A stretch of DNA of 64,000 bases from Bdellovibrio bacteriovorus (lineage in GTDB: Bacteria; Bdellovibrionota; Bdellovibrionia; Bdellovibrionales; Bdellovibrionaceae): NCBI RefSeq assembly GCF_001592735.1, contig NZ_LUKE01000003.1, forward strand, positions 62,001-126,000. The letters run 5' to 3'. Under the pieces are notes generated by a model, which did no database searches, had not been told where the DNA came from, and was given only the letters and a program-made list of their open reading frames with translations. This document shows positions 1-64,000 of this stretch, in pieces (position 1 is the stretch's first letter; the number at the start of each line of letters is the position of its first letter). Position numbers and translations under genes: made by a program.

Positions 1-792
1 TCAGATAAAAATATGAAAATGACCGGTCAACATACAGGACTTGAGTTCGTCTTTTCAAATAAAGGCCAGCGTGAAGTGCAAATCATTGACTCCATGGTTG
101 GCGACATCGCACTTAAAAATGACACCTGGAGCTTTGATGTTCGTCGTTTAGAACCCCGAGCCGGAATGTTTATCGGCGATGTGCAGATGAAGGCCGATCG
201 CGATTTTAAAGATGTGCAAGTTAAAGCGGATGTGGACGAGATGTCCTTTGATCCTGCCGTGCAAAAGCTTATGACCAATGGGGGTTCCATTGGCAATATG
301 ACGGTGGAAAGTGATTTACGTCTGAAGGACGGTCAGTTGAGCTTCCTTAAAGGTCTGGTGCGCATTGATTCGATGAATGTCGAAGGTGTGTCGTTTGGAA
401 AAACCAAGGCGCACTTTGATTGGAAAGATCAAGAAATGATTTTGCGCACGCAAATGAGTTCGCTGGATGTGGCCCCGACGTCTCCGGCCGGAGCGGTATT
501 AAGAACGGTCACATTCCCAGAGTGGTGGGAAAGCAGTGGTTTAAAACTAAACACGCTCGATGGTGAGTTCCGCGTGAAATCATCGCAAAATATGACATGG
601 CGAAAATTCCAAGCTCAAGTCGGCAAAAGCGGAAAACTCACCACCGAAGGTGGCTGGAATACTTCTGGTGAACTGCATGGACATGTTTTAAACCGTGAAG
701 GTAAAGACAGTAAAAAGTGGCAAATTTCCGGAACGCGGGAAAATCCGCTCTTCAGTGAAGAGTCTTCTTCACCGAATCCAATGAGGAAATAA
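1..792 (+). CDS. C-terminal part of a large AsmA-like envelope protein (5' truncated by window edge)
   Basis: The frame is open to the first base of the window, so the true start lies outside it; the ATG at 13 is probably internal. The visible 263 residues alternate short hydrophobic and charged stretches, as in the long beta-rich repeats of AsmA/TamB-like envelope proteins, with no catalytic motif and no membrane segment. The last 30 residues are Ser/Glu/Pro-rich and disordered. The GDPD gene follows after 2 bp, so the two are probably cotranscribed. The AsmA assignment is inferred from overall composition only. Confidence 0.5.
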   Translation, partial: SDKNMKMTGQHTGLEFVFSNKGQREVQIIDSMVGDIALKNDTWSFDVRRLEPRAGMFIGDVQMKADRDFKDVQVKADVDEMSFDPAVQKLMTNGGSIGNMTVESDLRLKDGQLSFLKGLVRIDSMNVEGVSFGKTKAHFDWKDQEMILRTQMSSLDVAPTSPAGAVLRTVTFPEWWESSGLKLNTLDGEFRVKSSQNMTWRKFQAQVGKSGKLTTEGGWNTSGELHGHVLNREGKDSKKWQISGTRENPLFSEESSSPNPMRK

Positions 793-794
793 TC

Positions 795-1604
795 ATGATG
801 ACTTTTGGTTTAGTGGCAGTGCTGGTGCTTTCGGCTTTAGTGATTCATCATCACACTTGGAAGGCGCAAAGCTGGCCGGAAAATTCTTTAACTCCGCCTT
901 TGTACCAAGGGCATCGGGGTTATTGGAAAGAAGGCGCGCGTGAAAATACGCGGGCCTCTTTTCAAGCCGCGCAAAAGCGGGGTTTAAAAATGATTGAACT
1001 GGATGTGCGTCTTTCTAAAGGCGGCGTGCCTGTCGTGTTTCATGATTCTGATTTAAAGCGTATCGGAAACTCTGAAAAGCTCGTTTTAGATTTAAGCGCG
1101 GATGAAATGTTAAACCTGGTGCAAGCGCCGACTTTGGAGTCGGTGTTGACAGATCTAGAGTCACCGCAGTTTATAAATATCGAACTCAAAACGGGGTCGA
1201 TCTTTGATGGCAGCCTAGAAAAAGCGGTGAGTGAAGTCGTTAAAAAAACGCAAAGCCAACGGCGGATTTTGTTTTCTAGTTTTAATCCGATTGCGATTTG
1301 GCGTTTAAGTCATCTTTTGCCGGAGGTCCCGCGTGCGTTACTGGCAACCAAAGAAATTGCCGAGGGAAATCGATTTTACCTGCGCCATATGTGGCTGGCC
1401 CCTTACATCAATACCAATGCACTTCATTTAGATTATAACTATGTGACCGAAGAGGATCTGCGGGCTTGGAAAAAGCGGGGAATCCCGGTGGCTTTATGGA
1501 CAGTGAATGACGCCACTAAGGCGGAAGCATTTCTTAAAGCGGGCGCTATCAGTATCATCAGCGATACTTTGTATGAAGGCCCGCTTTCCGCCAAAACAAA
1601 CTAA
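795..1604 (+). CDS. Glycerophosphodiester phosphodiesterase family protein
   Basis: Hydrolyses glycerophosphodiesters to an alcohol and glycerol 3-phosphate. The GDPD fingerprint is visible: His40-Arg41-Gly with Glu50-Asn, then GlxLeuAsp at 68-70 and His83-Asp84, supplying the two catalytic histidines and the metal-binding acids. A C-terminal ALWTVND motif closes the TIM barrel. Residues 1-18 form one hydrophobic helix (signal anchor), so the enzyme probably faces the periplasm. Length (269) is normal. AGGAAA precedes the ATG; a second ATG lies directly after it. Spacing of 2 bp to the upstream gene suggests one transcript. It could recycle prey phospholipid head groups, which is inference. 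Confidence 0.88.
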   Translation: MMTFGLVAVLVLSALVIHHHTWKAQSWPENSLTPPLYQGHRGYWKEGARENTRASFQAAQKRGLKMIELDVRLSKGGVPVVFHDSDLKRIGNSEKLVLDLSADEMLNLVQAPTLESVLTDLESPQFINIELKTGSIFDGSLEKAVSEVVKKTQSQRRILFSSFNPIAIWRLSHLLPEVPRALLATKEIAEGNRFYLRHMWLAPYINTNALHLDYNYVTEEDLRAWKKRGIPVALWTVNDATKAEAFLKAGAISIISDTLYEGPLSAKTN

Positions 1605-1840
1605 GAGTTTTGTTTTTCGCTTTGTTTTTGCGCTTGGTTTTGCGCATTTTGTTTGTGGCTGACTTGGTCGTGATTGTCGTGGATGTCTTTAGCGTCCACG
1701 TCGATTTCCGTTAAACCTTGTTTGAAACCACGGATGGCTTTACCCAGTCCTTGTCCCAATTGTGGAAGACGGCTCGGGCCAAAAAAGATCAATGCGATGA
1801 TAGCTAAAAGAAGTAAATGCGTAATGCTAAACTCACCCAT
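1601..1840 (-). CDS. tatA: Twin-arginine translocase subunit TatA/TatE
   Basis: Forms the protein-conducting part of the Tat pathway for folded proteins. It has a short N-terminal transmembrane helix (residues 6-20), the FFGPSRLPQLG hinge, an amphipathic helix GLGKAIRGFKQGL, and a Gln/Asn/Lys-rich disordered tail from about residue 50. Length 79 is typical. GGAGGAACCCC precedes the ATG. No tatB or tatC is adjacent. The stop overlaps the convergent GDPD gene by 4 bp. Confidence 0.93.
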   Translation of the reverse strand: MGEFSITHLLLLAIIALIFFGPSRLPQLGQGLGKAIRGFKQGLTEIDVDAKDIHDNHDQVSHKQNAQNQAQKQSEKQNS

Positions 1841-1912
1841 GGGGTTCCTCCGTGTATAAACAGTGTACCTGTTTTAGACCGGTCCGGGGTGAAAATCAAC
1901 GCGGAAGCCGGC

Positions 1913-2419
1913 CTATTCGCCTGTCATATCGATAATTTCGATCTGTTCAGCTTGGGCTGCCTCAGTCTCGACCGGATCAGCCATATTTAAAGCTGATTCA
2001 GGGGCGGCGGCAACGACCTTAGTCCCTGCTGAGACCGTCTGTACCGGCATGGTTTCAGAGGATTCCGCAGTTTTTGAAGGTAATTCTTTGGCGATACCTT
2101 TCACGGGTTTTGCTGCTTTCATGGGCTTACTGGCTTGAACGGGTGCGGCATTTTTAGCTGATTTCTTGTTGGCAGCAGAACCGCCGCCGATGCGCTTTAA
2201 CTCTTGGTCATATTTCGTTTTTAGGTCGGCCAATTCTTTTTGATAAGCTTTGCGAACTTCATCAACTTGGGTGGCGCGAGCTTGGGTGATGCATGTCGAG
2301 TAGGTCTGCATCGCGATTTCTTTGGCCTGACCTCGGCACATGATTTCTGAAGAAGCATTTTGTGAAAATGCGTTAGCCGAAAAAAGAACTGTCGCGAAAA
2401 AAGAAAACACGGTTTTCAT
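1913..2419 (-). CDS. Secreted Ala/Lys/Pro-rich protein of unknown function
   Basis: The start at 2419 is chosen because it opens a clear signal peptide (MKTVFSFFATVLFSANAFS) with GGGGTG just upstream; a longer frame to 2530 has no signal. After cleavage come two cysteines (about residues 27 and 42) and a charged helical stretch (residues 45-75, likely coiled coil), then a low-complexity Lys/Pro/Ala/Val tail ending in an acidic segment. No family was recognised. The arrangement suggests a small periplasmic or cell-wall-associated protein. Confidence 0.65.
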   Translation of the reverse strand: MKTVFSFFATVLFSANAFSQNASSEIMCRGQAKEIAMQTYSTCITQARATQVDEVRKAYQKELADLKTKYDQELKRIGGGSAANKKSAKNAAPVQASKPMKAAKPVKGIAKELPSKTAESSETMPVQTVSAGTKVVAAAPESALNMADPVETEAAQAEQIEIIDMTGE

Positions 2420-2539
2420 AAACACCCCATTACGCCTGTTCAGCATTCCAAGATCCGTGCCGCGCGGAGCGGGGAAAGAGTTCGCTTTGAGATCGCTCAC
2501 CCTTTCTATTTTACAGACCTGTACCGACAATTGACGGTT

Positions 2540-3457
2540 TTATCGCGAAAGTGCCGCGATGTTGGTGCGGATCCAGTCAAGGTAAAGCGGAACTAAAGTG
2601 TCATAACCTTTAGCTTGGGACGAAGACCACCAGTTCGGGCGAGTGTCGACGCAGTCGCCATTAGTGGTTGTGGAGTGCACGCCCACCACGATCAGACCAC
2701 TAGAACTTGAACGAATGTAAGAAGGGCCGCCAGAATCTCCCGAACACACCGAGTCCCCTTTAGATAAAAGCATCATAGGTAAAGCCCAAGAAGTTCTTTC
2801 AACAACGCTGGCTTTTGATTTGGTCCACAGTAAGGGTTTGGCTTCAGTTAAGCTCATCAAAGCGGCGACAAAGTCCAACATTTCAGCTTCCGTCTTTGGT
2901 GGATGGGCCTTTGATTTTTCAATCAAGGCTTTTCCTTCCGGGGACTCTTTGATCTCTTCGGCCGTCATTTGATGACCGTTAACACCATAACCGGCAACCA
3001 ACACTTCTTGATTTTTTTGGGGACGCCAGTTTTTTGAAGGTAATTGCGCGGGGATAGCGCCCGTCACGGGATTGGCAATTTTAACCAGCGCTATATCATT
3101 TTGAACAAGCTCGCCAAAGCCCTCCACGGTATGTTCACTGAAGCCTTCATGGATGACCACTTTAACGACGGGAACCTGCACCTTCATGCCTTTTGCGTTG
3201 GTGTAAGCGATCTTATAGGTGATGTTTTTTTTATGACCGAAGCAGTGACCCGCCGTCAATAAAACGGTCGGACTAATAAGTGTGGCCGTACAAGATGGCA
3301 GTTTCAAAGTTGGTATCTGGGCGTCAGTAAGGACCAATTGAAACGTCGCTCGTTCAATCAGATCGTTTTTAAGAACCGGGTTCCCCTTATAAATAGCCAA
3401 TGCATTTAAAGACGAAAACGCCACCGAAAGGCCTAAAGCCAACGCCATTTTTTTCAT
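2540..3457 (-). CDS. Secreted trypsin-like serine protease (S1)
   Basis: A chymotrypsin-fold endopeptidase. Counting from the ATG at 3457 (preceded by GAGGATCTTT; a GTG four codons upstream is less likely), residues 1-21 are a signal peptide, His71 lies in LLTAGHC, Asp121 in NDIALV, and Ser242 in SGDSGGP. Cys56/Cys72 and further cysteines near the active serine could form disulfides. Residues of about 162-220 form an unusual Lys/Glu-rich insertion between the two barrels. There is no long propeptide. It probably acts in the periplasm, prey or medium. A conserved upstream element (3473-3537) is shared with the deacetylase gene at 32.1-33.0 kb. Confidence 0.92.
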   Translation of the reverse strand: MKKMALALGLSVAFSSLNALAIYKGNPVLKNDLIERATFQLVLTDAQIPTLKLPSCTATLISPTVLLTAGHCFGHKKNITYKIAYTNAKGMKVQVPVVKVVIHEGFSEHTVEGFGELVQNDIALVKIANPVTGAIPAQLPSKNWRPQKNQEVLVAGYGVNGHQMTAEEIKESPEGKALIEKSKAHPPKTEAEMLDFVAALMSLTEAKPLLWTKSKASVVERTSWALPMMLLSKGDSVCSGDSGGPSYIRSSSSGLIVVGVHSTTTNGDCVDTRPNWWSSSQAKGYDTLVPLYLDWIRTNIAALSR

Positions 3458-3472
3458 AAAGATCCTCACTTG

Positions 3473-3537
3473 CCAGGGCTTCTAAGCAAGTGCAGGACCG
3501 TCGGAAATAAGGATGGATTGTGCCTAAAATGCCTAAT
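3473..3537 (-). promoter_or_regulatory. Conserved upstream element, copy 1 (before the serine protease)
   Basis: Read on the minus strand it contains ATTAGGCATTTTAG, then CCGACGGTCC, then CACTTGCTTAG, ending about 25 bp before the protease ATG. A second copy lies at 33059-33124 at nearly the same distance from another secreted hydrolase. The CTAAGCAAGTG block is identical in both, and about 30 of the next 45 positions match without gaps. No recognisable coding sequence explains the conservation. I infer a shared promoter or operator; the sigma factor is unknown. Confidence 0.6.
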
Positions 3538-3586
3538 AGAAAGGCTTCTTTACCTTTTTTCAGGGGAGCGCCCAAGAGCGGCTCTT

Positions 3587-6538
3587 TTACCCGTGCCCCG
3601 AAAGCAGCGCTTTTTCAACTTTCTCCATGCGCATTTTAAGCTCGGTGTTTTCTTGTTGAAGCCTTAAAATCTCTTTATTGGCGGCTTCAAGCTCGGCCTT
3701 GCTGGCTTTATCTTGATCCATGATGTTGAGCTTCTGATAAAGCGTTTTTATCGCCTCAATCAACGGAGCCACCAAGGCCGTGTATTGAACGGATTTATAT
3801 CCTTCGTTATCGGTGATCACGGCTTCGGGAAATTGTTTTTCAACTTCTTGCGCGATCACGCCTAACTGATGTCGTTCGTTAAATTTCTTGTCTGGAAATT
3901 CTTGCGCACGCCAATCATAGGTCACCCCCCGAATTTCTAAAAGTTTCTCTAAAGGATTATTTATGGTGGCGATATTGCGTTTAAATCTTTCATCCGACGT
4001 TTGAATGGCGCCATTGGGGGATCGGTAATAGCCACTCGTGTAAGTATCACCCACCACGTGCAAAGGATAACTGGGTCCATTAGTGCCGATACCCACATAG
4101 CCATTGTGTTGGATGATCAAACGATTGGCGCGGGTGGTGGTGCCATTGGCTGTGGTCTGAAACACAAAGGCCGAACCTGCCCCAGTGGCGGTGTGATTTT
4201 CGGTGGCAACTCCGGCAAGTAAAATGGAAGGTGAGCCCCAAGCGTTGCCGCTGTGATAAGTGGACCCCACAATGGCAAAGTAATTGTCATTGGCAACCAC
4301 CGGCTGGCGTGCGGTGTGCGTCCCACGGGATTTATAAAATTCCATTTGATGTCCGTTGGCGTTATTGCTGGCATGATTGTGAACGGTGTACCCCGAAAAT
4401 TGTTCGACCGTCGTCCATGCATAAATACGACTTCCTAAATCCATCACATTGTTCACCGCTCCACTCACGCGGGTCCAAAATCGCAAGCCCGAGGATTCGG
4501 TGCCTGAAGTCAAGCTGTCTGCATACGGCTCTATGGAGGCGGCCTCAAAGGCATTGCCCCCGGCATTATTCATATAGCCCGCAAATTTTCCGGAGTGAGT
4601 GTGAATATCACCACCTACCGTCAAGGGAGCGGTGGGATTCGTGTGACGAACTCCCACTCTGCCGCCGGAAGGATTTAATAAAATATCTCCTTTGGTGGCG
4701 TCACTTGACGCATGCAAGGTGAGGTCCGCACCGCTAGTGGTTCCTCCATACAAAGTTTGTCCCGCACCTCGTCCGGCAAGAAGTGCATACTGAGAAAAAT
4801 GATCGCTGGATTTAGCAAGAAAACTGGGCGCGCCCGAAGAGTTTGTTAAAAGAACGCTGTCGTTTGCTGTCGCCAGTCCGCCCACCACATTGTTGGCAGA
4901 AGAATATAAAATCTGATGGATCGATGTCGTACTAGGAAAGCTGGCCGTGCTGAATGCGGGACCCGTAGGCGTGTGTTGCAAAACCGATCCGTTCACCGTT
5001 CCGGCAACAGTGGTTAAAGCAGTTCCTCCTGAATTTGAGGCGATAACACTTGAACCCGAAAAGCTTGTCGCCCCCGTACCGCCATTGGCTAAGGGTAAAC
5101 TGCCACTCACATCGCTGCTAAGGGCGACGCTATGACCTCCCGAAAGCACACCGCCGCCTGAGTTTTTAACAAAACCGCCCGATGACATTCCCGACAGCGT
5201 CAGTCCGGCAAAAGTGGGGGAGGCCGCATTGTGAATATTTTGCGGTGTACTTAAGGTGATCGAGTTTGCACCATGACTGACCGAGATCTGATTTGAAGTG
5301 CCACTTAAAGATTTATATTCATAACCATTCGCTGCGTTGTTCATTCCTAAAATCTGATGGGCGGATCCTAGCGAGCTCAGCCCGGCAAGGGAGAGCGTCG
5401 GGGTCGCACCACCAGAGGAACTCAACGGAGACGTCGCATTTACTGCTGTCACCGTCCCACTGTTTAAGCTTTGCCACGACAAAACGCCCGTCGTGTCGGC
5501 CACTAAAGCTTGCCCCGAAACTGAAGGAGCGGCTGCCGGAAGTCGCAACGGACTGGGCGCCCAGCTGCTGCCGTTATATTGCAAAACTTGGTTGGTGCTA
5601 GGGGCGGTGGCAGAAATCGCGACACCCTTAATTTTATCGACGGAGGTGGAGCTTTGATTTCCGCTGACGTCGCCACTGAGTGCGCCGGTAAAGCCTGCCG
5701 CATTTTGTGAAGCCAAGTCACTGGCACTGAGTTTTCCGTTAAAGGTCGCCCAGTCGGTGGAAGTCAAATATCCATTTTGGGAACTGCTGGCCGCAGGGAT
5801 CGTGATATGTGGAGTGGTGCTGGCATTCGTCACCGCAAGAGGAGATCCCACTGAGACCGTCGTGACTGTTCCGCCAGCACCGGCAGAAACAGAAGCACAT
5901 CCGAATTTAAGAGTACTTGCATCCCAAGTTAAAAATTGACCGCCATTACAAGACACCGATCCCGCTCCGGAGTTATTGATATCTGACTTAATAAGAAAAT
6001 CACTCGCCGCATAGGGGCCCAGCTTTTGTGCGGAACGTGCATAACCGGCTAACGGCACCGCGCGAATAGCCGTGTCGGGCGTGATGGCTTTCCAACCTTG
6101 ACCATCATGAAAGCTCACCGATAAAACCCGACCATCTGATGCGAGAGGTGTATAGGTGCTAGAGCCTGCGGTGCAGGTATATCCGGAACACACGCCGCAA
6201 GCAGCAGCGCTGGAATTATTAAATACGTCGATAACGGTCGCGGGGCCCGCGGGCCAAGAGATGGTTCCCATTCCAATGGGCACATCAAAAACGCCATTGG
6301 ATCCGGACATGTTGATCCCGGTGACGTGCTCTTGATAAATCACGCAAGCGCCCGATGGATCTTTGATTTGAAAAAGGAAGCTGACGTTTGCATATTGCAA
6401 AGGTGTGCCGTCAGTCTTAACAATACGTCCTTGATATGTTAATGAGGTCGACGTCGCCGCGACCACCGCCAATGCCGCAGGTGTTGCGCCCCAAATTAAA
6501 AAAAGTATTGTGAATAATCTCGATATTAATCGTGTCAT
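3587..6538 (-). CDS. Giant secreted fibre/adhesin with C-terminal S74 intramolecular chaperone domain
   Basis: A 983-residue protein counted from the ATG at 6538 (GAGGG five bases upstream; signal peptide MTRLISRLFTILFLIWGATP follows). The middle 750 residues are Ser/Thr/Gly/Ala-rich with many short beta repeats such as SLSSLGSAHQIL, as in trimeric phage-tail-like fibres. The last 136 residues begin at Ser848-Asp849-Glu-Arg-Phe-Lys and form an endosialidase-type (Peptidase_S74) domain, which in known members trimerises the fibre and cleaves itself before that serine. A coiled coil ends the protein. It probably makes a surface fibre used in adhesion. A sigma-28-like promoter lies about 70 bp upstream. 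Confidence 0.85.
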   Translation of the reverse strand: MTRLISRLFTILFLIWGATPAALAVVAATSTSLTYQGRIVKTDGTPLQYANVSFLFQIKDPSGACVIYQEHVTGINMSGSNGVFDVPIGMGTISWPAGPATVIDVFNNSSAAACGVCSGYTCTAGSSTYTPLASDGRVLSVSFHDGQGWKAITPDTAIRAVPLAGYARSAQKLGPYAASDFLIKSDINNSGAGSVSCNGGQFLTWDASTLKFGCASVSAGAGGTVTTVSVGSPLAVTNASTTPHITIPAASSSQNGYLTSTDWATFNGKLSASDLASQNAAGFTGALSGDVSGNQSSTSVDKIKGVAISATAPSTNQVLQYNGSSWAPSPLRLPAAAPSVSGQALVADTTGVLSWQSLNSGTVTAVNATSPLSSSGGATPTLSLAGLSSLGSAHQILGMNNAANGYEYKSLSGTSNQISVSHGANSITLSTPQNIHNAASPTFAGLTLSGMSSGGFVKNSGGGVLSGGHSVALSSDVSGSLPLANGGTGATSFSGSSVIASNSGGTALTTVAGTVNGSVLQHTPTGPAFSTASFPSTTSIHQILYSSANNVVGGLATANDSVLLTNSSGAPSFLAKSSDHFSQYALLAGRGAGQTLYGGTTSGADLTLHASSDATKGDILLNPSGGRVGVRHTNPTAPLTVGGDIHTHSGKFAGYMNNAGGNAFEAASIEPYADSLTSGTESSGLRFWTRVSGAVNNVMDLGSRIYAWTTVEQFSGYTVHNHASNNANGHQMEFYKSRGTHTARQPVVANDNYFAIVGSTYHSGNAWGSPSILLAGVATENHTATGAGSAFVFQTTANGTTTRANRLIIQHNGYVGIGTNGPSYPLHVVGDTYTSGYYRSPNGAIQTSDERFKRNIATINNPLEKLLEIRGVTYDWRAQEFPDKKFNERHQLGVIAQEVEKQFPEAVITDNEGYKSVQYTALVAPLIEAIKTLYQKLNIMDQDKASKAELEAANKEILRLQQENTELKMRMEKVEKALLSGHG

Positions 6539-6608
6539 CACGCCCTCAAAATAACGCTCCGTAAAATTCCGTTTTGCAAAACCTGACAACGCCTACATTA
6601 TAAAATGT

Positions 6609-6637
6609 TTATCGGCCGGGGGTTTAAGTTATTAAAG
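6609..6637 (-). promoter_or_regulatory. Candidate sigma-28 (FliA) promoter of the S74 adhesin
   Basis: On the minus strand the -10 box reads GCCGATAA (6609-6616), identical to the FliA consensus, with an upstream TTAA 15 bp away in the -35 position. The predicted start of transcription is about 60 bp before the adhesin ATG. The -10 match is directly visible. The -35 match is partial. Confidence 0.55.
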
Positions 6638-6774
6638 GCAGGCTCTAAATCTGTAATGTTTTAAGACGAAATTTGGTGGAAGAAAGGCGTGAGCTCAAAA
6701 AAACGGTCAACGTTTTTTAACAGCTTAACATTATTTTGCTTAGCTAATTAAGATGTAAAGTCAGACGGAGAATG

Positions 6775-6807
6775 ACTTCATGGAGCAAAAAAATGGCTCC
6801 ATGAAGT
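6775..6807 (-). terminator. Hairpin after the opp operon
   Basis: A perfect 12-bp inverted repeat (ACTTCATGGAGC / GCTCCATGAAGT) with a 9-nt loop lies just past the stop of the last permease gene. On the minus strand the loop is T-rich but no T-run follows the stem, so it may be a Rho-assisted terminator or a 3' end protector. Confidence 0.6.
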
Positions 6808-6816
6808 GAGAATATA

Positions 6817-8034
6817 TTAGCGACGGATGGCTTTAGGATCAATGGCGTCTTGCAACCCATCACCCACGAAGTTAAAGCTGATCGTGGTCATAAGGATCAA
6901 GACCCCGGGTAAGATCGCTAAGAAAGGAGCTTGGTAAATAAGCTCTTGGGCGTTGTTAAGCATATTACCCCAGCTGGGTGTCGGAGGCATGATACCTAAT
7001 CCTAAGAATGATAAAGCGGCTTCAAACAGAATGGATTCGCCCACCCCTAAGGTCACGGACACAAGCATGGGGGCTACGACATTCGGGAACATATGACGAA
7101 TGATGATGGTGCTGTCTTTGGCACCTAAAGTTTTTGCGGCTAAAACAAATTCGCGCTCACGAATCGACAAAATACTTCCTCTGATCAGCCGTGCCACCGT
7201 CATCCACGAGAAAATACATAAGATGATAACCATCTTAAAGATACTTTCATTTTGTGTGCTGACGACCCAACTCAAAATGGGGATCTTAGTGAAATCAATA
7301 GCGGCCATCACGATCAAGACCGGAATTGTGGGTAAAGATAACAATGCATCGGTCACACGCATTAAGATGGTATCGATAATACCGCCGTAATATCCCGCCA
7401 AACTTCCGATCAAAAGACCGATCAAGGCCGAAGCCAGGGCGGCTAAAATACCAACACCCATTGAAACACGTGTGCCATAAACCAGACGAATAAACACGTC
7501 CCGGCCCAATTCGTCGGTGCCAAAGATGTGCAGAGTCGAAAAATCATTAAATGATTTAATCAAGGGCGCAGTTTCGGGGATGTCGAGAGATTTTAGCTTT
7601 TCAATGGCCTCTTTCGGAGCCATTGGTGCTAATTCGTAAATCGCATCGGCTTCGGCGACTTGCACGACACCTTTTTCCACCAAAGCTTTTTGAATTTTGT
7701 CCGCCGCCTCTGGGTGTAAATTAATAAATTGTTCAATCGACGTTTCGCGTACGTCCTGACCTGATTCGGCCGTGGTAAACGGTGGCAGATAACGATGGGC
7801 CACATTTTGCGCGTCTGGATCAATACCTGAAATCGCTTCGATTTGGTTAGCAAAAATAGAGATCAATAAAAACAAGATGATGACGACCGCACCGGCGACG
7901 GCCAGCTTGTGTTCCATAAATTGTTTTAAAACCATCTTCCACATCGGCTGTGGTTTTTCGATCTCCGCGCGATTGGCTACGGCCTTTTCATTTTCTGCTT
8001 CAAAACTGTCCATCGTCATATCTTGTGTAGTCAT
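6817..8034 (-). CDS. oppC: Oligopeptide ABC transporter permease (OppC/DppC family)
   Basis: Second inner-membrane channel subunit of a peptide importer. Residues 35-62 form TM1 (KLAVAGAVVIILFLLISIF), and the OppC_N region is followed by a large periplasmic insert (about 66-170), longer than usual. The BPD_transp_1 domain starts at FGTDELGRDVFIRLVYGTR, with the EAA-loop LVSVTLGVGESILFEAALSFLGLG and the typical C-terminus. It is the last gene of the operon and starts 9 bp after oppB ends. At 405 residues it is about 100 longer than E. coli OppC because of the insert. Confidence 0.93.
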   Translation of the reverse strand: MTTQDMTMDSFEAENEKAVANRAEIEKPQPMWKMVLKQFMEHKLAVAGAVVIILFLLISIFANQIEAISGIDPDAQNVAHRYLPPFTTAESGQDVRETSIEQFINLHPEAADKIQKALVEKGVVQVAEADAIYELAPMAPKEAIEKLKSLDIPETAPLIKSFNDFSTLHIFGTDELGRDVFIRLVYGTRVSMGVGILAALASALIGLLIGSLAGYYGGIIDTILMRVTDALLSLPTIPVLIVMAAIDFTKIPILSWVVSTQNESIFKMVIILCIFSWMTVARLIRGSILSIREREFVLAAKTLGAKDSTIIIRHMFPNVVAPMLVSVTLGVGESILFEAALSFLGLGIMPPTPSWGNMLNNAQELIYQAPFLAILPGVLILMTTISFNFVGDGLQDAIDPKAIRR

Positions 8035-8043
8035 CCGCCAGTC

Positions 8044-9015
8044 CTATTGATAAGAGATACGAGGATCTGCAAATCCATAGCAGATATCCGCAACCAAGTT
8101 CATCAGCAAGACCATGCTGACCGAAATCACGAACGAAATCATCGCAACGTTATAGTCATTTCCGATAATAGAATCATAAACCAGTTTGCCGACACCTTGG
8201 TACGCAAAGACGGTTTCCGTTAAAATGGCTCCTGAAAACAAGCCAGAGAAACTTAAAGCCAAAATTGTAATCAAAGGAATCAGCGCATTTCTAAATCCGT
8301 GCTGCCAGACGACCTGACGACGGGAAAGACCTTTGGCGCGGGCGGTGCGGATAAAGTCATTTCTCATGGCTTCCAGCATCGCCGAACGAGTGAAGCGCGA
8401 AAAACGACCGATCTGTTGAATGGCTAAACTTGCCACCGGTAAAATTAAATAAACAGATCGATCCATGATATCCGCCCATAAGCCGCCACTGTCGGCGCCA
8501 ATGGTTTGCGTGCCGCCAGCTGGCAGAATCGGAAACTTCACGGCGAAAATAATAATCAAAACGATCGCCAGCCAAAACGAAGGAATCGAAATCCCGGCAA
8601 AAGAAAACAGATTCATAAAGTAATCAAGTTTGCTACCGGGGCGTAAGGCCGAAAATACGCCCAAGGGAATGGCGATCATCAATGACACCGCTAAAGAGGC
8701 AAAAGAAAGTATAGCGGTATTCCAAAGGCGAGGCCCCATAAGTTCTTCCACCGGAACACGGTAAGTACGACTGTAACCAAGATCACCGGTTAGAATCGAA
8801 CCCATCCATGAAGCATAACGTTTATAGATAGGTTGATCTAATCCATACAAAGTTTTTAAACGAGCCACGTCTTCGGTTGTCATTTTTGGGTTGGAGGCCA
8901 CCATCATGTCCACGGGATCACCGGGCATAAGGCTCATCAAATAAAAGCAAACATAGGACAGCACCACAATGACTGCCAAAGTCTGCAAGATACGACGAGT
9001 AATAAATGTTCCCAC
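8044..9015 (-). CDS. oppB: Oligopeptide ABC transporter permease (OppB/DppB family)
   Basis: First channel subunit of the peptide importer. The start is the GTG at 9015, which has GGAGGT five bases upstream; a longer frame to 9051 runs into an intergenic hairpin. The protein has the family's N-terminal helix RRILQTLAVIVVLSYVCFYL, the MPGDPV motif, six predicted membrane helices and the EAA loop near ARAKGLSRRQVVWQHGFRNA. Length 323 is normal. It is separated from oppA by a large imperfect palindrome (9034-9157). Confidence 0.94.
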   Translation of the reverse strand: MGTFITRRILQTLAVIVVLSYVCFYLMSLMPGDPVDMMVASNPKMTTEDVARLKTLYGLDQPIYKRYASWMGSILTGDLGYSRTYRVPVEELMGPRLWNTAILSFASLAVSLMIAIPLGVFSALRPGSKLDYFMNLFSFAGISIPSFWLAIVLIIIFAVKFPILPAGGTQTIGADSGGLWADIMDRSVYLILPVASLAIQQIGRFSRFTRSAMLEAMRNDFIRTARAKGLSRRQVVWQHGFRNALIPLITILALSFSGLFSGAILTETVFAYQGVGKLVYDSIIGNDYNVAMISFVISVSMVLLMNLVADICYGFADPRISYQ

Positions 9016-9033
9016 TAGGACCTCCGTTTGGGG

Positions 9034-9157
9034 CCGTTGAAAACGGCCCATCTGACTGCGTTGTGCGGTCTCGCCTTGCTCTTCGCCGTACTTTAAGTAC
9101 GGCTCCGTGGCAGTCGAGATCCTCCGCCTTGCATCTGGGCCGTTTTGAACGGCCCTA
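9034..9157. repeat. Large imperfect palindrome, intergenic repeat family copy A
   Basis: The outer arms are GGCCGTTGAAAACGGCC and GGCCGTTTTGAACGGCC. Inside are CTGACTGCGTTG near the left end, CGCCTTGCATCTGG near the right end, and a central hairpin CCGTAC/GTACGG. Copy B at 14851-14947 shares the inner termini CTGACTGCGTTG and CGCCTTGCAT and also has a central hairpin. It sits between oppA and oppB, where it could trim or stabilise the oppA part of the transcript so that binding protein exceeds permease. Confidence 0.7.
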
Positions 9158-9165
9158 GATTTTAA

Positions 9166-10857
9166 CTAGTTTAAATTCCAGTCTTCGATATTGTTTGTTT
9201 CATAAAACTGGTGACCGGCCATTTTATAGTTTTTCAAATTAGCAGGTGAAACCGAGATGTCCGAACGATAGAACAAGGGCAATACCGGAACTTCGTCGGT
9301 GTACAGTTTTAGGATGTTGTGCACGATCTCTTCACGTTTTTTCGCGTTGAACTCAACATCCAAAGCATCCAGGTTTTTGTCCACTTCCGGGTTTTTCCAA
9401 CCGTGGAAGTTTTGTCCTGACCAACCGTTGTCTTTGGTCGGAATAGATTTAGATCCCACAGTTGAACGCGGGCTGTTTTCTGGGGAAGAAACCCAAGCGA
9501 ATAACGCCAAACCTTCAAACTTGCGTTTGGTCATGGTGTCACCAAAGAACACGCGTGCGGGTTCGTTCTTTACTAGAACTTCGATACCAGATTGTTTCCA
9601 CTGGTTTTGCAAATAAACTTGCACCAGCTCACGCGTTTTGTTTCCGGCTGTTGTTTGGAAGTTCAAAGACAAGCGTTTGCCGTCTTTAACACGGATGCCG
9701 TCAGCACCCATTTTCCAACCCGCTTCATCTAAAAGTTTTCCGGCGTTGCGTTTAGAATAAGGATATTTCGTGATGAATTTAGGGTCGGTCGTGAACCAAG
9801 GGTCTTTCGGGGAAACATTGTGAATCGCAACTTCTTGTTTGTTTTCAAAAAGAGCTTTCACTAAGTCTTCGCGGTTGATCGAAGTCAAAAGAGCTTTACG
9901 AACTTTCACGTCCGCTAAAATGGGATTATCCAACTTCAAATCAATGTGTTCGTAAGTCACTGAAGGCACGAAGTGAACGACGTAAGGAAGCTTTTCTGCT
10001 TTTACTTTTTTATCAAAAGCCAAAGCTTGGTCAAAATCCATTCCCAATGTCGAAATCATATCGATGGTGCCTGAACGTAAGTTTGCTTCCATCGTTCCCG
10101 TGTTAGGAATCAACTTTACGACCACTTTTTTGATGTTCGGTTGCTTCCCGTAAAACTGGGGATTGGGAGCAAACGCCACGTGAGATCCCAATTTGACGTC
10201 AGTGATTACGTAAGGACCGTTGTAAAGGCCTGGGTTGGTAGGGTTGCGCACGTAAGTAGAGTTCTTATCGTAACCTTCTTTTTGCTTCCCGTATTTTTCA
10301 AAGACAGGAAGTTCGAGGTGAGTGGGCACGGGGAAGAACTGTGCTAGTTGATAGAAATCCCATTTTGCTTTGTCGTAAGTAAAAGTGCATTTCTTAGGAT
10401 TTTTTGGATCAATGTCGATTTTCTCAACTTGAGTCCAATTTTCTTTTTCACCCACAGAAACGTTAGCACTGGTGGCGATTTTATGAGCCGTGATAAAGTC
10501 TTGGCAGATAACGGGTTTGCCGTCGCCCCATTTTGCGGCTTCAATGATTTCCCAGTTGGCTTGAACTTTCTTTTTGCCGCCGGCTTCGATGATTTTAGCC
10601 GTGCCTTTATCTAAGGAAGGAATTTCTTTAGCCAATTGCGTGACCCACTTTCCTTCAGGAGTCAAAACCACCAGCGAGCGTCCCACCATGCGGTACATAT
10701 AAACCGAAGCGGACATGGACATGATCAAAGGATTCAAAGTTTCGAATTCCTGAGAAATACCGATTTTAAGTTCTGCATTGGTCGGAGCGGCCATCCCTGG
10801 TGTCGCGAAACTCATCGCTAAACCAAGAGCAAGTCCGGTTGCCATTTTTTTCATCAT
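9166..10857 (-). CDS. oppA: Periplasmic peptide-binding protein of an ABC importer (SBP_bac_5 family)
   Basis: Captures peptides for the OppBC channel. The signal peptide covers residues 1-24 (MMKKMATGLALGLAMSFATP, cleaved after MAA) with no lipobox, so it is soluble. Family signatures include WGDGKPVICQDFITAHK, the VRKALLTSINREDLV helix and the C-terminal EEIVHNILKLYTDEVPVLPLFY. Length 563 matches OppA. AAGGAGTCCTCA precedes the ATG. In a predator this would feed on peptides released by secreted proteases, which is inference. Confidence 0.94.
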   Translation of the reverse strand: MMKKMATGLALGLAMSFATPGMAAPTNAELKIGISQEFETLNPLIMSMSASVYMYRMVGRSLVVLTPEGKWVTQLAKEIPSLDKGTAKIIEAGGKKKVQANWEIIEAAKWGDGKPVICQDFITAHKIATSANVSVGEKENWTQVEKIDIDPKNPKKCTFTYDKAKWDFYQLAQFFPVPTHLELPVFEKYGKQKEGYDKNSTYVRNPTNPGLYNGPYVITDVKLGSHVAFAPNPQFYGKQPNIKKVVVKLIPNTGTMEANLRSGTIDMISTLGMDFDQALAFDKKVKAEKLPYVVHFVPSVTYEHIDLKLDNPILADVKVRKALLTSINREDLVKALFENKQEVAIHNVSPKDPWFTTDPKFITKYPYSKRNAGKLLDEAGWKMGADGIRVKDGKRLSLNFQTTAGNKTRELVQVYLQNQWKQSGIEVLVKNEPARVFFGDTMTKRKFEGLALFAWVSSPENSPRSTVGSKSIPTKDNGWSGQNFHGWKNPEVDKNLDALDVEFNAKKREEIVHNILKLYTDEVPVLPLFYRSDISVSPANLKNYKMAGHQFYETNNIEDWNLN

Positions 10858-10912
10858 TGAGGACTCCTTCTAAAAGTAAAAAGTTAAAATAATAAACTAA
10901 AAAACCAAAAAA

Positions 10913-11899
10913 CTATTCAACTACAGCCGGGGCTTTTTCAAGCCAACACGCTTTTAGATGTCCACCACCGGTATTTTCTAAGACCGGAGTTTTCGTGGCA
11001 CACACATCCATCTTATAAGCACAGCGTGGATGGAACGAGCAACCCGACGGAGGATTGATCGGACTTGGCACCTCGCCGCCCAAAGAACGTTTGATCTTTT
11101 TCTTGCCTTGGCCCACCCGCGGAATCGCGCGGATCAGGGCTTGCGTGTACGGGTGCTGAGGATTTTTAAACAACTCATCGCGAGTCGCATTTTCAACGAT
11201 CTTACCTAGGTACATCACCGCAATGCGATCGCAGGTGTGCTCGATCACGGAAAGATCATGAGAAATAAAAATATAAGTTAAGCCCAGTTTGGTTTGCAGA
11301 TCTTTTAAAAGATTTAAGATCTGCGCCTGGATGGAAACGTCCAAGGCACTGACGGGCTCATCACAAATAATTAATTCCGGATTTAAAGCAATGGCGCGGG
11401 CGATACTGATGCGTTGACGTTGGCCGCCAGAAAATTCATGCGGATAACGATTCACATGGGCTTTACGTAACCCCACGAGCTCAATAAGTTCTAAGACGCG
11501 CGCATTGCGTTCTTCTGAAGTTCCTGAATTATGAATGTCCATCGGTTGACGGATGATTTGCCCGACAGTCATGCGCGGATCTAAAGAGGCATACGGATCT
11601 TGAAAGATCATCTGCATGTTTTTGCGTTTTTTACGAAGATCGCCCGATTTCATATTTAAGAAATCTTGGCCATCAAAAGTAATTTCGCCACCGGTGGGTT
11701 CGTAAAGACGAATCAGTGTGCGACCTAAAGTTGACTTGCCACAACCTGATTCTCCCACCAGGCCTAAAGTTTCACCCTTGCGCACGGTCAAAGAAACATC
11801 ATCCACGGCTTTCACGCTGCCCACTTCACGCATCAGAAGACCTTTGCGGATCGGGAAGTGCTTTTTAATATTTTTGGCTTCTAAAATGATTTCGTTCAT
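10913..11899 (-). CDS. oppF: Oligopeptide ABC transporter ATP-binding protein (OppF/DppF family)
   Basis: One of two ATPases energising the importer. Visible motifs: Walker [18 protein letters not shown] (near residue 50), Q-loop, signature [13 protein letters not shown], Walker [15 protein letters not shown] and the H-loop [12 protein letters not shown]. The C-terminal oligo_HPY extension carries [12 protein letters not shown], whose cysteines suit the Fe-S/zinc cluster known in this family. AAGGAC precedes the ATG. It lies between oppD and oppA in the operon. Confidence 0.95.
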
Positions 11900-11911
11900 A
11901 TCTTAGAGTCC

Positions 11912-12886
11912 TTATATTAGCGGGTTGAAGCAGGCGACCTGGTGGTCGGCGTTAGTACTTAATCGACGCATCGGGGGTTTGAGTGTTGCACACTCCGAAA
12001 CCGAACGAGGACAGCGATTCACAAAGGGACATCCTTTCGGAAGTTCAAAGGGAGCCGGCACACTGCCTTCAATGGTGTTGAGTCTTTTCACGCGCTCCCC
12101 AAATTTAGGACGAGAAGCAATCAAGGCCGCGGTGTAGGGGTGAGCGGGGTTTAAGAAAAGCTCTTGTGTCGGAGCCTTCTCACACATCTGGCCCCCGTAC
12201 ATCACTAAGACTTTGTCGGAGATTTCAGAAATAACACCCAAGTCATGCGTGATGAATTGAACTGTCATATTGAACTTTTCTTGCAAGTTTTGGATCAGCT
12301 CTAAGATTTGTGCTTGGATCGTCACGTCCAAAGCCGTTGTCGGCTCATCGGCAATCAAGAAAGTCGGATCACACGAAAGGGCCATCGCGATCATCGCCCG
12401 CTGTCTCATCCCGCCCGAAAGTTGATGCGGGTAATTTAAGTAGCGTTCTTCCGGGGAAGGAATCCCCACCAGGCTTAGCATTTCAATGGCGCGTTCTTTA
12501 GATTCTTTTTGCGAGCATTTTTTATGTCGCATAATCTGTTCATCCATTTGGCGGCCAATAGTCAAAACCGGATTTAAGGCCGTCATCGGTTCTTGAAAGA
12601 TCATCGCCATTTCGCCGCCACGAACATCCTGCATTTGGTCTTCGGACATCGCCAAGATATTGCGACCATTTAAAAGAACTTCACCGGCAGTGATGCGACC
12701 TGGTTTTTCAATCAAGCGCATCAGTGAATAAGACGTCACCGATTTTCCGCAGCCAGACTCACCAACAATACCCATGGTTTGGCCGCGGGCTATATCATAA
12801 GAAACATTGTTCACTGCACGCACCGGACCGGCGTTCGTCATAAACGTAGTTTCTAAATTCTTCACCTCAAGAACAGGACTTTGCAT
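11912..12886 (-). CDS. oppD: Oligopeptide ABC transporter ATP-binding protein (OppD/DppD family)
   Basis: Partner ATPase of OppF. It shows Walker [18 protein letters not shown], signature [15 protein letters not shown], Walker [16 protein letters not shown]-loop [10 protein letters not shown], and a C-terminal oligo_HPY region with [20 protein letters not shown] containing clustered cysteines. AAGGAAGCTT precedes the ATG. It starts 15 bp after the S49 protease gene ends, so the protease heads this transcript. Length 324 is normal. Confidence 0.95.
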
Positions 12887-12901
12887 AAGCTTCCTTACTT
12901 G

Positions 12902-13924
12902 TTAGATAAACCGACGTGATTCAAGTTCTTCCAGGGCGGAAATAGAGCCTTTTTTCAAAGCTTTTCCTAAAACACCGGTCAGCTTGTCACTCAAACTTTC
13001 ATGGTGCTTGTGCTTGATCTTAATAATTTGGTGCTTTTCCGAAAGTGCCATTAAGTACTCATCACTGGTGCGAATTTCATCCACCAAACCTTTGGTAATG
13101 GCTTGTTCGCCGTACCAATATTCGCCGGTGGCGACTTCCGCTAAATTCATATGCGGACGGTATTTTTGCACGAAAGATTTAAATAAAACGTGGGTGTCCT
13201 CAAGCTGCTCTTTGAATTTTTCCTCACCCTTCGGAGTGATTTCACCTAAAACACTCACGGTGCGTTTGTATTCCCCCGCGGTGTACTCTTTGTATTCCAC
13301 GTCATGCTTTTTTAAAACACGGTGGAAGTTGGGGACTTGCGCGACAACGCCGATAGATCCCACGATGGCAAAAGGAGCGGAAAGAATTTTATTAGCCGTA
13401 CAGGACATAAGGTAACCACCGCTGGCCGCCACTTTGTCGACGCAAACAGTCAGAGGAATCTGCTTTTCGCGCACGCGTAACAGCTGAGAAGCCGCTAAAC
13501 CGTAACCATGCACCATGCCACCCGGGCTTTCGATGCGCACGACAACTTCGTCTTGGGGCGTCGCTACGGTTAAAACCGCGGTGATTTCCTCACGTAAATC
13601 AGCCACCGCACTGGCTTTCACATCTCCTTCAAAGTCGATCAGGTAGATTTTGCGTTCCTCTGAACTTGAGTGTTTGTCTTGCTTTTTTTGCTCTTCTTTG
13701 AGGGATTTTTTTAAATTCTTTTTCTCGTTCTTGGTCAAAGTTTGAGATTTAAGAAGATTGCGGAAGTTCTTGTATTTCTTATGGATAAGTTCGACTTCGA
13801 TTTGATTTTTTGATCCGCTGGCACGGCTTGCCGCTATCGCGATGACGATGATAACCGTGATGATCGCAAACAGAATAAGAAAAGTCTCTGCTGCGAATAT
13901 TCCGATTGTTTGCCAGGCTTCCAT
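12902..13924 (-). CDS. sohB: SohB-like S49 family serine protease (signal peptide peptidase type)
   Basis: A membrane-anchored protease related to SohB/SppA, thought to clear signal peptides and membrane fragments. The ATG at 13924 is preferred (GGAG eight bases upstream). Residues 8-32 are a membrane anchor, followed by a Lys-rich coiled region (40-95) that resembles the SohB N-terminal domain. The S49 core follows: the RIESPGGMVHGYGLAA substrate loop, nucleophile serine in VAASGGYLMSC, and the general-base lysine later in the EYKEYTAGEYKR region. It heads the peptide-importer operon, which links peptide clearance and uptake. Confidence 0.88.
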   Translation of the reverse strand: MEAWQTIGIFAAETFLILFAIITVIIVIAIAASRASGSKNQIEVELIHKKYKNFRNLLKSQTLTKNEKKNLKKSLKEEQKKQDKHSSSEERKIYLIDFEGDVKASAVADLREEITAVLTVATPQDEVVVRIESPGGMVHGYGLAASQLLRVREKQIPLTVCVDKVAASGGYLMSCTANKILSAPFAIVGSIGVVAQVPNFHRVLKKHDVEYKEYTAGEYKRTVSVLGEITPKGEEKFKEQLEDTHVLFKSFVQKYRPHMNLAEVATGEYWYGEQAITKGLVDEIRTSDEYLMALSEKHQIIKIKHKHHESLSDKLTGVLGKALKKGSISALEELESRRFI

Positions 13925-14081
13925 CAAGATTCTCCGATCGTTCTTTAATCCTTCGCGCATCATCAGGCAGTACCTAATGAAAACGAACTGGGAATGAAGT
14001 TATTCAAGGAATGGACAAAGGTCGAGGATCTTTTTTTGTTTGCTCAAAAAAAACTCTGACTCTTGCTAAGCTGGTTTCAGA

Positions 14082-14843
14082 ATGAATCCGCGTTTCTCGC
14101 TCCCTCTTATTCTGATGGCCTTTTTGCTAAGCTTTTGGGGCTTAAATGCCACCGCTCAGGATTCCGAAGTAGACCGTCTCTCTGGTTTTGCTAAGCATCA
14201 AAAAGAAAACACTCAGTACGATAAAGCGCGCGAGCAGGGGGAAAGAGCTTTTCTCGAGGAAGAAGAGCAGTGGGAAAATAAAAAACAGCGTGCCCTTGAA
14301 GATCACAAAAAAGTATCTAAGCAAAGAGTCATGGATGACGACGGCCCTGAGGCGCAAGAAGACGCTGCGCAAAAGAGGAAGGCCGCTATTGCCTATGAAA
14401 AAGAAAAAGATTTGTATGCACAAAATCGCAAAAAGAAAAAATCTTTTGATCGCCAAGCATTGGGGCTTCCAACCGAACTGCAAGAGTTGGGTTTAGATCA
14501 AGAACGCCCTCGTTACGATTATCGCAAACGCGCTTCCTTTGGGGCGACGCCAAGATACGGCAAGAATATGCCAAGTTCGAGCGGTTCTTCTGGAGGCGGC
14601 TCTTTTGGCGGAGGCGGGGGAGGCGGTTCGCCTTCCAACTTCCCACCACCACCAAGTTTTGATGATTTTCAAGATGGTGGCTATTTGCCAGCGCCTACTT
14701 TGAACGATGATTATATGGGTGACATCCCACCGCCACCACCACCTCCTCCACCATTTGGCGGAGATACAGGTTTCCAAGGGGAAAGCGATTTCCCGCCGCC
14801 GCCTCCACCGCCATTTATGGGCGACGACGGCGGAGACTTTTAA
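14082..14843 (+). CDS. Secreted low-complexity protein with coiled coil, poly-Gly and poly-Pro tracts
   Basis: No family was recognised. A signal peptide covers residues 1-25 (ends NATAQ). Residues 28-130 are highly charged (Glu/Lys/Gln) and predicted coiled coil. Residues 165-190 are Ser/Gly-rich with a run of seven glycines. The C-terminal 60 residues hold two tracts of 7-9 prolines separated by Gly/Asp segments. Such Pro/Gly tails suggest an extended cell-wall or surface protein. No clear ribosome site is visible. The strong codon bias of the repeats produces long antisense frames that are not genes. Confidence 0.75.
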   Translation: MNPRFSLPLILMAFLLSFWGLNATAQDSEVDRLSGFAKHQKENTQYDKAREQGERAFLEEEEQWENKKQRALEDHKKVSKQRVMDDDGPEAQEDAAQKRKAAIAYEKEKDLYAQNRKKKKSFDRQALGLPTELQELGLDQERPRYDYRKRASFGATPRYGKNMPSSSGSSGGGSFGGGGGGGSPSNFPPPPSFDDFQDGGYLPAPTLNDDYMGDIPPPPPPPPPFGGDTGFQGESDFPPPPPPPFMGDDGGDF

Positions 14844-14850
14844 GCGGAGT

Positions 14851-14947
14851 CTTCTAAAACGCCAACTGACTGCGTTGCTTCCTCCTCGACGTGCTGATAG
14901 CACGCCTTCGTCGTTGCGCCTTGCATTTGGCGCTTTAGAAGGCTCCT
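14851..14947. repeat. Large imperfect palindrome, intergenic repeat family copy B
   Basis: The outer arms GGAGTCTTCTAAAACGCC and GGCGCTTTAGAAGGCTCC pair at 16 of 18 positions. The inner ends CTGACTGCGTTG and CGCCTTGCAT are shared with copy A at 9034-9157. The central hairpin is CGTGCTGATAGCACG. It directly follows the stop codon of the Pro-rich protein gene. Confidence 0.7.
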
Positions 14948-14972
14948 TGGTTTTGGATTTTACTTTTTCGCA

Positions 14973-15033
14973 GGCCTCCCTTTGGGAGGCTTCGCTGATT
15001 GCTTGCTTCCTTTGGGAAAGCTCGTTTTTTTTT
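14973..15033 (+). terminator. Two stacked hairpins with a T-run
   Basis: GCCTCCC-TTT-GGGAGGC (14974-14990) is followed by a second small hairpin (15005-15021) and a run of nine to ten T. It ends the transcript of the Pro-rich protein, and the convergent gene's stop codon lies in the T-run. Confidence 0.65.
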
Positions 15034-15742
15034 AGGATTCTTTTAGGAGTTCTTCGGTGGACAGGCCGGCGTAGTTTTTTATTCCTTTGAGTAGGTACAG
15101 GAATATTGCAATTAAGAAGATGATGGATGGAACCATGATGACGGCCATGGACCATGTGGTCATTTGCGCGATTTGCTCATTTAAGATGATCGACTGTGCT
15201 TCAGGTGTCAGGGCCGGATCGATGTTGATGAAAATTCTTTTGGCCAAGACGAAATTTAAGACGGCACTGAATGCAAAGGACATTGAAAGCAGCAGCGTGG
15301 CTTTTTTCATGTGTGCGTGGAACTCGGCCTTCTTGTCTTTTTCTTTCAAACGCTCTTCTAATAAATCCACTTTCATAAGCGCCGGATTTAAAAACAAGGT
15401 TTCGATAAAGGGTCTTTTGGTGAAGGCCGAACCCAACACGAAAAGTCCGACAAGGCAGGGAAAGGCCGCTTCTTTGACCGCGAACCAAAAGCCATTCAGC
15501 CCCATTAAAGCTAAGCCCCCAGTAAAAAGAACGTTTAATAGTCCTAAGACAGAAAACGCGTTTACTTTTCTTCTTTGAATAAGGTCATAGGCGCCATAGC
15601 CCAAGGGAAAAGCGAGGGCTAAAAGCAGGGCCGGAAACGGGCCGATAAATTTGCTGACTTTGTTTAAAATAAGAACGGGTAGGAGGATGTTAAAGATCAG
15701 GTTTAAAAAACCATTTTCTTGTTTAACTGGCTGTTGTGACAT
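15032..15742 (-). CDS. Six-helix inner-membrane protein, VC0807-like
   Basis: An integral membrane protein with about six predicted helices (residues 11-30, 35-50, 65-80, 90-103, 150-168, 195-220) and a charged cytoplasmic loop (residues 120-145, KVDLLEERLKEKDKK). The overall look, including the N-terminal LNLIFNILLPVLILNK and LIQRRKVNAFS, resembles the VC0807 family of unknown function. AAGGATAGGGG precedes the ATG. It is downstream of, and on the same strand as, an XRE regulator gene. Confidence 0.65.
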   Translation of the reverse strand: MSQQPVKQENGFLNLIFNILLPVLILNKVSKFIGPFPALLLALAFPLGYGAYDLIQRRKVNAFSVLGLLNVLFTGGLALMGLNGFWFAVKEAAFPCLVGLFVLGSAFTKRPFIETLFLNPALMKVDLLEERLKEKDKKAEFHAHMKKATLLLSMSFAFSAVLNFVLAKRIFINIDPALTPEAQSIILNEQIAQMTTWSMAVIMVPSIIFLIAIFLYLLKGIKNYAGLSTEELLKES

Positions 15743-15777
15743 CCCCTATCCTTGCTCAGGTTTGCAGGATCTGCAAA

Positions 15778-16056
15778 CTAAACGACTTTTTTTCCGTAAA
15801 ACTTGCGCTTCAAGTTAATTGTTACGCGAGCAATGGTCGAATCAAGAACCGCCTTCAGCATACTGTCAGGATTGATTTCGTACATGTCTGCCAGAATTTT
15901 TAATACGGAAACCGGGGGAGTTGATAGGCCGCGTTCCCAGTTAGAGATGAATTGAGATGTTGAATATCCCAACTTCTTTGCGACGTCGGCTTGAGATAGG
16001 CCGGCTGCGGAACGTTTTTCTTTTAAAAAGTTACCAAGCTGATTCTTTGAGTCCAT
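15778..16056 (-). CDS. XRE-family helix-turn-helix regulator
   Basis: A 92-residue DNA-binding protein. The HTH_3 domain covers residues 7-62: LGNFLKEKRSAAGLSQADVA, then the recognition helix region TSQFISNWERG and STPPVSVLKILADMYEI. The short basic tail has no sensor domain. It is clearly paralogous to the regulator at 17112-17387, sharing GYxTSQFISNWERGxSxPP. An inverted repeat (16085-16103) just upstream may be its own operator. Confidence 0.85.
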   Translation of the reverse strand: MDSKNQLGNFLKEKRSAAGLSQADVAKKLGYSTSQFISNWERGLSTPPVSVLKILADMYEINPDSMLKAVLDSTIARVTINLKRKFYGKKVV

Positions 16057-16084
16057 TGCGTCTTTTTCCTAAGTGAAATAATTT

Positions 16085-16103
16085 CGTGTTCCTAATAAAC
16101 ACG
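16085..16103. promoter_or_regulatory. Possible operator of the XRE regulator
   Basis: CGTGTT and AACACG form a perfect 6-bp inverted repeat with a 7-bp spacer, 29 bp before the regulator's start codon. Position and symmetry fit autoregulation. No second copy was found in front of the paralogue. Confidence 0.3.
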
Positions 16104-16162
16104 CACCTTTTGGAAAAATCCATAAGAATCTTTTGATAATCATTGCGACGCGAAATGCCTTT

Positions 16163-16315
16163 TTAAGGGGCGGCTTCTTCGGGAGAATCTTCGATAGTTC
16201 CCTCTGAAGTTCGTTTTACGCTGGGAATTTTCTTCTTATCGAAGGGATCGCTTTTTGCTGAGTTTCTTGATGATATATTCTTAGATTTTTTTTCCTTCAA
16301 AGATGGCTTGCTCAC
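16163..16315 (-). CDS. Small basic Lys/Ser-rich protein, 50 residues
   Basis: Not recognised as any family. It starts at the GTG at 16315, which has an ideal AAGGAGGT ribosome site six bases upstream, stronger than most in this window. The protein begins SKPSLKEKKSKNISSRN, continues with KSDPFDKKKIPSVKRTSEG, and ends in an acidic EDSPEEAAP tail. It is highly charged and probably disordered, with no signal peptide or membrane helix, so it is probably cytoplasmic and may bind nucleic acid or protein. It lies upstream of the XRE gene on the same strand, 106 bp away. Confidence 0.6.
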   Translation of the reverse strand: MSKPSLKEKKSKNISSRNSAKSDPFDKKKIPSVKRTSEGTIEDSPEEAAP

Positions 16316-16511
16316 TGAGGACCTCCTTTTTTATGAACAAAGTAAGTATCCTCCACCCCGAACAAGGAACGCTAGCATCGGTGGAAGTCCTCGGAAAAAT
16401 ACAGCAAAAATGAATGATGCAGCGAAGCGTAAGGACGAATGGAACTCACTTTCAGGTTGCCTAATGTTATCACCCGTTGCTGAAATAACATTTCCTGTTG
16501 GAGAGCAATAA

Positions 16512-16964
16512 ATGGAAAAAAACAAACCTGATGGTCGAAATCTTAAATCCCTTTTTGTGCGGCCCGGTGCTCAGTTCAAGATTTTCTTTTTAGCCGCGGG
16601 TTTGGGGCAGTTGATTCTAAGTTTGACCTTTATTAGTTACCTTTATTTCATTGATTATCTGATCACCAGCGGTTTTGAAATCAGCGGTACTGATCCGGGA
16701 AGCATGAGTTTTTTGGATTCTCTTTTTTGGATGCGTATTGTGATTGTTGTCATGACCGCCATCATCTTGGGCGTTTCATTTATTATTTTGACCTTAATGA
16801 CGTACCGTATTTACGGGCCGACAGTGCCTATCTTGCGTATGATTGAATCGTTAAAACAGGGCCAATATGGTCAAACCCGTCACTTGCGTAAATCCGATGA
16901 GCTTAAAAATGTGATGGAAGGTCTTAACGAACTTTCGATTGAACTGAAAAAGCGCCACCCGTAA
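16512..16964 (+). CDS. Two-helix membrane protein with HAMP-like linker
   Basis: A 150-residue protein with transmembrane helices at about residues 20-46 and 70-96, a short periplasmic loop between them, and a HAMP-like helix pair (YRIYGPTVPILRMIESLKQG to NELSIELKKR) at the C-terminus. There is no kinase, methyl-accepting or cyclase domain after the HAMP segment, so it resembles a truncated receptor or a stand-alone signal adaptor. GGAGAGCAATAA precedes the ATG. Confidence 0.7.
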   Translation: MEKNKPDGRNLKSLFVRPGAQFKIFFLAAGLGQLILSLTFISYLYFIDYLITSGFEISGTDPGSMSFLDSLFWMRIVIVVMTAIILGVSFIILTLMTYRIYGPTVPILRMIESLKQGQYGQTRHLRKSDELKNVMEGLNELSIELKKRHP

Positions 16965-17111
16965 GCGCTTCTCCCAATTAAACATGAATTTATTCTGATT
17001 TGCGGTCTCAAAAGTGGGGACGACATTGTCTATACTTCTGACAACCGAGTTATTAAAACAAGATCCTAAACAGTACTTGATTTTAAAGTGGCCATGGTTG
17101 ATTGTGGGGTT

Positions 17112-17387
17112 ATGAATCATACACTCGGAACGTTTTTATATGATAAGCGCATCGCCTCTGGATTGACTCAAAGCCAAGTCGCAAAAGAGCTTGGATATGG
17201 GACCTCTCAGTTTATTTCTAACTGGGAGCGCGGAATTTCCGCACCACCCATTGTGGCGATTGTGACATTATGTCGTCTGTATTCTGTCTCTCAAGAAGAA
17301 CTTTTTGAGTTGATCGTCAAAAGTTCTTTGGAAAGAACTGAAGCCAGCTTGCGTGCAGAGTTTCAGGCGAAAGTGAAATCAAAATGA
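17112..17387 (+). CDS. XRE-family helix-turn-helix regulator
   Basis: A 91-residue DNA-binding protein from the ATG at 17112, chosen because MNHTLGTFLYDKR then aligns with the start of the paralogue at 15778-16056; longer starts at 17088 or 17094 are possible. The HTH lies at residues 8-60 (GLTQSQVAKELGYGTSQF, NWERGISAPP). Its stop overlaps the start of the next gene (ATGA), so the two proteins are translationally coupled and probably act together. Confidence 0.85.
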   Translation: MNHTLGTFLYDKRIASGLTQSQVAKELGYGTSQFISNWERGISAPPIVAIVTLCRLYSVSQEELFELIVKSSLERTEASLRAEFQAKVKSK

Positions 17388-18151
17388 TCACCAACCCATT
17401 GGAAAAATCAGGCATGATGACAGAGACCACCGATTCTTTGGCAGAGCGTTTTTTAGGCCGGGCCATCCAGATCTCTCTTTTTGGCGCAGAAATTGGAATC
17501 AATATCACGCCGACCTACGATCCACGTATGTTGATTTTTCGTAATTTGTCCTTTGAAGAACAATTCAAAGCGGTTCAAAAAATTGAATTGAACTGCGAGA
17601 TTTTTTCTAGCATCGTTCGTGAAAAACAAGATTTGCGCAGCTCTTCTTCGGTGGTGTGGAAATCTATGAATTGTTTGGGGCTTCGTCCTCCGTCAGACTT
17701 CTTTGATAAGTTGACCGATGATGACGTGGTTCAAGTTTACTCTAAAGACAATGTTCATCGTTTTTCCAATCTAAAATTTTTTGAAGTTTGTAGTTACACG
17801 CTAGAACATATTTATGCTTTGCCATGGGATGTGTTGTGGAAACGTGATGAAGAAGATACGAAGTATCTTCTTAACTGCGTTGCCGAGGTTCTAGGTTCAG
17901 ATGCTAAAACGACGCATGTGTTTCATCAGCCACCTCATAGGACTCTCGAGGCTTCATCGGTATTTCGTTATGAAGCTTTATATGCGCTTAAATGTATTGC
18001 GCCGCTTTTTGATCGCGTGACAGGTGAAAGATGTGGATTTATCGTGCGCGAATCTGCGGAATTATTAAATAGACATACGCCCCTCGAAGAAGAGCGTATG
18101 CTTCATGAATACGAAGCCCGGAATAAGGCTCCGGCATTAACTTTACTTTAA
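17384..18151 (+). CDS. Conserved-looking protein coupled to an XRE regulator, function unknown
   Basis: 255 residues, soluble, no signal peptide, no recognised domain. It begins inside the stop of the HTH gene (ATGA overlap). It contains a mixed alpha/beta pattern with many aromatic residues, a His-rich spot HVFHQPPHR near residue 185 and a C-terminal acidic helix. The pairing suggests a sensor or co-regulator for the HTH protein. Its end overlaps by 4 bp the convergent diiron-oxidase gene, whose operon is a natural candidate target. This function is inference from position only. Confidence 0.6.
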   Translation: MITNPLEKSGMMTETTDSLAERFLGRAIQISLFGAEIGINITPTYDPRMLIFRNLSFEEQFKAVQKIELNCEIFSSIVREKQDLRSSSSVVWKSMNCLGLRPPSDFFDKLTDDDVVQVYSKDNVHRFSNLKFFEVCSYTLEHIYALPWDVLWKRDEEDTKYLLNCVAEVLGSDAKTTHVFHQPPHRTLEASSVFRYEALYALKCIAPLFDRVTGERCGFIVRESAELLNRHTPLEEERMLHEYEARNKAPALTLL

Positions 18152-18786
18152 GAAGCTTTGGCTGTCGGATTTGATTTTTTTCTTTGAGCATACTTCTGAC
18201 AGTCATCTAAAATGCCTAAATAAAAATCTCGGGTCATTTCCATATTTTTCATAGTGTCTGCCAATTTATCTGGATCCAAAGTCTCTGCCGTCTTAAATGC
18301 ACTTTCAACGTGATCTGGGTCTTCATCGACATGAATATCCAAAAAGCGAGTCGGGTAGTTGGCTTTCGCCACTTGTTCACGAATAGCTTTACCGAACTCC
18401 ACCGCAATACCTTCTAAAGGTAAAATCCAACCCATTAAAGGTTCGACCGACACGTTTTGCAGTTTGTAAAGTTGAACGGCGTACAGCGCGGTGGTCACCG
18501 GGAATTCGCCAATTTGTTCTGGTTTAAAGCCCATATCCGTCAGGTCGCGAAGTGCTAGAATTTCATGACCTCTTTCTTCGGTAGAGTGTTTTGAAAGGCG
18601 TCTTTGCATCGGTGCTTGCTTAGGGCCACACTTTGCCGCGCCCATTAACAAAACATTACAGCTCATGGATGAGTAGTAATAGGTTTGGGCCAACCATGCG
18701 GCATAAAAATCTCGATCATGCCAAGGATACTTTTGTACGGCAGCCAGATCATTGATGATTGAGTGGTATTTTTCAGAAACATTCAT
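18148..18786 (-). CDS. Haem-oxygenase-fold iron-dependent oxidase (TenA/CADD/UndA-like)
   Basis: A 212-residue all-helical protein of the haem-oxygenase-like diiron oxidase superfamily. Candidate metal ligands are visible: Glu71-x2-His74 (STEERGHE), Glu125 in ILPLEGIAVEFG, and His152-x3-Asp156-x2-His159 in FLDIHVDEDPDHVE. The last spacing matches, as I recall it, the metal site of Chlamydia CADD. Family members oxidise fatty acids, amino acids or amines with O2. It is the last gene of a three-gene operon with a desaturase and an acyltransferase-like gene, pointing to a lipid substrate. Substrate and product cannot be read from sequence. Confidence 0.75.
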   Translation of the reverse strand: MNVSEKYHSIINDLAAVQKYPWHDRDFYAAWLAQTYYYSSMSCNVLLMGAAKCGPKQAPMQRRLSKHSTEERGHEILALRDLTDMGFKPEQIGEFPVTTALYAVQLYKLQNVSVEPLMGWILPLEGIAVEFGKAIREQVAKANYPTRFLDIHVDEDPDHVESAFKTAETLDPDKLADTMKNMEMTRDFYLGILDDCQKYAQRKKSNPTAKAS

Positions 18787-18816
18787 AGGATTCTCCCTTT
18801 TGTTAAAAATAAAAAA

Positions 18817-19527
18817 CTAAGCGGCCTTTTTTGTTTGCTCGGTTCTTGCGACCGTAAATGGGTCTTCACTGCGGAAGAGCACTCGTTTTTCCCAAAGTTC
18901 TTGGGATAGATGCCATGCTTTTTCCTGAGGATGGAAGACCTCGCGATTTCTTTGTACGACGACATCACAAGGAATGCCGCGCATGACTCGTGCTGATTCT
19001 AGCAAGTCGTAACCCAGGGCCTGAGATAAAAGTGGCACTTTAACTTCCACGCGGGCTGCCCCCACCATGCCGTCCGCCGGACTTAACGAAAAACTGCGAT
19101 TGGCTAGATAAAAAAGCAGCTTACTGATTGGTATGGGGCTGATGGATTTACGTTGAGTCGGTGGGATCATCAAAGCTTCGAAAGTCATGATTTTTTGAAT
19201 GCCCATCTCGTGCAGCTTGTATAGATTTTCTTCGCCCACGATCTGTAGGTATTCGAGATGCTTGCTTAGAGCGTCGCGAAAATCCATAAAGCGGTGGGCT
19301 GAAAACCCTGCGACTTCTCCGTCTACGGTGATACAGTGAAGAACTTCAAAACTTCGAAAGCCGGCAAGGCTTGGTAAAGTTGAGCTTCCGTGTTCTTTAT
19401 AAATATCGGTCCACAGCGGGTTCCAAATATCATAGATCTTGGCGCGCAGTTCGCGTGCCTCTTTAGAGATGTAAGATCCGTTTTGAATAACATAAAACTG
19501 GACATCGCTCGCTTTATTATCACTCAT
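18817..19527 (-). CDS. Putative N-acyltransferase (GNAT / acyl-homoserine-lactone-synthase-like)
   Basis: 236 residues, soluble. The N-terminal layout (charged helix KEARELRAKIYDIWNPLWT, then strand RSFEVLHCITVDGEVAGFSAHRF) resembles the acyl-ACP-using N-acyl amino acid synthase and GNAT folds, but no decisive acetyl-CoA motif is seen, so the call is tentative. It sits between the desaturase (8-bp overlap with its end) and the diiron oxidase (30 bp). The combination suggests transfer of a modified fatty acyl group onto an amine. It might alternatively be a carrier or dedicated unknown enzyme. Confidence 0.45.
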   Translation of the reverse strand: MSDNKASDVQFYVIQNGSYISKEARELRAKIYDIWNPLWTDIYKEHGSSTLPSLAGFRSFEVLHCITVDGEVAGFSAHRFMDFRDALSKHLEYLQIVGEENLYKLHEMGIQKIMTFEALMIPPTQRKSISPIPISKLLFYLANRSFSLSPADGMVGAARVEVKVPLLSQALGYDLLESARVMRGIPCDVVVQRNREVFHPQEKAWHLSQELWEKRVLFRSEDPFTVARTEQTKKAA

Positions 19528-20500
19528 GATGACTCCCGCTTTTTTTTGTAAGGTCTTCTAACAAGGTTTTTTCTCCGAAAAAAAAGTAAGCATCGTTTTG
19601 ATGGGCTGAGGCCGCAAATTCCGGTGTTTGTAAAAGCTCATGATGCAGCTTAGGTAGATTGTATTGAGGGACTGAAGGATACAGGTGGTGACTGAGGTGA
19701 TAACGAATGTGGTGGGGGCCAAATAAGAAAGCTTCCAGTGGCGAACATAAGATATCGCGGGTTTGATTAAAGTCATCTTTATAAGACAAGGCAAAGTGTT
19801 CGGAGATACTTCGAATACGTTCGATCACCGGCATCACAACTAGGTACGGTACAATCCAGTACACGAAAAGCTCATAACCAAGGTGCAAGCTATAAGTCAC
19901 GACCGCTACGGTGCTGTAAAAAAGAATTTTCTTTCCCAGCAACAGGAGGGCCGACTTGGAAGTGTAAGTGTTTTTAGAGAAAACACCGGACAACGAGGCA
20001 AAGAGCAGGATCATTTTGAACCAGCCAGTGATCAAAATCTTAAACATGGTTTTCCAAAGTTGCATGCGTGTTTGCGGGAAGGTCCATTCGGGCAATGAGG
20101 CTTTTCGGGCCCAATCGGGATCTTGCATCGTATTTAAGTAACGGTGATGTTTTAAATGATGGGCGCGATAAGTGGTTGTACAAAAGAAGATGGGGAACGC
20201 GGCAAAGGTGTCAGAAATGAAATTATTGAGTGCATGACTTTTTGCGAGGCGAAAATGCGCTCCTTCATGGGACAACACTAATAAAGCGTGCTGTCTTGAG
20301 GCGATGACGATTGCGGCGATAATATAGGTCCACAGCGATGAAAATTGGTTTGCCACAAGCATCGCGCAACCGATGGTCGCCCAATCAAATACCAAGGGCT
20401 TGATGCCTTGGACGAAAGAAAGTTTCGAAAGTTGAATCACGTGAGAGTTGACTGACGATGCGTGTTCGGCAACGGGCGTTGTCTTTGGTAATGCACTCAT
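19520..20500 (-). CDS. Fatty acid desaturase, membrane diiron family
   Basis: Introduces a double bond into acyl chains at the inner membrane. From the ATG at 20500 (GGGGAT upstream; longer frames lack support) the protein is 326 residues with four membrane helices. The three histidine boxes are present: HEGAH (78-82), HHLKHH (114-119) and HLSHH (268-272), the last within GPHHIRYHLSHHLYPSVP. Two downstream genes overlap or follow closely. It could be a general lipid desaturase, but its operon partners favour a specialised acyl product. Confidence 0.9.
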   Translation of the reverse strand: MSALPKTTPVAEHASSVNSHVIQLSKLSFVQGIKPLVFDWATIGCAMLVANQFSSLWTYIIAAIVIASRQHALLVLSHEGAHFRLAKSHALNNFISDTFAAFPIFFCTTTYRAHHLKHHRYLNTMQDPDWARKASLPEWTFPQTRMQLWKTMFKILITGWFKMILLFASLSGVFSKNTYTSKSALLLLGKKILFYSTVAVVTYSLHLGYELFVYWIVPYLVVMPVIERIRSISEHFALSYKDDFNQTRDILCSPLEAFLFGPHHIRYHLSHHLYPSVPQYNLPKLHHELLQTPEFAASAHQNDAYFFFGEKTLLEDLTKKSGSHHE

Positions 20501-20755
20501 AAACGATCCCCAAGAAATTGATGCCCGGCCTATCGGTCTCGAAAAAAATGAACTTAAGGCCAAATTAATTAATGTATTGTTTTGTGATCTTGCGTTCAGA
20601 AATCTCAAAGCTGCATGCCCCCAAATGAATGTCTCAATTTTTTTTTCTAGACAAACGCACCCGAGTTCATGTCGCTATTGATAATCAACTGATATCCTCC
20701 GAGGGCGGAGATTTTCGACTTGGCCTTAGCGTAATTTTGTTTTTACATTGAAGGC

Positions 20756-21139
20756 ATGAAGTTAGAAAAGACCCATCCCGGAAGTTGTCATTGTAAAGCC
20801 ATCAAGTTTGAGGTCGACTTGCCTCAAGGGCTTGTGGATCCGAAACGCTGCAACTGTTCATTTTGTCGTCGTCGAGGTACCATCGTGGCGGCGACACCTC
20901 AAAAAGGTTTTCGGTTGCTCAGTGGGGACGAGAGGCTCAGCGTTTACGAGTTTAACACCCGTACAGCAAAACACTTTTTTTGTTCCATATGTGGGATTCA
21001 CACTCACAATATAAGTCGCACCAACCCGGATCAAATTCGCTTTAACATCGCCTGTCTTGAAGGCCTGAATCCTTTTGAACTGGGTGAAGTGCCAGTCTCT
21101 GACGGTGTCAATCATCCGGCCGATAGATTGAAGGAATAA
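20756..21139 (+). CDS. GFA (glutathione-dependent formaldehyde-activating)-like zinc protein
   Basis: 127 residues with the GFA/CENP-V fold's cysteine pattern: Cys11-x-Cys13, Cys32-x-Cys34-x2-Cys37 and Cys76-x2-Cys79, which bind structural and catalytic zinc in family members. These proteins form S-hydroxymethylglutathione or act on other thiol adducts; the real substrate is usually unknown. It is divergent from the desaturase operon and 100 bp upstream of mutM. Confidence 0.88.
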   Translation: MKLEKTHPGSCHCKAIKFEVDLPQGLVDPKRCNCSFCRRRGTIVAATPQKGFRLLSGDERLSVYEFNTRTAKHFFCSICGIHTHNISRTNPDQIRFNIACLEGLNPFELGEVPVSDGVNHPADRLKE

Positions 21140-21186
21140 TTGGTTTTGCTTCGTAAGGATTGGCGTGGCCTTTAAGATTTTTCTGG

Positions 21187-21192
21187 TATAAT
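21187..21192 (+). promoter_or_regulatory. Extended -10 promoter of mutM
   Basis: TGGTATAAT gives a perfect -10 box with an extended TGn element, 48 bp before the mutM ATG. The -35 region is weak (TTTAAG), which fits extended -10 promoters. Confidence 0.6.
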
Positions 21193-21239
21193 GATCTTGA
21201 GCAGAAAAAAATGCCATCGAGACAAGGAGCTAGAAGCAA

Positions 21240-22052
21240 ATGCCAGAGCTTCCCGAGGTGGAGGTCGTTAAAAACGGCCTTCAGGAAATTCTAAAACATC
21301 AACCCACGTTAGAAAAAGTTGAGCTCACGCGCAAAGATTTGCGCGAGCCTATGCCAGCACGCGCACTTAAAAAACTGGAAGGTGAAAAACTGCTTTCGGT
21401 GGAAAGACGGGCGAAGTACTTGCTTCTCTGGACGCCGCAAGGTGCCATGATATCTCACCTCGGCATGACCGGCACATGGCGTGTCGCGCCAAAAGGGGAG
21501 GAAAGAGATCATGATCATATCTATCTTCATTTCTCAGGTGGTTTGCGTTTAGCTTACCGAGACCCTCGTCGCTTCGGCGTTTTTGATTTCACCAAAGAGC
21601 CGTCCACGCACGCCAAGTTTAAAGATTTAGGACCGGAGCCTTTAAGTGAGGAGTTCACAGGCGCTGAACTGTGGAATCGCTTAAGAAATAAGCAAGTTTC
21701 TTTGAAAGTAGCTATCATGGATCAGAAGATCGTAGTGGGGGTGGGGAACATTTATGCGAGTGAAGCCCTTTATGCGGCGGGCATTCGGCCAACGACTGTT
21801 GCAAAAAAGCTCACACGTGAAAAAGCCGATCTGCTGGTGTTAGAGATTAAAAAAATTTTAACTCTTTCGATTGAAAAAGGTGGTTCGTCCATCAGTGATT
21901 TTGCCCAAGCAAGTGGCGAGAGTGGATACTTTCAGAATACCTTCAAAGTCTATGACAGAGCGGGAGACAAGTGTGTCGCTTGTTCTGCGAAGATTAAATC
22001 CCAAGTCCTTGGCGGTCGAAACACCTTCTGGTGCTCGATTTGTCAGAAATAA
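21240..22052 (+). CDS. mutM: Formamidopyrimidine-DNA glycosylase (8-oxoguanine repair)
   Basis: Removes 8-oxoguanine and opened purines and nicks the abasic site. The diagnostic N-terminus PELPEVEVV supplies the Pro2 nucleophile and Glu3; RRAKYLLL carries the catalytic lysine; LGMTGTWRV, YRDPRRFG and KxxxMDQKIVVGVGNIYASE are all present. The C-terminal zinc finger has Cys-x2-Cys (CVACSAK) and Cys-x2-Cys (WCSICQK). Length 270 is exactly the family norm. AAGGAG lies ten bases before the ATG. Confidence 0.97.
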   Translation: MPELPEVEVVKNGLQEILKHQPTLEKVELTRKDLREPMPARALKKLEGEKLLSVERRAKYLLLWTPQGAMISHLGMTGTWRVAPKGEERDHDHIYLHFSGGLRLAYRDPRRFGVFDFTKEPSTHAKFKDLGPEPLSEEFTGAELWNRLRNKQVSLKVAIMDQKIVVGVGNIYASEALYAAGIRPTTVAKKLTREKADLLVLEIKKILTLSIEKGGSSISDFAQASGESGYFQNTFKVYDRAGDKCVACSAKIKSQVLGGRNTFWCSICQK

Positions 22053-22189
22053 TTTTTTAAAATTCGTTTGCTAACAGCCTGAGCTTTTTGTAATTTGGTC
22101 CTTAGTCGAGTTTTAAAACAAAAATGCGGACTGAATCGGGGTCAATGAGGACCTCGCGCGGTTTGCAAAAATAACGAAGGGACAACAAC

Positions 22190-22399
22190 ATGAAAGCGAT
22201 CGTAGTAGCAGCTTTGCTAGCACTTTCTTTCACAACTGGTTTCACTTGCTCTAAAAATCAACCTGAAACTACAACTGAAACTACAACAACTACTGAAACT
22301 GTAGCTCCAACTGAAGCGGCTCCTGCTGAAGGCACTGTAGCTCCAACTGAAGCAGCTCCTGCTGAAACTCCAGCAGCTCCAGCTGGCGAAACTCACTAG
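22190..22399 (+). CDS. Small secreted Thr/Pro/Ala/Glu-rich protein, possible lipoprotein
   Basis: 69 residues. Residues 1-19 form a hydrophobic export signal followed by Cys20 (FTC); Thr at -1 is not a canonical lipobox, so lipidation is uncertain. The mature part is a Thr/Glu run, then two copies of VAPTEAAPAE separated by Gly-Thr, giving an extended, acidic, disordered peptide. AAGGGACAACAAC precedes the ATG, and a strong terminator follows at 22470. A monocistronic unit with strong signals suggests high expression. No family was recognised. Confidence 0.75.
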   Translation: MKAIVVAALLALSFTTGFTCSKNQPETTTETTTTTETVAPTEAAPAEGTVAPTEAAPAETPAAPAGETH

Positions 22400-22764
22400 T
22401 TAAATTTTCTAGGGCTTTGGCCTCGGATATTAAACTACAAATCTCGATGAGAGATTGAAGTTTCAAGTGAAGCCCTCTTCGGAGGGCTTTTTTTTTGCTC
22501 GAAAATAATGAACAGACTCTTTTGTCTACAGCCTTGGGTTATTATCAACTGCTTCGTGGAGTAAACAGACAAAAATGAGGTTTTAGGCGTTTTACCTCAT
22601 ATTTCGATGGCCGGACACTCCCTCGGGAATATGCCAAAAGCCTGATTTACACTCGCGTTTCACTCACTTTTTGAATCTAACCGGGAATGAGGGCCTGAAG
22701 CCCTTGCACAAGCCTTCATTACACGCTCTAATTAATGTGTCTAAAAATATGAAGGAGTAACAAC
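22400..22764. other. Intergenic region with terminator and fadE leader
   Basis: After the terminator at 22470-22496 there is a leader of about 260 bp before fadE. I see several short repeats of GAGGGCCTGAAGCCC type and an AT-rich box CTCTAATTAATG at 22727-22738, but no coding sequence and no recognised riboswitch. Confidence 0.4.
22470..22496 (+). terminator. Rho-independent terminator after the small Thr/Pro-rich protein
   Basis: AAGCCCTC-TTCG-GAGGGCTT, an 8-bp stem with a stable UUCG-type tetraloop, followed by seven further T. A textbook strong terminator. Confidence 0.9.
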
Positions 22765-25221
22765 GTGGATTTTATCAACGCATATCATGGGTATTTTCTA
22801 GAGTGCTGCACGTGGGCCTGGGTTCTTGGCTCTATCGCGCTTCTGCTCTTTGTAGGATTCTTCAGCAGCCCGCTGATTGTATGGACCATTGCTTTGGCGG
22901 TCATCCTTTTTGGATTCGGAGCGCCCCTGTGGTTGGGGATCGTATTTGCTGTTTTAGCCGTGATCTTTAATATCCCGCCGATTCGTGCCGCCGTTTTCAC
23001 GTCGGGCGTATTTGCAATTTTTAAAAAATTCGAATTCCTTCCAAAAATTTCGGACACTGAAAAAGCCGCTCTCGATGCGGGTGTGGTGTGGGTGGAAAAA
23101 GATCTTTTCTCTGGTAAGCCCAACTTTGGCAACTTGATGAAAGAAGCTTATCCAGATTTAACCGCTGAAGAAAAAGCCTTCATGGACGGTCCGGTTAATA
23201 ATCTTTGCGCGATGATTGACCACTGGGAGATCTATAAAAAACGCGAAATTCCTCAAGAGATCTGGGACTACATTAAGAAAGAAAAATTCTTAGGCATGAT
23301 CGTACCTAAAGAGTACGGCGGTCTGGGATTCTCTGCTCTGTGCCATTCTGAAGTGATCATGAAAATCTCGTCTCGCTCTTTAGCGGTTGCGATTCAAGTC
23401 ATGGTTCCAAACTCACTGGGGCCGGCAGAATTACTTGCTCACTACGGAACCGACGCACAAAAAAATCATTGGTTGCCTCGTTTAGCGCTGGGCCAAGAGA
23501 TTCCTTGTTTTGGTTTGACCGAGCCTACAGCGGGTTCTGATGCAGGCTCCATCACTTCTCACGGTGTTCTTTTCAAAGGGGCTGATGGGAAGTTGCAAAT
23601 CAAACTCAACTGGAACAAACGTTGGATCACCCTGGCGGCGATTTCTTCGGTGATTGGTTTGGCGTTCCGTTTGCGCGACCCGGAAAACTTACTGGGTAAA
23701 GGTGAGGATCTGGGGATCACGTGCGCCTTGATCCCATCAAACCTTCCGGGTGTGGTGATTGGTCGTCGTCATGATCCTTTAAATACACCTTTTTATAACT
23801 GTCCCACTCAAGGTCACGATGTGATCGTGAATGCCGAAGATGCGATCGTGGGCGGTGTTGCTGGCGCGGGTCGTGGTTGGGGTATGTTGATGGAATGTTT
23901 GGCGGCAGGTCGTGGTATTTCTTTGCCGGCTCAAGCAACGGGTGGCGCAAAACTTTTAACTCGTATTTGTTCAGCTCATGCGGTGGTTCGCCGTCAGTTC
24001 GGTATGTCTATTGGTAAGTTCGAGGGTATCGAAGAGCCTTTGGCACGCATTGGTGCTTCAACTTACACCCTTGAAGCGATGAGAAGATATTGCTTAGGAG
24101 CTTTAGATAAAGGTATCAAGCCCGGTGTTATCACGGCGATGCAAAAATACTATGCGACTGAAATGGGTCGTAAAGGTATTAACGACGCGATGGATATCAT
24201 GGGTGGTGCGGGTATCTCTATGGGACCTCGCAATCTTATTTCTGAAATTTATATCGCGACTCCGATTGGTATCACGGTTGAAGGTGCGAACATTATGACA
24301 AGAACTTTGATCATCTTTGGTCAAGGGGCTTTGCGTGCGCATCCGTTTGCGTATGCGGAAGTCAAAGCATACGAAGCCAATGATTTGAAAGCTTTTGATG
24401 CGGCTTTCAGTGGTCACATTGGTCACATCGTGCGCAATACCTGCCGCGCGATCCTTTTATCGCTTTCTCGCGGTTACTTAGCGGCGACCCCAGACTGTCA
24501 TCCACAAATGAAAGTGTACTTCCGTCGTCTTTCTTGGACTTCGGCGACCTTCGCATTGTTGTCTGACGTGGCGATGGGTGTTCTTGGTGGGACATTGAAA
24601 GCAAAACAAAAACTGACAGGTCGTTATGCCGATATTCTAGCGAATATGTACATGGCGACAGCGGTTCTTCGTCGTTTTGAAGCTGAAGGTCGTCGTGAAG
24701 AAGATCTTCCGTTTGTTCATTACTCTTTAAAAAATAATATGGCTGAAATCCAAAAAGGTTTTGATGGCATTTTCGACAACTTGAAAATCCCTGGAATCCG
24801 TTGGTTCTTTAAAGGTTGGATCGGCGCTTGGTCAAGAATCAATTCCGTGGGCTCTCAAGCTTCGGACGGTTGGTCTCATGCGATTGCTGATGCAATGATG
24901 AAAGAAGGCGGCATCCGTGATCGTCTGACAGATGGTATTTATTTGGATAAAAATCCAAATCACCAAATGGGTCGTTTGGAAAATGCCTTCCAAGTCAGCT
25001 TAAAAGCTGATGCGGCGGAAAAGAAAATCCGCAAAGCGGTTCGCGATGGCATCTTGCCTAAGAAAAAAACGAACATGCTTTACGATGAAGCTAAAAATAA
25101 AAACGTTATCAGCGCTGATGAACACAAGCTTCTGCAAGAAGCCGACGGCATCAGATATGATGCGATCTTGGTAGATGATTTCTCGGAAGAGCAGTATCAC
25201 GCCAACAAGGTCATCCGCTAG
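22765..25221 (+). CDS. fadE: Acyl-CoA dehydrogenase, FadE type
   Basis: First step of fatty acid beta-oxidation, acyl-CoA to enoyl-CoA with FAD. The 818-residue length, two N-terminal membrane segments (residues 20-75) and the large C-terminal domain mark the enterobacterial FadE type rather than the 380-residue mitochondrial type. Visible are the acyl-CoA dehydrogenase N-terminal FLGMIVPKEYGGLGFS, FGLTEPTAGSDAGS, and the C-terminal MGRKGINDAMDIMGGAGISMGPRN and TVEGANIMTRTL. It starts with GTG, preceded by AAGGAG seven bases upstream. In a predator it would burn prey lipids. Confidence 0.95.
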   Translation: MDFINAYHGYFLECCTWAWVLGSIALLLFVGFFSSPLIVWTIALAVILFGFGAPLWLGIVFAVLAVIFNIPPIRAAVFTSGVFAIFKKFEFLPKISDTEKAALDAGVVWVEKDLFSGKPNFGNLMKEAYPDLTAEEKAFMDGPVNNLCAMIDHWEIYKKREIPQEIWDYIKKEKFLGMIVPKEYGGLGFSALCHSEVIMKISSRSLAVAIQVMVPNSLGPAELLAHYGTDAQKNHWLPRLALGQEIPCFGLTEPTAGSDAGSITSHGVLFKGADGKLQIKLNWNKRWITLAAISSVIGLAFRLRDPENLLGKGEDLGITCALIPSNLPGVVIGRRHDPLNTPFYNCPTQGHDVIVNAEDAIVGGVAGAGRGWGMLMECLAAGRGISLPAQATGGAKLLTRICSAHAVVRRQFGMSIGKFEGIEEPLARIGASTYTLEAMRRYCLGALDKGIKPGVITAMQKYYATEMGRKGINDAMDIMGGAGISMGPRNLISEIYIATPIGITVEGANIMTRTLIIFGQGALRAHPFAYAEVKAYEANDLKAFDAAFSGHIGHIVRNTCRAILLSLSRGYLAATPDCHPQMKVYFRRLSWTSATFALLSDVAMGVLGGTLKAKQKLTGRYADILANMYMATAVLRRFEAEGRREEDLPFVHYSLKNNMAEIQKGFDGIFDNLKIPGIRWFFKGWIGAWSRINSVGSQASDGWSHAIADAMMKEGGIRDRLTDGIYLDKNPNHQMGRLENAFQVSLKADAAEKKIRKAVRDGILPKKKTNMLYDEAKNKNVISADEHKLLQEADGIRYDAILVDDFSEEQYHANKVIR

Positions 25222-25272
25222 TCGGCCGCTGAAAAAGGCCTTGGGTCCGGGTTGGCGGTAAGTAGAAAATAG

Positions 25273-25302
25273 AAAAGGGAGCCAGCTCGGCTCCCTTTTT
25301 TT
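25273..25302. terminator. Bidirectional terminator between fadE and the J-domain gene
   Basis: AAAAGGGAGCC and GGCTCCCTTTT form a stem with A-run and T-run on either side, so it can end both convergent transcripts. Confidence 0.85.
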
Positions 25303-26614
25303 ATTCTGCAAACACCTTGCTGCATTTATTAATGGGATTCAGCGCTCGCTGTTCTAAGACTTTAGCACGGCCCTTGTGGTCGGGAATGGTGGATGTTCTG
25401 CGGAATTCTGTCAGTTCCTCAGCAATGGGTGAAAGATCTTTCACTTTGTCTAAAATTGTTAGCAAGTCGCTCATTTCATGCCCCAGATGCATAAGGTTTC
25501 GCATCCAGTATTCGGTGAATTCGTATTGAACATTCTGCGCGTTTCGCTTTAAAAGCTGATAAGAAATTTCTTTAAGTTCATGGTCGCTAAAGTCGTTAAA
25601 GTCTTTTAAAGTCGTCAGGGCTTCCTTGCGGATATTAATGTCATGGTTTTCTAACTGACCAATCCAGAATGAAGCACTTGGGCCGGTTGTGACTTTAAGC
25701 TTCAATTTTTTTACGGCCGCTTCCGCGCGCTCGTTGACATGCGGATACGGCGTTTTAAGTTTGGCTATTAATTGTGCTTCGGCATCAGCGCGAGTGAGTT
25801 GAAAAAGATCCAGAGTGCGATCTTTAGCCAGGGCATAGTGAAGCAAAACGACGCCCATTTTTAAAAGCTGTGGATGCTGCATGTTTAAAAAGTTCTTTAA
25901 GGCGATTTGCAAAGGCTTTTCAGAGGTGTCCAGCTTTAAGATGATCGCGCGACCCAAAGCTTCGTACTTCCAATCGACCGTCTCTTGAGAAAACAACTCG
26001 ACTAAAATCATCTGCCGCTCATAGTCTTTTTCCATCGGCATTTCGGTGATGTACTTTTGATAGACTTTTTTCCATTGTTCATCGGAAATATTTCGGTCTT
26101 TCAGGGCCACAAAGATCGCGTCTTGCGCAGGATCAGGTTTTTGCGGAGGTGCCTCTTTCCGCGGAGAGGGGCTTGCGCTGGGGGGAGGGCTAGCTTTTGG
26201 CTTTGCCGAAGGCGATGGTTGCATCTTGGGCGCCGATTGAGTTTTTAATTTTTCAACGGGGCCAAAGCGTTTTTCAAGTGAAACCACATCCGAATTTCCA
26301 GAAAGCGAAGACCAGCGGGCATGCTGACTTCCCTCGTAAGAAAAATAATTATAATAAGCGCGCAACTTCGCGTCGCCAATAATGCTTTCCGCGGCATTGA
26401 TCACGGCTAACTTGGCGGAAGCCTCTTTGGCCGCCGCGGGGTCACTCATATAACGATCGGGGTGATACTGGCGCACCAAAGCCTTCCAAGCTTTTTTGAT
26501 TTCTTCTTGGGTGGCCGTTTTTTCTACGCCCAAAGTTTCATAGAAATTCTTCTCTGCAAGTGAGGCGAAGCTAAAAAGAATGCAAAATAAGAATGCCAAT
26601 ATGTTTCTGACCAT
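25301..26614 (-). CDS. Exported J-domain protein with helical-repeat C-terminus
   Basis: The protein begins with a strong signal peptide (VRNILAFLFCILFSFASLA) directly followed by a J-domain (residues 23-92) with the HPD triad at 51-53 (RQYHPDRYM). A Pro/Ser/Lys-rich linker (118-160) leads to a long helical part (170-430) that looks like HEAT-type repeats. J-domains stimulate cytoplasmic DnaK; one behind an export signal has no ATP-driven Hsp70 outside, so it either stays as a signal anchor facing inward or has another role. No zinc finger or DnaJ C-terminal domain is present. Confidence 0.8.
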   Translation of the reverse strand: MVRNILAFLFCILFSFASLAEKNFYETLGVEKTATQEEIKKAWKALVRQYHPDRYMSDPAAAKEASAKLAVINAAESIIGDAKLRAYYNYFSYEGSQHARWSSLSGNSDVVSLEKRFGPVEKLKTQSAPKMQPSPSAKPKASPPPSASPSPRKEAPPQKPDPAQDAIFVALKDRNISDEQWKKVYQKYITEMPMEKDYERQMILVELFSQETVDWKYEALGRAIILKLDTSEKPLQIALKNFLNMQHPQLLKMGVVLLHYALAKDRTLDLFQLTRADAEAQLIAKLKTPYPHVNERAEAAVKKLKLKVTTGPSASFWIGQLENHDINIRKEALTTLKDFNDFSDHELKEISYQLLKRNAQNVQYEFTEYWMRNLMHLGHEMSDLLTILDKVKDLSPIAEELTEFRRTSTIPDHKGRAKVLEQRALNPINKCSKVFAE

Positions 26615-26751
26615 ACAGCTTCAGTAGCATGGGCTGTGCCAGTAAAAGGGGCCCCCGGTAGTCGTGGTTCATGTTCAGCGTCTCGAAATGAGACAGATTA
26701 CAAGAAGTGCCAATTTTAGGGCTCTGGTGTTTAGAGTTTTTTCTGGGGATG

Positions 26752-26787
26752 ATAAAAAAAAGAGCCTGGGTGCTCCTTTTTATTTAA
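26752..26787 (-). terminator. Terminator after the CNNM/CBS gene
   Basis: A small GAGC/GCTC hairpin flanked by an eight-A run on the left, which becomes eight T on the minus strand. It ends the CBS-protein transcript. Confidence 0.6.
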
Positions 26788-27815
26788 GGTCGCCGACGTC
26801 CCTTGGCCGCCAAGATCTTTTTAATCAATCCATCATCGTCTTCATCGAAAATATCGCCGATGATTTCTTCAAAGATATCTTCCATCGAACACAATCCCAC
26901 ATAATTCAAACGATCATAAATAACCGCGATATGGGACTTTTGTTCTTGCATCTTTAATAAAATCTTAAAGACCGGTTCAAAAGATTTAAATTTTAAAATG
27001 GGTCGAACTAAAGACTCCCACTCAGTGGCTCCATACCGGCGGGCCGCTAAGAACTCTTTGGTGTTGATCATGCCGACCACGTCGTTTTCATCTAAAACGG
27101 GCAGGCGTGTGTGGCGAGAATTGGTGATGATGGTTTCGACATCATCAGCGGTGTCGCCTTTACGAATAAAGATAGCTTCTTCCCACGGGATCATGATGTC
27201 GCGGGCGACTTTTTTATCCGCGCTGACAAGGTTCACCACGTACTGCTTGGTTTGGTGAGGCAAGTCATCAATGGCAATGTCATTCCCATGAGCAGTCGCA
27301 TCTTTGATTGAACCAAAACTTAAAAGCTTTACCAGGATGTTTGTCGACTTTTCTAAGACCGTGACTGCAGGCGATAAGATCTTTTCCGCAATATAAAGTC
27401 CTTGAGCGGCGACCAGTGCTACGGTCAATGGATTTCGAAGGGCGATGGTTTTAGGGACCAGTTCTCCCACCACGACGTTTAAATAAGAAATCGGCAAGAC
27501 CACCATCGCGATGGCCACACCTTCCGCGGTGGCTTCAGAAAGCCCAAAGTTACGGATCAAATAAGGTCCGAAAGCCTCTTCCGCGCCGGCACCACCGACC
27601 GCGGCCGCAATCGCGCCCACCAAGGTGATACCAATCTGAATCACCGAAAGAGTGCGCTCGGGATTGCTTTTAAGCTGCATCAACAGGCGTGCGGATCTTT
27701 GCTTGGGGGCGAGGCGCTTTAACTGAGTCTTACTGACGGTCACAAAGGCCATTTCAGAGCCTGAAAGCAGCATATTAATGAACAAACAGATAAGAACGAC
27801 TAATAATTCAGTCAC
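26784..27815 (-). CDS. CNNM/DUF21 membrane protein with CBS domains (CorB/CorC type)
   Basis: A membrane protein of the magnesium/cobalt-associated CNNM family. Three to four DUF21 helices cover residues 1-160 (IGITLVGAIAAAVGGAGAE, SYLNVVVGELVPKTIALR are characteristic), followed by a CBS pair (about 200-330). The usual C-terminal CorC_HlyC domain is missing, since the protein stops at 343 residues after GLIKKILAAKGRRRP. It starts with GTG preceded by GGGAGG. Older annotations call these hemolysins, but ion transport or its regulation is better supported. Confidence 0.88.
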   Translation of the reverse strand: MTELLVVLICLFINMLLSGSEMAFVTVSKTQLKRLAPKQRSARLLMQLKSNPERTLSVIQIGITLVGAIAAAVGGAGAEEAFGPYLIRNFGLSEATAEGVAIAMVVLPISYLNVVVGELVPKTIALRNPLTVALVAAQGLYIAEKILSPAVTVLEKSTNILVKLLSFGSIKDATAHGNDIAIDDLPHQTKQYVVNLVSADKKVARDIMIPWEEAIFIRKGDTADDVETIITNSRHTRLPVLDENDVVGMINTKEFLAARRYGATEWESLVRPILKFKSFEPVFKILLKMQEQKSHIAVIYDRLNYVGLCSMEDIFEEIIGDIFDEDDDGLIKKILAAKGRRRP

Positions 27816-28000
27816 GAAAGCCTCCCGTAGGAAGCCTGGGTCAATCTCGGTAGAGGGTCAGGGTCCATAGGCGCTCAATCTATCAAAACGGAGCACTCTA
27901 AGCAAATTCGCCATGCGTCATTAGTTTGTGGCCAAAGTTCTTGCCATGGACCCAAGCCGTCGGAGAAAAGGATCTTCCCAAAATTCATGACGGAGGGTCC

Positions 28001-28591
28001 ATGAAGTTTTTTGTATTGTTATCCGCTTTATTTGTATCTCTTTCGGCTTTTTCTGGCTGGAATGAGGACTTTGCTGAACTTAAAAAAATCCCACGCGATT
28101 ATAATGACGCGGGATCTATCTGTGAGGAAGTGGCACGACTAGATATGCAGCGTGCTTACCCAGGTCCCCAATATAAGGTGGAAGTCGGGATCGCTTATGC
28201 TGATGAGGAGCGCACGATCGGTGAGCTTGATATCATCATCTTTGATACTAACATGAACAAAGTCTACAAAGTGGCTGAAGTAAAGTGTTGGAAAGACGTT
28301 CGTGGAGGCTTGAAAAAAGCTCGCGAACAGCGCGCGCGCTTTGTTAGCAATGTTCATTCGAACAAAGTTTTGCAATTCCGTTCGACTTCAACGGGTCAGT
28401 ACTATGAGCAAAACCAATTCCAAAACATCACGGAATTCTTTTCGATCGCGCAAAAAGGATCTGAAGCGGTGGGTTTTGATGTGGAGTTGAATTACTCTTT
28501 GTCAGAGCTAAAGCAGTACCGCAAAGACATGATTCGTTGTCAGAATCGTGGTGAGTGTGCGAGTCCTTATAATAAAAAACGTGCGCATTAG
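28001..28591 (+). CDS. Secreted PD-(D/E)XK-like nuclease candidate
   Basis: From the ATG at 28001 (GGAGGGTCC upstream) the protein is 196 residues with signal peptide MKFFVLLSALFVSLSAFSG. The mature part shows the core of the PD-(D/E)XK nuclease fold: a helix with Glu43 (CEEVARLDMQ), then GELD with Asp77 followed by a hydrophobic strand, then VAEVKC with Glu93-x-Lys95. The order and spacing match the YraN/restriction-enzyme type. A helix KKAREQRARF follows. Export suggests degradation of prey or extracellular DNA. It could also be a catalytically altered relative. Confidence 0.6.
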   Translation: MKFFVLLSALFVSLSAFSGWNEDFAELKKIPRDYNDAGSICEEVARLDMQRAYPGPQYKVEVGIAYADEERTIGELDIIIFDTNMNKVYKVAEVKCWKDVRGGLKKAREQRARFVSNVHSNKVLQFRSTSTGQYYEQNQFQNITEFFSIAQKGSEAVGFDVELNYSLSELKQYRKDMIRCQNRGECASPYNKKRAH

Positions 28592-28769
28592 TTAGTGCTT
28601 TCTTTTCAAGCTTCGCTTGGAAAGACGGGCCAGAGGTTTATCTGACGGCCTTCGTTTTATTACTTATTCTTTGAGACATCGGCGTGGCCGATGTCGAAAG
28701 GACTAAGGGCCCCGCCGCGCCGAAGCTTTCAGCGGAGGCGGGACCCTTTTCGGCGCGCGCAAGACAGTG
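28592..28769. other. Hairpin-dense intergenic region
   Basis: Three stems are visible: TTTCAAGC/GCTTGGAAA near 28606, a perfect GACATCGGC/GCCGATGTC near 28676-28696, and GCGCCGAA/TTCGGCGC spanning 28717-28756. They lie between the ends of two convergent genes, so they probably serve as terminators in both directions. Confidence 0.55.
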
Positions 28770-29204
28770 CTAGATCGCACGCAAAATAAAATTAAAAGAA
28801 CGAAGCATGGAACTAAATGCCTGGCGTTTGTTGATGAAACCCATGTAGCTAAAGTGGCGCACAAGCGGCAACTCCAGCTCTTCTTCGCTGTGACCAGTAT
28901 ATATCACTACCGGAATAGGTCGCTTGTTTTTATGGGTTTTGCTTTCATGCATAAGACGATCCATTAACAACAATGTTTCTCGTCCACCCATTTGTGGCAT
29001 CTGCCAGTCTAAAATCACTAAATCAAATTGTCGGTTGATCAACAAGGGGATCGCGTCTTGACCGTCAAAGGCCATTGTGACGTCACATTTATAGTGATCC
29101 AAAATGTGGGACATCAGTTTTACCGAATCTAAACTGTCGTCAATGACAAGCACTCGCGGTTGATGTTGTTGTTTTTCTAATGCAGAAGAGGTTTCAATAA
29201 CCAT
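28770..29204 (-). CDS. Stand-alone response regulator receiver domain
   Basis: A single REC domain of 144 residues from the ATG at 29204 (GGAG upstream). The acidic pair Asp22-Asp23 and phosphoacceptor Asp66 (LVILDWQMPQMGG), Thr in VVIYTGHS, and a lysine in INKRQ are all in place. No output domain is present, so it works like CheY or Spo0F through protein contact. No kinase is adjacent. It lies 128 bp downstream of the RNase Y gene on the same strand. Confidence 0.9.
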   Translation of the reverse strand: MVIETSSALEKQQHQPRVLVIDDSLDSVKLMSHILDHYKCDVTMAFDGQDAIPLLINRQFDLVILDWQMPQMGGRETLLLMDRLMHESKTHKNKRPIPVVIYTGHSEEELELPLVRHFSYMGFINKRQAFSSMLRSFNFILRAI

Positions 29205-29332
29205 GGGGGTCTCCGTTTCCTTTAAAACCACTCCCTTATTGAAACTTATGTAGATCTGAGTTTCCTCTAAAACACTTAATATGATCCGTTTTTAATAAAA
29301 GGTCTGTAAAATGACAGGCCCGTAACCCACCA

Positions 29333-30931
29333 TTAGGCAAGTTCCTTGCGGGTTTGTTCAGTTACAATAGTTTCGCGAACTACGACCACCTTAATTTGTC
29401 CCGGATAATTACACTCTTCCTCGACGCGGGCCGCTATTTTTTTCGACAATTCCAGTGATTGTTCGTCATTCACTTTTCTGCCATTCACCATGACTCGACA
29501 TTCACGGCCCCCACTCAAGACAAAGCAATCTGTCACTCCTGGGAAGCTGCGAGCGATATCTTGCAGCTCCGACACCTTCTGATTGTAAGATTCAATTGTC
29601 GAACGACGTGCCCCCGGGCGAGCCCCCGAAACTGCATCTGCGGCAATCACTAAGAAAGCATGATCACTGCTGGGCTGCTCATCAAAGTGATGGGCTTTAA
29701 CGGCATGAACAACGTCCGCAGCTTCGCCGCGAGCGGCGATAAAGTCCGCCCCGATCACTGCATGGCCCCCTTCAATAGAGTGGTCCATGGATTTACCGAT
29801 ATCGTGAAGCATTCCCACGCGGCGGGCTTTTTTAATGTCGACACCAATTTCAGCCGCCATAAGGCCGGCAAGCCAGCCGACTTCGCCACAGTGGAAGTAT
29901 TGGTTTTGAGTGAATGAGTAACGATAGCGCAAAGATCCCATCATCTGGCGAACTTCGGCGTTGAGTCCTTCCAATTTTAATTCTTTCGCTAAAGCATCGC
30001 CATCGTGTTTGATGTTTTTGAAAAGTTCTTTTTTCTGATTTTCGGCGATCTTTCTGATGAAATCAGGATTGATGTTTTTCTTTTCTTTAAAGATGCGCTC
30101 TAAAGTTCGACGAGTCAGTTCCCGGCGAACAGGGTCAAATCCGGCAACTCCCACCATGTCCATGCCGTCTTCAACGATGATATCACAACCGCAAGAGTCT
30201 TGAACGGCTTTGATATTATTGCCAGCAGGATCACAGAAAAGTTTTCGGACGTGATTGTCGGGAAAATTCACCGCCCCAATCCCGCGCTCAGCGCAGTAAG
30301 GTCTAGCAAAACGATCAATCACCAGGCTTAAGATTTTTTTCGCCCGCGTTTCGGCGTGCTCTTTGACGTCTTCTTCGGATTCTTGAATAAAGCGCGCAGC
30401 GCGTTTTTTAGAGTCCTCTTCCATCTGATTTTTCAACTGAGTTTTAAATTCTTCGGCCGAGGTGTTTAGCTTCGTCGTCAACCTTTGCACCAAGTCTTGG
30501 TTTAAAGATTTCTGTGCCTCTTTGATACGAGTCAAAGAAGCTTCTTGAGTTTTTAAAGCTTGTTCTTGTTTTTTTACGTCGGCTTCACGCTCTTGCAGTT
30601 TCTTTTTTTCTTCATGGGCAATGGAATCGGCCTTTGACTTTTTCTCGGCCGCAACTTCTTGCAGATCCTCGATGCGACCTTCGACTTTTAACATCTCAGG
30701 TTCTACTTTCGTCCACAGCTCCATTTCGATTTCTTGAATGCGCTCTTGTTCTTCAAGCGCGCGCAGTTCAACGGCTTCTTTGGCTTCATCTAAAACTTCA
30801 TCGGCTTCTTCGCGAGCATGACGAATCGTGCGAGCGCGCATTACTTTGTGCAAAGCAAGTCCACCAAATGCACCGGCCGCAAGCGCGATGAGGGCTGTGA
30901 TGATAATCGTAATCAAATTAACTTCTAACAT
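29333..30931 (-). CDS. rny: Ribonuclease Y
   Basis: A membrane-anchored endoribonuclease that starts mRNA decay. Residues 5-28 are the membrane anchor, 35-200 a long Glu/Lys/Ala coiled coil, 215-280 the KH domain and 335-430 the HD domain with His-Asp in MLHDIGKSMDHSIEGGHA. Length 532 is typical. The KH domain's usual GxxG loop (GREGRN in other species) reads DPAGNN here, so RNA binding by this loop may be altered. GGAG lies six bases before the ATG. Confidence 0.95.
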   Translation of the reverse strand: MLEVNLITIIITALIALAAGAFGGLALHKVMRARTIRHAREEADEVLDEAKEAVELRALEEQERIQEIEMELWTKVEPEMLKVEGRIEDLQEVAAEKKSKADSIAHEEKKKLQEREADVKKQEQALKTQEASLTRIKEAQKSLNQDLVQRLTTKLNTSAEEFKTQLKNQMEEDSKKRAARFIQESEEDVKEHAETRAKKILSLVIDRFARPYCAERGIGAVNFPDNHVRKLFCDPAGNNIKAVQDSCGCDIIVEDGMDMVGVAGFDPVRRELTRRTLERIFKEKKNINPDFIRKIAENQKKELFKNIKHDGDALAKELKLEGLNAEVRQMMGSLRYRYSFTQNQYFHCGEVGWLAGLMAAEIGVDIKKARRVGMLHDIGKSMDHSIEGGHAVIGADFIAARGEAADVVHAVKAHHFDEQPSSDHAFLVIAADAVSGARPGARRSTIESYNQKVSELQDIARSFPGVTDCFVLSGGRECRVMVNGRKVNDEQSLELSKKIAARVEEECNYPGQIKVVVVRETIVTEQTRKELA

Positions 30932-31176
30932 TCGGTCTCCAATGTTCCAGACTCCTTCTGGAACTTTAATGAAGTGGCTTCGGACAAGTTTTTATTTTCT
31001 TAGAACCTTGCCGTCCACTTCGGGGCAGAACAACCTTTGCAAAAAAAATGAAAGGTCTAAAACACCTTATTTTAGCTCCTAAGTCTTTGAAAACGCAAAT
31101 AAATCACTTTTTTGCGGGGCCTTTACTTTAGGCGTTATCAAGGGTAGCTTGGAAAAACGAACCAGGAGGCCTAGAA

Positions 31177-31644
31177 ATGGGGCAAATGCAGTGTGATACA
31201 AAGTGGCAAGGTGGGTTGGGATTTAAGGCCCAGATCCGCGGTCACGAGTTCCAGATGGACACTAAAAAAGAGTCCGGGGGACAAGATGCCGGACCTAGCC
31301 CGAAAGAAGTTCTTTTGGCTAGTATTTGTGCCTGCTCCGGCATGGACGTCGCTTCCATTTTGCAAAAAATGAGAGTGAACCTTGTTTCTTGTGACATCTC
31401 GGCAGAAACAGAAACGACGGACGGGTATCCTTCCGTGTTTAAAGAAGTGAAGTTGAAATTCAAAATTGTGGGACCTGACATTAAAGCCGATCAAGCCATC
31501 AAGGCCGTGGTTTTGTCGATGACTAAATATTGTGGCGTCAGTGCGATGGTGGCCGGGGTGTCTCCCATCACCTATGAGATTTTTTTAAATGATGTCAGTA
31601 TTAAATCGGATCGAGCGGATTTTTCGGAGAATTTAAAGCTGTGA
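31177..31644 (+). CDS. OsmC/Ohr family protein
   Basis: A 155-residue OsmC-type protein, a thiol-dependent peroxidase fold against organic hydroperoxides. Characteristic residues: GPSPKEVLLASICACSGMDVASILQK with two cysteines close together (ACSG) and, later, the second-cysteine region MTKYCGVSAMVAG. AGGAGG lies seven bases before the ATG. It overlaps the next gene by 4 bp, so both are cotranslated. Confidence 0.9.
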   Translation: MGQMQCDTKWQGGLGFKAQIRGHEFQMDTKKESGGQDAGPSPKEVLLASICACSGMDVASILQKMRVNLVSCDISAETETTDGYPSVFKEVKLKFKIVGPDIKADQAIKAVVLSMTKYCGVSAMVAGVSPITYEIFLNDVSIKSDRADFSENLKL

Positions 31645-32042
31645 TCATTCAGATTCCGTTTCATGAAATGGATTTTTCATACGCCAGATCCGGGGGGCCT
31701 GGCGGGCAGAACGTCAACAAGACGAATTCGGCTGCGATCTTGCGTTGGAATTTGGAAAGCTCGCAAGTGTTTAACGAAGATCAGAAGGCGCGCTTGCGCA
31801 TGAAACTTCAAGGAAAACTCACCAAAGACGGTGACTTACTTATTCGCAGTGATGTGCATCGTGATCAAGATCAAAATCGCTCGGAGTGCATTCGTCGCCT
31901 GCAAGAAACTTTGCAGCGCGCTTTGCATGTTCCTAAAAAACGAGTCGCCACCAAACCCACAAAGAGTTCGCAGCGCAAACGCGTAGAAACAAAAAAACTG
32001 CGCTCAGAGACAAAATCTTTGCGTCAGAAGATTCGCGGTTAA
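31641..32042 (+). CDS. arfB: Alternative ribosome-rescue factor / peptidyl-tRNA hydrolase ArfB (YaeJ)
   Basis: Releases peptides from stalled ribosomes lacking a stop codon. The domain starts with YARSGGPGGQNVNKTNSAA, containing the GGQ motif that cleaves peptidyl-tRNA, and ends in a Lys/Arg-rich tail (KKRVATKPTKSSQRKR) that enters the mRNA tunnel. Length 133 fits ArfB. It starts at GTG inside the stop of the OsmC gene. RF1/RF2 are excluded by size. Confidence 0.93.
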   Translation: MIIQIPFHEMDFSYARSGGPGGQNVNKTNSAAILRWNLESSQVFNEDQKARLRMKLQGKLTKDGDLLIRSDVHRDQDQNRSECIRRLQETLQRALHVPKKRVATKPTKSSQRKRVETKKLRSETKSLRQKIRG

Positions 32043-32126
32043 TGCAAGTCTTGAGGTATGGGTGCGACGCGCCCGCATAGATTTTGGATGGGAGTAGAAA
32101 AAATTTGAAGGCGTATCGCAGAGTTT

Positions 32127-33038
32127 TTATTGGTATTGCTCTAGAATACGAAGGTCATTTAAGTTCACAAATGAATATCCCTCTTGCAAAAGTGCCGGAA
32201 TAAACTGTGAAACCATATCGACCGTATTCAAAGTCAAATCATGCATCAACACCACACCGCCACCTTTGCGGCGAGTTTCTTTTAAGTACCCTGCTAAGCA
32301 CACATCCACGGGCACTGCTGAATAGCCAAATTTTTTGCTTGAAGACCAGCAATCCCAGTCGGCGGCTTGTGTGATCTCTGCCGCGGTCTTAGGACGAACT
32401 CCTGTCACGGCACCCGTTTTATAGTTCGCGATGACGTTTGGAACCAGCGCGCCGCCGATACTCCAATAAACCGGACCAATATAATCACGAACCGAAGCAA
32501 TCGCATTCAGCTTGGCCGCGTGGGTGGAATTCCAAGCGCCATACGGAGCACGGAAATATCGGGGCAAGGCCGGCGACATATATTTGCGGATCACCTTATC
32601 AGACTCGACCACCTCTTTTAAAAGCATGTCGTTATATTGCTCATACAGATGTGAACCTAAGTTTGCGTGAGAGTAGGAGTGATTGCCGATGGTGTGGCCT
32701 TCGTCTTTCATGCGCTTCATAATTTCAGGATATTTTTTAGCATTTTGGGCTAAGACAAAGAACGTGGCCTTGATATTGTAAATGCGCAAGATATCTAAAA
32801 GAACGGGCGTGGCTTCTGGGGACGGGCCATCATCGAAAGTAAGAACAACTTTTTTGGTATTACCAAGATCGAAAGTGCCGATGCTTTTGGTTTGAAAAAG
32901 GGGATCGCTGCCGTCAGTGTTAATGTCTCCCGAAAAGCTTTCGTTATTTTTGTCCGTACATCCAGACATCGTCATGGCGGTCAGACTTAAAGATAAACAA
33001 ACCATCGCCGAAGCTTTGATAAATCGAGAAACGTTCAT
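32127..33038 (-). CDS. Polysaccharide deacetylase lipoprotein
   Basis: A NodB-fold carbohydrate esterase (CE4). The ATG at 33038 has AAGGAG six bases upstream. Residues 1-20 are a lipoprotein signal with lipobox MSGC. The NodB motifs are visible: motif 1 TFDDGPS, motif 2 HTIGNHSYSH (HxxxH), motif 3 RYFRAPYGAW, and late motif VVLMHD. Family members deacetylate peptidoglycan, chitin or other glycans. Bdellovibrio is known to deacetylate prey wall, so this fits prey invasion. It shares the conserved upstream element with the serine protease at 2.5-3.5 kb. Confidence 0.9.
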   Translation of the reverse strand: MNVSRFIKASAMVCLSLSLTAMTMSGCTDKNNESFSGDINTDGSDPLFQTKSIGTFDLGNTKKVVLTFDDGPSPEATPVLLDILRIYNIKATFFVLAQNAKKYPEIMKRMKDEGHTIGNHSYSHANLGSHLYEQYNDMLLKEVVESDKVIRKYMSPALPRYFRAPYGAWNSTHAAKLNAIASVRDYIGPVYWSIGGALVPNVIANYKTGAVTGVRPKTAAEITQAADWDCWSSSKKFGYSAVPVDVCLAGYLKETRRKGGGVVLMHDLTLNTVDMVSQFIPALLQEGYSFVNLNDLRILEQYQ

Positions 33039-33058
33039 AACATGCTCCTTATTCGTAC

Positions 33059-33124
33059 CCGGACTTACTAAGCAAGTGATAGGCCGTCTGAATTGAGGGT
33101 GAACTAGGGCTAAAACGCCCAATA
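33059..33124 (-). promoter_or_regulatory. Conserved upstream element, copy 2 (before the deacetylase)
   Basis: On the minus strand: ATTGGGCGTTTTAG, then CAGACGGCCT, then CACTTGCTTAG ending about 30 bp before the start codon. It aligns without gaps over 45 bp to copy 1 (3473-3537), plus an identical 11-bp core. Confidence 0.6.
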
Positions 33125-33276
33125 AGTCCGATATGGAACCTTTTTATAGGGTGGGGACGATTAATGTCACTCTCCGCACTCCGGTTTTGCCGTTCCTATA
33201 AACTGGCAGTGGTTTGCTCTGCCTTCAATAGAGTCTTCCCAACGAACTCTGTCATGTGCATTCCAATATGGGAAAA

Positions 33277-33320
33277 ATAACGCGCTGGTGCTACCCACGT
33301 AGGTAGCACCAGCGCGTTAT
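33277..33320. repeat. Perfect 19-bp inverted repeat with 6-nt loop
   Basis: The arms ATAACGCGCTGGTGCTACC and GGTAGCACCAGCGCGTTAT are exactly complementary around a 6-nt loop. On the minus strand the stem runs into TTATTTTTCCC, so it could be a terminator, but no minus-strand gene lies upstream of it. It may be a cruciform or protein site. Confidence 0.8.
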
Positions 33321-33501
33321 CACTTCTACAAAGAAATCTACAGAATTTGTTTTTTGGGGGGATGACCCGTTTACGTTTCTCAGGAGCCTAGAGAGTCTTT
33401 CCGGGACGTCCGAGATTCGGAAGAGGTAGGCGCTCGGCTAGCCCCTTCCATGGATTGAGATTGGTTAGTGATTTGTAGATTCACTTTAAGAATAAAAAAG
33501 G

Positions 33502-34404
33502 ATGAATCTAATGCTTCATAAATTGAGCAATACCGAGTTACTTGACAAGACTAAAGCGATAGCAAGCCAGGAGCGAAAGGTCCAAGTCGAACTACTTTGG
33601 CATCTTTTGGAAATACAAAATCGGCGACTCTATTTAGAAATTGGATTTCCGAGTCTTTATGATTACGTCGTCAAAGAACTTGGTTACGGACATGGTGCTG
33701 CTTATAGAAGAATTCAGGCAATGCGATTAATTGAGTCTGTGCCAGATGTAGCTGAGAAGATCGAAGAAGGAAGTATTAATTTATCAACGGCCTCTCAAGT
33801 GCAAAATTTCATTAAATCTGAACGAAAAAATGGCGGGAGTGTTAGTTACAAACAGCGGGTTGAAATGATCAACGCCATCGAAAACAAATCCGCCCGGGAC
33901 GTTGAAAAACATCTCATCAATTTAAAACCAGAAAATGTCATTCGACCCGAAAAAATCCGCATGGTGACCCCTGAAATTATTGAAATGCGCTTAATGATTC
34001 CGGATGATCTAAAAGAAAAAATGGATAAACTTCGCCAGATTTTTTCCCATCGTATTCCTGATATGACCTATCTTGCCCTGATGGAGTATCTGGTGAACCA
34101 AGCTTTGAAGAAAGTTGAAAAAAAGCACAAAAGCTCGTCGCCGGCATTGCGCTTAAAAGCTCCAGAGGGGCACTTACTCTCAAAAAGAAATATTCCCTCA
34201 ACATTACGTCACGCGGTTTGGTTGCGCGATGGGGGCGTTTGCAGTTACCAAGATCCTCAGACCGGCCGAAAATGTGGCGGGCGAAATTTTGTGCAAGTAG
34301 ATCATATTCACCCCTGGTCGAAGGGCGGCGAAAATAAATTAGAAAATCTGCAGCTCTTGTGTGCCGAGCACAATCGGCACAAAAACAATCGGACTCCTTC
34401 TTAA
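33502..34404 (+). CDS. HNH endonuclease of a Bdellovibrio-type family
   Basis: 300 residues. The N-terminal 200 form a helical domain with LYDYVVKELGYGHGAAYRRIQAMRLIE, typical of this family. The C-terminal HNH nuclease has zinc ligands Cys in GGVCSYQDPQTGRKCGG and the catalytic VDHIHPWSKGGEN...LCAEHNRHKN segment. ATG at 33502 or 33511; AAGGATG suits the latter. From memory, related copies recur in Bdellovibrio genomes, behaving like repeated or homing-type genes; that could not be tested here. Confidence 0.85.
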   Translation: MNLMLHKLSNTELLDKTKAIASQERKVQVELLWHLLEIQNRRLYLEIGFPSLYDYVVKELGYGHGAAYRRIQAMRLIESVPDVAEKIEEGSINLSTASQVQNFIKSERKNGGSVSYKQRVEMINAIENKSARDVEKHLINLKPENVIRPEKIRMVTPEIIEMRLMIPDDLKEKMDKLRQIFSHRIPDMTYLALMEYLVNQALKKVEKKHKSSSPALRLKAPEGHLLSKRNIPSTLRHAVWLRDGGVCSYQDPQTGRKCGGRNFVQVDHIHPWSKGGENKLENLQLLCAEHNRHKNNRTPS

Positions 34405-34499
34405 AGAGTATCGAAATTATAAAAATCCGCTGAAAACTCTGACTCAAAGGGTCGGTGCAAGTTCGTGAAATTCACGTTTAAGAATGTTACATAAGACTT

Positions 34500-36224
34500 G
34501 TGTACACGCTAAGGCCCTATCAACAAGAAGCCGTCCAAGCGACGTTGAAACATTTCCGGAAAGAAAAATCTCCGGCGGTGATTGTATTGCCCACCGGAGC
34601 GGGTAAAAGCTTGGTCATTGCAGAACTGGCAAGACTAGCAAGAGGCCGTGTGCTGGTGCTGGCCCACGTGCGAGAGCTGGTGGAACAAAACCATCAAAAA
34701 TATCAAAGCTTCGGCTTAGAAGCCGGAATTTTCTCTGCCGGGTTGCAAAGAAAAGAATCTCACCAGAAAGTCATCTTTGGCAGCATTCAATCTATCGCGC
34801 GAGCCGACGATGACTTCTTCAAAGATTTTTCGCTTGTCGTGATTGATGAATGTCATCGGGTTTCCATCACCGGGGAAACGCAGTACTTTCAAGTCCTCAA
34901 TAAACTTCAAGCCAACAATCCAGAGATCTGTGTCTTAGGGCTTACGGCGACTCCGTACCGTTTGGGCTTGGGCTGGATTTATAACTACAATGTACACACG
35001 AAAACTCAAAGTACGACGGAAGATCGCTTTTTTAAAAAATGCATTTACGATCTGACCATCAGTTACATGATTAAAAATGGTTATTTGACCCGGCCGATTA
35101 AAATCGATTCGCCGGTCGCGTGTTATGATTTCTCAAGTCTAAAACTGAACGGAACAAGCTTTGTAACCACGCAGATCGAAGCCATTTTAAAAGACCAAAT
35201 GCGCATCACGCCGTTGATTATTAAAAACATCATCGACATGTCTAAGGATCGCCAGGGGGTGATGATCTTTACCAGCTCTGTGAATCACGCCATTGAAATC
35301 ATGCAAAGCCTGCCGCCGTATGTGTCGGCCCTTGTGGTGGGAGATACAGAAAGTGATGAACGCGAAGAGGTCATTGCCGCCTTTAAGGCGCGAGAGTTGA
35401 AGTTCCTGGTCAACGTGTCCGTCCTCACGACCGGATTTGATGCGCCTCACGTGGATGTGATTGCGATCTTAAGACCGACAGAGTCGGTCAGTCTGTATCA
35501 ACAAATCATCGGCCGCGGATTGCGATTAAGTCCCGGTAAAGAAGATTGCCTTATCCTGGATTACACCGGCCAAGATCACGATCTTTACAGTCCCGAAATT
35601 GAAGACGATAAACCCAGCAAAGAATCTGTGCGCGTGCAAATCCCCTGTCCTGAATGTGGGGTTGTTAATGATTTTTGGGGTTTAGTAGATCAAGAAGGAG
35701 AGATTATGGAGCACTTTGGCCGCAAATGCCGAGGTGCTTTTGAGGATCCGATCACGCATGAAATAGAACCTTGCGGCTTTCGATTCAGATTTAAACTGTG
35801 CGATCAGTGCGGTGAAGAAAATGATATTGCCGCCAGGTCCTGTTCAAAATGCGCGCACATCCTGGTGGACACCGATAAAAAACTTAAAGAAGCGATGTCT
35901 TTAAAAGATGCCCATGTCTTAAGGGTTGATTCGGTCGTTTATCAAAAAAGTCAGGACAAAAAAGGCAACGAGCGGTTGGAGGTGCGCTATTACGACGTGG
36001 ATGCAAAGTTTTTAGCGGAATATTTCTATTTAAATTCTTCTGAAGACGCCCACCGATTTTATTTTAACTTTATTCGCATGCACAATAAGCGCCCCGAAAA
36101 AAAGATCTTTATCAAAGATGTCGACGACGCTTTAAAGCAAAAAGAAAAATTCCGCAGTCCGCTTTTTGTCGTGGCACGAAAACAAAAATATTTTTGGAGC
36201 ATTCGCGAAAAGATCTTTGAATAA
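34500..36224 (+). CDS. radD: RadD/YejH-like DEAD-box (DECH) helicase
   Basis: An SF2 ATPase of 574 residues starting at GTG. Walker A is VLPTGAGKSLVIAELARLA, Walker B VVIDECHR, motif III LGLTATPYRLG, motif VI QQIIGRGLRLS. After the helicase core come zinc-finger cysteines (CPECGVVND and CDQCGEEND...CSKC) as in E. coli RadD, which helps recombination-linked DNA repair. Length and architecture match RadD (586). It follows the HNH gene by 95 bp. Confidence 0.85.
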   Translation: MYTLRPYQQEAVQATLKHFRKEKSPAVIVLPTGAGKSLVIAELARLARGRVLVLAHVRELVEQNHQKYQSFGLEAGIFSAGLQRKESHQKVIFGSIQSIARADDDFFKDFSLVVIDECHRVSITGETQYFQVLNKLQANNPEICVLGLTATPYRLGLGWIYNYNVHTKTQSTTEDRFFKKCIYDLTISYMIKNGYLTRPIKIDSPVACYDFSSLKLNGTSFVTTQIEAILKDQMRITPLIIKNIIDMSKDRQGVMIFTSSVNHAIEIMQSLPPYVSALVVGDTESDEREEVIAAFKARELKFLVNVSVLTTGFDAPHVDVIAILRPTESVSLYQQIIGRGLRLSPGKEDCLILDYTGQDHDLYSPEIEDDKPSKESVRVQIPCPECGVVNDFWGLVDQEGEIMEHFGRKCRGAFEDPITHEIEPCGFRFRFKLCDQCGEENDIAARSCSKCAHILVDTDKKLKEAMSLKDAHVLRVDSVVYQKSQDKKGNERLEVRYYDVDAKFLAEYFYLNSSEDAHRFYFNFIRMHNKRPEKKIFIKDVDDALKQKEKFRSPLFVVARKQKYFWSIREKIFE

Positions 36225-36248
36225 AAAACAGGCAAAGCCTGGTTTTTA
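36222..36248. terminator. Terminator between radD and the MFS gene
   Basis: CAGGC-AAA-GCCTG stem flanked by six A and five T, usable for both convergent genes. Confidence 0.75.
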
Positions 36249-36288
36249 TAGGAAAACTAACGGACAAGAGAAAAAAGCCTGCCGCAGT

Positions 36289-37527
36289 TCAGTGCTCTAA
36301 AGCGGCCACTTCCGTTTTATTCGGAGTATCTTGGCCTTCAATCGCCAAAATCCGCCGCGATAAAAAGATAGCCACAAACGTAAACGCAATCGCCACATAA
36401 CCCACGATCGGATAATTCAGCATGCGACCCGTTGAATCACTGGTCACAATCCAACCCGCAATGTAACTTGATAGCGCCGAAGACAGCTGTTGCGCACTTG
36501 AAACAATCGACATAAAGCTGCCACGCGTTTGCGGTAAAGCGGTGCCTGAAACCAACGCTGTGGCTGGGACCATGCGTCCCCCCGAAGTTACGAAGAAAAA
36601 GGCACAGATGAGTAAAATGCCCCATAAAGGCGTGGCGTTCAAATGGGTGATCACGTAATACGGAATGATCGTTAAAAGCGCGCACCACAAAAATACCGTG
36701 TGCTTACCAAAGCGATCGGCAAAGCGACCCATCAGAGGTGAAGTAAAGAATGTGCAAACCCCGCCCGCCATATACATCAACGGCAATTGCGCTTCGGACA
36801 TGCCGGCATTTGAGACCAAAGAAGGCGAAAGAAAAGGAATGATCGCAAAGTGTCCAAACATCACAGACGACATGAACAATAAAGCGCGCCGTTGATTCTG
36901 ATTTTTTAATACGCGCGTAAGCACGCGTATCGGGGACTCTTTAGGACGTTTTTCGATCAAGTGACTGCGCATGGCGGGGACTTTCCACCCCACAAGCACG
37001 CAAAGAAACAGCGAGGTTCCGCCCAAAAACAAAAACGGCGCATGCCAAGAAAATATATTGGCTAAAAACAAACTAAAAGGAACGCCCAAGACCGAAGCCA
37101 TCGAAAACGAAGTCATGATGACGCCCATGGCACTGCCACGCCGTTCATAGCTGATAGAATCACTGACAATAGAAAGAACCAAAGAGCCCAGCACGCCGCC
37201 AAAGACGCCGGTCAGGCCGCGCGCTAGTAATAAAGTTTCATAAGAAGGAGCCAAGCCGCAAGCGACCGTTCCCACCGAAAAACCGATGAAGAAGGTAAGA
37301 AGGGCCTGCTTGCGATCTAATTTGTCCATGAAGAAGGCGGCAAGAAAACCCGTGATGCCCGCGCAAAAGGTGTAGGATGACACGAGGAGTCCGAATTGAT
37401 GCGGGTTGATTGAAAAGTTTCGCATCAATTGTGGGCCGAGCGGCATCATAATCATGAAGTCGACAATAGAGCTGAATTGGATCGATGCAAGAAGGGCGAG
37501 AAGTATTTTTTCTTGTCTAGAGAACAC
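36289..37527 (-). CDS. MFS efflux-type transporter (DHA1/AraJ-like)
   Basis: A 412-residue, 12-helix transporter. The motif between helices 2 and 3 (FFMDKLDRKQALL, the MFS motif A) and LARGLTGVFGGVLG (motif B region) are visible. It belongs by look to the drug/sugar efflux group, with no substrate-specific clue. It stands alone and divergent from the 37.6 kb gene, with a 52-bp shared promoter region. Confidence 0.88.
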   Translation of the reverse strand: MFSRQEKILLALLASIQFSSIVDFMIMMPLGPQLMRNFSINPHQFGLLVSSYTFCAGITGFLAAFFMDKLDRKQALLTFFIGFSVGTVACGLAPSYETLLLARGLTGVFGGVLGSLVLSIVSDSISYERRGSAMGVIMTSFSMASVLGVPFSLFLANIFSWHAPFLFLGGTSLFLCVLVGWKVPAMRSHLIEKRPKESPIRVLTRVLKNQNQRRALLFMSSVMFGHFAIIPFLSPSLVSNAGMSEAQLPLMYMAGGVCTFFTSPLMGRFADRFGKHTVFLWCALLTIIPYYVITHLNATPLWGILLICAFFFVTSGGRMVPATALVSGTALPQTRGSFMSIVSSAQQLSSALSSYIAGWIVTSDSTGRMLNYPIVGYVAIAFTFVAIFLSRRILAIEGQDTPNKTEVAALEH

Positions 37528-37579
37528 GGCAGAGGTCCTTTTTGTTGACGCCTCTTAAACTAACCGATAATTCATAAAT

Positions 37580-38023
37580 ATGGTAACAATTTGGAAATTT
37601 ACAAAATTCGTTTTCATTCTCATTATCCTTGTCGCATTGACGTGGGTGGTCCTCGCAAACTACAGCGTGATTTTTTCGAAAACCGTGGTGGGCGAAGTGA
37701 TTAGTGTTGAGAAAGTTGAAGTTCCGGTCGCATTGATGGCCCGAGCTGATAGTGTCACTTCAAAAGTCTTTACTTTTGCTGTTGCTATTCGTGAGGAAAA
37801 AACGGGAGAAATTTTCACGTCGATTTCTGAAGAACGCCAATGGGCTGTTGTTCAGCCGGGACAGTGTGCGGAAGCCATTTACCTTCCTTATCCTCCATGG
37901 GACCTAACAAAACGCGGAACTTTCTTCGGGGCTCGCTACACACGCCTGTATGATTGCCCGGCGAAAGCTCAAAGTATTGAAGTTCCCACAACAACTCCCA
38001 CTCCTGCTGTTGAAACGAAGTAA
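37580..38023 (+). CDS. Membrane-anchored protein of unknown function
   Basis: 147 residues with one N-terminal membrane helix (residues 6-30, KFVFILIILVALTWVVLANY) and a soluble beta-rich domain (40-130) containing one pair of cysteines (Cys98, Cys126). The Thr/Pro tail ends the protein. No family was recognised. It precedes the TauE gene by 11 bp and is probably in the same operon. Confidence 0.7.
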   Translation: MVTIWKFTKFVFILIILVALTWVVLANYSVIFSKTVVGEVISVEKVEVPVALMARADSVTSKVFTFAVAIREEKTGEIFTSISEERQWAVVQPGQCAEAIYLPYPPWDLTKRGTFFGARYTRLYDCPAKAQSIEVPTTTPTPAVETK

Positions 38024-38034
38024 AGGATAAGAGC

Positions 38035-38850
38035 ATGTTAGAAATTCTTCTTCTGTTAACGGCCATCGGGGCGGGCTTTTTAGGGGCCCTTCTGGGGTTG
38101 GGGGGAGGAATTATCATCGTGCCGGTTCTGACTTTATTTTATCAGGTCAATATTCGCTATGCGATCGCCGCAAGTTTGATTTCGATTGTCGCAACGTCGT
38201 CGGGGGCCGCGGCTAGTTACTTAAAAGACTCTTTAACTAATTTACGCTTAGCTGTGTTTTTGGAAATCGGCACCGTCACGGGTGCGATGGTGGGATTTTT
38301 CTTAGCCACATATATTCAAGCTAAATATTTGTTTTTACTTTTCGGCGTCTTCTTATTTTTCTCGGCAGTCATGATGTTAAGAAAGCGGGAAGGTCAATTG
38401 TCGGTACAAAACCATCCGTGGGCGGATGCTTTAAGGTTGGATGGCAGTTATCCCGAGGGCGAAAATAAAACCGTGTTTTATAAAGTTCAGCAAGTGCCAT
38501 TGGGATTGTTTGCCATGTTTGGGGCCGGAATTCTTTCCGCCCTTCTTGGCATTGGCAGCGGTATCTTTAAAGTCTTAGCCATGGATGGAGCAATGAAGCT
38601 GCCGATCAAGGTGTCTTCAGCGACTTCAAACTTTATGATCGGCGTGACGGCTTCGGCCAGTGCGGGGGCGTATCTTTTGCGTGGCGATATTTTGCCCGAG
38701 ATCGCAGCGCCTGTATCCGTAGGAATTATCATAGGTTCATTCTTAGGCGCCAAAGCCATGGTAAAAATGCCCGCTCAACGCATTCGCCAGATTTTCGTGG
38801 TGGTTTTAATCGTCGTTTCGGTGCAAATGGTGTGGAAAGGTCTGTCATGA
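38035..38850 (+). CDS. TauE/SafE family anion exporter
   Basis: A 271-residue membrane protein with eight predicted helices in two similar halves, each starting with a Gly-rich loop: GFLGALLGLGGGIIIVPVL and GILSALLGIGSGIFKVLAM. Members export or import sulfite, sulfoacetate and related anions. AAGGATAAGAGC precedes the ATG. Its stop overlaps the DUF1634 gene (ATGA), a common pairing. Confidence 0.92.
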   Translation: MLEILLLLTAIGAGFLGALLGLGGGIIIVPVLTLFYQVNIRYAIAASLISIVATSSGAAASYLKDSLTNLRLAVFLEIGTVTGAMVGFFLATYIQAKYLFLLFGVFLFFSAVMMLRKREGQLSVQNHPWADALRLDGSYPEGENKTVFYKVQQVPLGLFAMFGAGILSALLGIGSGIFKVLAMDGAMKLPIKVSSATSNFMIGVTASASAGAYLLRGDILPEIAAPVSVGIIIGSFLGAKAMVKMPAQRIRQIFVVVLIVVSVQMVWKGLS

Positions 38851-39248
38851 GTGTGGTGGAGACCCCTAAAACGAGTTCTTCTGTCACCGAGATGCATCGC
38901 TTAGAGCTGATTGTCAGTCAGTTATTGCGCCTGGGTGTTTTAATTGCGGGTGCGTTGTTATTCATTGGTTGGGTGTGGATGTGGATCAACGGCAATGACA
39001 TTTCGGGCAATTTAAAAGAGTACAACCCCACGACGTTCACCGATACTTTGCAGTGGGCCGTGATCATGCAGGATCGTGCCCTTTTAACGACCATGATGGG
39101 CTTAGTGATTTTGGTCACTTTGCCGGTCGTTCGGGTCTTGTTGACGGCGATTTTATTTATTAAGCAAAAAGATTATCGTTTGGCGATCATGGCCATTTTC
39201 GTTTTCGCATTTTTGTGTAGCAGCTTCTTTTTGGGGATAGATCTTTAA
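38847..39248 (+). CDS. DUF1634 membrane protein
   Basis: From the ATG at 38847 (ATGA overlap with the TauE gene) the protein is 133 residues with three membrane helices (residues 30-50, 75-105, 110-132). The LGVLIAGALLFIGWVWMW helix and the position right after a TauE gene match DUF1634. It is presumably a partner of the transporter. Confidence 0.88.
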   Translation: MSVVETPKTSSSVTEMHRLELIVSQLLRLGVLIAGALLFIGWVWMWINGNDISGNLKEYNPTTFTDTLQWAVIMQDRALLTTMMGLVILVTLPVVRVLLTAILFIKQKDYRLAIMAIFVFAFLCSSFFLGIDL

Positions 39249-39257
39249 AGAAAAACT

Positions 39258-39476
39258 TTAAAGAATTTTGGTCGCCAAGTACCACGGCAATAAGATGTAT
39301 AAAGTGACATCGCGAACAAGATAGTAAATAAAAAAGATCGCAAAAAACTTCCAGCCATAGCGTCGGATGACCCCGCGAAGACCTTGTTCGCGGAAAATCG
39401 TTTTCGCCTCCCGAAGCGCCTTCGGGGTCCAACGTTGCATAAAGCTGAGTTTTTCTTCAAGCGGCTTTGGATCCAT
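39258..39476 (-). CDS. Small single-span membrane protein
   Basis: 72 residues from the ATG at 39476 (a TTG start at 39512 is possible). A basic helical N-terminus (PKALREAKTIFREQGLRG) leads into RYGWKFFAIFFIYYLVRDV, then a second hydrophobic stretch LYILLPWYLATKIL. No family was recognised. It could be a small inner-membrane protein; the ribosome site is weak. Confidence 0.5.
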   Translation of the reverse strand: MDPKPLEEKLSFMQRWTPKALREAKTIFREQGLRGVIRRYGWKFFAIFFIYYLVRDVTLYILLPWYLATKIL

Positions 39477-39555
39477 CTTCTTTAAGCTAAAGGCTTGATT
39501 TAAAGCGGTCAATCGAAAGACTTGCGAACCACCGTAAAAGCGTCATAATAAGAAT

Positions 39556-40041
39556 ATGAACTTTAAAAATTTAAAAATCACAGCCTTTGTTCATCTTTAT
39601 GGTCTTCTTAAAATTCCATTGGTGTTGTTTGTCAGCCCCCGTGTGGTGGAGCTCTCTGATAAGCGCATGGTTTTAAAAATCCCCTTAAACTATCGCACCA
39701 AAAATCATCTAAACTCGATGTACTTCGGTGCTTTAGGAATTGGGGCGGAGCTTTCAATTGCGGCGGCCGCGGTGGTGGCGATCTCTGAAAGTAAGCAAAA
39801 AATCGATTTCGTGTTTAAAGATTATAAAGCGGATTATTTAAAGCGCGGGGATGGGCATGTTCACTTTATCTGTGATGAAATTGCCGGGGTTAAAGAGCTG
39901 ATTGAGCAATCTAAGGCAAACCCGAATCGCATCGAAAGAAAATTCACCGGCTATGCGGTCGTGCCTTCGGTTTCTGAGACGGAAAAAATCATGACTTATG
40001 AGCTGACGCTTTCCGTTCGTAATCGTTCTGTAAAAGCTTAA
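39556..40041 (+). CDS. Hotdog-fold protein, DUF4442-like
   Basis: 161 residues. The pattern LNSMYFGALGIGAELSIAAAAVVAI, a long central helix followed by strands, and a conserved Asn are typical of the DUF4442/thioesterase-like hotdog group. The substrate would be an acyl thioester, but no catalytic proof is visible. It converges with the nitronate monooxygenase gene and overlaps it by 4 bp. Confidence 0.7.
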   Translation: MNFKNLKITAFVHLYGLLKIPLVLFVSPRVVELSDKRMVLKIPLNYRTKNHLNSMYFGALGIGAELSIAAAAVVAISESKQKIDFVFKDYKADYLKRGDGHVHFICDEIAGVKELIEQSKANPNRIERKFTGYAVVPSVSETEKIMTYELTLSVRNRSVKA

Positions 40042-41033
40042 GCCTTGGTTTTATCCAGTGAACGAAGGCTTTCTTCGTACTCATTTACTAACTTTGCATA
40101 GATCTCTTTGACACTTAAGATATCATCAATCATGCCCACGGATTGTCCCGCGGTCCAAACCGTCTTCCAAGAGGGTTTCGTCGCCGCTTCTTCTAACGAG
40201 CGCATTCCCAAATAGTGAATCAATGGCACCATGTACTTTTTGGTCATTTTATTATCTTTAAGAACTTTCATCGCCCAAGGTAAGTCTGTTCCTAGTTTTT
40301 GCACGTAAGGTGTGTTGATGACGGCAGCGGGGGTCCCAGAAACTCGTGTGGTCATAACGATATCTTCCGGTGTTGAATCCACAATCGCTTTTTTGTAAGC
40401 CGCGTCGATATCTGCTTCTTTACTTGCGATGAACCGGGTTCCCACGCTCACCCCGGAAGCCCCCAAAGCTAACGCCGCGGTGATCATCGAGCCATGCGAA
40501 ATACCACCGGCCGCGATGATCGGAACTTGCAGGCGCGTCTTAAGCCATGGAATCAAAACAAAAGGAGAAATGGGGCCGGCATGTCCACCGGCTCCTGCGC
40601 CCACGGCGATAACGCCATCGGCCCCCAGGTCTTCCACTTTCAAAGCATGTTCTAAATTCGTCACGTCACAAAAAACTTTGGCCCCATTTTTATGCGCTTC
40701 TTCGATCACTTTTTTGGGGCTTCCTAAGGATGTGATAAAAAGATCTACGCCATTATCTAAAGCATACTTTAAATCATCATTCTGACGAGTGTTTGATTTG
40801 TTCACGATGATATTTACGCCGATAGGTTTTTTCGTTTTTGCACGCATGGCTTTTAAAGCTTCATCGTATTTTTCAATCGGGCGATAGTTTAAAGCCGGAA
40901 AGGTGCCGATACCCCCAGCTTCGCTGCTTTGGGTGACGATTTCTGTATTGCTAACTAAAAACATAGGGGCGGCGATGATGGGATAGTCAATTTTCATCAA
41001 ATCCGTAAAAGGTGTTCTGATTTGTTTAAGCAT
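40038..41033 (-). CDS. Nitronate monooxygenase (2-nitropropane dioxygenase family)
   Basis: An FMN-dependent TIM-barrel enzyme oxidising alkyl nitronates. From the ATG at 41033 it is 331 residues. IIAAPMFLVSN at the N-terminus, GAGAGGHAGP (the FMN phosphate loop), IPIIAAGGISHGSMITAALALGASGVSVGTRF, and the His in the HAGP motif are characteristic. GGGGAA precedes the ATG. Its start overlaps the end of the CLC gene by 8 bp, so the TetR-CLC-NMO genes form one transcript. Nitro-compound detoxification would fit TetR control. Confidence 0.88.
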   Translation of the reverse strand: MLKQIRTPFTDLMKIDYPIIAAPMFLVSNTEIVTQSSEAGGIGTFPALNYRPIEKYDEALKAMRAKTKKPIGVNIIVNKSNTRQNDDLKYALDNGVDLFITSLGSPKKVIEEAHKNGAKVFCDVTNLEHALKVEDLGADGVIAVGAGAGGHAGPISPFVLIPWLKTRLQVPIIAAGGISHGSMITAALALGASGVSVGTRFIASKEADIDAAYKKAIVDSTPEDIVMTTRVSGTPAAVINTPYVQKLGTDLPWAMKVLKDNKMTKKYMVPLIHYLGMRSLEEAATKPSWKTVWTAGQSVGMIDDILSVKEIYAKLVNEYEESLRSLDKTKA

Positions 41034-42237
41034 ATTTCCCCACTTCCAATTTTTGTGAATGATAAATTCCACGATTTCCAGAACAAAGATAGCTGACCAC
41101 GATTGCTAACGCCGCATAAAGGCCTATATCGGCACCAAAAAGCTCCATAGCCATTAAGATGCATGCAAGCGGAGTATTTGCAGCTCCCGCGAAGACGGCC
41201 ACAAAACCCAAGGCGGCTAAAAATCCTGTCGGCAAGGGCAGTATTAACGACAGCGCACTGCCTAAGGTGGCCCCGATAAAAAATAAAGGAGTGACTTCAC
41301 CACCCTTAAAGCCCGATGCCAAGGTGATGACAGTAAAGAGAATCTTAAGAGCGAAATCATAACTTGGTGACGGGGACTGAAAGCTTTCAATCAAGGGAGG
41401 AATTCCCAATCCCAAATAACGGTGGGTATTTAGAATCAAGCTGAGGGTGATAATAAACAATCCGCCCGCAACCACGCGTAATGAAATGGATGGAATTTTC
41501 TTTTTAAGAAGCGCGCTCAGTCGGTGATGAGACCAGGAAAAAATAAAAGCACAAAGACCAAATAAAACTCCCACCGCAGCGGAAAAAGCTAAAGCTGAAA
41601 AACCAAAATCCGGAATCAGGCCGACCAGATTTTGGTACGGAGTATGACGAGCGCCCCACAAAAGACAAACGAAATGCGCGGTAAAAGCACTCATCAAGCA
41701 CGGGCCCAACCCGCGATATTGAATGCGGCCTAGCGCCAAAACTTCGATACCAAAAATGGCGGCGGCCCAAGGTGTTCCGAACACGGAAGCAAAACCGCCG
41801 GCAATGCCGGTCATTAAAAGCAGTTTTCGTTCGGTGGTGGTCAGTTTGCAAACGGCCGTGAATTGATCGGCAATGGCGCCACCCATTTGCACGGCCGTGC
41901 CCTCACGTCCGGCAGAGCCCCCGCAAAGATGGGTCAAAAGGGTTCCGCCCCAGATAAGCGGCCACATACGCAACGGAATTTTTTCTTTGGGATCGTGGAT
42001 TTGCTCTAAGATCAGATTATTTCCGGCTTCTACTTTTTCACCAAAGCGTGAATAGAAAAAGACGATGATAAGACCGGCGACCGGCAAAAGGTATAAAAGC
42101 CAAGGGTGATTTAAGCGCGTGTCCGTGATAAATTCTAAAGAAAGCAGAAAGAACGCAGATGCCGTGCCGGTCAAAGCACCGACCGCGCAGGAAATGAAAA
42201 TCCACTTCAAGGCTTTCTTAAGTCTTTCAAAAAACAA
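41026..42237 (-). CDS. CLC-family channel/antiporter, possibly fluoride-type (CLC-F)
   Basis: A membrane protein of about 403 residues with the CLC signature GGSAGREGTAVQMGGAIAD. Thr in GREGT and the sequence EAGNNLILEQIHDP, in place of the usual GSGIPE, are features I recall from fluoride-exporting CLC-F proteins. The start is uncertain: a TTG at 42237 has GGAGGG right upstream, but this site lies within the hairpin that ends the tetR gene. No fluoride riboswitch was recognised. Chloride/proton exchange is the alternative. Confidence 0.8.
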   Translation of the reverse strand: MFFERLKKALKWIFISCAVGALTGTASAFFLLSLEFITDTRLNHPWLLYLLPVAGLIIVFFYSRFGEKVEAGNNLILEQIHDPKEKIPLRMWPLIWGGTLLTHLCGGSAGREGTAVQMGGAIADQFTAVCKLTTTERKLLLMTGIAGGFASVFGTPWAAAIFGIEVLALGRIQYRGLGPCLMSAFTAHFVCLLWGARHTPYQNLVGLIPDFGFSALAFSAAVGVLFGLCAFIFSWSHHRLSALLKKKIPSISLRVVAGGLFIITLSLILNTHRYLGLGIPPLIESFQSPSPSYDFALKILFTVITLASGFKGGEVTPLFFIGATLGSALSLILPLPTGFLAALGFVAVFAGAANTPLACILMAMELFGADIGLYAALAIVVSYLCSGNRGIYHSQKLEVGKYA

Positions 42238-42238
42238 A

Positions 42239-42284
42239 AACCCTCCCAGGTCCTGCAATAGGATACGGGGAGGGTTTGAAGACG
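42239..42284 (-). terminator. Hairpin between tetR and the CLC gene that contains its ribosome site
   Basis: AACCCTCC and GGAGGGTT pair with a loop of about 20 nt, followed on the minus strand by TTTGTTTTTTG. The same GGAGGG is the only plausible ribosome site of the CLC gene, so the hairpin might act as an attenuator. Confidence 0.55.
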
Positions 42285-42294
42285 CAAGTTCTTT

Positions 42295-42921
42295 TTACGG
42301 ATTCAGATAACGACGAATTAAAAGAAAAACTTCTTTTTTGATCGCATCTTCACGCTCTTGAGATTGTGGCCCCAGTAGAGCTAGTTGAAGAATATTATTG
42401 AAGGAACTGACGATAAATAAAGCCATCATCTCGCGATCACGACCTGGAACCGGCGGCATGTGTGCCAAGACCGCTTTTTGGTAGTGTTCGAAGAAGACGC
42501 GTCTTGTGTCCCAGTAATCCAGCATTCCTTGTACGCCTTGAAGGGCCGCTCTGAGCGGGCGGTTGTCGTGAAAACGTGTGAACCCAATATCGATAAAAGC
42601 GTGAACTTTGGAATCAAGGTCCGTCGCCTGCAATTTCGCCAAATTTTCTTCGATGTAGGCCAGATCTTTTTGAAGAAGATCATCGATCACGGCCGCTACA
42701 ATCGCCTCTTTGTTGGCAAAGAATTGATAAAGGGAGCCAATGCTCACTCCAGCCATTTCTGCGATCTTATCCGTGGTGATCGCATGATAAGGCTCCTGAA
42801 CTAAAAGGCGTGCACAAGACTCGACAATGCTTGCCACCGTTTCTTTGGAACGTTTTTGAACGGGGATTTTAAGCATATATCGCTTTTCTGGATTCGTGTG
42901 TGTAACTGTTGCTGCACCCAT
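42295..42921 (-). CDS. TetR/AcrR-family regulator
   Basis: 208 residues from the ATG at 42921, which has an excellent AAGGAGGAG ribosome site. The HTH is at residues 25-70 (ITTDKIAEMAGVSIGSLYQFFANKEAIV). The rest is a helical ligand-binding domain. It heads the operon containing the CLC and nitronate monooxygenase genes, and may control them in response to a toxic compound. Confidence 0.92.
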   Translation of the reverse strand: MGAATVTHTNPEKRYMLKIPVQKRSKETVASIVESCARLLVQEPYHAITTDKIAEMAGVSIGSLYQFFANKEAIVAAVIDDLLQKDLAYIEENLAKLQATDLDSKVHAFIDIGFTRFHDNRPLRAALQGVQGMLDYWDTRRVFFEHYQKAVLAHMPPVPGRDREMMALFIVSSFNNILQLALLGPQSQEREDAIKKEVFLLIRRYLNP

Positions 42922-43463
42922 GTTTCTCCTCCTTTGAGAGCTTGAAACTTTGCTCGTATTCATATTCGGTCTTTAAGGGTTAATATTCAATACTGAGCCC
43001 CCAAGTAGCATATTACGATACCGAAGTCCTTCCAGGGGGTACTCTTTGACAGAAACTTAACTCAAAATAAGAATCTTACGCTTATTTGATTTAACAAATC
43101 GAATATATGTTAAAGATTTCATCTTTGCAATCAAGAATCAGTTCTTTTATTACGCAAATGCAATGTTTAAAAGCGTGATATTGCCATAATAAGGCCATTT
43201 ATTCACAAGATTGGGTTCCCATTCGCGAATATTCGTTGATGATTCTTTGCGGGTCGTCCCTCTTTTTAAATAGTAAATTATATATTTTATGTCAGGTGTC
43301 TGGGTTTTTTGGAGCCGTATGACGCTCAGCGCATAGCTCGTTTTCTTGTCATCACTCACATTCTGGGCAGGCCCCATATTCTCCCTAAATCGACCTAGAC
43401 ATGATGGCCGTCATCGACAGAAATTCGCATCTCCACCAAACTGGGGGTGTAGGAGGACGGACC
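42922..43463. other. AT-rich intergenic region
   Basis: It is AT-rich compared with its surroundings. A 75-codon minus-strand frame (43150-43377) is open but has no recognisable product; I see no RNA gene. It carries the promoters of both tetR and the cysteine-rich LuxR-type regulator. Confidence 0.4.
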
Positions 43464-43979
43464 ATGACTGTCGAAGAAGAAGCTAAACAATTTATGAGCC
43501 TGGGTTCAAAACTGGGGCTTTGTATCAAGAGTCTTGATAAAAAGGTGATTTTTCAAAATACCAACTGTATTAGAACATGCGGCTCAATGGTGGGAACTGT
43601 GTGTAGTAAAACCTGCATGCAAATCTATAAACAAGTCGAAGAGTGTGCCGCCGTTTCGGAGGGCATGAAGCTCTTTAAAGGAACTGAGGTCGATGGTCAT
43701 CGAGTAGACGCGTTGATCGTAAACGACGGTGAGCAGATCACAACACTGCTTTATCCCTTGGATGAAGATCAAGATAAATTCAAAAAACAAGAAGCCTTCT
43801 TCAAAGAGCGTGGCCTTACAAAAAGTGAACTGCGGATCATGCAAATGGTGATGCAGGGAATGACCAACGCCACCATTGCCGAAAAACTTTTTATTTCGAA
43901 GGCCACTTTGAAAACGCATCTAAATAACATCTATAAAAAACTACCGGCCTCGATGCGTCCGTCACAAGTTCGGGGATGA
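43464..43979 (+). CDS. Cysteine-rich LuxR-type transcription regulator, redox/Fe-S sensor candidate
   Basis: 171 residues from the ATG at 43464 (AGGAGG upstream). The N-terminal domain has six cysteines: Cys20, Cys35, Cys39, Cys47, Cys51 and Cys61 (C-x3-C-x7-C-x3-C), a layout able to hold an Fe-S cluster or other metal. The C-terminal GerE-type HTH spans about 112-160 (LTKSELRIMQMVMQGMTNAT, KATLKTHLNNIYKKL). It has no receiver domain. It converges with and overlaps a UspA gene by 18 bp, which may be its stress-response partner. Confidence 0.8.
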   Translation: MTVEEEAKQFMSLGSKLGLCIKSLDKKVIFQNTNCIRTCGSMVGTVCSKTCMQIYKQVEECAAVSEGMKLFKGTEVDGHRVDALIVNDGEQITTLLYPLDEDQDKFKKQEAFFKERGLTKSELRIMQMVMQGMTNATIAEKLFISKATLKTHLNNIYKKLPASMRPSQVRG

Positions 43980-44951
43980 TCGTGATGCGTCCACATCCAA
44001 TCTGGGACGTGGATGATCATAAAAGTGTCGAGGCAAAACGTAAACAGGACACTCGGCTTTGCGCACGACATTTCGAGTATAACTTCCTAACAAGGCGGCA
44101 CTCATGGGGCCGCTTTGGGCTTCCATCATAATCAAATCACAGTCATGGGCTTGGGCCGCGTCTAAGACAAGCTCATCCACCGGTTTAAAAGAGCTATCAA
44201 TCACGTGGGTCACCATGACCCCCATACGCGAAGCTCCATCCACCCATTGTTGGGCGCGGCGTGATTGGGATTCGATTTGCTCTTCGATAATTTGATCCAG
44301 ACTTAACATACGGCCTTCATAGTTATAAACACGCGGGCGAGTTTCCAAATCAAAAAGACTTTCAATCGGGCGAGCGATGGCGTGCAATAAAACGATTTCG
44401 GATTTGAGCTTTTTAGCTAAGTCTAAAACGTGACGGAAGTTTTCACGCGAGTGCTCACCAAATTCGGTCGGGAAGAGGATGCATTTTGTAGAACGCGTTT
44501 TTGTCGCATGCGCCCCCATCACACACACCGGAACCTCGGATTGCAATAAAAGGCTTTCCGCAAAACTGCCCAAAAGGAATCTTTGAAATCCTTGGCGTCC
44601 ATGGCTGCCGACCACGATAAGATCGGCACCACTTTGTAAGGCATAATGGGATAAAACTTCTGCTGCACCCGCGTGCGACTGTGCGGCGTGCGGGATGACC
44701 TTAGGGGTGGAAAGGAAGTCTAAGTCGTAATCGGAGAGGACTTCTTTAAACAGCGTCTCTGCCGTTTTAGAGTGGTCTGTGACCCAGGCGGGCGCTTCAT
44801 AGGTTGGAAGGATGATTTCGTTTTCTCGCAGCAAATAAAGCGGTTCTATGGTGGCGCCTTCAACCTTGTGCAGGTGGGTTAGGTAGTCCGCCATTTTTTG
44901 GTTGAGCTCTTTTAAATCTTCAAATGCGTCAATGGCCCAGATTACTTTCAT
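43962..44951 (-). CDS. Tandem-domain universal stress protein UspA
   Basis: 329 residues from the ATG at 44951 (GGGAGG upstream). The first Usp domain holds an intact ATP site, GSHGRQGFQRFLLGSFAESLL. In the second, the glycine-rich loop is altered to EAQSGPMSAALLGS, so ATP binding there may be weak. Such proteins help survive starvation and stress. It overlaps the convergent regulator gene's end. Confidence 0.92.
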   Translation of the reverse strand: MKVIWAIDAFEDLKELNQKMADYLTHLHKVEGATIEPLYLLRENEIILPTYEAPAWVTDHSKTAETLFKEVLSDYDLDFLSTPKVIPHAAQSHAGAAEVLSHYALQSGADLIVVGSHGRQGFQRFLLGSFAESLLLQSEVPVCVMGAHATKTRSTKCILFPTEFGEHSRENFRHVLDLAKKLKSEIVLLHAIARPIESLFDLETRPRVYNYEGRMLSLDQIIEEQIESQSRRAQQWVDGASRMGVMVTHVIDSSFKPVDELVLDAAQAHDCDLIMMEAQSGPMSAALLGSYTRNVVRKAECPVYVLPRHFYDHPRPRLDVDASRSSPNL

Positions 44952-45044
44952 AAAAGCCTCCCGTTTCAAATGCTCCTAAGCGACATTTTCCTCTGGCGGC
45001 GGAGACTTTGAAAGAGCGGGAACAACGCTGTGCCATTTTACAAA

Positions 45045-45076
45045 TAAAAAAGGTCTGCTTTATGGCAGACCTTTAA
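45045..45076 (-). terminator. Terminator of the GlpT-like gene
   Basis: AGGTCTGC-TTTATG-GCAGACCT, with six A on the left that read as T on the minus strand. Confidence 0.85.
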
Positions 45077-45104
45077 GAAAACGTACTTTGTGCGAGGCGG
45101 GCCC

Positions 45105-46640
45105 TTAAGCTTGAGCCGGATCGCCCGTCGTACCTTCGCGTTCTTGTTTTTTGATTTCCGCTTTTTCCACCTCTAAGATGTACTTTTTAGTGGCCGCTGG
45201 AAGCTCGCTCCACATGCGGATCGAAAGCCATAATCCCATGAATGCAAATGGCAGAAGGAATAATGGCCAGTAAGTCCAATCGCGGTGGCTTAAGTAACCA
45301 ATGGCCAAAGACTGGATACCGGATCCTAAGTAAACGCAACCATCAACGATTCCGGAAGCGGTGGCCGTCATTTTTTTACCACCAAAATCCGCCGCGGCGG
45401 TTCCCGACATCAATGAGTGAACGCCGATCACGGCCAAAGTAATTAAAATCGCGGAAAGACCAAATACCGTGGGATGGCGGAAAAGCGAGAATGTCATGAT
45501 GATCAATAGCACGATCATCATGGCATTATTGATCGCCGCCGGAGGGCCACGGCGAGAATTGAAAAGGCGGTCCGAGATGATGCCCGCGGCAAATCCCCCG
45601 AAGATACCGGTCATACAAAGTAAAAGCCCCCAGTTGTTAATAAAGAACTTGGATCCTTCAAAGAAAGCCGGATTGGTTTGTTCAGTCTCTTTAGCATAGA
45701 CCAGGTACCATTGCATGATACCGTTACGCAAAACGCCCGAAGTGAAATCCACCAAGGCGATTGTGATCATCACCGGATTGGTGAAGATTTTTTTAAGCAT
45801 GAATCCGATAGAAATTTTGAGATTGTCATCGTTTTCTCCCGGAGCCGAAGAGGCGTCAGCCGTATCGAAGTCATCAAAATTGGCTTCTTTAGGAGAGTCT
45901 TTAAGAAGGATGAAGTCGATCAATGCCCACACTAGAAGCAAAAAGGCCGGGATGGTAAATACCAACCACGTTGCATTGGTGGTTCCGGTATCAATAGCAA
46001 AGATATGTTGAATGAATCTTTGGAACGCCGTTTTTTCGCCTTCGATGTGTAATTGCGAGGCGTTGACAATGGCTTGCCCCCAGTCAAAGGCAAAGTAAAC
46101 CCCGAAGGAAATCAAAGTTCCAAAGATAGCTCCGAAAACACCGCGCTCACGCACGTGGAACCAATAAGCTTTTACTTTGATAATAGAAACGGCGCCATAA
46201 CTTTGGAAAAACATGTTCAGCGCAAACAGAACAGAGAACGCCAAAACCATGTTCGTTTTAAGGCGGCCCATAAGATATAAATAAGTCACGCCACCCATCA
46301 GAAGATTCATTAAAGCGGAACCTAAAGCCGCGATGATGATTCCTTTTTTACCGCCGATTTTATCGACGATAGGACCATTTAAAAGAAAAGAAAAACCGTA
46401 AGTGATTGTGCCGGCAGCGAAGATCAATCCAAACTGTTCTTTGGTCATCATGTCGCCCATGGCATTTTTAGAAACGTTGAGGTTGTAACGAGCCATGTAA
46501 AGAAAGGCGTAAGTCATTCCCAGTGGGAACCAGTTCACAAAGCGGCGGATCATGAACTTGCGTGAGTGGCCTAGGGGATTGTTTCTAAAATAGAGTGTAA
46601 TAACGGCGGCCAAACATAAACTTACCAGTAAGAGTGCCAT
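45105..46640 (-). CDS. Organophosphate:phosphate antiporter-like MFS transporter (GlpT/UhpT group)
   Basis: 511 residues, 12 helices. The N-terminal WFPLGMTYAFLYMARYNLNVSKNAM carries the tyrosine/arginine pair of the OPA family that binds phosphate, followed by GTITYGFSFLLNGPIVDKIGGKKG. Members exchange glycerol-3-phosphate or hexose phosphates with phosphate. An acidic cytoplasmic loop (about 250-275) is longer than usual. GGAGATCCC precedes the ATG. Uptake of prey-derived organophosphates would fit the GDPD at 0.8 kb, which is inference. Confidence 0.85.
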   Translation of the reverse strand: MALLLVSLCLAAVITLYFRNNPLGHSRKFMIRRFVNWFPLGMTYAFLYMARYNLNVSKNAMGDMMTKEQFGLIFAAGTITYGFSFLLNGPIVDKIGGKKGIIIAALGSALMNLLMGGVTYLYLMGRLKTNMVLAFSVLFALNMFFQSYGAVSIIKVKAYWFHVRERGVFGAIFGTLISFGVYFAFDWGQAIVNASQLHIEGEKTAFQRFIQHIFAIDTGTTNATWLVFTIPAFLLLVWALIDFILLKDSPKEANFDDFDTADASSAPGENDDNLKISIGFMLKKIFTNPVMITIALVDFTSGVLRNGIMQWYLVYAKETEQTNPAFFEGSKFFINNWGLLLCMTGIFGGFAAGIISDRLFNSRRGPPAAINNAMMIVLLIIMTFSLFRHPTVFGLSAILITLAVIGVHSLMSGTAAADFGGKKMTATASGIVDGCVYLGSGIQSLAIGYLSHRDWTYWPLFLLPFAFMGLWLSIRMWSELPAATKKYILEVEKAEIKKQEREGTTGDPAQA

Positions 46641-46848
46641 GGGATCTCCTCTAAATTTTTTTCACACAAAGCCCCACGTCTACGAAGCGATGCATTAGCA
46701 AAAGTTTTGCTGAGTTCTAAAGGAAAAATGTCAGGATGGCAATCTAAAGGACTGGTCTGAAGACAATCCCAACAATCTCTTTTCGAAATAAGGGCACAGC
46801 GAGAGGTATTTTCATGATTCTAGAGTGGGGGCGGTATTTTGCCGCAGG

Positions 46849-46873
46849 TTAGTATAAGAAAAACTTATACTAA
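46849..46873. promoter_or_regulatory. Perfect 10-bp inverted repeat, possible operator
   Basis: TTAGTATAAG and CTTATACTAA around five A. It is AT-rich and symmetric like a regulator site, about 210 bp before the GlpT-like start codon. Confidence 0.35.
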
Positions 46874-46950
46874 ATCTAAAAATTATCGTTTTGTGCTTAT
46901 AGGTCTAGGGGGATAAGTTGGGATTCAAGAAGAGACAACAAGTTTCTTCG

Positions 46951-47049
46951 CTAGTACTCGGTAAGATCTGACCACCTCTCTGCAAAGACGCGAAAGAGGA
47001 CCTGGTCCCAAAAAACAAACGCCGCAATCGCGGCTCCCAAAAGACCCAT
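46951..47049 (-). CDS. Possible tiny membrane protein or gene remnant, 32 residues
   Basis: It reads MGLLGAAIAAFVFWDQ then VLFRVFAERWSDLTEY. The frame stays open upstream without an ATG, up to a TAG inside the palindrome arm at 47106-47124, and reads KDFRALALGRLFGVGFV, which looks like real protein. It may be the end of a gene cut by insertion of the palindrome, or a GTG-started small membrane protein. No good ribosome site was seen. Confidence 0.25.
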   Translation of the reverse strand: MGLLGAAIAAFVFWDQVLFRVFAERWSDLTEY

Positions 47050-47105
47050 CACAAAGCCCACCCCAAAAAGCCTACCGAGTGCTAACGCGCGGAAATCTTT
47101 GAGTC

Positions 47106-47233
47106 GTGGCTTGCGCTAAACGCCTTCTCTGGCGCACGCCTTCCGGGCTCGGTTGCCGCCCGCGGCGGGCCGCGGGTTCGCGCCATCGTGGCGCCGGCAA
47201 AGGCGCCTGCCGTAGGCGTTTAGCGCAAGCCAC
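47106..47233. repeat. GC-rich element with 19-bp perfect inverted repeats
   Basis: The arms GTGGCTTGCGCTAAACGCC and GGCGTTTAGCGCAAGCCAC flank 90 bp of very GC-rich sequence with its own stems (CCCGCGG/CCGCGGG, GGCGCC). Its composition differs sharply from its surroundings. It lies 33 bp past the AI-2E-type gene stop, so it can form a large terminal RNA structure or be a small mobile (MITE-like) element. Confidence 0.7.
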
Positions 47234-47266
47234 TGTTAAAAGATTTCCACTTCCTAGAGAGGTTTT

Positions 47267-48340
47267 TTAGTTTGATGGGGTCGTTGGTTCTTCTATCAGC
47301 GTTTTTCGGTTTTTTAGTAACAACGGCGAGATGCCTACGAAGATATTCATGATAACGGGGCCTATGAGTAAGCCTGGCAATCCGAACATGACGATGGCTC
47401 CCACGACTGACGTAAAGCCCACTAACGGGTGAATATCTAAGTCACCGCTGACTAGAAACGGTTTTAAGATGTTGTCTATAGTTCCGGCAAAGATGGCGAT
47501 CAAAGCTAAGCCGATACCCGGACCCACGCGCTCTCCTAAGAACGCCAACAAAGCTAAGAAAAAGCCCACGGGGGCGGCGCCGATCACGGGGATGAAGGAG
47601 ACAAAGAAAGTGACCGTCACCACCAACCAGAAATCACCTTCACCGAAGACTAAACTTCCGATGCCGATGACGGAAGCTTGGATTAATCCAATCACGAATG
47701 TTGAAAACAAGGTGATTGAACAGCCTTTTTTTAAAACGTCGATCATTTTTTCAGTCAGATCACGATCAAAGACACTGTAATCAACAACAAAGTCATGGAT
47801 CAATTTGTCATTAAAAAGCATCACCGCCACACCTAAAAGAAAAACTAAAAGGGCGACAATAATCGCCGGCAATTGGCCGGCAAAAGTGGTGGAGTAAGCT
47901 AAAATCATTTCCCCGCTGCGATGAAGAATGCTTTCCATGGCGTCGCGTGCTGGGGTGGCCACATCTGTGCCGGTCCATTCAGAAATCTTGGCTAGGCCAT
48001 TGACGAAAAAATCTTTAGCGGTGTGCAGCTGTTGCACCACGCGCTGGCCTTCCAGATTTTCCGGCTTCATGACCCAGGCGCCAGCGCGATAAACCGCAAG
48101 CGATAAAGGAATGATGAAAACCAGGATGCCCGCAAAAAGAGAGATTAAAATCCACCAGCGGCGACGCCAGCCTGTACGACGACTGAGTTTAGTAATGGTC
48201 TCTTGAAGACCGGCGGCAAAAATACCCGCCAGGGCCAGAGGCATTAAAAACGGCAAATTGATAAAAATAAATCCAAAAAAAAGAACGGCAAAGAACACCC
48301 AGCGGGCTAAGGTTTCTTTGTTTTTTAAGATATCAATCAT
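47267..48340 (-). CDS. AI-2E/PerM family membrane transporter
   Basis: 357 residues, about eight helices: an N-terminal pair (17-45), a long periplasmic/cytoplasmic region, and a C-terminal bundle with FFVSFIPVIGAAPVGFFLALLAFLG, the most typical segment (PxxG) of the AI-2E exporter superfamily, then PFLVSGDLDIHPLVGFTSVVGAI. Family members export AI-2 or act as Na+/H+ antiporters. It starts 2 bp after the upstream secreted protein gene ends. Confidence 0.9.
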   Translation of the reverse strand: MIDILKNKETLARWVFFAVLFFGFIFINLPFLMPLALAGIFAAGLQETITKLSRRTGWRRRWWILISLFAGILVFIIPLSLAVYRAGAWVMKPENLEGQRVVQQLHTAKDFFVNGLAKISEWTGTDVATPARDAMESILHRSGEMILAYSTTFAGQLPAIIVALLVFLLGVAVMLFNDKLIHDFVVDYSVFDRDLTEKMIDVLKKGCSITLFSTFVIGLIQASVIGIGSLVFGEGDFWLVVTVTFFVSFIPVIGAAPVGFFLALLAFLGERVGPGIGLALIAIFAGTIDNILKPFLVSGDLDIHPLVGFTSVVGAIVMFGLPGLLIGPVIMNIFVGISPLLLKNRKTLIEEPTTPSN

Positions 48341-48342
48341 AG

Positions 48343-48696
48343 TTATTGAACTTCACACTGCATCGAAGAGTTAGAGTTGCAACGCACCCAAGTTCCGTCA
48401 TGGCGTGGAGGCAGATAGCTGGGATTGCAGGACGTGGAGTAGGAAGTGGTGTATCTTAAAGCACGCCCACGGTAAGTGAATTCGCAGCTGCGTTCTGCAG
48501 CATAGCCAGCATCCTGTTCGGCGCGACGTTTGACGCTGTCAATACAATACGATCCGGAGTTTGCATTGCAGTAAGAACTGCCAGCGCCGCTTCCGCTCAC
48601 GCGAACCATGCGGGCTTCGGCGGTCAAAGACAAAATAAAAGTTGAAACAAAAGTGATCATTAAAGCTAAAGTTTGAGACCAAGATTTTTTAGACAT
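48343..48696 (-). CDS. Small secreted cysteine-containing protein
   Basis: 117 residues from the ATG at 48696. A signal peptide covers about 1-28 (SQTLALMITFVSTFILSLTA ending in AEA). The mature domain has six cysteines, including CNANSGSYCIDSVKRRAEQD, ERSCEFTYRGRALRY and a C-terminal MQCEVQ, likely three disulfides. No family was recognised. It is the first gene before the AI-2E-type gene. Its ribosome site lies in a strong hairpin (48700-48742). Confidence 0.75.
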   Translation of the reverse strand: MSKKSWSQTLALMITFVSTFILSLTAEARMVRVSGSGAGSSYCNANSGSYCIDSVKRRAEQDAGYAAERSCEFTYRGRALRYTTSYSTSCNPSYLPPRHDGTWVRCNSNSSMQCEVQ

Positions 48697-48699
48697 AAA

Positions 48700-48742
48700 T
48701 GCCTCCACCCCCTAATGAACGCACAGTTTTAGGGGGGAGGCA
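48700..48742 (-). promoter_or_regulatory. Hairpin that masks the ribosome binding site
   Basis: On the minus strand TGCCTCCCCCCTAAAA pairs with TTAGGGGGTGGAGGCA (about 14 bp with a 2-nt bulge), loop about 11 nt. The 3' arm contains the only GGAGG, three bases before the ATG's spacer TTT. Translation would need the hairpin to open, so an RNA thermometer or ligand/protein control is possible. Confidence 0.6.
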
Positions 48743-48770
48743 ATCAGGGATTATCAAAGCATAGCGTCAG

Positions 48771-49433
48771 TTAGCTTTGTGTAAGAAACTGAACTCCTAG
48801 CTCTTGGCTCTGGTCTTTTTCGTTCCATTTTGTCCAACGCACTTGAGCCTCGACATTGACGTATTCGCCTTCTTTGTTTTGATAACTTAAATTCACAAAA
48901 TCTTTCTTGGTGTAAAAAGGAGCCCGAATTTTTAAACATGATCCATTGAGAGAAATATTGTCAAATTTACCCCCTAAGATCGGCTGAAAATTTTTATTTT
49001 CAGATCCCATTGGTAACATCGACGGCGTGACCAAGGCTCCTTGTAAATGGCGATTGCGTTTGTCCTGTCGCAGCTCCAATTTTTTGCCGCTTAAATAGGA
49101 TTTGATATCTCGAGCTAAGTGCAGTTCTTCGGTTTTCCATAAGACGATGAAGTCTTGAAAGCTTTTAAGTTTGGTTTTCATGTTCGAAGAGAGTTCGTCG
49201 ACGACAAAAAAGGTTTTCACATTGGCATAATTTTTTTGCAAGTAAGCGTAGATATCAAAATGGCGGATTTCTAAGAAGGGCAAATAGGCGACGATGATTT
49301 TTTCTCCCTCGGTCGCTCCCAAAGAGTGGCGCAAGTCATAGGGGTTTTCAATAAGATGACATTGAAAGTGCGGGTCCTTTTTTAGATGTTTTGGAATAAT
49401 AGAAATACCAGTAAGAAAAATTTGTGTCTTCAT
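48771..49433 (-). CDS. PilZ-domain protein (candidate c-di-GMP receptor)
   Basis: 220 residues. The N-terminal 110 resemble a receiver-like alpha/beta domain without the phosphoacceptor pattern. The C-terminal PilZ domain has RQDKRNR (RxxxR) and FDNISLNGS (D/NxSxxG), the two c-di-GMP-binding motifs, and ends GVQFL. GGGAGGG precedes the ATG. c-di-GMP governs the predatory cycle in Bdellovibrio, so it may be a regulator of it. Confidence 0.8.
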   Translation of the reverse strand: MKTQIFLTGISIIPKHLKKDPHFQCHLIENPYDLRHSLGATEGEKIIVAYLPFLEIRHFDIYAYLQKNYANVKTFFVVDELSSNMKTKLKSFQDFIVLWKTEELHLARDIKSYLSGKKLELRQDKRNRHLQGALVTPSMLPMGSENKNFQPILGGKFDNISLNGSCLKIRAPFYTKKDFVNLSYQNKEGEYVNVEAQVRWTKWNEKDQSQELGVQFLTQS

Positions 49434-49900
49434 GACAGCCCTCCCAGATTTGTGTGTGACTCTCCCTAAAGCAAGACCGAAGCCACTTCAGATCGAATTA
49501 AAAAAGGACCCATGATAAATACTTAAACACCTGTCGAAGTTCTATTAACACTGTCAGTTCAAAACAAAGAGAAGAGAGGGGAGAGTCGGGAGCCTTGCGA
49601 GCTCCCGACCAGGGGAAGGGAAATTAAGAGGGGGATGGCCCTGACGCCTGACTTCTTCTAGAGGTCCTCTGTCATTTCGCACAAGATGACGAAAATAAAA
49701 TCTTTGACGACCTTAGAAGCGCAAGGAAGTTCAATCACGATTTAAGCTTATTGCAACCGACATTCCTTGCTGAGGACTTAATATATTTGAGATGAGAACG
49801 TTTACGTTAAGCTGCGAGGAAAAAAACCTCAATTTTGAGGACAAAATGCCATTTTGACCAGCCGTTGTTTTGAGGAAAAAAATGGTCTAAAAGAAGATAG
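49434..49900. other. Divergent promoter region between PilZ and kinase genes
   Basis: It contains a GTCGGGAGC/GCTCCCGAC hairpin (about 49588-49612) and a TGTCAT/ATGAC pair near 49669-49690; I see no gene. The long leader before the kinase may hold a small RNA. Confidence 0.35.
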
Positions 49901-52705
49901 ATGCCGAAACTCCGCTATCCACGTCTTCAACGCTTACGTCAATTCTTTGTTCTCTCACACGAGTGGAATGTTTTTATCATCCTGCTGATTATCATTGCTA
50001 TCAGTCTTACCAGTTGGTGGACGGTGAAGGTGCATCTTGAAAAGGAATGGAAAGCACGTTTAGCGGCAGAATCGGGCAAAGTCATGGCCCGTATTGAGCG
50101 AGAATTCGAAGGTTACAGTCAGTCTTTAAGTGATGCGCGTGCCTTTATTCAAACCGGCGGCATGCCGACCCCTAAGCAGTTTCAACGCTATATCGAATCT
50201 TCAGAACTGTTCCGTCGTTTTCCGGGACTGCAGGGAATTGCCTTCACGGAAAAAATGGATCGCGCCTCCATCCCGGTGTTTGAAAAGCGCATGCGCAGCT
50301 ATGGGTATCCGGATTTTAACTATTGGCCGCAAGGGGATCAGGCTCTTTATACATCAATCAGTCTGATACAACCGGAAGATTGGAGAAATAAAAAAGCCCT
50401 GGGCTATGACATGTATTCCGAGCCCATTCGTCGCGAAGCGATGGATAAAGCCTTAAAAACCGGGCGGCCGTCAATGACCGATCCGATCACGTTGGTGCAG
50501 GATACGACGGAGGTCACCCCGCAAATAGGTTTGTTAGTTTATTTACCGGTTCTTAAGGACAACCCGGATGCAAAAGATCCGCGTGAAAGCTTGCTGGGAT
50601 TTTCCTACTCTATTGTTAACATAACTAAGTTTTTTAATGGGACTTTGGGAGTACCCCAGTTTTATAACGAAAAAGTCAATTACCGTTTAGAGGCCTTTGA
50701 TCGCCGGCTCGACCGTTATGTTCCTTTGTATGAACGCTTTTCGGGGGAGGTCCAAGGTGCGATGACCCCCGGTGAAGTGAAGATGGTCCAAGAGGTTCCA
50801 GTTTTTGATAAAACCTGGCGAATTACTTTTGTGCCATTACCTCATTTCTTTAACTGGTATGAACGCTATATCCCGATCTTATTTGCCTTTGTGACTCTGG
50901 TGATGTTGTCGGTGATTTTTTTGGCTTTATGGTCAACACAACAGTTTTTAAAATTCAGCGAAAAGCATAAGGATTCTTTAGCGCAGATTTCAAAAAATAA
51001 ATCAGACGAAATTCTTTTAATTCGACGTTTGAATGCGGTGATTGCGGATCTTTCTTCCGCCATTGATGCCCAACCTCTTTTTGAAAAATTCCGCGCTCAC
51101 TTGCATGAAGTTTTTGAGGTCAGCGATTGCGTCGTTTACGTGCGGGAAGATCGCGGTCCTTACGAAAAGCGTTTCGAAGGAGAGCTTTCCGTATTTCCGG
51201 ACACCTTGGATCTTCCTTGGGAGTTTGATCAGTTCTTGGCAGAGAAGGTTTTTGACACTCGTTCTAAAGCCGAAGGTCTGCCGAAGCTTTTTTCATGGTT
51301 CTCTCCCGAAGTTCGTCGCATCTTAGAGAGCGCTCCGTATTATGTCGGTCGTTCAGTTATGCACGAATCGGGCAAAAGCACATCCGTATTAATTCTGATG
51401 AAAGGCACGCAGAATCTGGTGGCGGGTACCATTATGGAATATGCGCTGGTCAGTATGATTGGGCAGTTTGCGATGTCTTACGATAAGGCGATTTTACTTC
51501 GCCGTGCCGAAGATGCCAACGTCATGAAGAGCTCGTTTTTAGCTAATATGAGTCACGAAATTCGCACTCCGTTGGGCGTGATTGTCGGGTATTCGGAGAT
51601 TCTGGCTGAAGATGATTTAGAAAAACAAGAAAAACAGCAGATCGTAAAAAGTGTTAAACGCAATGGTAAAGAGCTGGCGCGGTTGATTGATGATATTTTA
51701 GATATTTCAAAAGTCGAAGCCGGAAAGCTGCACTTTGAAATGGCCCAGGTGAATTTAGAAAATCTGGTGCAAGAAATTAAATCGATCATGGAAGTGCGTG
51801 CGACGGATCGTAAAATTCAATTTAACGTCGCTAAACTTAGCAATGTTCCTAATTATATTATTACCGATGACATCCGCCTAAAACAGATTTTGGTGAACGT
51901 CGTCGGTAATGCCGTGAAGTTCACTGAAAAAGGTGGCGTCAAGTTGCTGTACAAAACGAGTTTGGACGAACACGGTCACGAAGTGATCGAATTCCAAATT
52001 CAGGACAGCGGAATTGGTATTAGTGAAAGACACAGGCAAAATCTGTTTAAAGCCTTTTCTCAGGGTGATGTATCCACAACGCGCAAGTACGGCGGTACGG
52101 GGTTGGGTTTAGCTCTTTCTAAGCGTTTGGCCGAGCTTTTAGGTGGGGATCTTTACTTACTAGAATCTTCCGTCGGCAAGGGGTCAACGTTCAGTCTGCG
52201 CATTCCATTTAAGCAGGCCTCAACATCCTTGCCTCTTCCTCGGCAGGATGTGAACGCGGCCAAGGTGGCCCATGCCTTTGAAGAAAGCAGTCTGCGCCCT
52301 ATTGATTGGCAAAGTTTGGATCTGCATCATCTTTTAAAGGGTGTACGCATCTTGTTGGTGGAAGACTCTGAAGATAATCAAGAAATCTTTCAGCACTTCT
52401 TAAACAATGCGGGTGCTGAAGTGCGTGTGGCCGAAGACGGTGAAAAAGGGGTGGCGGAAACCTTTGCTTGGGATCCGGATTTGGTTTTAATGGATATTCA
52501 AATTCCCAAAAAAGATGGCAAACAGGCCACGCGTGAAATTCGCCGTCGCGGCTTTACTAAGCCTGTGATTGCCTTGACGGCTCATGCGTTGACCGAAGAA
52601 ATTGAAAGCTGCTTAGATGCGGGCTGTAATGGGCAGATCACAAAGCCCGTTTCTGGTGAGCTTTTGGTTCAGGAAGTTTATTTCTATTTAAATCATCGAG
52701 GTTGA
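49901..52705 (+). CDS. Hybrid sensor histidine kinase with CHASE domain
   Basis: 934 residues. TM1 (24-45), a CHASE-type extracytoplasmic sensor (60-290, FRRFPGLQGIAFTEKM is typical), TM2 (318-342), a GAF-like segment (375-530), HisKA with His552 (NMSHEIRTPLG), HATPase (N, G1, G2 boxes; GTGLGLAL), and a C-terminal receiver with Asp865 (VLMDIQIPKKDG). Its phosphate would go Asp865 to the Hpt protein encoded right after it. It starts at the ATG at 49901; no strong ribosome site. Confidence 0.95.
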   Translation: MPKLRYPRLQRLRQFFVLSHEWNVFIILLIIIAISLTSWWTVKVHLEKEWKARLAAESGKVMARIEREFEGYSQSLSDARAFIQTGGMPTPKQFQRYIESSELFRRFPGLQGIAFTEKMDRASIPVFEKRMRSYGYPDFNYWPQGDQALYTSISLIQPEDWRNKKALGYDMYSEPIRREAMDKALKTGRPSMTDPITLVQDTTEVTPQIGLLVYLPVLKDNPDAKDPRESLLGFSYSIVNITKFFNGTLGVPQFYNEKVNYRLEAFDRRLDRYVPLYERFSGEVQGAMTPGEVKMVQEVPVFDKTWRITFVPLPHFFNWYERYIPILFAFVTLVMLSVIFLALWSTQQFLKFSEKHKDSLAQISKNKSDEILLIRRLNAVIADLSSAIDAQPLFEKFRAHLHEVFEVSDCVVYVREDRGPYEKRFEGELSVFPDTLDLPWEFDQFLAEKVFDTRSKAEGLPKLFSWFSPEVRRILESAPYYVGRSVMHESGKSTSVLILMKGTQNLVAGTIMEYALVSMIGQFAMSYDKAILLRRAEDANVMKSSFLANMSHEIRTPLGVIVGYSEILAEDDLEKQEKQQIVKSVKRNGKELARLIDDILDISKVEAGKLHFEMAQVNLENLVQEIKSIMEVRATDRKIQFNVAKLSNVPNYIITDDIRLKQILVNVVGNAVKFTEKGGVKLLYKTSLDEHGHEVIEFQIQDSGIGISERHRQNLFKAFSQGDVSTTRKYGGTGLGLALSKRLAELLGGDLYLLESSVGKGSTFSLRIPFKQASTSLPLPRQDVNAAKVAHAFEESSLRPIDWQSLDLHHLLKGVRILLVEDSEDNQEIFQHFLNNAGAEVRVAEDGEKGVAETFAWDPDLVLMDIQIPKKDGKQATREIRRRGFTKPVIALTAHALTEEIESCLDAGCNGQITKPVSGELLVQEVYFYLNHRG

Positions 52706-52706
52706 T

Positions 52707-52997
52707 ATGTCGTCCGGAATGGCCGTTCCACTAGAATCCCAAGTTAAATATTTGCAGCGCCGAACGACCGAGCTTGCCCAGATTAGAAGTTCGCTTTTAA
52801 GCCAACCAGATTGGGATTTGGTAAAAAAAGTGGGCCATCAGATTAAGGGAAATGCTTCGACTTTTGGTTTTGCGCAGTTAACCGAGTTCGGGAAAAATCT
52901 TGAAGTCGCGGCGGCCCAAGGAGATGTTTTGCAGGCGCAACAAATCAGTGAGAAGTTAGAACAAGAAGTGCAGCGTCTGCTTAAAACAATCAGCTAA
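52707..52997 (+). CDS. Histidine phosphotransfer (Hpt) protein
   Basis: A four-helix 96-residue Hpt domain with phospho-His44 (GHQIKGNASTFGF). It starts one base after the kinase stop, with GAGG inside the kinase end, so the two are cotranslated. It should relay phosphate from the kinase's receiver to a response regulator, most likely the NtrC-type activator 1 kb downstream. Confidence 0.92.
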   Translation: MSSGMAVPLESQVKYLQRRTTELAQIRSSLLSQPDWDLVKKVGHQIKGNASTFGFAQLTEFGKNLEVAAAQGDVLQAQQISEKLEQEVQRLLKTIS

Positions 52998-53252
52998 TTA
53001 GCGAGTTTCGGTGGTGCGGCCGATCAAAATACGATAACAAAACAAAATTAATAAGGAACCCGCTACCGAAGAGATAAAGCCCGCGGGTTCATATTCGCGG
53101 TAATAGCCGGCTGTGGTGCCAATATAGTGAGCGACGGCGGCACCTGCGATTCCCAAAAGGCAGGTGATAATCCAGCCGCCAGGGTCTCGGCCCGGCATAA
53201 ATAGTTTTGCTGTCGCGCCGACAAGCAAGCCTAAAAGAATCGAGATGATCAT
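52998..53252 (-). CDS. GlsB/YeaQ/YmgE stress-response membrane protein
   Basis: 84 residues from the ATG at 53252 (AAGGAGG upstream). The transglycosylase-associated pattern ILLGLLVGATAKLFMPGRDPGG and GIAGAAVAHYIG is typical, with three membrane helices. The exact function is unknown; members rise under stress. It lies within the phosphorelay locus, on the same strand as and 12 bp after the OmpA-like lipoprotein gene. Confidence 0.9.
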   Translation of the reverse strand: MIISILLGLLVGATAKLFMPGRDPGGWIITCLLGIAGAAVAHYIGTTAGYYREYEPAGFISSVAGSLLILFCYRILIGRTTETR

Positions 53253-53264
53253 ATGCAACCTCCT

Positions 53265-53813
53265 TTATTCATAGCGAATCATAACTATGGCTTTAGAGGA
53301 TTTGTTTCCCGCTAAGGAAGACTTAGGCCCCTTGCCGAAGGATACGGGTTCGGTGTTTTTAAAAGTGATCTTACGTTTAGGATCTTCTTCGCGAATCAGT
53401 TCTGTGAATTTCTGCGGATCTTGACTCATGTTATAGACGGAAACAGGGGCACTTGATTTAAGGTCCGCTTTGATCAAGGAACGAACTTGGGTCGCCCTTT
53501 GGTCCGCAAGTTTTGGTTCTTGCACTTCGCTGTCGTCCGCCCATGCCAAAATTCGCACTTCGCTCACCGCTTGGCCGCTTTGTTCCGCCACGCGGGTCAG
53601 GGTTTTGATTTTTTCTTGTTCATGAGTTGAAAGATGCGTTTTACCCACTTGAAATTCCAAGACGGTGTAATGCGTGGTGGTGGTTGGTGTCGGACTTGTC
53701 ACGGCAATGGGGGTCACTTCGGTGTGCCCGTGAGTACTGCGATGCGCACACGCGTTCATCATGAGCGCCGCGGCCATTAAGAGGGTGTAAATCAAAGGGT
53801 GCGATTGAAACAT
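53265..53813 (-). CDS. OmpA-like lipoprotein (paralogue of the 55.6 kb protein)
   Basis: 182 residues from the ATG at 53813 (GGAG upstream). A lipoprotein signal ends in MMNAC. The soluble domain matches a stretch of the 55580-56113 protein: VLAW-G/ADxxx near the middle, a run of Ala/Gln/Arg-rich helix (LADQRATQVRSLI), and NMSQDPQKFTELI against NMAERPSKFSEIL. The overall layout resembles OmpA C-terminal peptidoglycan-binding domains. Both genes are next to the sigma-54 activator. Confidence 0.75.
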   Translation of the reverse strand: MFQSHPLIYTLLMAAALMMNACAHRSTHGHTEVTPIAVTSPTPTTTTHYTVLEFQVGKTHLSTHEQEKIKTLTRVAEQSGQAVSEVRILAWADDSEVQEPKLADQRATQVRSLIKADLKSSAPVSVYNMSQDPQKFTELIREEDPKRKITFKNTEPVSFGKGPKSSLAGNKSSKAIVMIRYE

Positions 53814-53870
53814 AATATCTCCATAAGAGCCTCGCGTCCTGCGGGGCAAAATAATCCTGAATCTAAACCT

Positions 53871-53886
53871 AGCAAGCTTGATACCG
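53871..53886 (-). promoter_or_regulatory. Weak sigma-54 promoter candidate of the OmpA-like lipoprotein
   Basis: On the minus strand CGGTAT-N5-TTGCT: -12 box perfect (TTGCT), GG and GC spaced by ten bases as required, -24 box only partly matching. It would start transcription about 45 bp before the ATG. Confidence 0.35.
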
Positions 53887-54002
53887 AAACGCCAAGGTCT
53901 AGTTTGCGGATAAAATTGATTTGATGTGCCAGAAACATTTCAATGTGGCAAAACTCCACATTTTTGTTGCGGACATCTGCCCCCTGGGGTGAATGTGGGG
54001 AC

Positions 54003-55445
54003 ATGGATAAACACACTCAAAAACAAATACTATTGATTGAAGACGATATCGACTTGGCCGAGTTGGCCACGGCCTATTTTAGACAAAAAGACATTCAGAT
54101 CACTCATTCGACAGATCCTTTGGAGGCCCTAAAACAAGTGACCTCAGGGAAGCTGGCACCAGATGCGATCATCACGGATTTGAATTTGCCGCTGATGTCG
54201 GGGGTCGATTTCATTCGCCAGCTGCGTGCTGAAGGCATGAATACACCGATCATTTTGATCACCGTTTCTAACGACGTCGAAACGGCTGTTCAAGCTATCG
54301 AAGCCGGGGCCTATGATTTCGTGGTGAAGCCTCTTCATTTCCCGCAGTTATTAATTTCTGCGCAACGGGCCTTTAAATACAATCATCTGAGCAATGAAAA
54401 TCGCACTTTGCGAGAGACCATCGATATTTCTAAAGGGCAACATCCGGAAGGTATTATCGGTAAATCCGAAAGTCTTTTGCGCATCATGGATTTAGCAAAA
54501 CGCGTTTCGAAAAGTGCGTCGACGGTTTCGATCACCGGGGAAAGCGGAACGGGGAAAGAAGTTTTTGCTAAAGCGATTCATAATTGGAGTCCGCGTAGTA
54601 AAAAACCCTTTGTCGCGATCAACTGTTCAGCCATTCCTGAAAATCTTTTAGAGTCTGAACTTTTTGGTCATGCGAAGGGTTCGTTCACGGGGGCTGTGGA
54701 TAAAAAAGTCGGTCTTTTTGAAGAAGCCGATGGTGGGACTTTGTTTTTAGATGAAATCGGGGATTTGAATTTAACCCTGCAAGCAAAGCTCTTACGTGTG
54801 CTTCAAGAAAAAGAAATCAAGCGTGTGGGTGAAAATCAATCACGCTCCGTAGATGTGCGGGTGATCGCCGCGACACATAAAGATTTGCGCCATGAGGTGC
54901 AAGAAAAACGCTTCCGTGAAGACTTGTTCTTCCGTCTGAATGTCATTCCTATTCGCATTCCGCCTTTGCGTGAGCGACGGGAAGATATCATTCCCCTGGC
55001 GGAGCACTTCCTAAGAAAATTCAATACGCTGAATGGAACGAACCTGACTGGATTTAAAAAATCAGCTAAGGAATTTTTGCTGACTCATCCATGGCGCGGA
55101 AATGTGCGTGAATTGGAAAATGCGATTGAGCGAGCGGTGGTGTTGGCCACGGGACCCGAGATTGATGTGACCGCGTTTACTTTATTTGAAGAGTCCGTCA
55201 CTCAGCAGTGGAGCCATGATGAAGATGCTAAAAATGCCTTCATCTTCCGTTTTGGTGACGACATTAAGCCTTTAAGCGAAGTGGAAAAGAAATACGTCCA
55301 GTTCGTTTATGAGCGAAATAACCGCGCCAAAGAGCTGACGGCAAAAGCCTTGGGTATCGACCGCAAGACCCTTTATCGCAAGCTTCAGGAAATTGAGGGT
55401 GGGGTTGCGGCAAATTCTCCTGCGGAGCTGAGTCATAACTCTTAA
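54003..55445 (+). CDS. NtrC-family sigma-54-dependent response regulator
   Basis: 480 residues from the ATG at 54003. The receiver (1-120) has Asp59 (ITDLNLPLMSG). The AAA+ domain has Walker A GESGTGKE, the GSFTGA loop that contacts sigma-54, and Walker B GGTLFLDEIGDL. A Fis-type HTH ends the protein (TAKALGIDRKTLYRKL). It is the probable output of the upstream kinase and Hpt. Candidate sigma-54 promoters lie on both sides. Confidence 0.95.
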   Translation: MDKHTQKQILLIEDDIDLAELATAYFRQKDIQITHSTDPLEALKQVTSGKLAPDAIITDLNLPLMSGVDFIRQLRAEGMNTPIILITVSNDVETAVQAIEAGAYDFVVKPLHFPQLLISAQRAFKYNHLSNENRTLRETIDISKGQHPEGIIGKSESLLRIMDLAKRVSKSASTVSITGESGTGKEVFAKAIHNWSPRSKKPFVAINCSAIPENLLESELFGHAKGSFTGAVDKKVGLFEEADGGTLFLDEIGDLNLTLQAKLLRVLQEKEIKRVGENQSRSVDVRVIAATHKDLRHEVQEKRFREDLFFRLNVIPIRIPPLRERREDIIPLAEHFLRKFNTLNGTNLTGFKKSAKEFLLTHPWRGNVRELENAIERAVVLATGPEIDVTAFTLFEESVTQQWSHDEDAKNAFIFRFGDDIKPLSEVEKKYVQFVYERNNRAKELTAKALGIDRKTLYRKLQEIEGGVAANSPAELSHNS

Positions 55446-55502
55446 GTGTGGGGAGTTATGACTCAAAGCTTGCCTAAAAACGCGGTTTATTGTTTTTAGG
55501 CA
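55430..55502 (+). terminator. Two stacked hairpins after the activator gene
   Basis: A perfect 12-bp inverted repeat GAGTCATAACTC/GAGTTATGACTC spans the stop codon (55430-55464); a second perfect stem TGCCTAAAAAC/GTTTTTAGGCA (55471-55502) follows. The second lies just before the sigma-54 promoter and insulates it. Confidence 0.7.
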
Positions 55503-55503
55503 T

Positions 55504-55519
55504 TGGCTCTGGCCTTGCA
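55504..55519 (+). promoter_or_regulatory. Strong sigma-54 promoter candidate
   Basis: TGGCTC-N5-TTGCA differs from the consensus TGGCAC-N5-TTGCW at one position, with GG and GC exactly ten bases apart. It lies 60 bp before the ATG of the OmpA-like gene. Confidence 0.7.
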
Positions 55520-55579
55520 TACCTCTTTCTTCGATGATGATAAATGGGGCGCTTTGGTGCCCTCGTCGAAGGAGGAACG

Positions 55580-56113
55580 ATGACTTCAATTATTCGCTTA
55601 ATGATGAGCCTGGCATTTTACGGTGTGCTGACGTCGCACGCTCAAGACGTAGAAACCGCGACCGCAAAAATGGTGGGGGCGGAACAGTCGGCTCCGATCT
55701 TTTTTGATCCCGGCGTGAAAGCCTTAAGCGAAGAAGAAAAAAATGAAATCAAAGCCTTTTTCACCGATTTGCGAACTTCAGACAAAGTCAAAGCCGTTCA
55801 AGTTTTAGCTTGGGGGGATCGTGAGTATCCGGAAAAAGAGGAAAAAGCCTCTAAAAAACAAGTCGACTTAGCCGAAGCCAGAGCTGCGGAAATTAAAAAA
55901 TATCTTCAAGATGATTTGAAAATTTCTTCCGTACAAACTCACAACATGGCGGAACGTCCTTCTAAGTTCAGTGAAATTCTTAAAACCAAAGACTATAAAG
56001 TTAAATCTTCAGCAGAAGCCACGGGGGCCGCTCCCACTAAAGGAAAAACCGGCATCTTTGAAGAGATGGGTCGTGCAACCACGGCACTTTTATTAGTTGA
56101 TTTGACTAAATAG
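55580..56113 (+). CDS. Periplasmic OmpA-like protein (paralogue of the 53.3 kb lipoprotein)
   Basis: 177 residues from the ATG at 55580 (GGAGGAACG upstream). The signal peptide ends in SHAQ. The mature part has LAWGDREYPE, an Ala/Lys-rich helix (VDLAEARAAEIKKYL) and NMAERPSKFSEIL in common with its paralogue. The Asp and Arg residues usually binding peptidoglycan are only partly conserved. It is driven by a sigma-54-type promoter. The SLC13 gene follows after 3 bp. Confidence 0.75.
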   Translation: MTSIIRLMMSLAFYGVLTSHAQDVETATAKMVGAEQSAPIFFDPGVKALSEEEKNEIKAFFTDLRTSDKVKAVQVLAWGDREYPEKEEKASKKQVDLAEARAAEIKKYLQDDLKISSVQTHNMAERPSKFSEILKTKDYKVKSSAEATGAAPTKGKTGIFEEMGRATTALLLVDLTK

Positions 56114-56116
56114 ACG

Positions 56117-57919
56117 ATGGATTTACATCAAATTTACTTTCTCATTATCCTCGTAGCCGCCCTTTATTTTTTCATCAGCGAAAAGCTCTCGGTGGATATG
56201 ACGGCGATGCTGATCATTCTTTCCTTGGCTATCACGGGTGTTCTTGATGCCAAGGAAGCTTTTTCAGGTTTTGCCAGTGAACCGGCGTTGATCGTTTGTG
56301 CCGTATTTGTTCTGTCTGCCGGACTTGCCGCTACCGGCGTCACGGATACCATCGGAAATGCCGTGGCCAAGTTTTCCGGGAAAAATCAGCTGACCGCGAA
56401 TTTAGTGATAATGACCACTGTCGCGGGTCTTTCCGCTTTTACCCATCATTTGATGGTGACGGCGATGATGCTACCCATTGCGATGCGTATTTCACGGGAA
56501 AATGAAATTCCTTCGTCACGTCTCTTAATTCCGATGGCCACCGCGGCCTCCCTGGGGACGACGTTGACTCTGATCGGCGCGCCGGCATTTCTTTTAGCGA
56601 ATGGTATTCTTAAACGAGCCGGCGAGCCCGCGTTAAGGCTCTTTTCCGTCACCCCCCTCGGGGCCGTCTTGGTGTTAGGTGGTTTTGTTTTAATTCTCTT
56701 AACCCTTTGGGTTTTGCCTAAAACTTCGGGTCGAGATAAAGCGGATGAAAGATTTCGTATCAATGAAATCTTCACCGAGCTTTTAGTTCCAGAAGAATCC
56801 CGATGGATCGGTGTTTCTTTAGAAGAGTTTAAAAAGGAAACTGCCAAGCGTTTTGAAATCGTCGGGATGAAACGCTATAATCAGCGCCTTTCCATCTTAC
56901 AGGCGGATTTAGTCTTGCAGCATAATGATTTGCTTTTAGTGAAGACCACGCCTGATGAGCTTTTATCGCTGGATGAAAGGATGGGTTTAGCTCTGCGCTC
57001 GGTCAAAAAATACGGAGAGCAGTTAGAAAAAAATAAACCTGTTGATGGCAAACCGCGGGATGTGAAAGAGCCTTTGATCGTGCAAGGCTTGGTCGCCCCG
57101 CAGTCCGGACTTATAGGTAAAACGGTGGGGGAGATTGATTTTCTTCACAGTTTGGGGGTTTTAGTTGTCGGGATCTGGCGAAAAGAAGGATGGATTTATC
57201 ATGAGCTTTCTCAAGTAAGACTTAAAGAAGGCGACATGGTCATTCTTTGGGGGGATGAAGAAACCTTTGATACGATCAATGCCGACAGCCACTTCTTATT
57301 GCTATTCCCCATGAATTTACGCCCGAAAAAACGTTTTAAGGCTAAATTGGCGTCAGCGATCATGCTGACTTCGGTGGTGCTGGCCGCCACGGAAGTGTTA
57401 GCCCCGCACATTTCGTTTCTTTTGGGGGCCTTCGTGATGGTGGCGACAAAATGTGTCTCACTGCCGCGGGCTTACGAATCTATAGAAGTAAAAATATTTG
57501 TGATGATTGCTGGAGTTATTCCCTTGGGTCTCGCCATGGAAAAAACGGGTTTGGCAAAATTATTTGCTGAAAATTTAGCAGGCGTGATTCATCACTGGCC
57601 ACCTTGGGCTATTTTATTGTGCTTCTTTTCAGCGGCCGCTTTGTTGACCCAAATTCTTTCGGATGCGGCGACCACGGTTTTGATTGCGCCGATCGCGGTG
57701 GCCTTTGCTAAAGATATGCATATGTCACCGACAGCCATGGTGGTTTGTGTAACCGTGGGGGCGGTGGCTTCCTTCTTAACTCCCATTGGTCATCACGGAA
57801 ATCTTTTGGTTTTAGGTCCCGGAAATTATCGTTTCGTGGACTTTCTAAAGATAGGTTTACCCCTGACGATTTTCATCGCCGGGGCAACCGTTTACGTGGC
57901 AGGACTTCTTTGGGGCTAA
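56117..57919 (+). CDS. SLC13-type permease with two TrkA-C domains
   Basis: 600 residues. Two sets of membrane helices (1-200 and 410-600) carry the typical FTHHLMVTAMMLPIAMRI and LSDAATTVLIAPIAVAF loops. Between them lie two TrkA-C (RCK_C) ligand-binding domains (220-300, 310-400). Family members carry dicarboxylates or sulfate with Na+. It follows the OmpA-like gene by 3 bp, so both probably share the sigma-54 promoter. Confidence 0.9.
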   Translation: MDLHQIYFLIILVAALYFFISEKLSVDMTAMLIILSLAITGVLDAKEAFSGFASEPALIVCAVFVLSAGLAATGVTDTIGNAVAKFSGKNQLTANLVIMTTVAGLSAFTHHLMVTAMMLPIAMRISRENEIPSSRLLIPMATAASLGTTLTLIGAPAFLLANGILKRAGEPALRLFSVTPLGAVLVLGGFVLILLTLWVLPKTSGRDKADERFRINEIFTELLVPEESRWIGVSLEEFKKETAKRFEIVGMKRYNQRLSILQADLVLQHNDLLLVKTTPDELLSLDERMGLALRSVKKYGEQLEKNKPVDGKPRDVKEPLIVQGLVAPQSGLIGKTVGEIDFLHSLGVLVVGIWRKEGWIYHELSQVRLKEGDMVILWGDEETFDTINADSHFLLLFPMNLRPKKRFKAKLASAIMLTSVVLAATEVLAPHISFLLGAFVMVATKCVSLPRAYESIEVKIFVMIAGVIPLGLAMEKTGLAKLFAENLAGVIHHWPPWAILLCFFSAAALLTQILSDAATTVLIAPIAVAFAKDMHMSPTAMVVCVTVGAVASFLTPIGHHGNLLVLGPGNYRFVDFLKIGLPLTIFIAGATVYVAGLLWG

Positions 57920-60298
57920 TTACCCGGCAGGGAAGAAGGGGGTTCCTTCTTCCTTGTTAGTCACTCGCGCATCCCAGTGAGGCAGATTCACTCCCAAGGC
58001 GATTTTTAAAACTTCATTCACTTCATCGACAAAATGAAAGCGAATGTCTTTTTTAATCTCTTCAGGAATTTCTCTTAAATCCTTTTTGTTTTTCGTACAC
58101 ATGATCACCTCACGAACTCCCGCTCGATGAGCCGCGATGACTTTTTCTTTAATACCACCCACCGGAAGAACACTTCCACGTAAGGATATTTCACCGGTCA
58201 TCGCAAGTTTTGGATCCACCGCTCGTTTGGTTAGCAATGAAGCCATCGAAGTCAACATGGTCACACCCGCTGACGGACCATCTTTGGGAATAGCACCCGC
58301 GGGCACATGCACATGGATGTCTTTTTTAGTAAAATCTAAAAGCGGATCCATCAGCGGCAAGCGAGACTTTAAAAGACTTAAAGCAATTTTTGCCGACTCT
58401 TGCATCACTTCACCCAATTGACCGGTGATCAGTAATTGACCATTGCCGGGCATCTGTGCCGATTCTACAAATAAAATATCTCCACCCACGGGTGTCCAAG
58501 CAAGTCCCGTCACCACTCCTGGCGGCAAAAGACTTTCGATCATGTCTGAAGAAAATCTTTCAGAACCAAAGATCTCTTCTAAGTCTTTCACGTCCACCGT
58601 CGTGGTTTGGCCGTGCGTCTGCACGAATTTTAAACTTACAAACTTACAGATGGCGGCAATTTTCCGTTGCAAATCCCGTACACCGGCCTCGCGTGTGTAA
58701 TGAGTTAAAAGTTTGCTCATCGCCTCGTCGGTGATAATCAAAGATCCTTCGCCAATTCCATGATCGGCCAATTGTTTTGGCCACAAGTATTTTTGCGCGA
58801 TCTGTTTTTTCTCTTCCAAGGTGTAACCGGTGAGCTCAACCACTTCCATACGGTCCAACAAAGGTCCCGGGATTCCATCTAGTGAGTTGGCGGTCGCGAT
58901 AAAGAACACTTTAGAAAGATCAAAAGGAGTGTCCAGGTAATGATCTTGGAAAGTATTGTTTTGCTCGGGGTCTAGGACCTCAAGCATTGCCGCGGCGGGG
59001 TCACCACTAAATCCGCGCGAAAGTTTGTCGATCTCATCCAGAATAAAGACGGGATCATTTTCACCAGCCTTTTTAATTCCAGAAATAATACGACCTGGCA
59101 GAGCGCCAATATAAGTGCGTCGATGCCCGCGAATTTCCGCATCATCTCTTGAGCCCCCTAGGCTTGCGCGCACATATTTTTTACCCAAAGCACGCGCGAT
59201 ACTTTTTCCTAAAGAGGTTTTACCCACGCCGGGAGGTCCCACGAAAAGCAAAATAGAGCCCTGATGTTTTTGACGCAACTTCATCACGGCCAAATGTTGC
59301 AAGATGCGAGTTTTGATTTTTTCTAAACCAAAATGATCTTCGTTTAAAATCTTTTCGGCCTCGGTTAAATCGATTTCTTTTTGCGGTGATGACTTACTCC
59401 ATGGCAAGTCCAGCATCAATTCTAAATGCGTGCGAATCATTTGGTATTCCGGTGAACCTGAATTGATTGTTTCCAATCTTTTCAATTGGTTCTGCGCCAA
59501 CTCTAAAGTTTCAGGTGGCATTCCAGCTTCGGCAATGCGCTTGCGAAATTTTTCAAAAAGATCGCCGTTTTCACCTTCGCCTAATTCGTTGCGGATGACC
59601 TTCATTTGTTCACGAAGGATGGCCTCTTTTTGTGAAGTCTGAAAGTTTTCGTTGAGCTTATCGCGGATACCGCGTTGAATTTTCAGGCGTTCTTTCAATG
59701 CTTGCAAACGATCTAATAATTTTAAAGTGCGATCTTTAAGCCCGGTGACTTCTAAAATCTCTTGTTTTTCTTCGATCGGAATATCGGCGTAAGCCGCGCA
59801 CATATTTGTCAGCGTGTTAAGGCTTTCGATTTCGTGCACCATTTCTTTGACCGTTTTTGCGTTGCCCGGCAAAAGGTCCAGCAGCTCATCGCTTAAAGTT
59901 TGTAAGCTCGAAAACAAAGCTTCTTCGGTGCGTTTATCTATCGCGCCACGATCTTCCAAGGCCTCGCTTTGCACTTCATAAAAACCTTCGCTGTTGCGAC
60001 TTTGTACGACGCGCACGCGCTGGTGAGCTTTCACGAAAATGCTGTAACTTCCGTCTTCATCCATACGGAATGATTCGATTTTAGCTAGCGTGCCGACAGA
60101 ATAGAGGTCTTCAATTTTGTCGACAGGGATGGTGGCATTTTTTTGTGTTAATAAGACGACCCACTGATTGTCTCTTAAAGCTTTTTGCAAAGCAGAAATG
60201 CTGCGCTCACGACCTACGCGCAATGGCATGCTGATATCAGGAAACAGAACAGAATTCTTAAGAGGAATCACGGGGACAAAACCAGAAGCAAATGACAT
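57920..60298 (-). CDS. lon: ATP-dependent protease Lon
   Basis: 792 residues. Substrate-binding N-terminal domain (1-200), coiled coil, AAA+ with Walker A GPPGVGKTSLGKSIA and Walker B PVFILDEIDKL, and the C-terminal protease with catalytic Ser in PKDGPSAGVTM and Lys in GGIKEKVIAAHRAG. GAGG precedes the ATG, and a small CCCTCG/CGAGGG hairpin lies about 20 bp upstream. Cytoplasmic quality control. Confidence 0.97.
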   Translation of the reverse strand: MSFASGFVPVIPLKNSVLFPDISMPLRVGRERSISALQKALRDNQWVVLLTQKNATIPVDKIEDLYSVGTLAKIESFRMDEDGSYSIFVKAHQRVRVVQSRNSEGFYEVQSEALEDRGAIDKRTEEALFSSLQTLSDELLDLLPGNAKTVKEMVHEIESLNTLTNMCAAYADIPIEEKQEILEVTGLKDRTLKLLDRLQALKERLKIQRGIRDKLNENFQTSQKEAILREQMKVIRNELGEGENGDLFEKFRKRIAEAGMPPETLELAQNQLKRLETINSGSPEYQMIRTHLELMLDLPWSKSSPQKEIDLTEAEKILNEDHFGLEKIKTRILQHLAVMKLRQKHQGSILLFVGPPGVGKTSLGKSIARALGKKYVRASLGGSRDDAEIRGHRRTYIGALPGRIISGIKKAGENDPVFILDEIDKLSRGFSGDPAAAMLEVLDPEQNNTFQDHYLDTPFDLSKVFFIATANSLDGIPGPLLDRMEVVELTGYTLEEKKQIAQKYLWPKQLADHGIGEGSLIITDEAMSKLLTHYTREAGVRDLQRKIAAICKFVSLKFVQTHGQTTTVDVKDLEEIFGSERFSSDMIESLLPPGVVTGLAWTPVGGDILFVESAQMPGNGQLLITGQLGEVMQESAKIALSLLKSRLPLMDPLLDFTKKDIHVHVPAGAIPKDGPSAGVTMLTSMASLLTKRAVDPKLAMTGEISLRGSVLPVGGIKEKVIAAHRAGVREVIMCTKNKKDLREIPEEIKKDIRFHFVDEVNEVLKIALGVNLPHWDARVTNKEEGTPFFPAG

Positions 60299-60583
60299 GG
60301 GAACCTCAATTCTCCCTCGAAGCGAGGGGTTATTGTAACAAACATGAGCACGATAAGAATCCCGTCAAGTTCGTCCACCAGATTATTTTATCAGGTCCTC
60401 AAATACGTGGTTCCTGGCGTGTTGGAATACAGGAAGTTTTTGGTTTTTGGGACTAAGTAAATGGGCTTGGAGTTTGCATCTAGGTTTGCGGTCGAAGTCC
60501 AGCTTCGGTCTGATATCGGCTGTGTGATTTTTGAGGGTCTTTTTAGGGCCGTTGTCTAAGTTTTCAACACTCAGAGGTTTGAG

Positions 60584-61276
60584 ATGGTAAAGAAAATAGG
60601 AGCCATAGGTATCGCGGTCGCCGCTGCTTTTTTTCTGTTCTTTAAGCATAAAACCACGACCTCTAGTGACATCGTAGAGTTGAATATTAAACGCGGTGTC
60701 TCCAAAACGGAGGTGGTCGTTGCAGCCACGCCAAGAAAAACCACTGAGAATAAGAAAGATTTTGTTGAAGACGCAAAATCGTTATCTTCCATCGTGAAAG
60801 ATCTTTCCGCCAGCCAGTATTCAAAACACGTCCCCGGCGATTCTGAAGAATTAAAGCTTAAGATGAAGTTGCAAAAAATGAGTTCCAAAGATTGGAACGA
60901 ACTTGCGATTTCGGCTATCGACCCAGCAACAAGTTTCGCAGATAAAAGAAGTGTTATTTATCTTTTAAAGCTCGCAGGTCCTGAAGCTATCTCGGCGATG
61001 AAGCTTATAGCGCAATCCCCGTTTGTAGAACCGGTTTCTGAACACAGTGTTCCTGTGGATCGTGCTTTGCGTTTAGCAAGTCTAGAGTATTTAGATATCT
61101 TAGCTGGAAATCACGCGCAAGCAGGGCGTGCCATAAGTGAAGTCAGTCAGAAACTCCAGGACCCCCAACTTCGATTTTTTGCGCAAATTTCTTTTCAGGG
61201 AATTTCTGAAGGCAGTCCAGGTCGTCTTCATCGTTTGTTGTCAGCTTCAATCCAAGAAGAAGTGGAAGGTCTATGA
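60584..61276 (+). CDS. Membrane-anchored helical-repeat protein of unknown function
   Basis: 230 residues. One N-terminal membrane helix (4-21) and a Lys/Thr/Ser linker lead into a helical part (80-225) that resembles HEAT-type repeats (SFADKRSVIYLLKLAGPEAI). No family was recognised. GAGG lies six bases before the ATG. Its stop overlaps the next gene (ATGA), so it is cotranslated with two putative metalloproteases and may be their scaffold or inhibitor. Confidence 0.7.
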   Translation: MVKKIGAIGIAVAAAFFLFFKHKTTTSSDIVELNIKRGVSKTEVVVAATPRKTTENKKDFVEDAKSLSSIVKDLSASQYSKHVPGDSEELKLKMKLQKMSSKDWNELAISAIDPATSFADKRSVIYLLKLAGPEAISAMKLIAQSPFVEPVSEHSVPVDRALRLASLEYLDILAGNHAQAGRAISEVSQKLQDPQLRFFAQISFQGISEGSPGRLHRLLSASIQEEVEGL

Positions 61277-62673
61277 TGTCTCCGACAAGTAAATCAACTT
61301 TTATGGTTTTTGTGTTGCTTTTCGCCTCAATGGTCAAAGCGGAAGAAAAAATGCCATCGTGCGCTACCGATGGAGAAGTGGCGGCGATCATGAAATTTCT
61401 TACCTTGCAGTCTAGCGATGAAATCACTACCCAAAGAGGAGTTTCAGACTGCTCTCGTGAATCTGCTGTGGGACCTGCGCTTGGTGGAATTGCCTTCATG
61501 TCCAAGTTTGACCCATTACCCTCTCTGAAGAGATCGATTGATCAAAATATCATTGGTCCCAGTCCAACTCGCTTTTTCCTAAGCCGAGCGAAAACAATTC
61601 AGTTCGTAGGAGAATATGAGGGTGAGTGTCGCCAAGATGTAAATGGAGGATATGTTGCAGGTTACGTATCTCCGCCCAATCCCACCGTATACGTTTGTCG
61701 GAAATCTTCCGAGCTGGACGCTTTTGATATGGCAAGTGTTTTTCTTCACGAAGCTCGTCACGTCGAAGGCTACGGCCATGCGACCTGTCTTCGAGGTATT
61801 TTTCGGGGACTGAAAGGCTGTGATGAAAGATATGGAGATAAAGGATCTTACGCGGTCGAAACTGAATATTACCTTCGCTTGAGCCTTCACCCCAACATCA
61901 GTCCAGCATTGAAGGCGTCGACACGTTTTATGGGAATTGCCGAGTTATGGGGCCGGTTTAATAAATATCCGATCGACATCCGCGGGAGGCTTATTTTACA
62001 AGAAAAAAGCAGTGCAATTTATATCTTGGATAATAATAAAGTGACGGTGAACTCTTCCCAAGGGGATGCGGTTTTAGTGAAAATGAACGACACGCACGCA
62101 TTTATTGATCAGCAAAATAAAACCGTAAAATCTTTTTTTGCCGGTCAATGGTCAGACACGTTAGGTGTCTTGGCGCAAGATCTTCGCGAAGGAAAACTTG
62201 ATGTGGGAGCAGACAAGATCATCGATATGTTTTATGGTGATGCGTATTCTTGTGTTTTAACCAATCGCAAGTTGATATGTAAGGCCAACACATCCGGCGC
62301 TTATGCGAGCACGGAGATAAGAAATATGAATCCGGTAGGATTCATTTATGTTTCTTCAACGAAGTTAGTGCAATCAAAAACACCCTATGTAGTCGGCCAA
62401 GACGGATATTTATACCGTATGCCTTTAGACTATGAAACTTTGAAGTCTCAGGGAGAATCCAGTTTCACCAAGACTAAGCAGAAATATCCTTATAAAAAAA
62501 TTGTGACAGTGCCTGCCGTTCCGGGAGAATTCGTTTTAACCATAGAAGGCCAGGTCTTGCACACTCCAGGAGGCTCTAAAAACTTAAAACCGGTTAAAGA
62601 GCTTGAAGGAAAGATTTTCCGTTCCATTGCTCCAGTGGATCTTTGGTCGGAAGAACTAAACGACTTCTTATGA
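61273..62673 (+). CDS. Secreted putative zinc metalloprotease with metzincin-type motif
   Basis: 466 residues with an N-terminal signal (about 1-23). The motif HEARHVEGYGH (His159, Glu160, His163, Gly166, His169) fits HExxHxxGxxH exactly, the three-histidine zinc site of metzincins. Cysteines occur at 30, 60, 119, 142, 172 and 183, probably disulfide-linked. The C-terminal 250 residues are beta-rich (a possible propeller or binding domain). No known metzincin family was recognised, and the Met-turn was not identified. It overlaps the genes on both sides by 4 bp. Confidence 0.6.
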   Translation: MMSPTSKSTFMVFVLLFASMVKAEEKMPSCATDGEVAAIMKFLTLQSSDEITTQRGVSDCSRESAVGPALGGIAFMSKFDPLPSLKRSIDQNIIGPSPTRFFLSRAKTIQFVGEYEGECRQDVNGGYVAGYVSPPNPTVYVCRKSSELDAFDMASVFLHEARHVEGYGHATCLRGIFRGLKGCDERYGDKGSYAVETEYYLRLSLHPNISPALKASTRFMGIAELWGRFNKYPIDIRGRLILQEKSSAIYILDNNKVTVNSSQGDAVLVKMNDTHAFIDQQNKTVKSFFAGQWSDTLGVLAQDLREGKLDVGADKIIDMFYGDAYSCVLTNRKLICKANTSGAYASTEIRNMNPVGFIYVSSTKLVQSKTPYVVGQDGYLYRMPLDYETLKSQGESSFTKTKQKYPYKKIVTVPAVPGEFVLTIEGQVLHTPGGSKNLKPVKELEGKIFRSIAPVDLWSEELNDFL

Positions 62674-63554
62674 AAATAAGCCGCCTTTTAGAATTACACC
62701 AGCAACATCAATCTCAAGGGCTGTTTGGCAGCTTTGGGGATGGGTATTTGGTGGCTCACAATCGGGTGTTTCGCGGCGTACGCACGATGGCTTTAGCGGC
62801 GGGGTATAAATTTAGTGATAGCCGGGACGAGGCTTATGATGCCTTCCCACTGTTGCAGTTGGATCGTATTTTAGAAAGCAAGACGTTGCCTTACGCCAAT
62901 AACGTCGTTCCATTTGAAAGTCTCACATCCGCACAGCAGGAGCTGATTTCCTGGGATGATGTGGATGGAAATTTAAAAAGAAACTTTGTCTTTCATGAAG
63001 GCTCGCATGCTGTGTTTCGTTCCTTAAAGCCAGCTCACAGGTCTGAAGATGTTTCGGTGCAAGTGGTGTGGATGCTGCTTGAAGAATCTTTTGCGAATAC
63101 TATGGAGTTGCTAGCCGTGATTGATGCGGGGGATGCGGCTCACCGGATTTTCTTTGAGTTGAATTCTTATGTCTGTGAATTTGACCATCGCCATCATCTT
63201 TTGAAAGCTTTGACGGAATTTGGTGAAAAGGTTCTTGTTCCTTTTATGGTGCTTTCTTATCTGCATTCGAATTTTCTGCGGGAAAAAATCGAAGATAAAG
63301 ACTTTAATCAGATCTTTAAGATGCTTTCTTTAGAAAACTTATCAGATACACAGATAAAAACGCTTAGAGCCCTTTCAAAAGTGGTCTTTAATTTAAGTGA
63401 AAGGTTTCGCTATCAAACCACGGACTTTCATTTGCGCTTAGCGGGCGTTAAAAATCCTTATGAGCTGCTTTATAAAACAGACTTTTTAAAGATCTGTGCG
63501 CTCGAAGAAGAAATCTCAAAAGTTATTTCTAAAATTTCTTCTATGCGCTTTTAG
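62670..63554 (+). CDS. Putative gluzincin-type zinc metalloprotease
   Basis: 294 residues from the ATG at 62670 (ATGA overlap). The motif FVFHEGSHAVFRS (His109, Glu110, His113) fits HExxH; 26 residues later LLEESFANTMELL supplies the glutamate (Glu139) expected of gluzincins. There is no signal peptide, so it seems cytoplasmic. No family was recognised. It is the last gene of the three-gene operon. Confidence 0.55.
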   Translation: MKISRLLELHQQHQSQGLFGSFGDGYLVAHNRVFRGVRTMALAAGYKFSDSRDEAYDAFPLLQLDRILESKTLPYANNVVPFESLTSAQQELISWDDVDGNLKRNFVFHEGSHAVFRSLKPAHRSEDVSVQVVWMLLEESFANTMELLAVIDAGDAAHRIFFELNSYVCEFDHRHHLLKALTEFGEKVLVPFMVLSYLHSNFLREKIEDKDFNQIFKMLSLENLSDTQIKTLRALSKVVFNLSERFRYQTTDFHLRLAGVKNPYELLYKTDFLKICALEEEISKVISKISSMRF

Positions 63555-63570
63555 ATCAGAATGTTCTTTT

Positions 63571-63906
63571 TTATTTACAAATGAGCCATTCAATATAATT
63601 CGCGTCCTTGTAAATATCTACCAAGTTACCCTGGTTGTCCAACTCTACGCTGTACAAATCCTTTGATGAACGAGTTAACTTTGCTGAAACGAATTTTTTG
63701 TTAACTAGGGTACAGAAGCCATTAGAATAACGAAGGGGAAGATAAGTGCCGCTGACGAATACTTTCGGCGTTTTGAAGTACACAGAGCCATCGAAATTAT
63801 TTGAAATTTGATCGTATGAAATTCCATCCGGAATCTGTTGACAGAACTCGGCAGCTGCTGCGGCGTTCGTGAATAAAAATGTTATGGCTAGTAACGCGAT
63901 TTTCAT
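63571..63906 (-). CDS. Small secreted protein of unknown function
   Basis: 111 residues. The signal peptide MKIALLAITFLFTNAAAAA is clear, and AAGGAGAAATTT gives a strong ribosome site. The mature 92 residues are beta-rich with three cysteines (FCQQIP, GFCTL, LICK) and many Asn/Tyr. It converges with the metalloprotease operon, ending 17 bp from it. It is unclear whether it is related to it. Confidence 0.75.
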   Translation of the reverse strand: MKIALLAITFLFTNAAAAAEFCQQIPDGISYDQISNNFDGSVYFKTPKVFVSGTYLPLRYSNGFCTLVNKKFVSAKLTRSSKDLYSVELDNQGNLVDIYKDANYIEWLICK

Positions 63907-64000
63907 AAATTTCTCCTTAGCTGTTGTTTTAAATTAGTGTAATTGACCACATGTAATTTCAGTAAAATCGGTGTCGGTAGGGGGCTCGTCCTTGGTGACC

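What the first reader, a model, noticed from the sequence alone, without database searches (positions are those of the whole stretch)
3473..3537. Conserved upstream element of about 60 bp shared with 33059-33124
The same non-coding sequence lies at the same place before a secreted serine protease and a lipoprotein deacetylase, 30 kb apart. CTAAGCAAGTG is identical, and about 30 of the next 45 positions match with no gaps. Such length exceeds a normal -35/-10 pair. It may mark a regulon of prey-attack hydrolases.
Basis: seen in the sequence. Interest (0 to 1): 0.6.

Follow-up and report, generated by a model that had tools for sequence, protein, structure and literature searches.

The report
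Matched promoter regions of two hydrolase genes
Two unrelated secreted-enzyme genes of a probable predatory bacterium carry nearly the same roughly 95-base control region just before their start codons, found nowhere else in the genome, so the two genes are probably switched on together, but there is no larger regulon behind it.

Summary
On the minus strand, 57 nt before a trypsin-family protease gene (3538→3482) and a lipoprotein CE4 deacetylase gene (33124→33068) match at 42/57 without gaps. With one 1-nt indel the match spans about 94 nt (roughly -90 to the presumed start of transcription), ending 24 and 29 nt before the ATGs. Among 356 gene-upstream regions on 446 kb of the contig, this pair scores 28; 60 dinucleotide-shuffled sets never exceeded 20 (Gumbel p ~7e-6). 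The proposed regulon is not supported: pattern and profile searches of the whole 3.93-Mb genome find exactly two copies, three partial matches examined elsewhere lie antisense to long open frames, and 369 genomes of the phylum hold no convincing copy. Neither copy has the Bdellovibrio attack-phase FliA box or a sigma-70 promoter, and the two do not share an RNA fold. Both copies do share a weak sigma-54-type core (GG-N10-GC, TTGCT) at 8 of 11 consensus positions; the genome has rpoN and 12 strong activator genes. Best reading: a duplicated or recruited activator-dependent promoter driving a private two-gene set. Sigma-54 dependence is only suggestive.

The parts
3482..3538 (-). Copy 1, 57-nt conserved upstream element
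   Evidence: 42/57 identical to copy 2, ungapped
3473..3565 (-). Copy 1, full conserved region: CCCT..AAAAAGGT block, TATTrGGCrTTTTAG block, GACGG, CACTTGCTTAG, AAGyCCkGG
   Evidence: Local alignment of upstream regions, score 29 versus shuffled mean 9.1 and maximum 14
3485..3500 (-). Copy 1 sigma-54-like -24/-12 core CGGTCCTGCACTTGCT (GG-N10-GC)
   Evidence: 8 of 11 positions of TGGCAC-N5-TTGCW; the only one of six sigma consensus models below 5% of the column-shuffle null, p 0.028 uncorrected
2540..3457 (-). Downstream gene 1: secreted trypsin-family serine protease
   Evidence: PF00089 E 2.8e-20; N-terminal signal-like stretch, TAGHC and GDSGGP motifs seen in the translation
33068..33124 (-). 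Copy 2, 57-nt conserved upstream element
   Evidence: 42/57 identical to copy 1, ungapped
33058..33151 (-). Copy 2, full conserved region
   Evidence: Local alignment of upstream regions
33071..33086 (-). Copy 2 sigma-54-like -24/-12 core CGGCCTATCACTTGCT (GG-N10-GC)
   Evidence: 8 of 11 consensus positions, same place in the element as copy 1
32127..33038 (-). Downstream gene 2: lipoprotein polysaccharide (peptidoglycan-type) deacetylase, CE4/NodB
   Evidence: PF01522 E 6e-35; PDB relatives are peptidoglycan GlcNAc deacetylases; lipobox-like TMSGC and TFDDGPS seen in the translation
53943..55445 (+). Possible but untested trans-acting partner: NtrC-type sigma-54 activator (receiver + AAA + Fis HTH)
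   Evidence: PF00158 E 1.4e-74, PF00072, PF02954; one of 12 strong activators in the genome. No evidence links it to the element.

Best explanation
The element is a DNA-level promoter and activator-binding region shared by two unlinked genes, a trypsin-family protease and a lipoprotein peptidoglycan-type deacetylase. It most likely arose when one promoter region was copied in front of the other gene and was then held by selection in blocks. The proposed working is as follows. One regulator binds the upstream blocks (AAAAAGGT about 80 nt, and TATTrGGCrTTTTAG about 50-64 nt, before the presumed start of transcription). RNA polymerase binds the GACGG...CACTTGCTTAG block, probably as a weak sigma-54-type -24/-12 site (GG-N10-GC). 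Transcription starts at the conserved GG some 18-22 nt before the ATG, so the two enzymes are made together. Shown: the shared blocks, their number, their position and orientation. Inferred: promoter function, co-regulation, the start site and the duplication. Only suggestive: sigma-54.
For: Similarity far beyond chance, at the same distance and orientation before two genes. Match confined to the upstream region and fading into ordinary Shine-Dalgarno sequence. No shared RNA fold. No sigma-70 promoter found by scan in either copy on the gene strand, which fits an activator-dependent promoter. Of six sigma consensus models, only RpoN scores above its column-shuffle null (p 0.028; others 0.38-0.998). 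rpoN is present, as are 12 strong sigma-54 activators. Both products act outside the cytoplasm.
Against: Only two copies exist, and no close relative carries the element or close orthologues of the two genes, so conservation through time cannot be shown; two-copy identity alone does not prove function. The sigma-54 match is weak (8 of 11, one of six models tested, not significant after correction), and strict sigma-54 sites are barely enriched over the reversed control in this genome (153 versus 128). The upstream blocks lie closer to the core than most activator sites (from general knowledge).
Confidence: 0.6

Rival explanations
1. Recent or neutral duplication: a short stretch of DNA carrying a promoter was copied once and the two copies are simply drifting apart; there is no common regulator today.
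For: Exactly two copies, both on one contig 29.6 kb apart; neither gene has a close orthologue in 23 other species of the genus.
Against: At 66% over 84 nt neutral drift should leave differences evenly spread and some indels; instead there are invariant blocks (11, 8 and 6 nt) and variable gaps, and only one 1-nt indel. This was not formally tested.
Confidence: 0.25
2. RNA element: the conserved stretch is transcribed as a structured leader (riboswitch or thermosensor-like) that controls both mRNAs.
For: Copy 1 can form a stem CACTTGC/GCAAGTG next to the Shine-Dalgarno sequence.
Against: Copy 2 lacks that stem and folds no better than shuffles (z -0.91 and +0.32); no Rfam match in the window.
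Confidence: 0.05
3. Coding remnant or shared leader peptide: one sense frame is open in both 57-mers (LGILGTIHPYFRRSCTCL / LGVLALVHPQFRRPITCL).
For: Peptide similarity above a mutation null in that frame, p 0.017 over 57 nt and 0.006 over 84 nt, uncorrected for six frames.
Against: Differences by codon position are 7, 3, 5: the first position changes most, unlike a conserved coding frame; in copy 1 the frame is not that of the protease and starts only at TTG; in copy 2 a TAA lies within the 84-nt match; no NCBIfam match.
Confidence: 0.05
4. FliA (sigma-28) attack-phase promoter, part of the known attack-phase programme of Bdellovibrio.
For: Two thirds of the mapped attack-phase promoters of B. 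bacteriovorus use TTAAG-N16-CCGATA, and their genes include proteases (PMC3627812).
Against: The best FliA match in the two copies is 6 and 5 of 11, below the shuffled mean.
Confidence: 0.03
5. Direct repeats left by insertion of a mobile island (attL/attR) between 3.5 and 33 kb.
For: Direct orientation and an identical 11-nt core, 29.6 kb apart.
Against: The genes between with Pfam matches are ordinary chromosomal genes (oligopeptide transporter, protease IV-like, Fpg, acyl-CoA dehydrogenase, RNase Y-like) and no integrase was found among them (several small ORFs have no match); the repeat sits exactly in two promoter positions and is diverged.
Confidence: 0.02

Closest known systems
Sigma-54 (RpoN) -24/-12 promoters
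   Same: GG-N10-GC with TTGCT, 8 of 11 consensus positions, at the same place in both copies; rpoN and activator genes present in the genome
   Different: Lacks the TGGCAC half (CGGTCC / CGGCCT); no other site in the genome looks like it; upstream conservation lies unusually close
B. bacteriovorus attack-phase FliA promoters (TTAAG-N16-CCGATA, PMC3627812)
   Same: Drive genes that include secreted proteases in related predators
   Different: The motif is absent here; 92 promoters there against 2 copies here
Paired promoters of a two-target transcription factor (generic small regulon)
   Same: Near-identical blocks at equal distance before two genes for exported enzymes
   Different: The regulator is unknown and co-expression is untested

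Membership tests
Sigma-54 promoters | Invariant GG-N10-GC | tested here: met
   CGGTCCTGCACTTGCT and CGGCCTATCACTTGCT
Sigma-54 promoters | Good overall match to TGGCAC-N5-TTGCW | tested here: inconclusive
   8 of 11 in each copy; column-shuffle p 0.028, one of six models tried
Sigma-54 promoters | rpoN and activators in the genome | tested here: met
   PF04552 E 4.3e-66; 12 strong PF00158 genes
Sigma-54 promoters | Transcription start about 12 nt after GC, dependent on RpoN | not testable with these tools
   No RNA data
FliA attack-phase promoters | TTAAG-N16-CCGATA before the gene | tested here: not met
   Best 6 and 5 of 11, below shuffles
Genome-wide regulon motif | Many copies before start codons | tested here: not met
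   Two copies only; three other core matches in the genome lie antisense to long open frames
Structured RNA leader | Common fold supported in both copies | tested here: not met
   Different folds, copy 2 no better than shuffles; no Rfam match

The most novel reading that the evidence does not exclude
A private, two-target control switch of this species: one activator, perhaps working with sigma-54, recognises a 95-bp promoter found at only two places and couples a secreted protease to a cell-wall deacetylase, outside the known FliA attack-phase programme.
Probability: 0.2. Interest if true: 0.4.

Novelty: new member of a known kind. Interest (0 to 1): 0.25.

Why it matters
In B. bacteriovorus, no motif was found for the third of attack-phase promoters that lack FliA boxes (PMC3627812), and deacetylation of prey wall is a known, early-expressed predation step (PMC4876506). 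If this genome belongs to such a predator, a shared non-FliA promoter joining a protease and a wall deacetylase would be a small, well-defined case for finding another regulator. As it stands it is a two-gene curiosity.

Tried and rejected
Regulon: pattern (3 mismatches) and profile search of the genome give two copies only; position-weight scan of 446 kb gives 108.5-109 bits for the two and 5.6 for the next. Wider copies: order (141 genomes) and phylum (369 genomes) searches give only chance-level matches (best E 0.045 per genome over 369 genomes); one exact core match in 2.9 million viral contigs, by my rough estimate no more than chance. RNA fold, Rfam, coding, FliA, RpoD, RpoE and RpoH promoters, attachment sites. 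Phylogenetic footprinting failed for lack of close orthologues.

Full report
What is there. Read in gene direction, copy 1 is TATTAGGCATTTTAGGCACAATCCATCCTTATTTCCGACGGTCCTGCACTTGCTTAG and copy 2 is TATTGGGCGTTTTAGCCCTAGTTCACCCTCAATTCAGACGGCCTATCACTTGCTTAG; 42 of 57 positions match without gaps. The match runs on upstream to a CCCT..AAAAAGGT block at the same spacing (84 nt ungapped) and downstream, after a 1-nt indel, through AAGyCCkGG, about 94 nt in all. The end of CACTTGCTTAG lies 24 nt before the protease ATG (3457) and 29 nt before the deacetylase ATG (33038).

Is it chance? A local alignment of the two upstream regions scores 29; 2000 shuffles gave at most 14. Among 356 crude gene-upstream regions on 446 kb of the contig, compared pairwise at near-equal distance from the start, this pair scores 28. 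The only other pair at 18 or above (24) consists of two overlapping divergent regions sharing a palindromic stretch. Sixty dinucleotide-shuffled sets gave maxima of 15-20, Gumbel p about 7e-6.

The genes. Gene 1 is a trypsin-family protease (PF00089) with a signal-like N-terminus and the TAGHC and GDSGGP motifs (read). Gene 2 is a CE4/NodB deacetylase (PF01522; PDB relatives are peptidoglycan GlcNAc deacetylases) with a lipobox-like TMSGC (read). The proteins are unrelated, so the similarity is confined to the control region. Neither has a close orthologue in 23 other species of the genus (best 50% and 41% identity over part of the protein).

How many copies? A 55-nt pattern with up to three mismatches finds exactly two places in the 3.93-Mb genome, as does a profile at E up to 10. 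That profile search has fast first filters, so very weak siblings could be missed; an unfiltered position-weight scan of 446 kb puts the two at about 109 bits and the next at 5.6, no better than shuffled sequence. The three other core matches with two mismatches in the genome lie antisense to open frames of 281-623 codons and carry 18-23 of the 42 shared letters. Order- and phylum-wide profile searches (141 and 369 genomes) give nothing convincing. The regulon idea therefore fails its own test; at most this is a two-member set.

What kind of signal? No sigma-70 promoter was found on the gene strand of either copy. For six sigma consensus models I took the best joint match of both copies and compared it with column shuffles: RpoD 0.98, FliA (Bdellovibrio consensus) 0.998, FliA (E. 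coli) 0.52, RpoE 0.88, RpoH 0.38, RpoN 0.028. The RpoN match, CGGTCCTGCACTTGCT / CGGCCTATCACTTGCT, holds the GG-N10-GC pair described for sigma-54 promoters (PMC3224230) and TTGCT, but not TGGCAC. After correction for six models it is not significant. The genome does have rpoN and 12 strong activator genes, one of them at 53943-55445 in this window behind a CHASE-domain kinase. Strict sigma-54 sites are not clearly enriched in the genome (153 versus 128 in the reversed control).

Other readings. A common RNA fold is not seen: copy 1 forms a stem next to its Shine-Dalgarno sequence, copy 2 does not, and there is no Rfam match. One sense frame is open in both 57-mers with similar peptides (p 0.017 and 0.006, uncorrected for six frames), but the first codon position changes most, the frame does not lead into the protease in copy 1, and copy 2 has a stop within the 84-nt match; I regard it as chance and leave it as a minor rival. 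A mobile-island repeat is unlikely because the interval holds ordinary genes and no integrase was found. Neutral drift after a single promoter duplication remains the main rival, since without related strains selection cannot be shown.

Context. In B. bacteriovorus HD100, 92 of 140 attack-phase promoters carry TTAAG-N16-CCGATA and the remaining third have no known motif (PMC3627812); HD100 encodes an RpoN-like factor, bd0843 (PMC3464611); and two GlcNAc deacetylases expressed early in predation act on prey wall (PMC4876506).

Verdict. A true, unusually long shared promoter region of two secreted-enzyme genes, limited to two copies. Co-regulation is likely, sigma-54 control possible, a broad prey-attack regulon not supported.

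Noticed in passing
window 33266-33308 (G000 C3:95266-95308) and G000 C3:37448-37490: A palindrome (GCGCTGGTGCTACCCACGTAGGTAGCACCAGCGC) in the intergenic region upstream of copy 2; its centre recurs about 58 kb away (GTGCTACCTACGTAGGTAGCA; 79% over 43 nt, E 0.078).
   Followed up: partly
G000 C3:222812-222861, 226774-226823, 231534-231619: Repeated GC-rich palindromic units (GGTAAGCCGGAGC...CGGTTCGGCC..GGCCGAACGCGGCTC, mostly 84-88% alike), REP-like, within 9 kb.
   Followed up: no
G000 C3:206490-206730: Divergent promoter region with several TATGCATA-like palindromes shared by both upstream regions; looks like an operator cluster.
   Followed up: no
window 49901-55445: CHASE-domain hybrid histidine kinase next to an NtrC-type sigma-54 activator, a probable two-component pair.
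   Followed up: no
window 3587-6589: A 1000-residue protein with a C-terminal endosialidase-chaperone (Peptidase_S74) domain, as in phage tail fibres, directly upstream of the protease gene.
   Followed up: no
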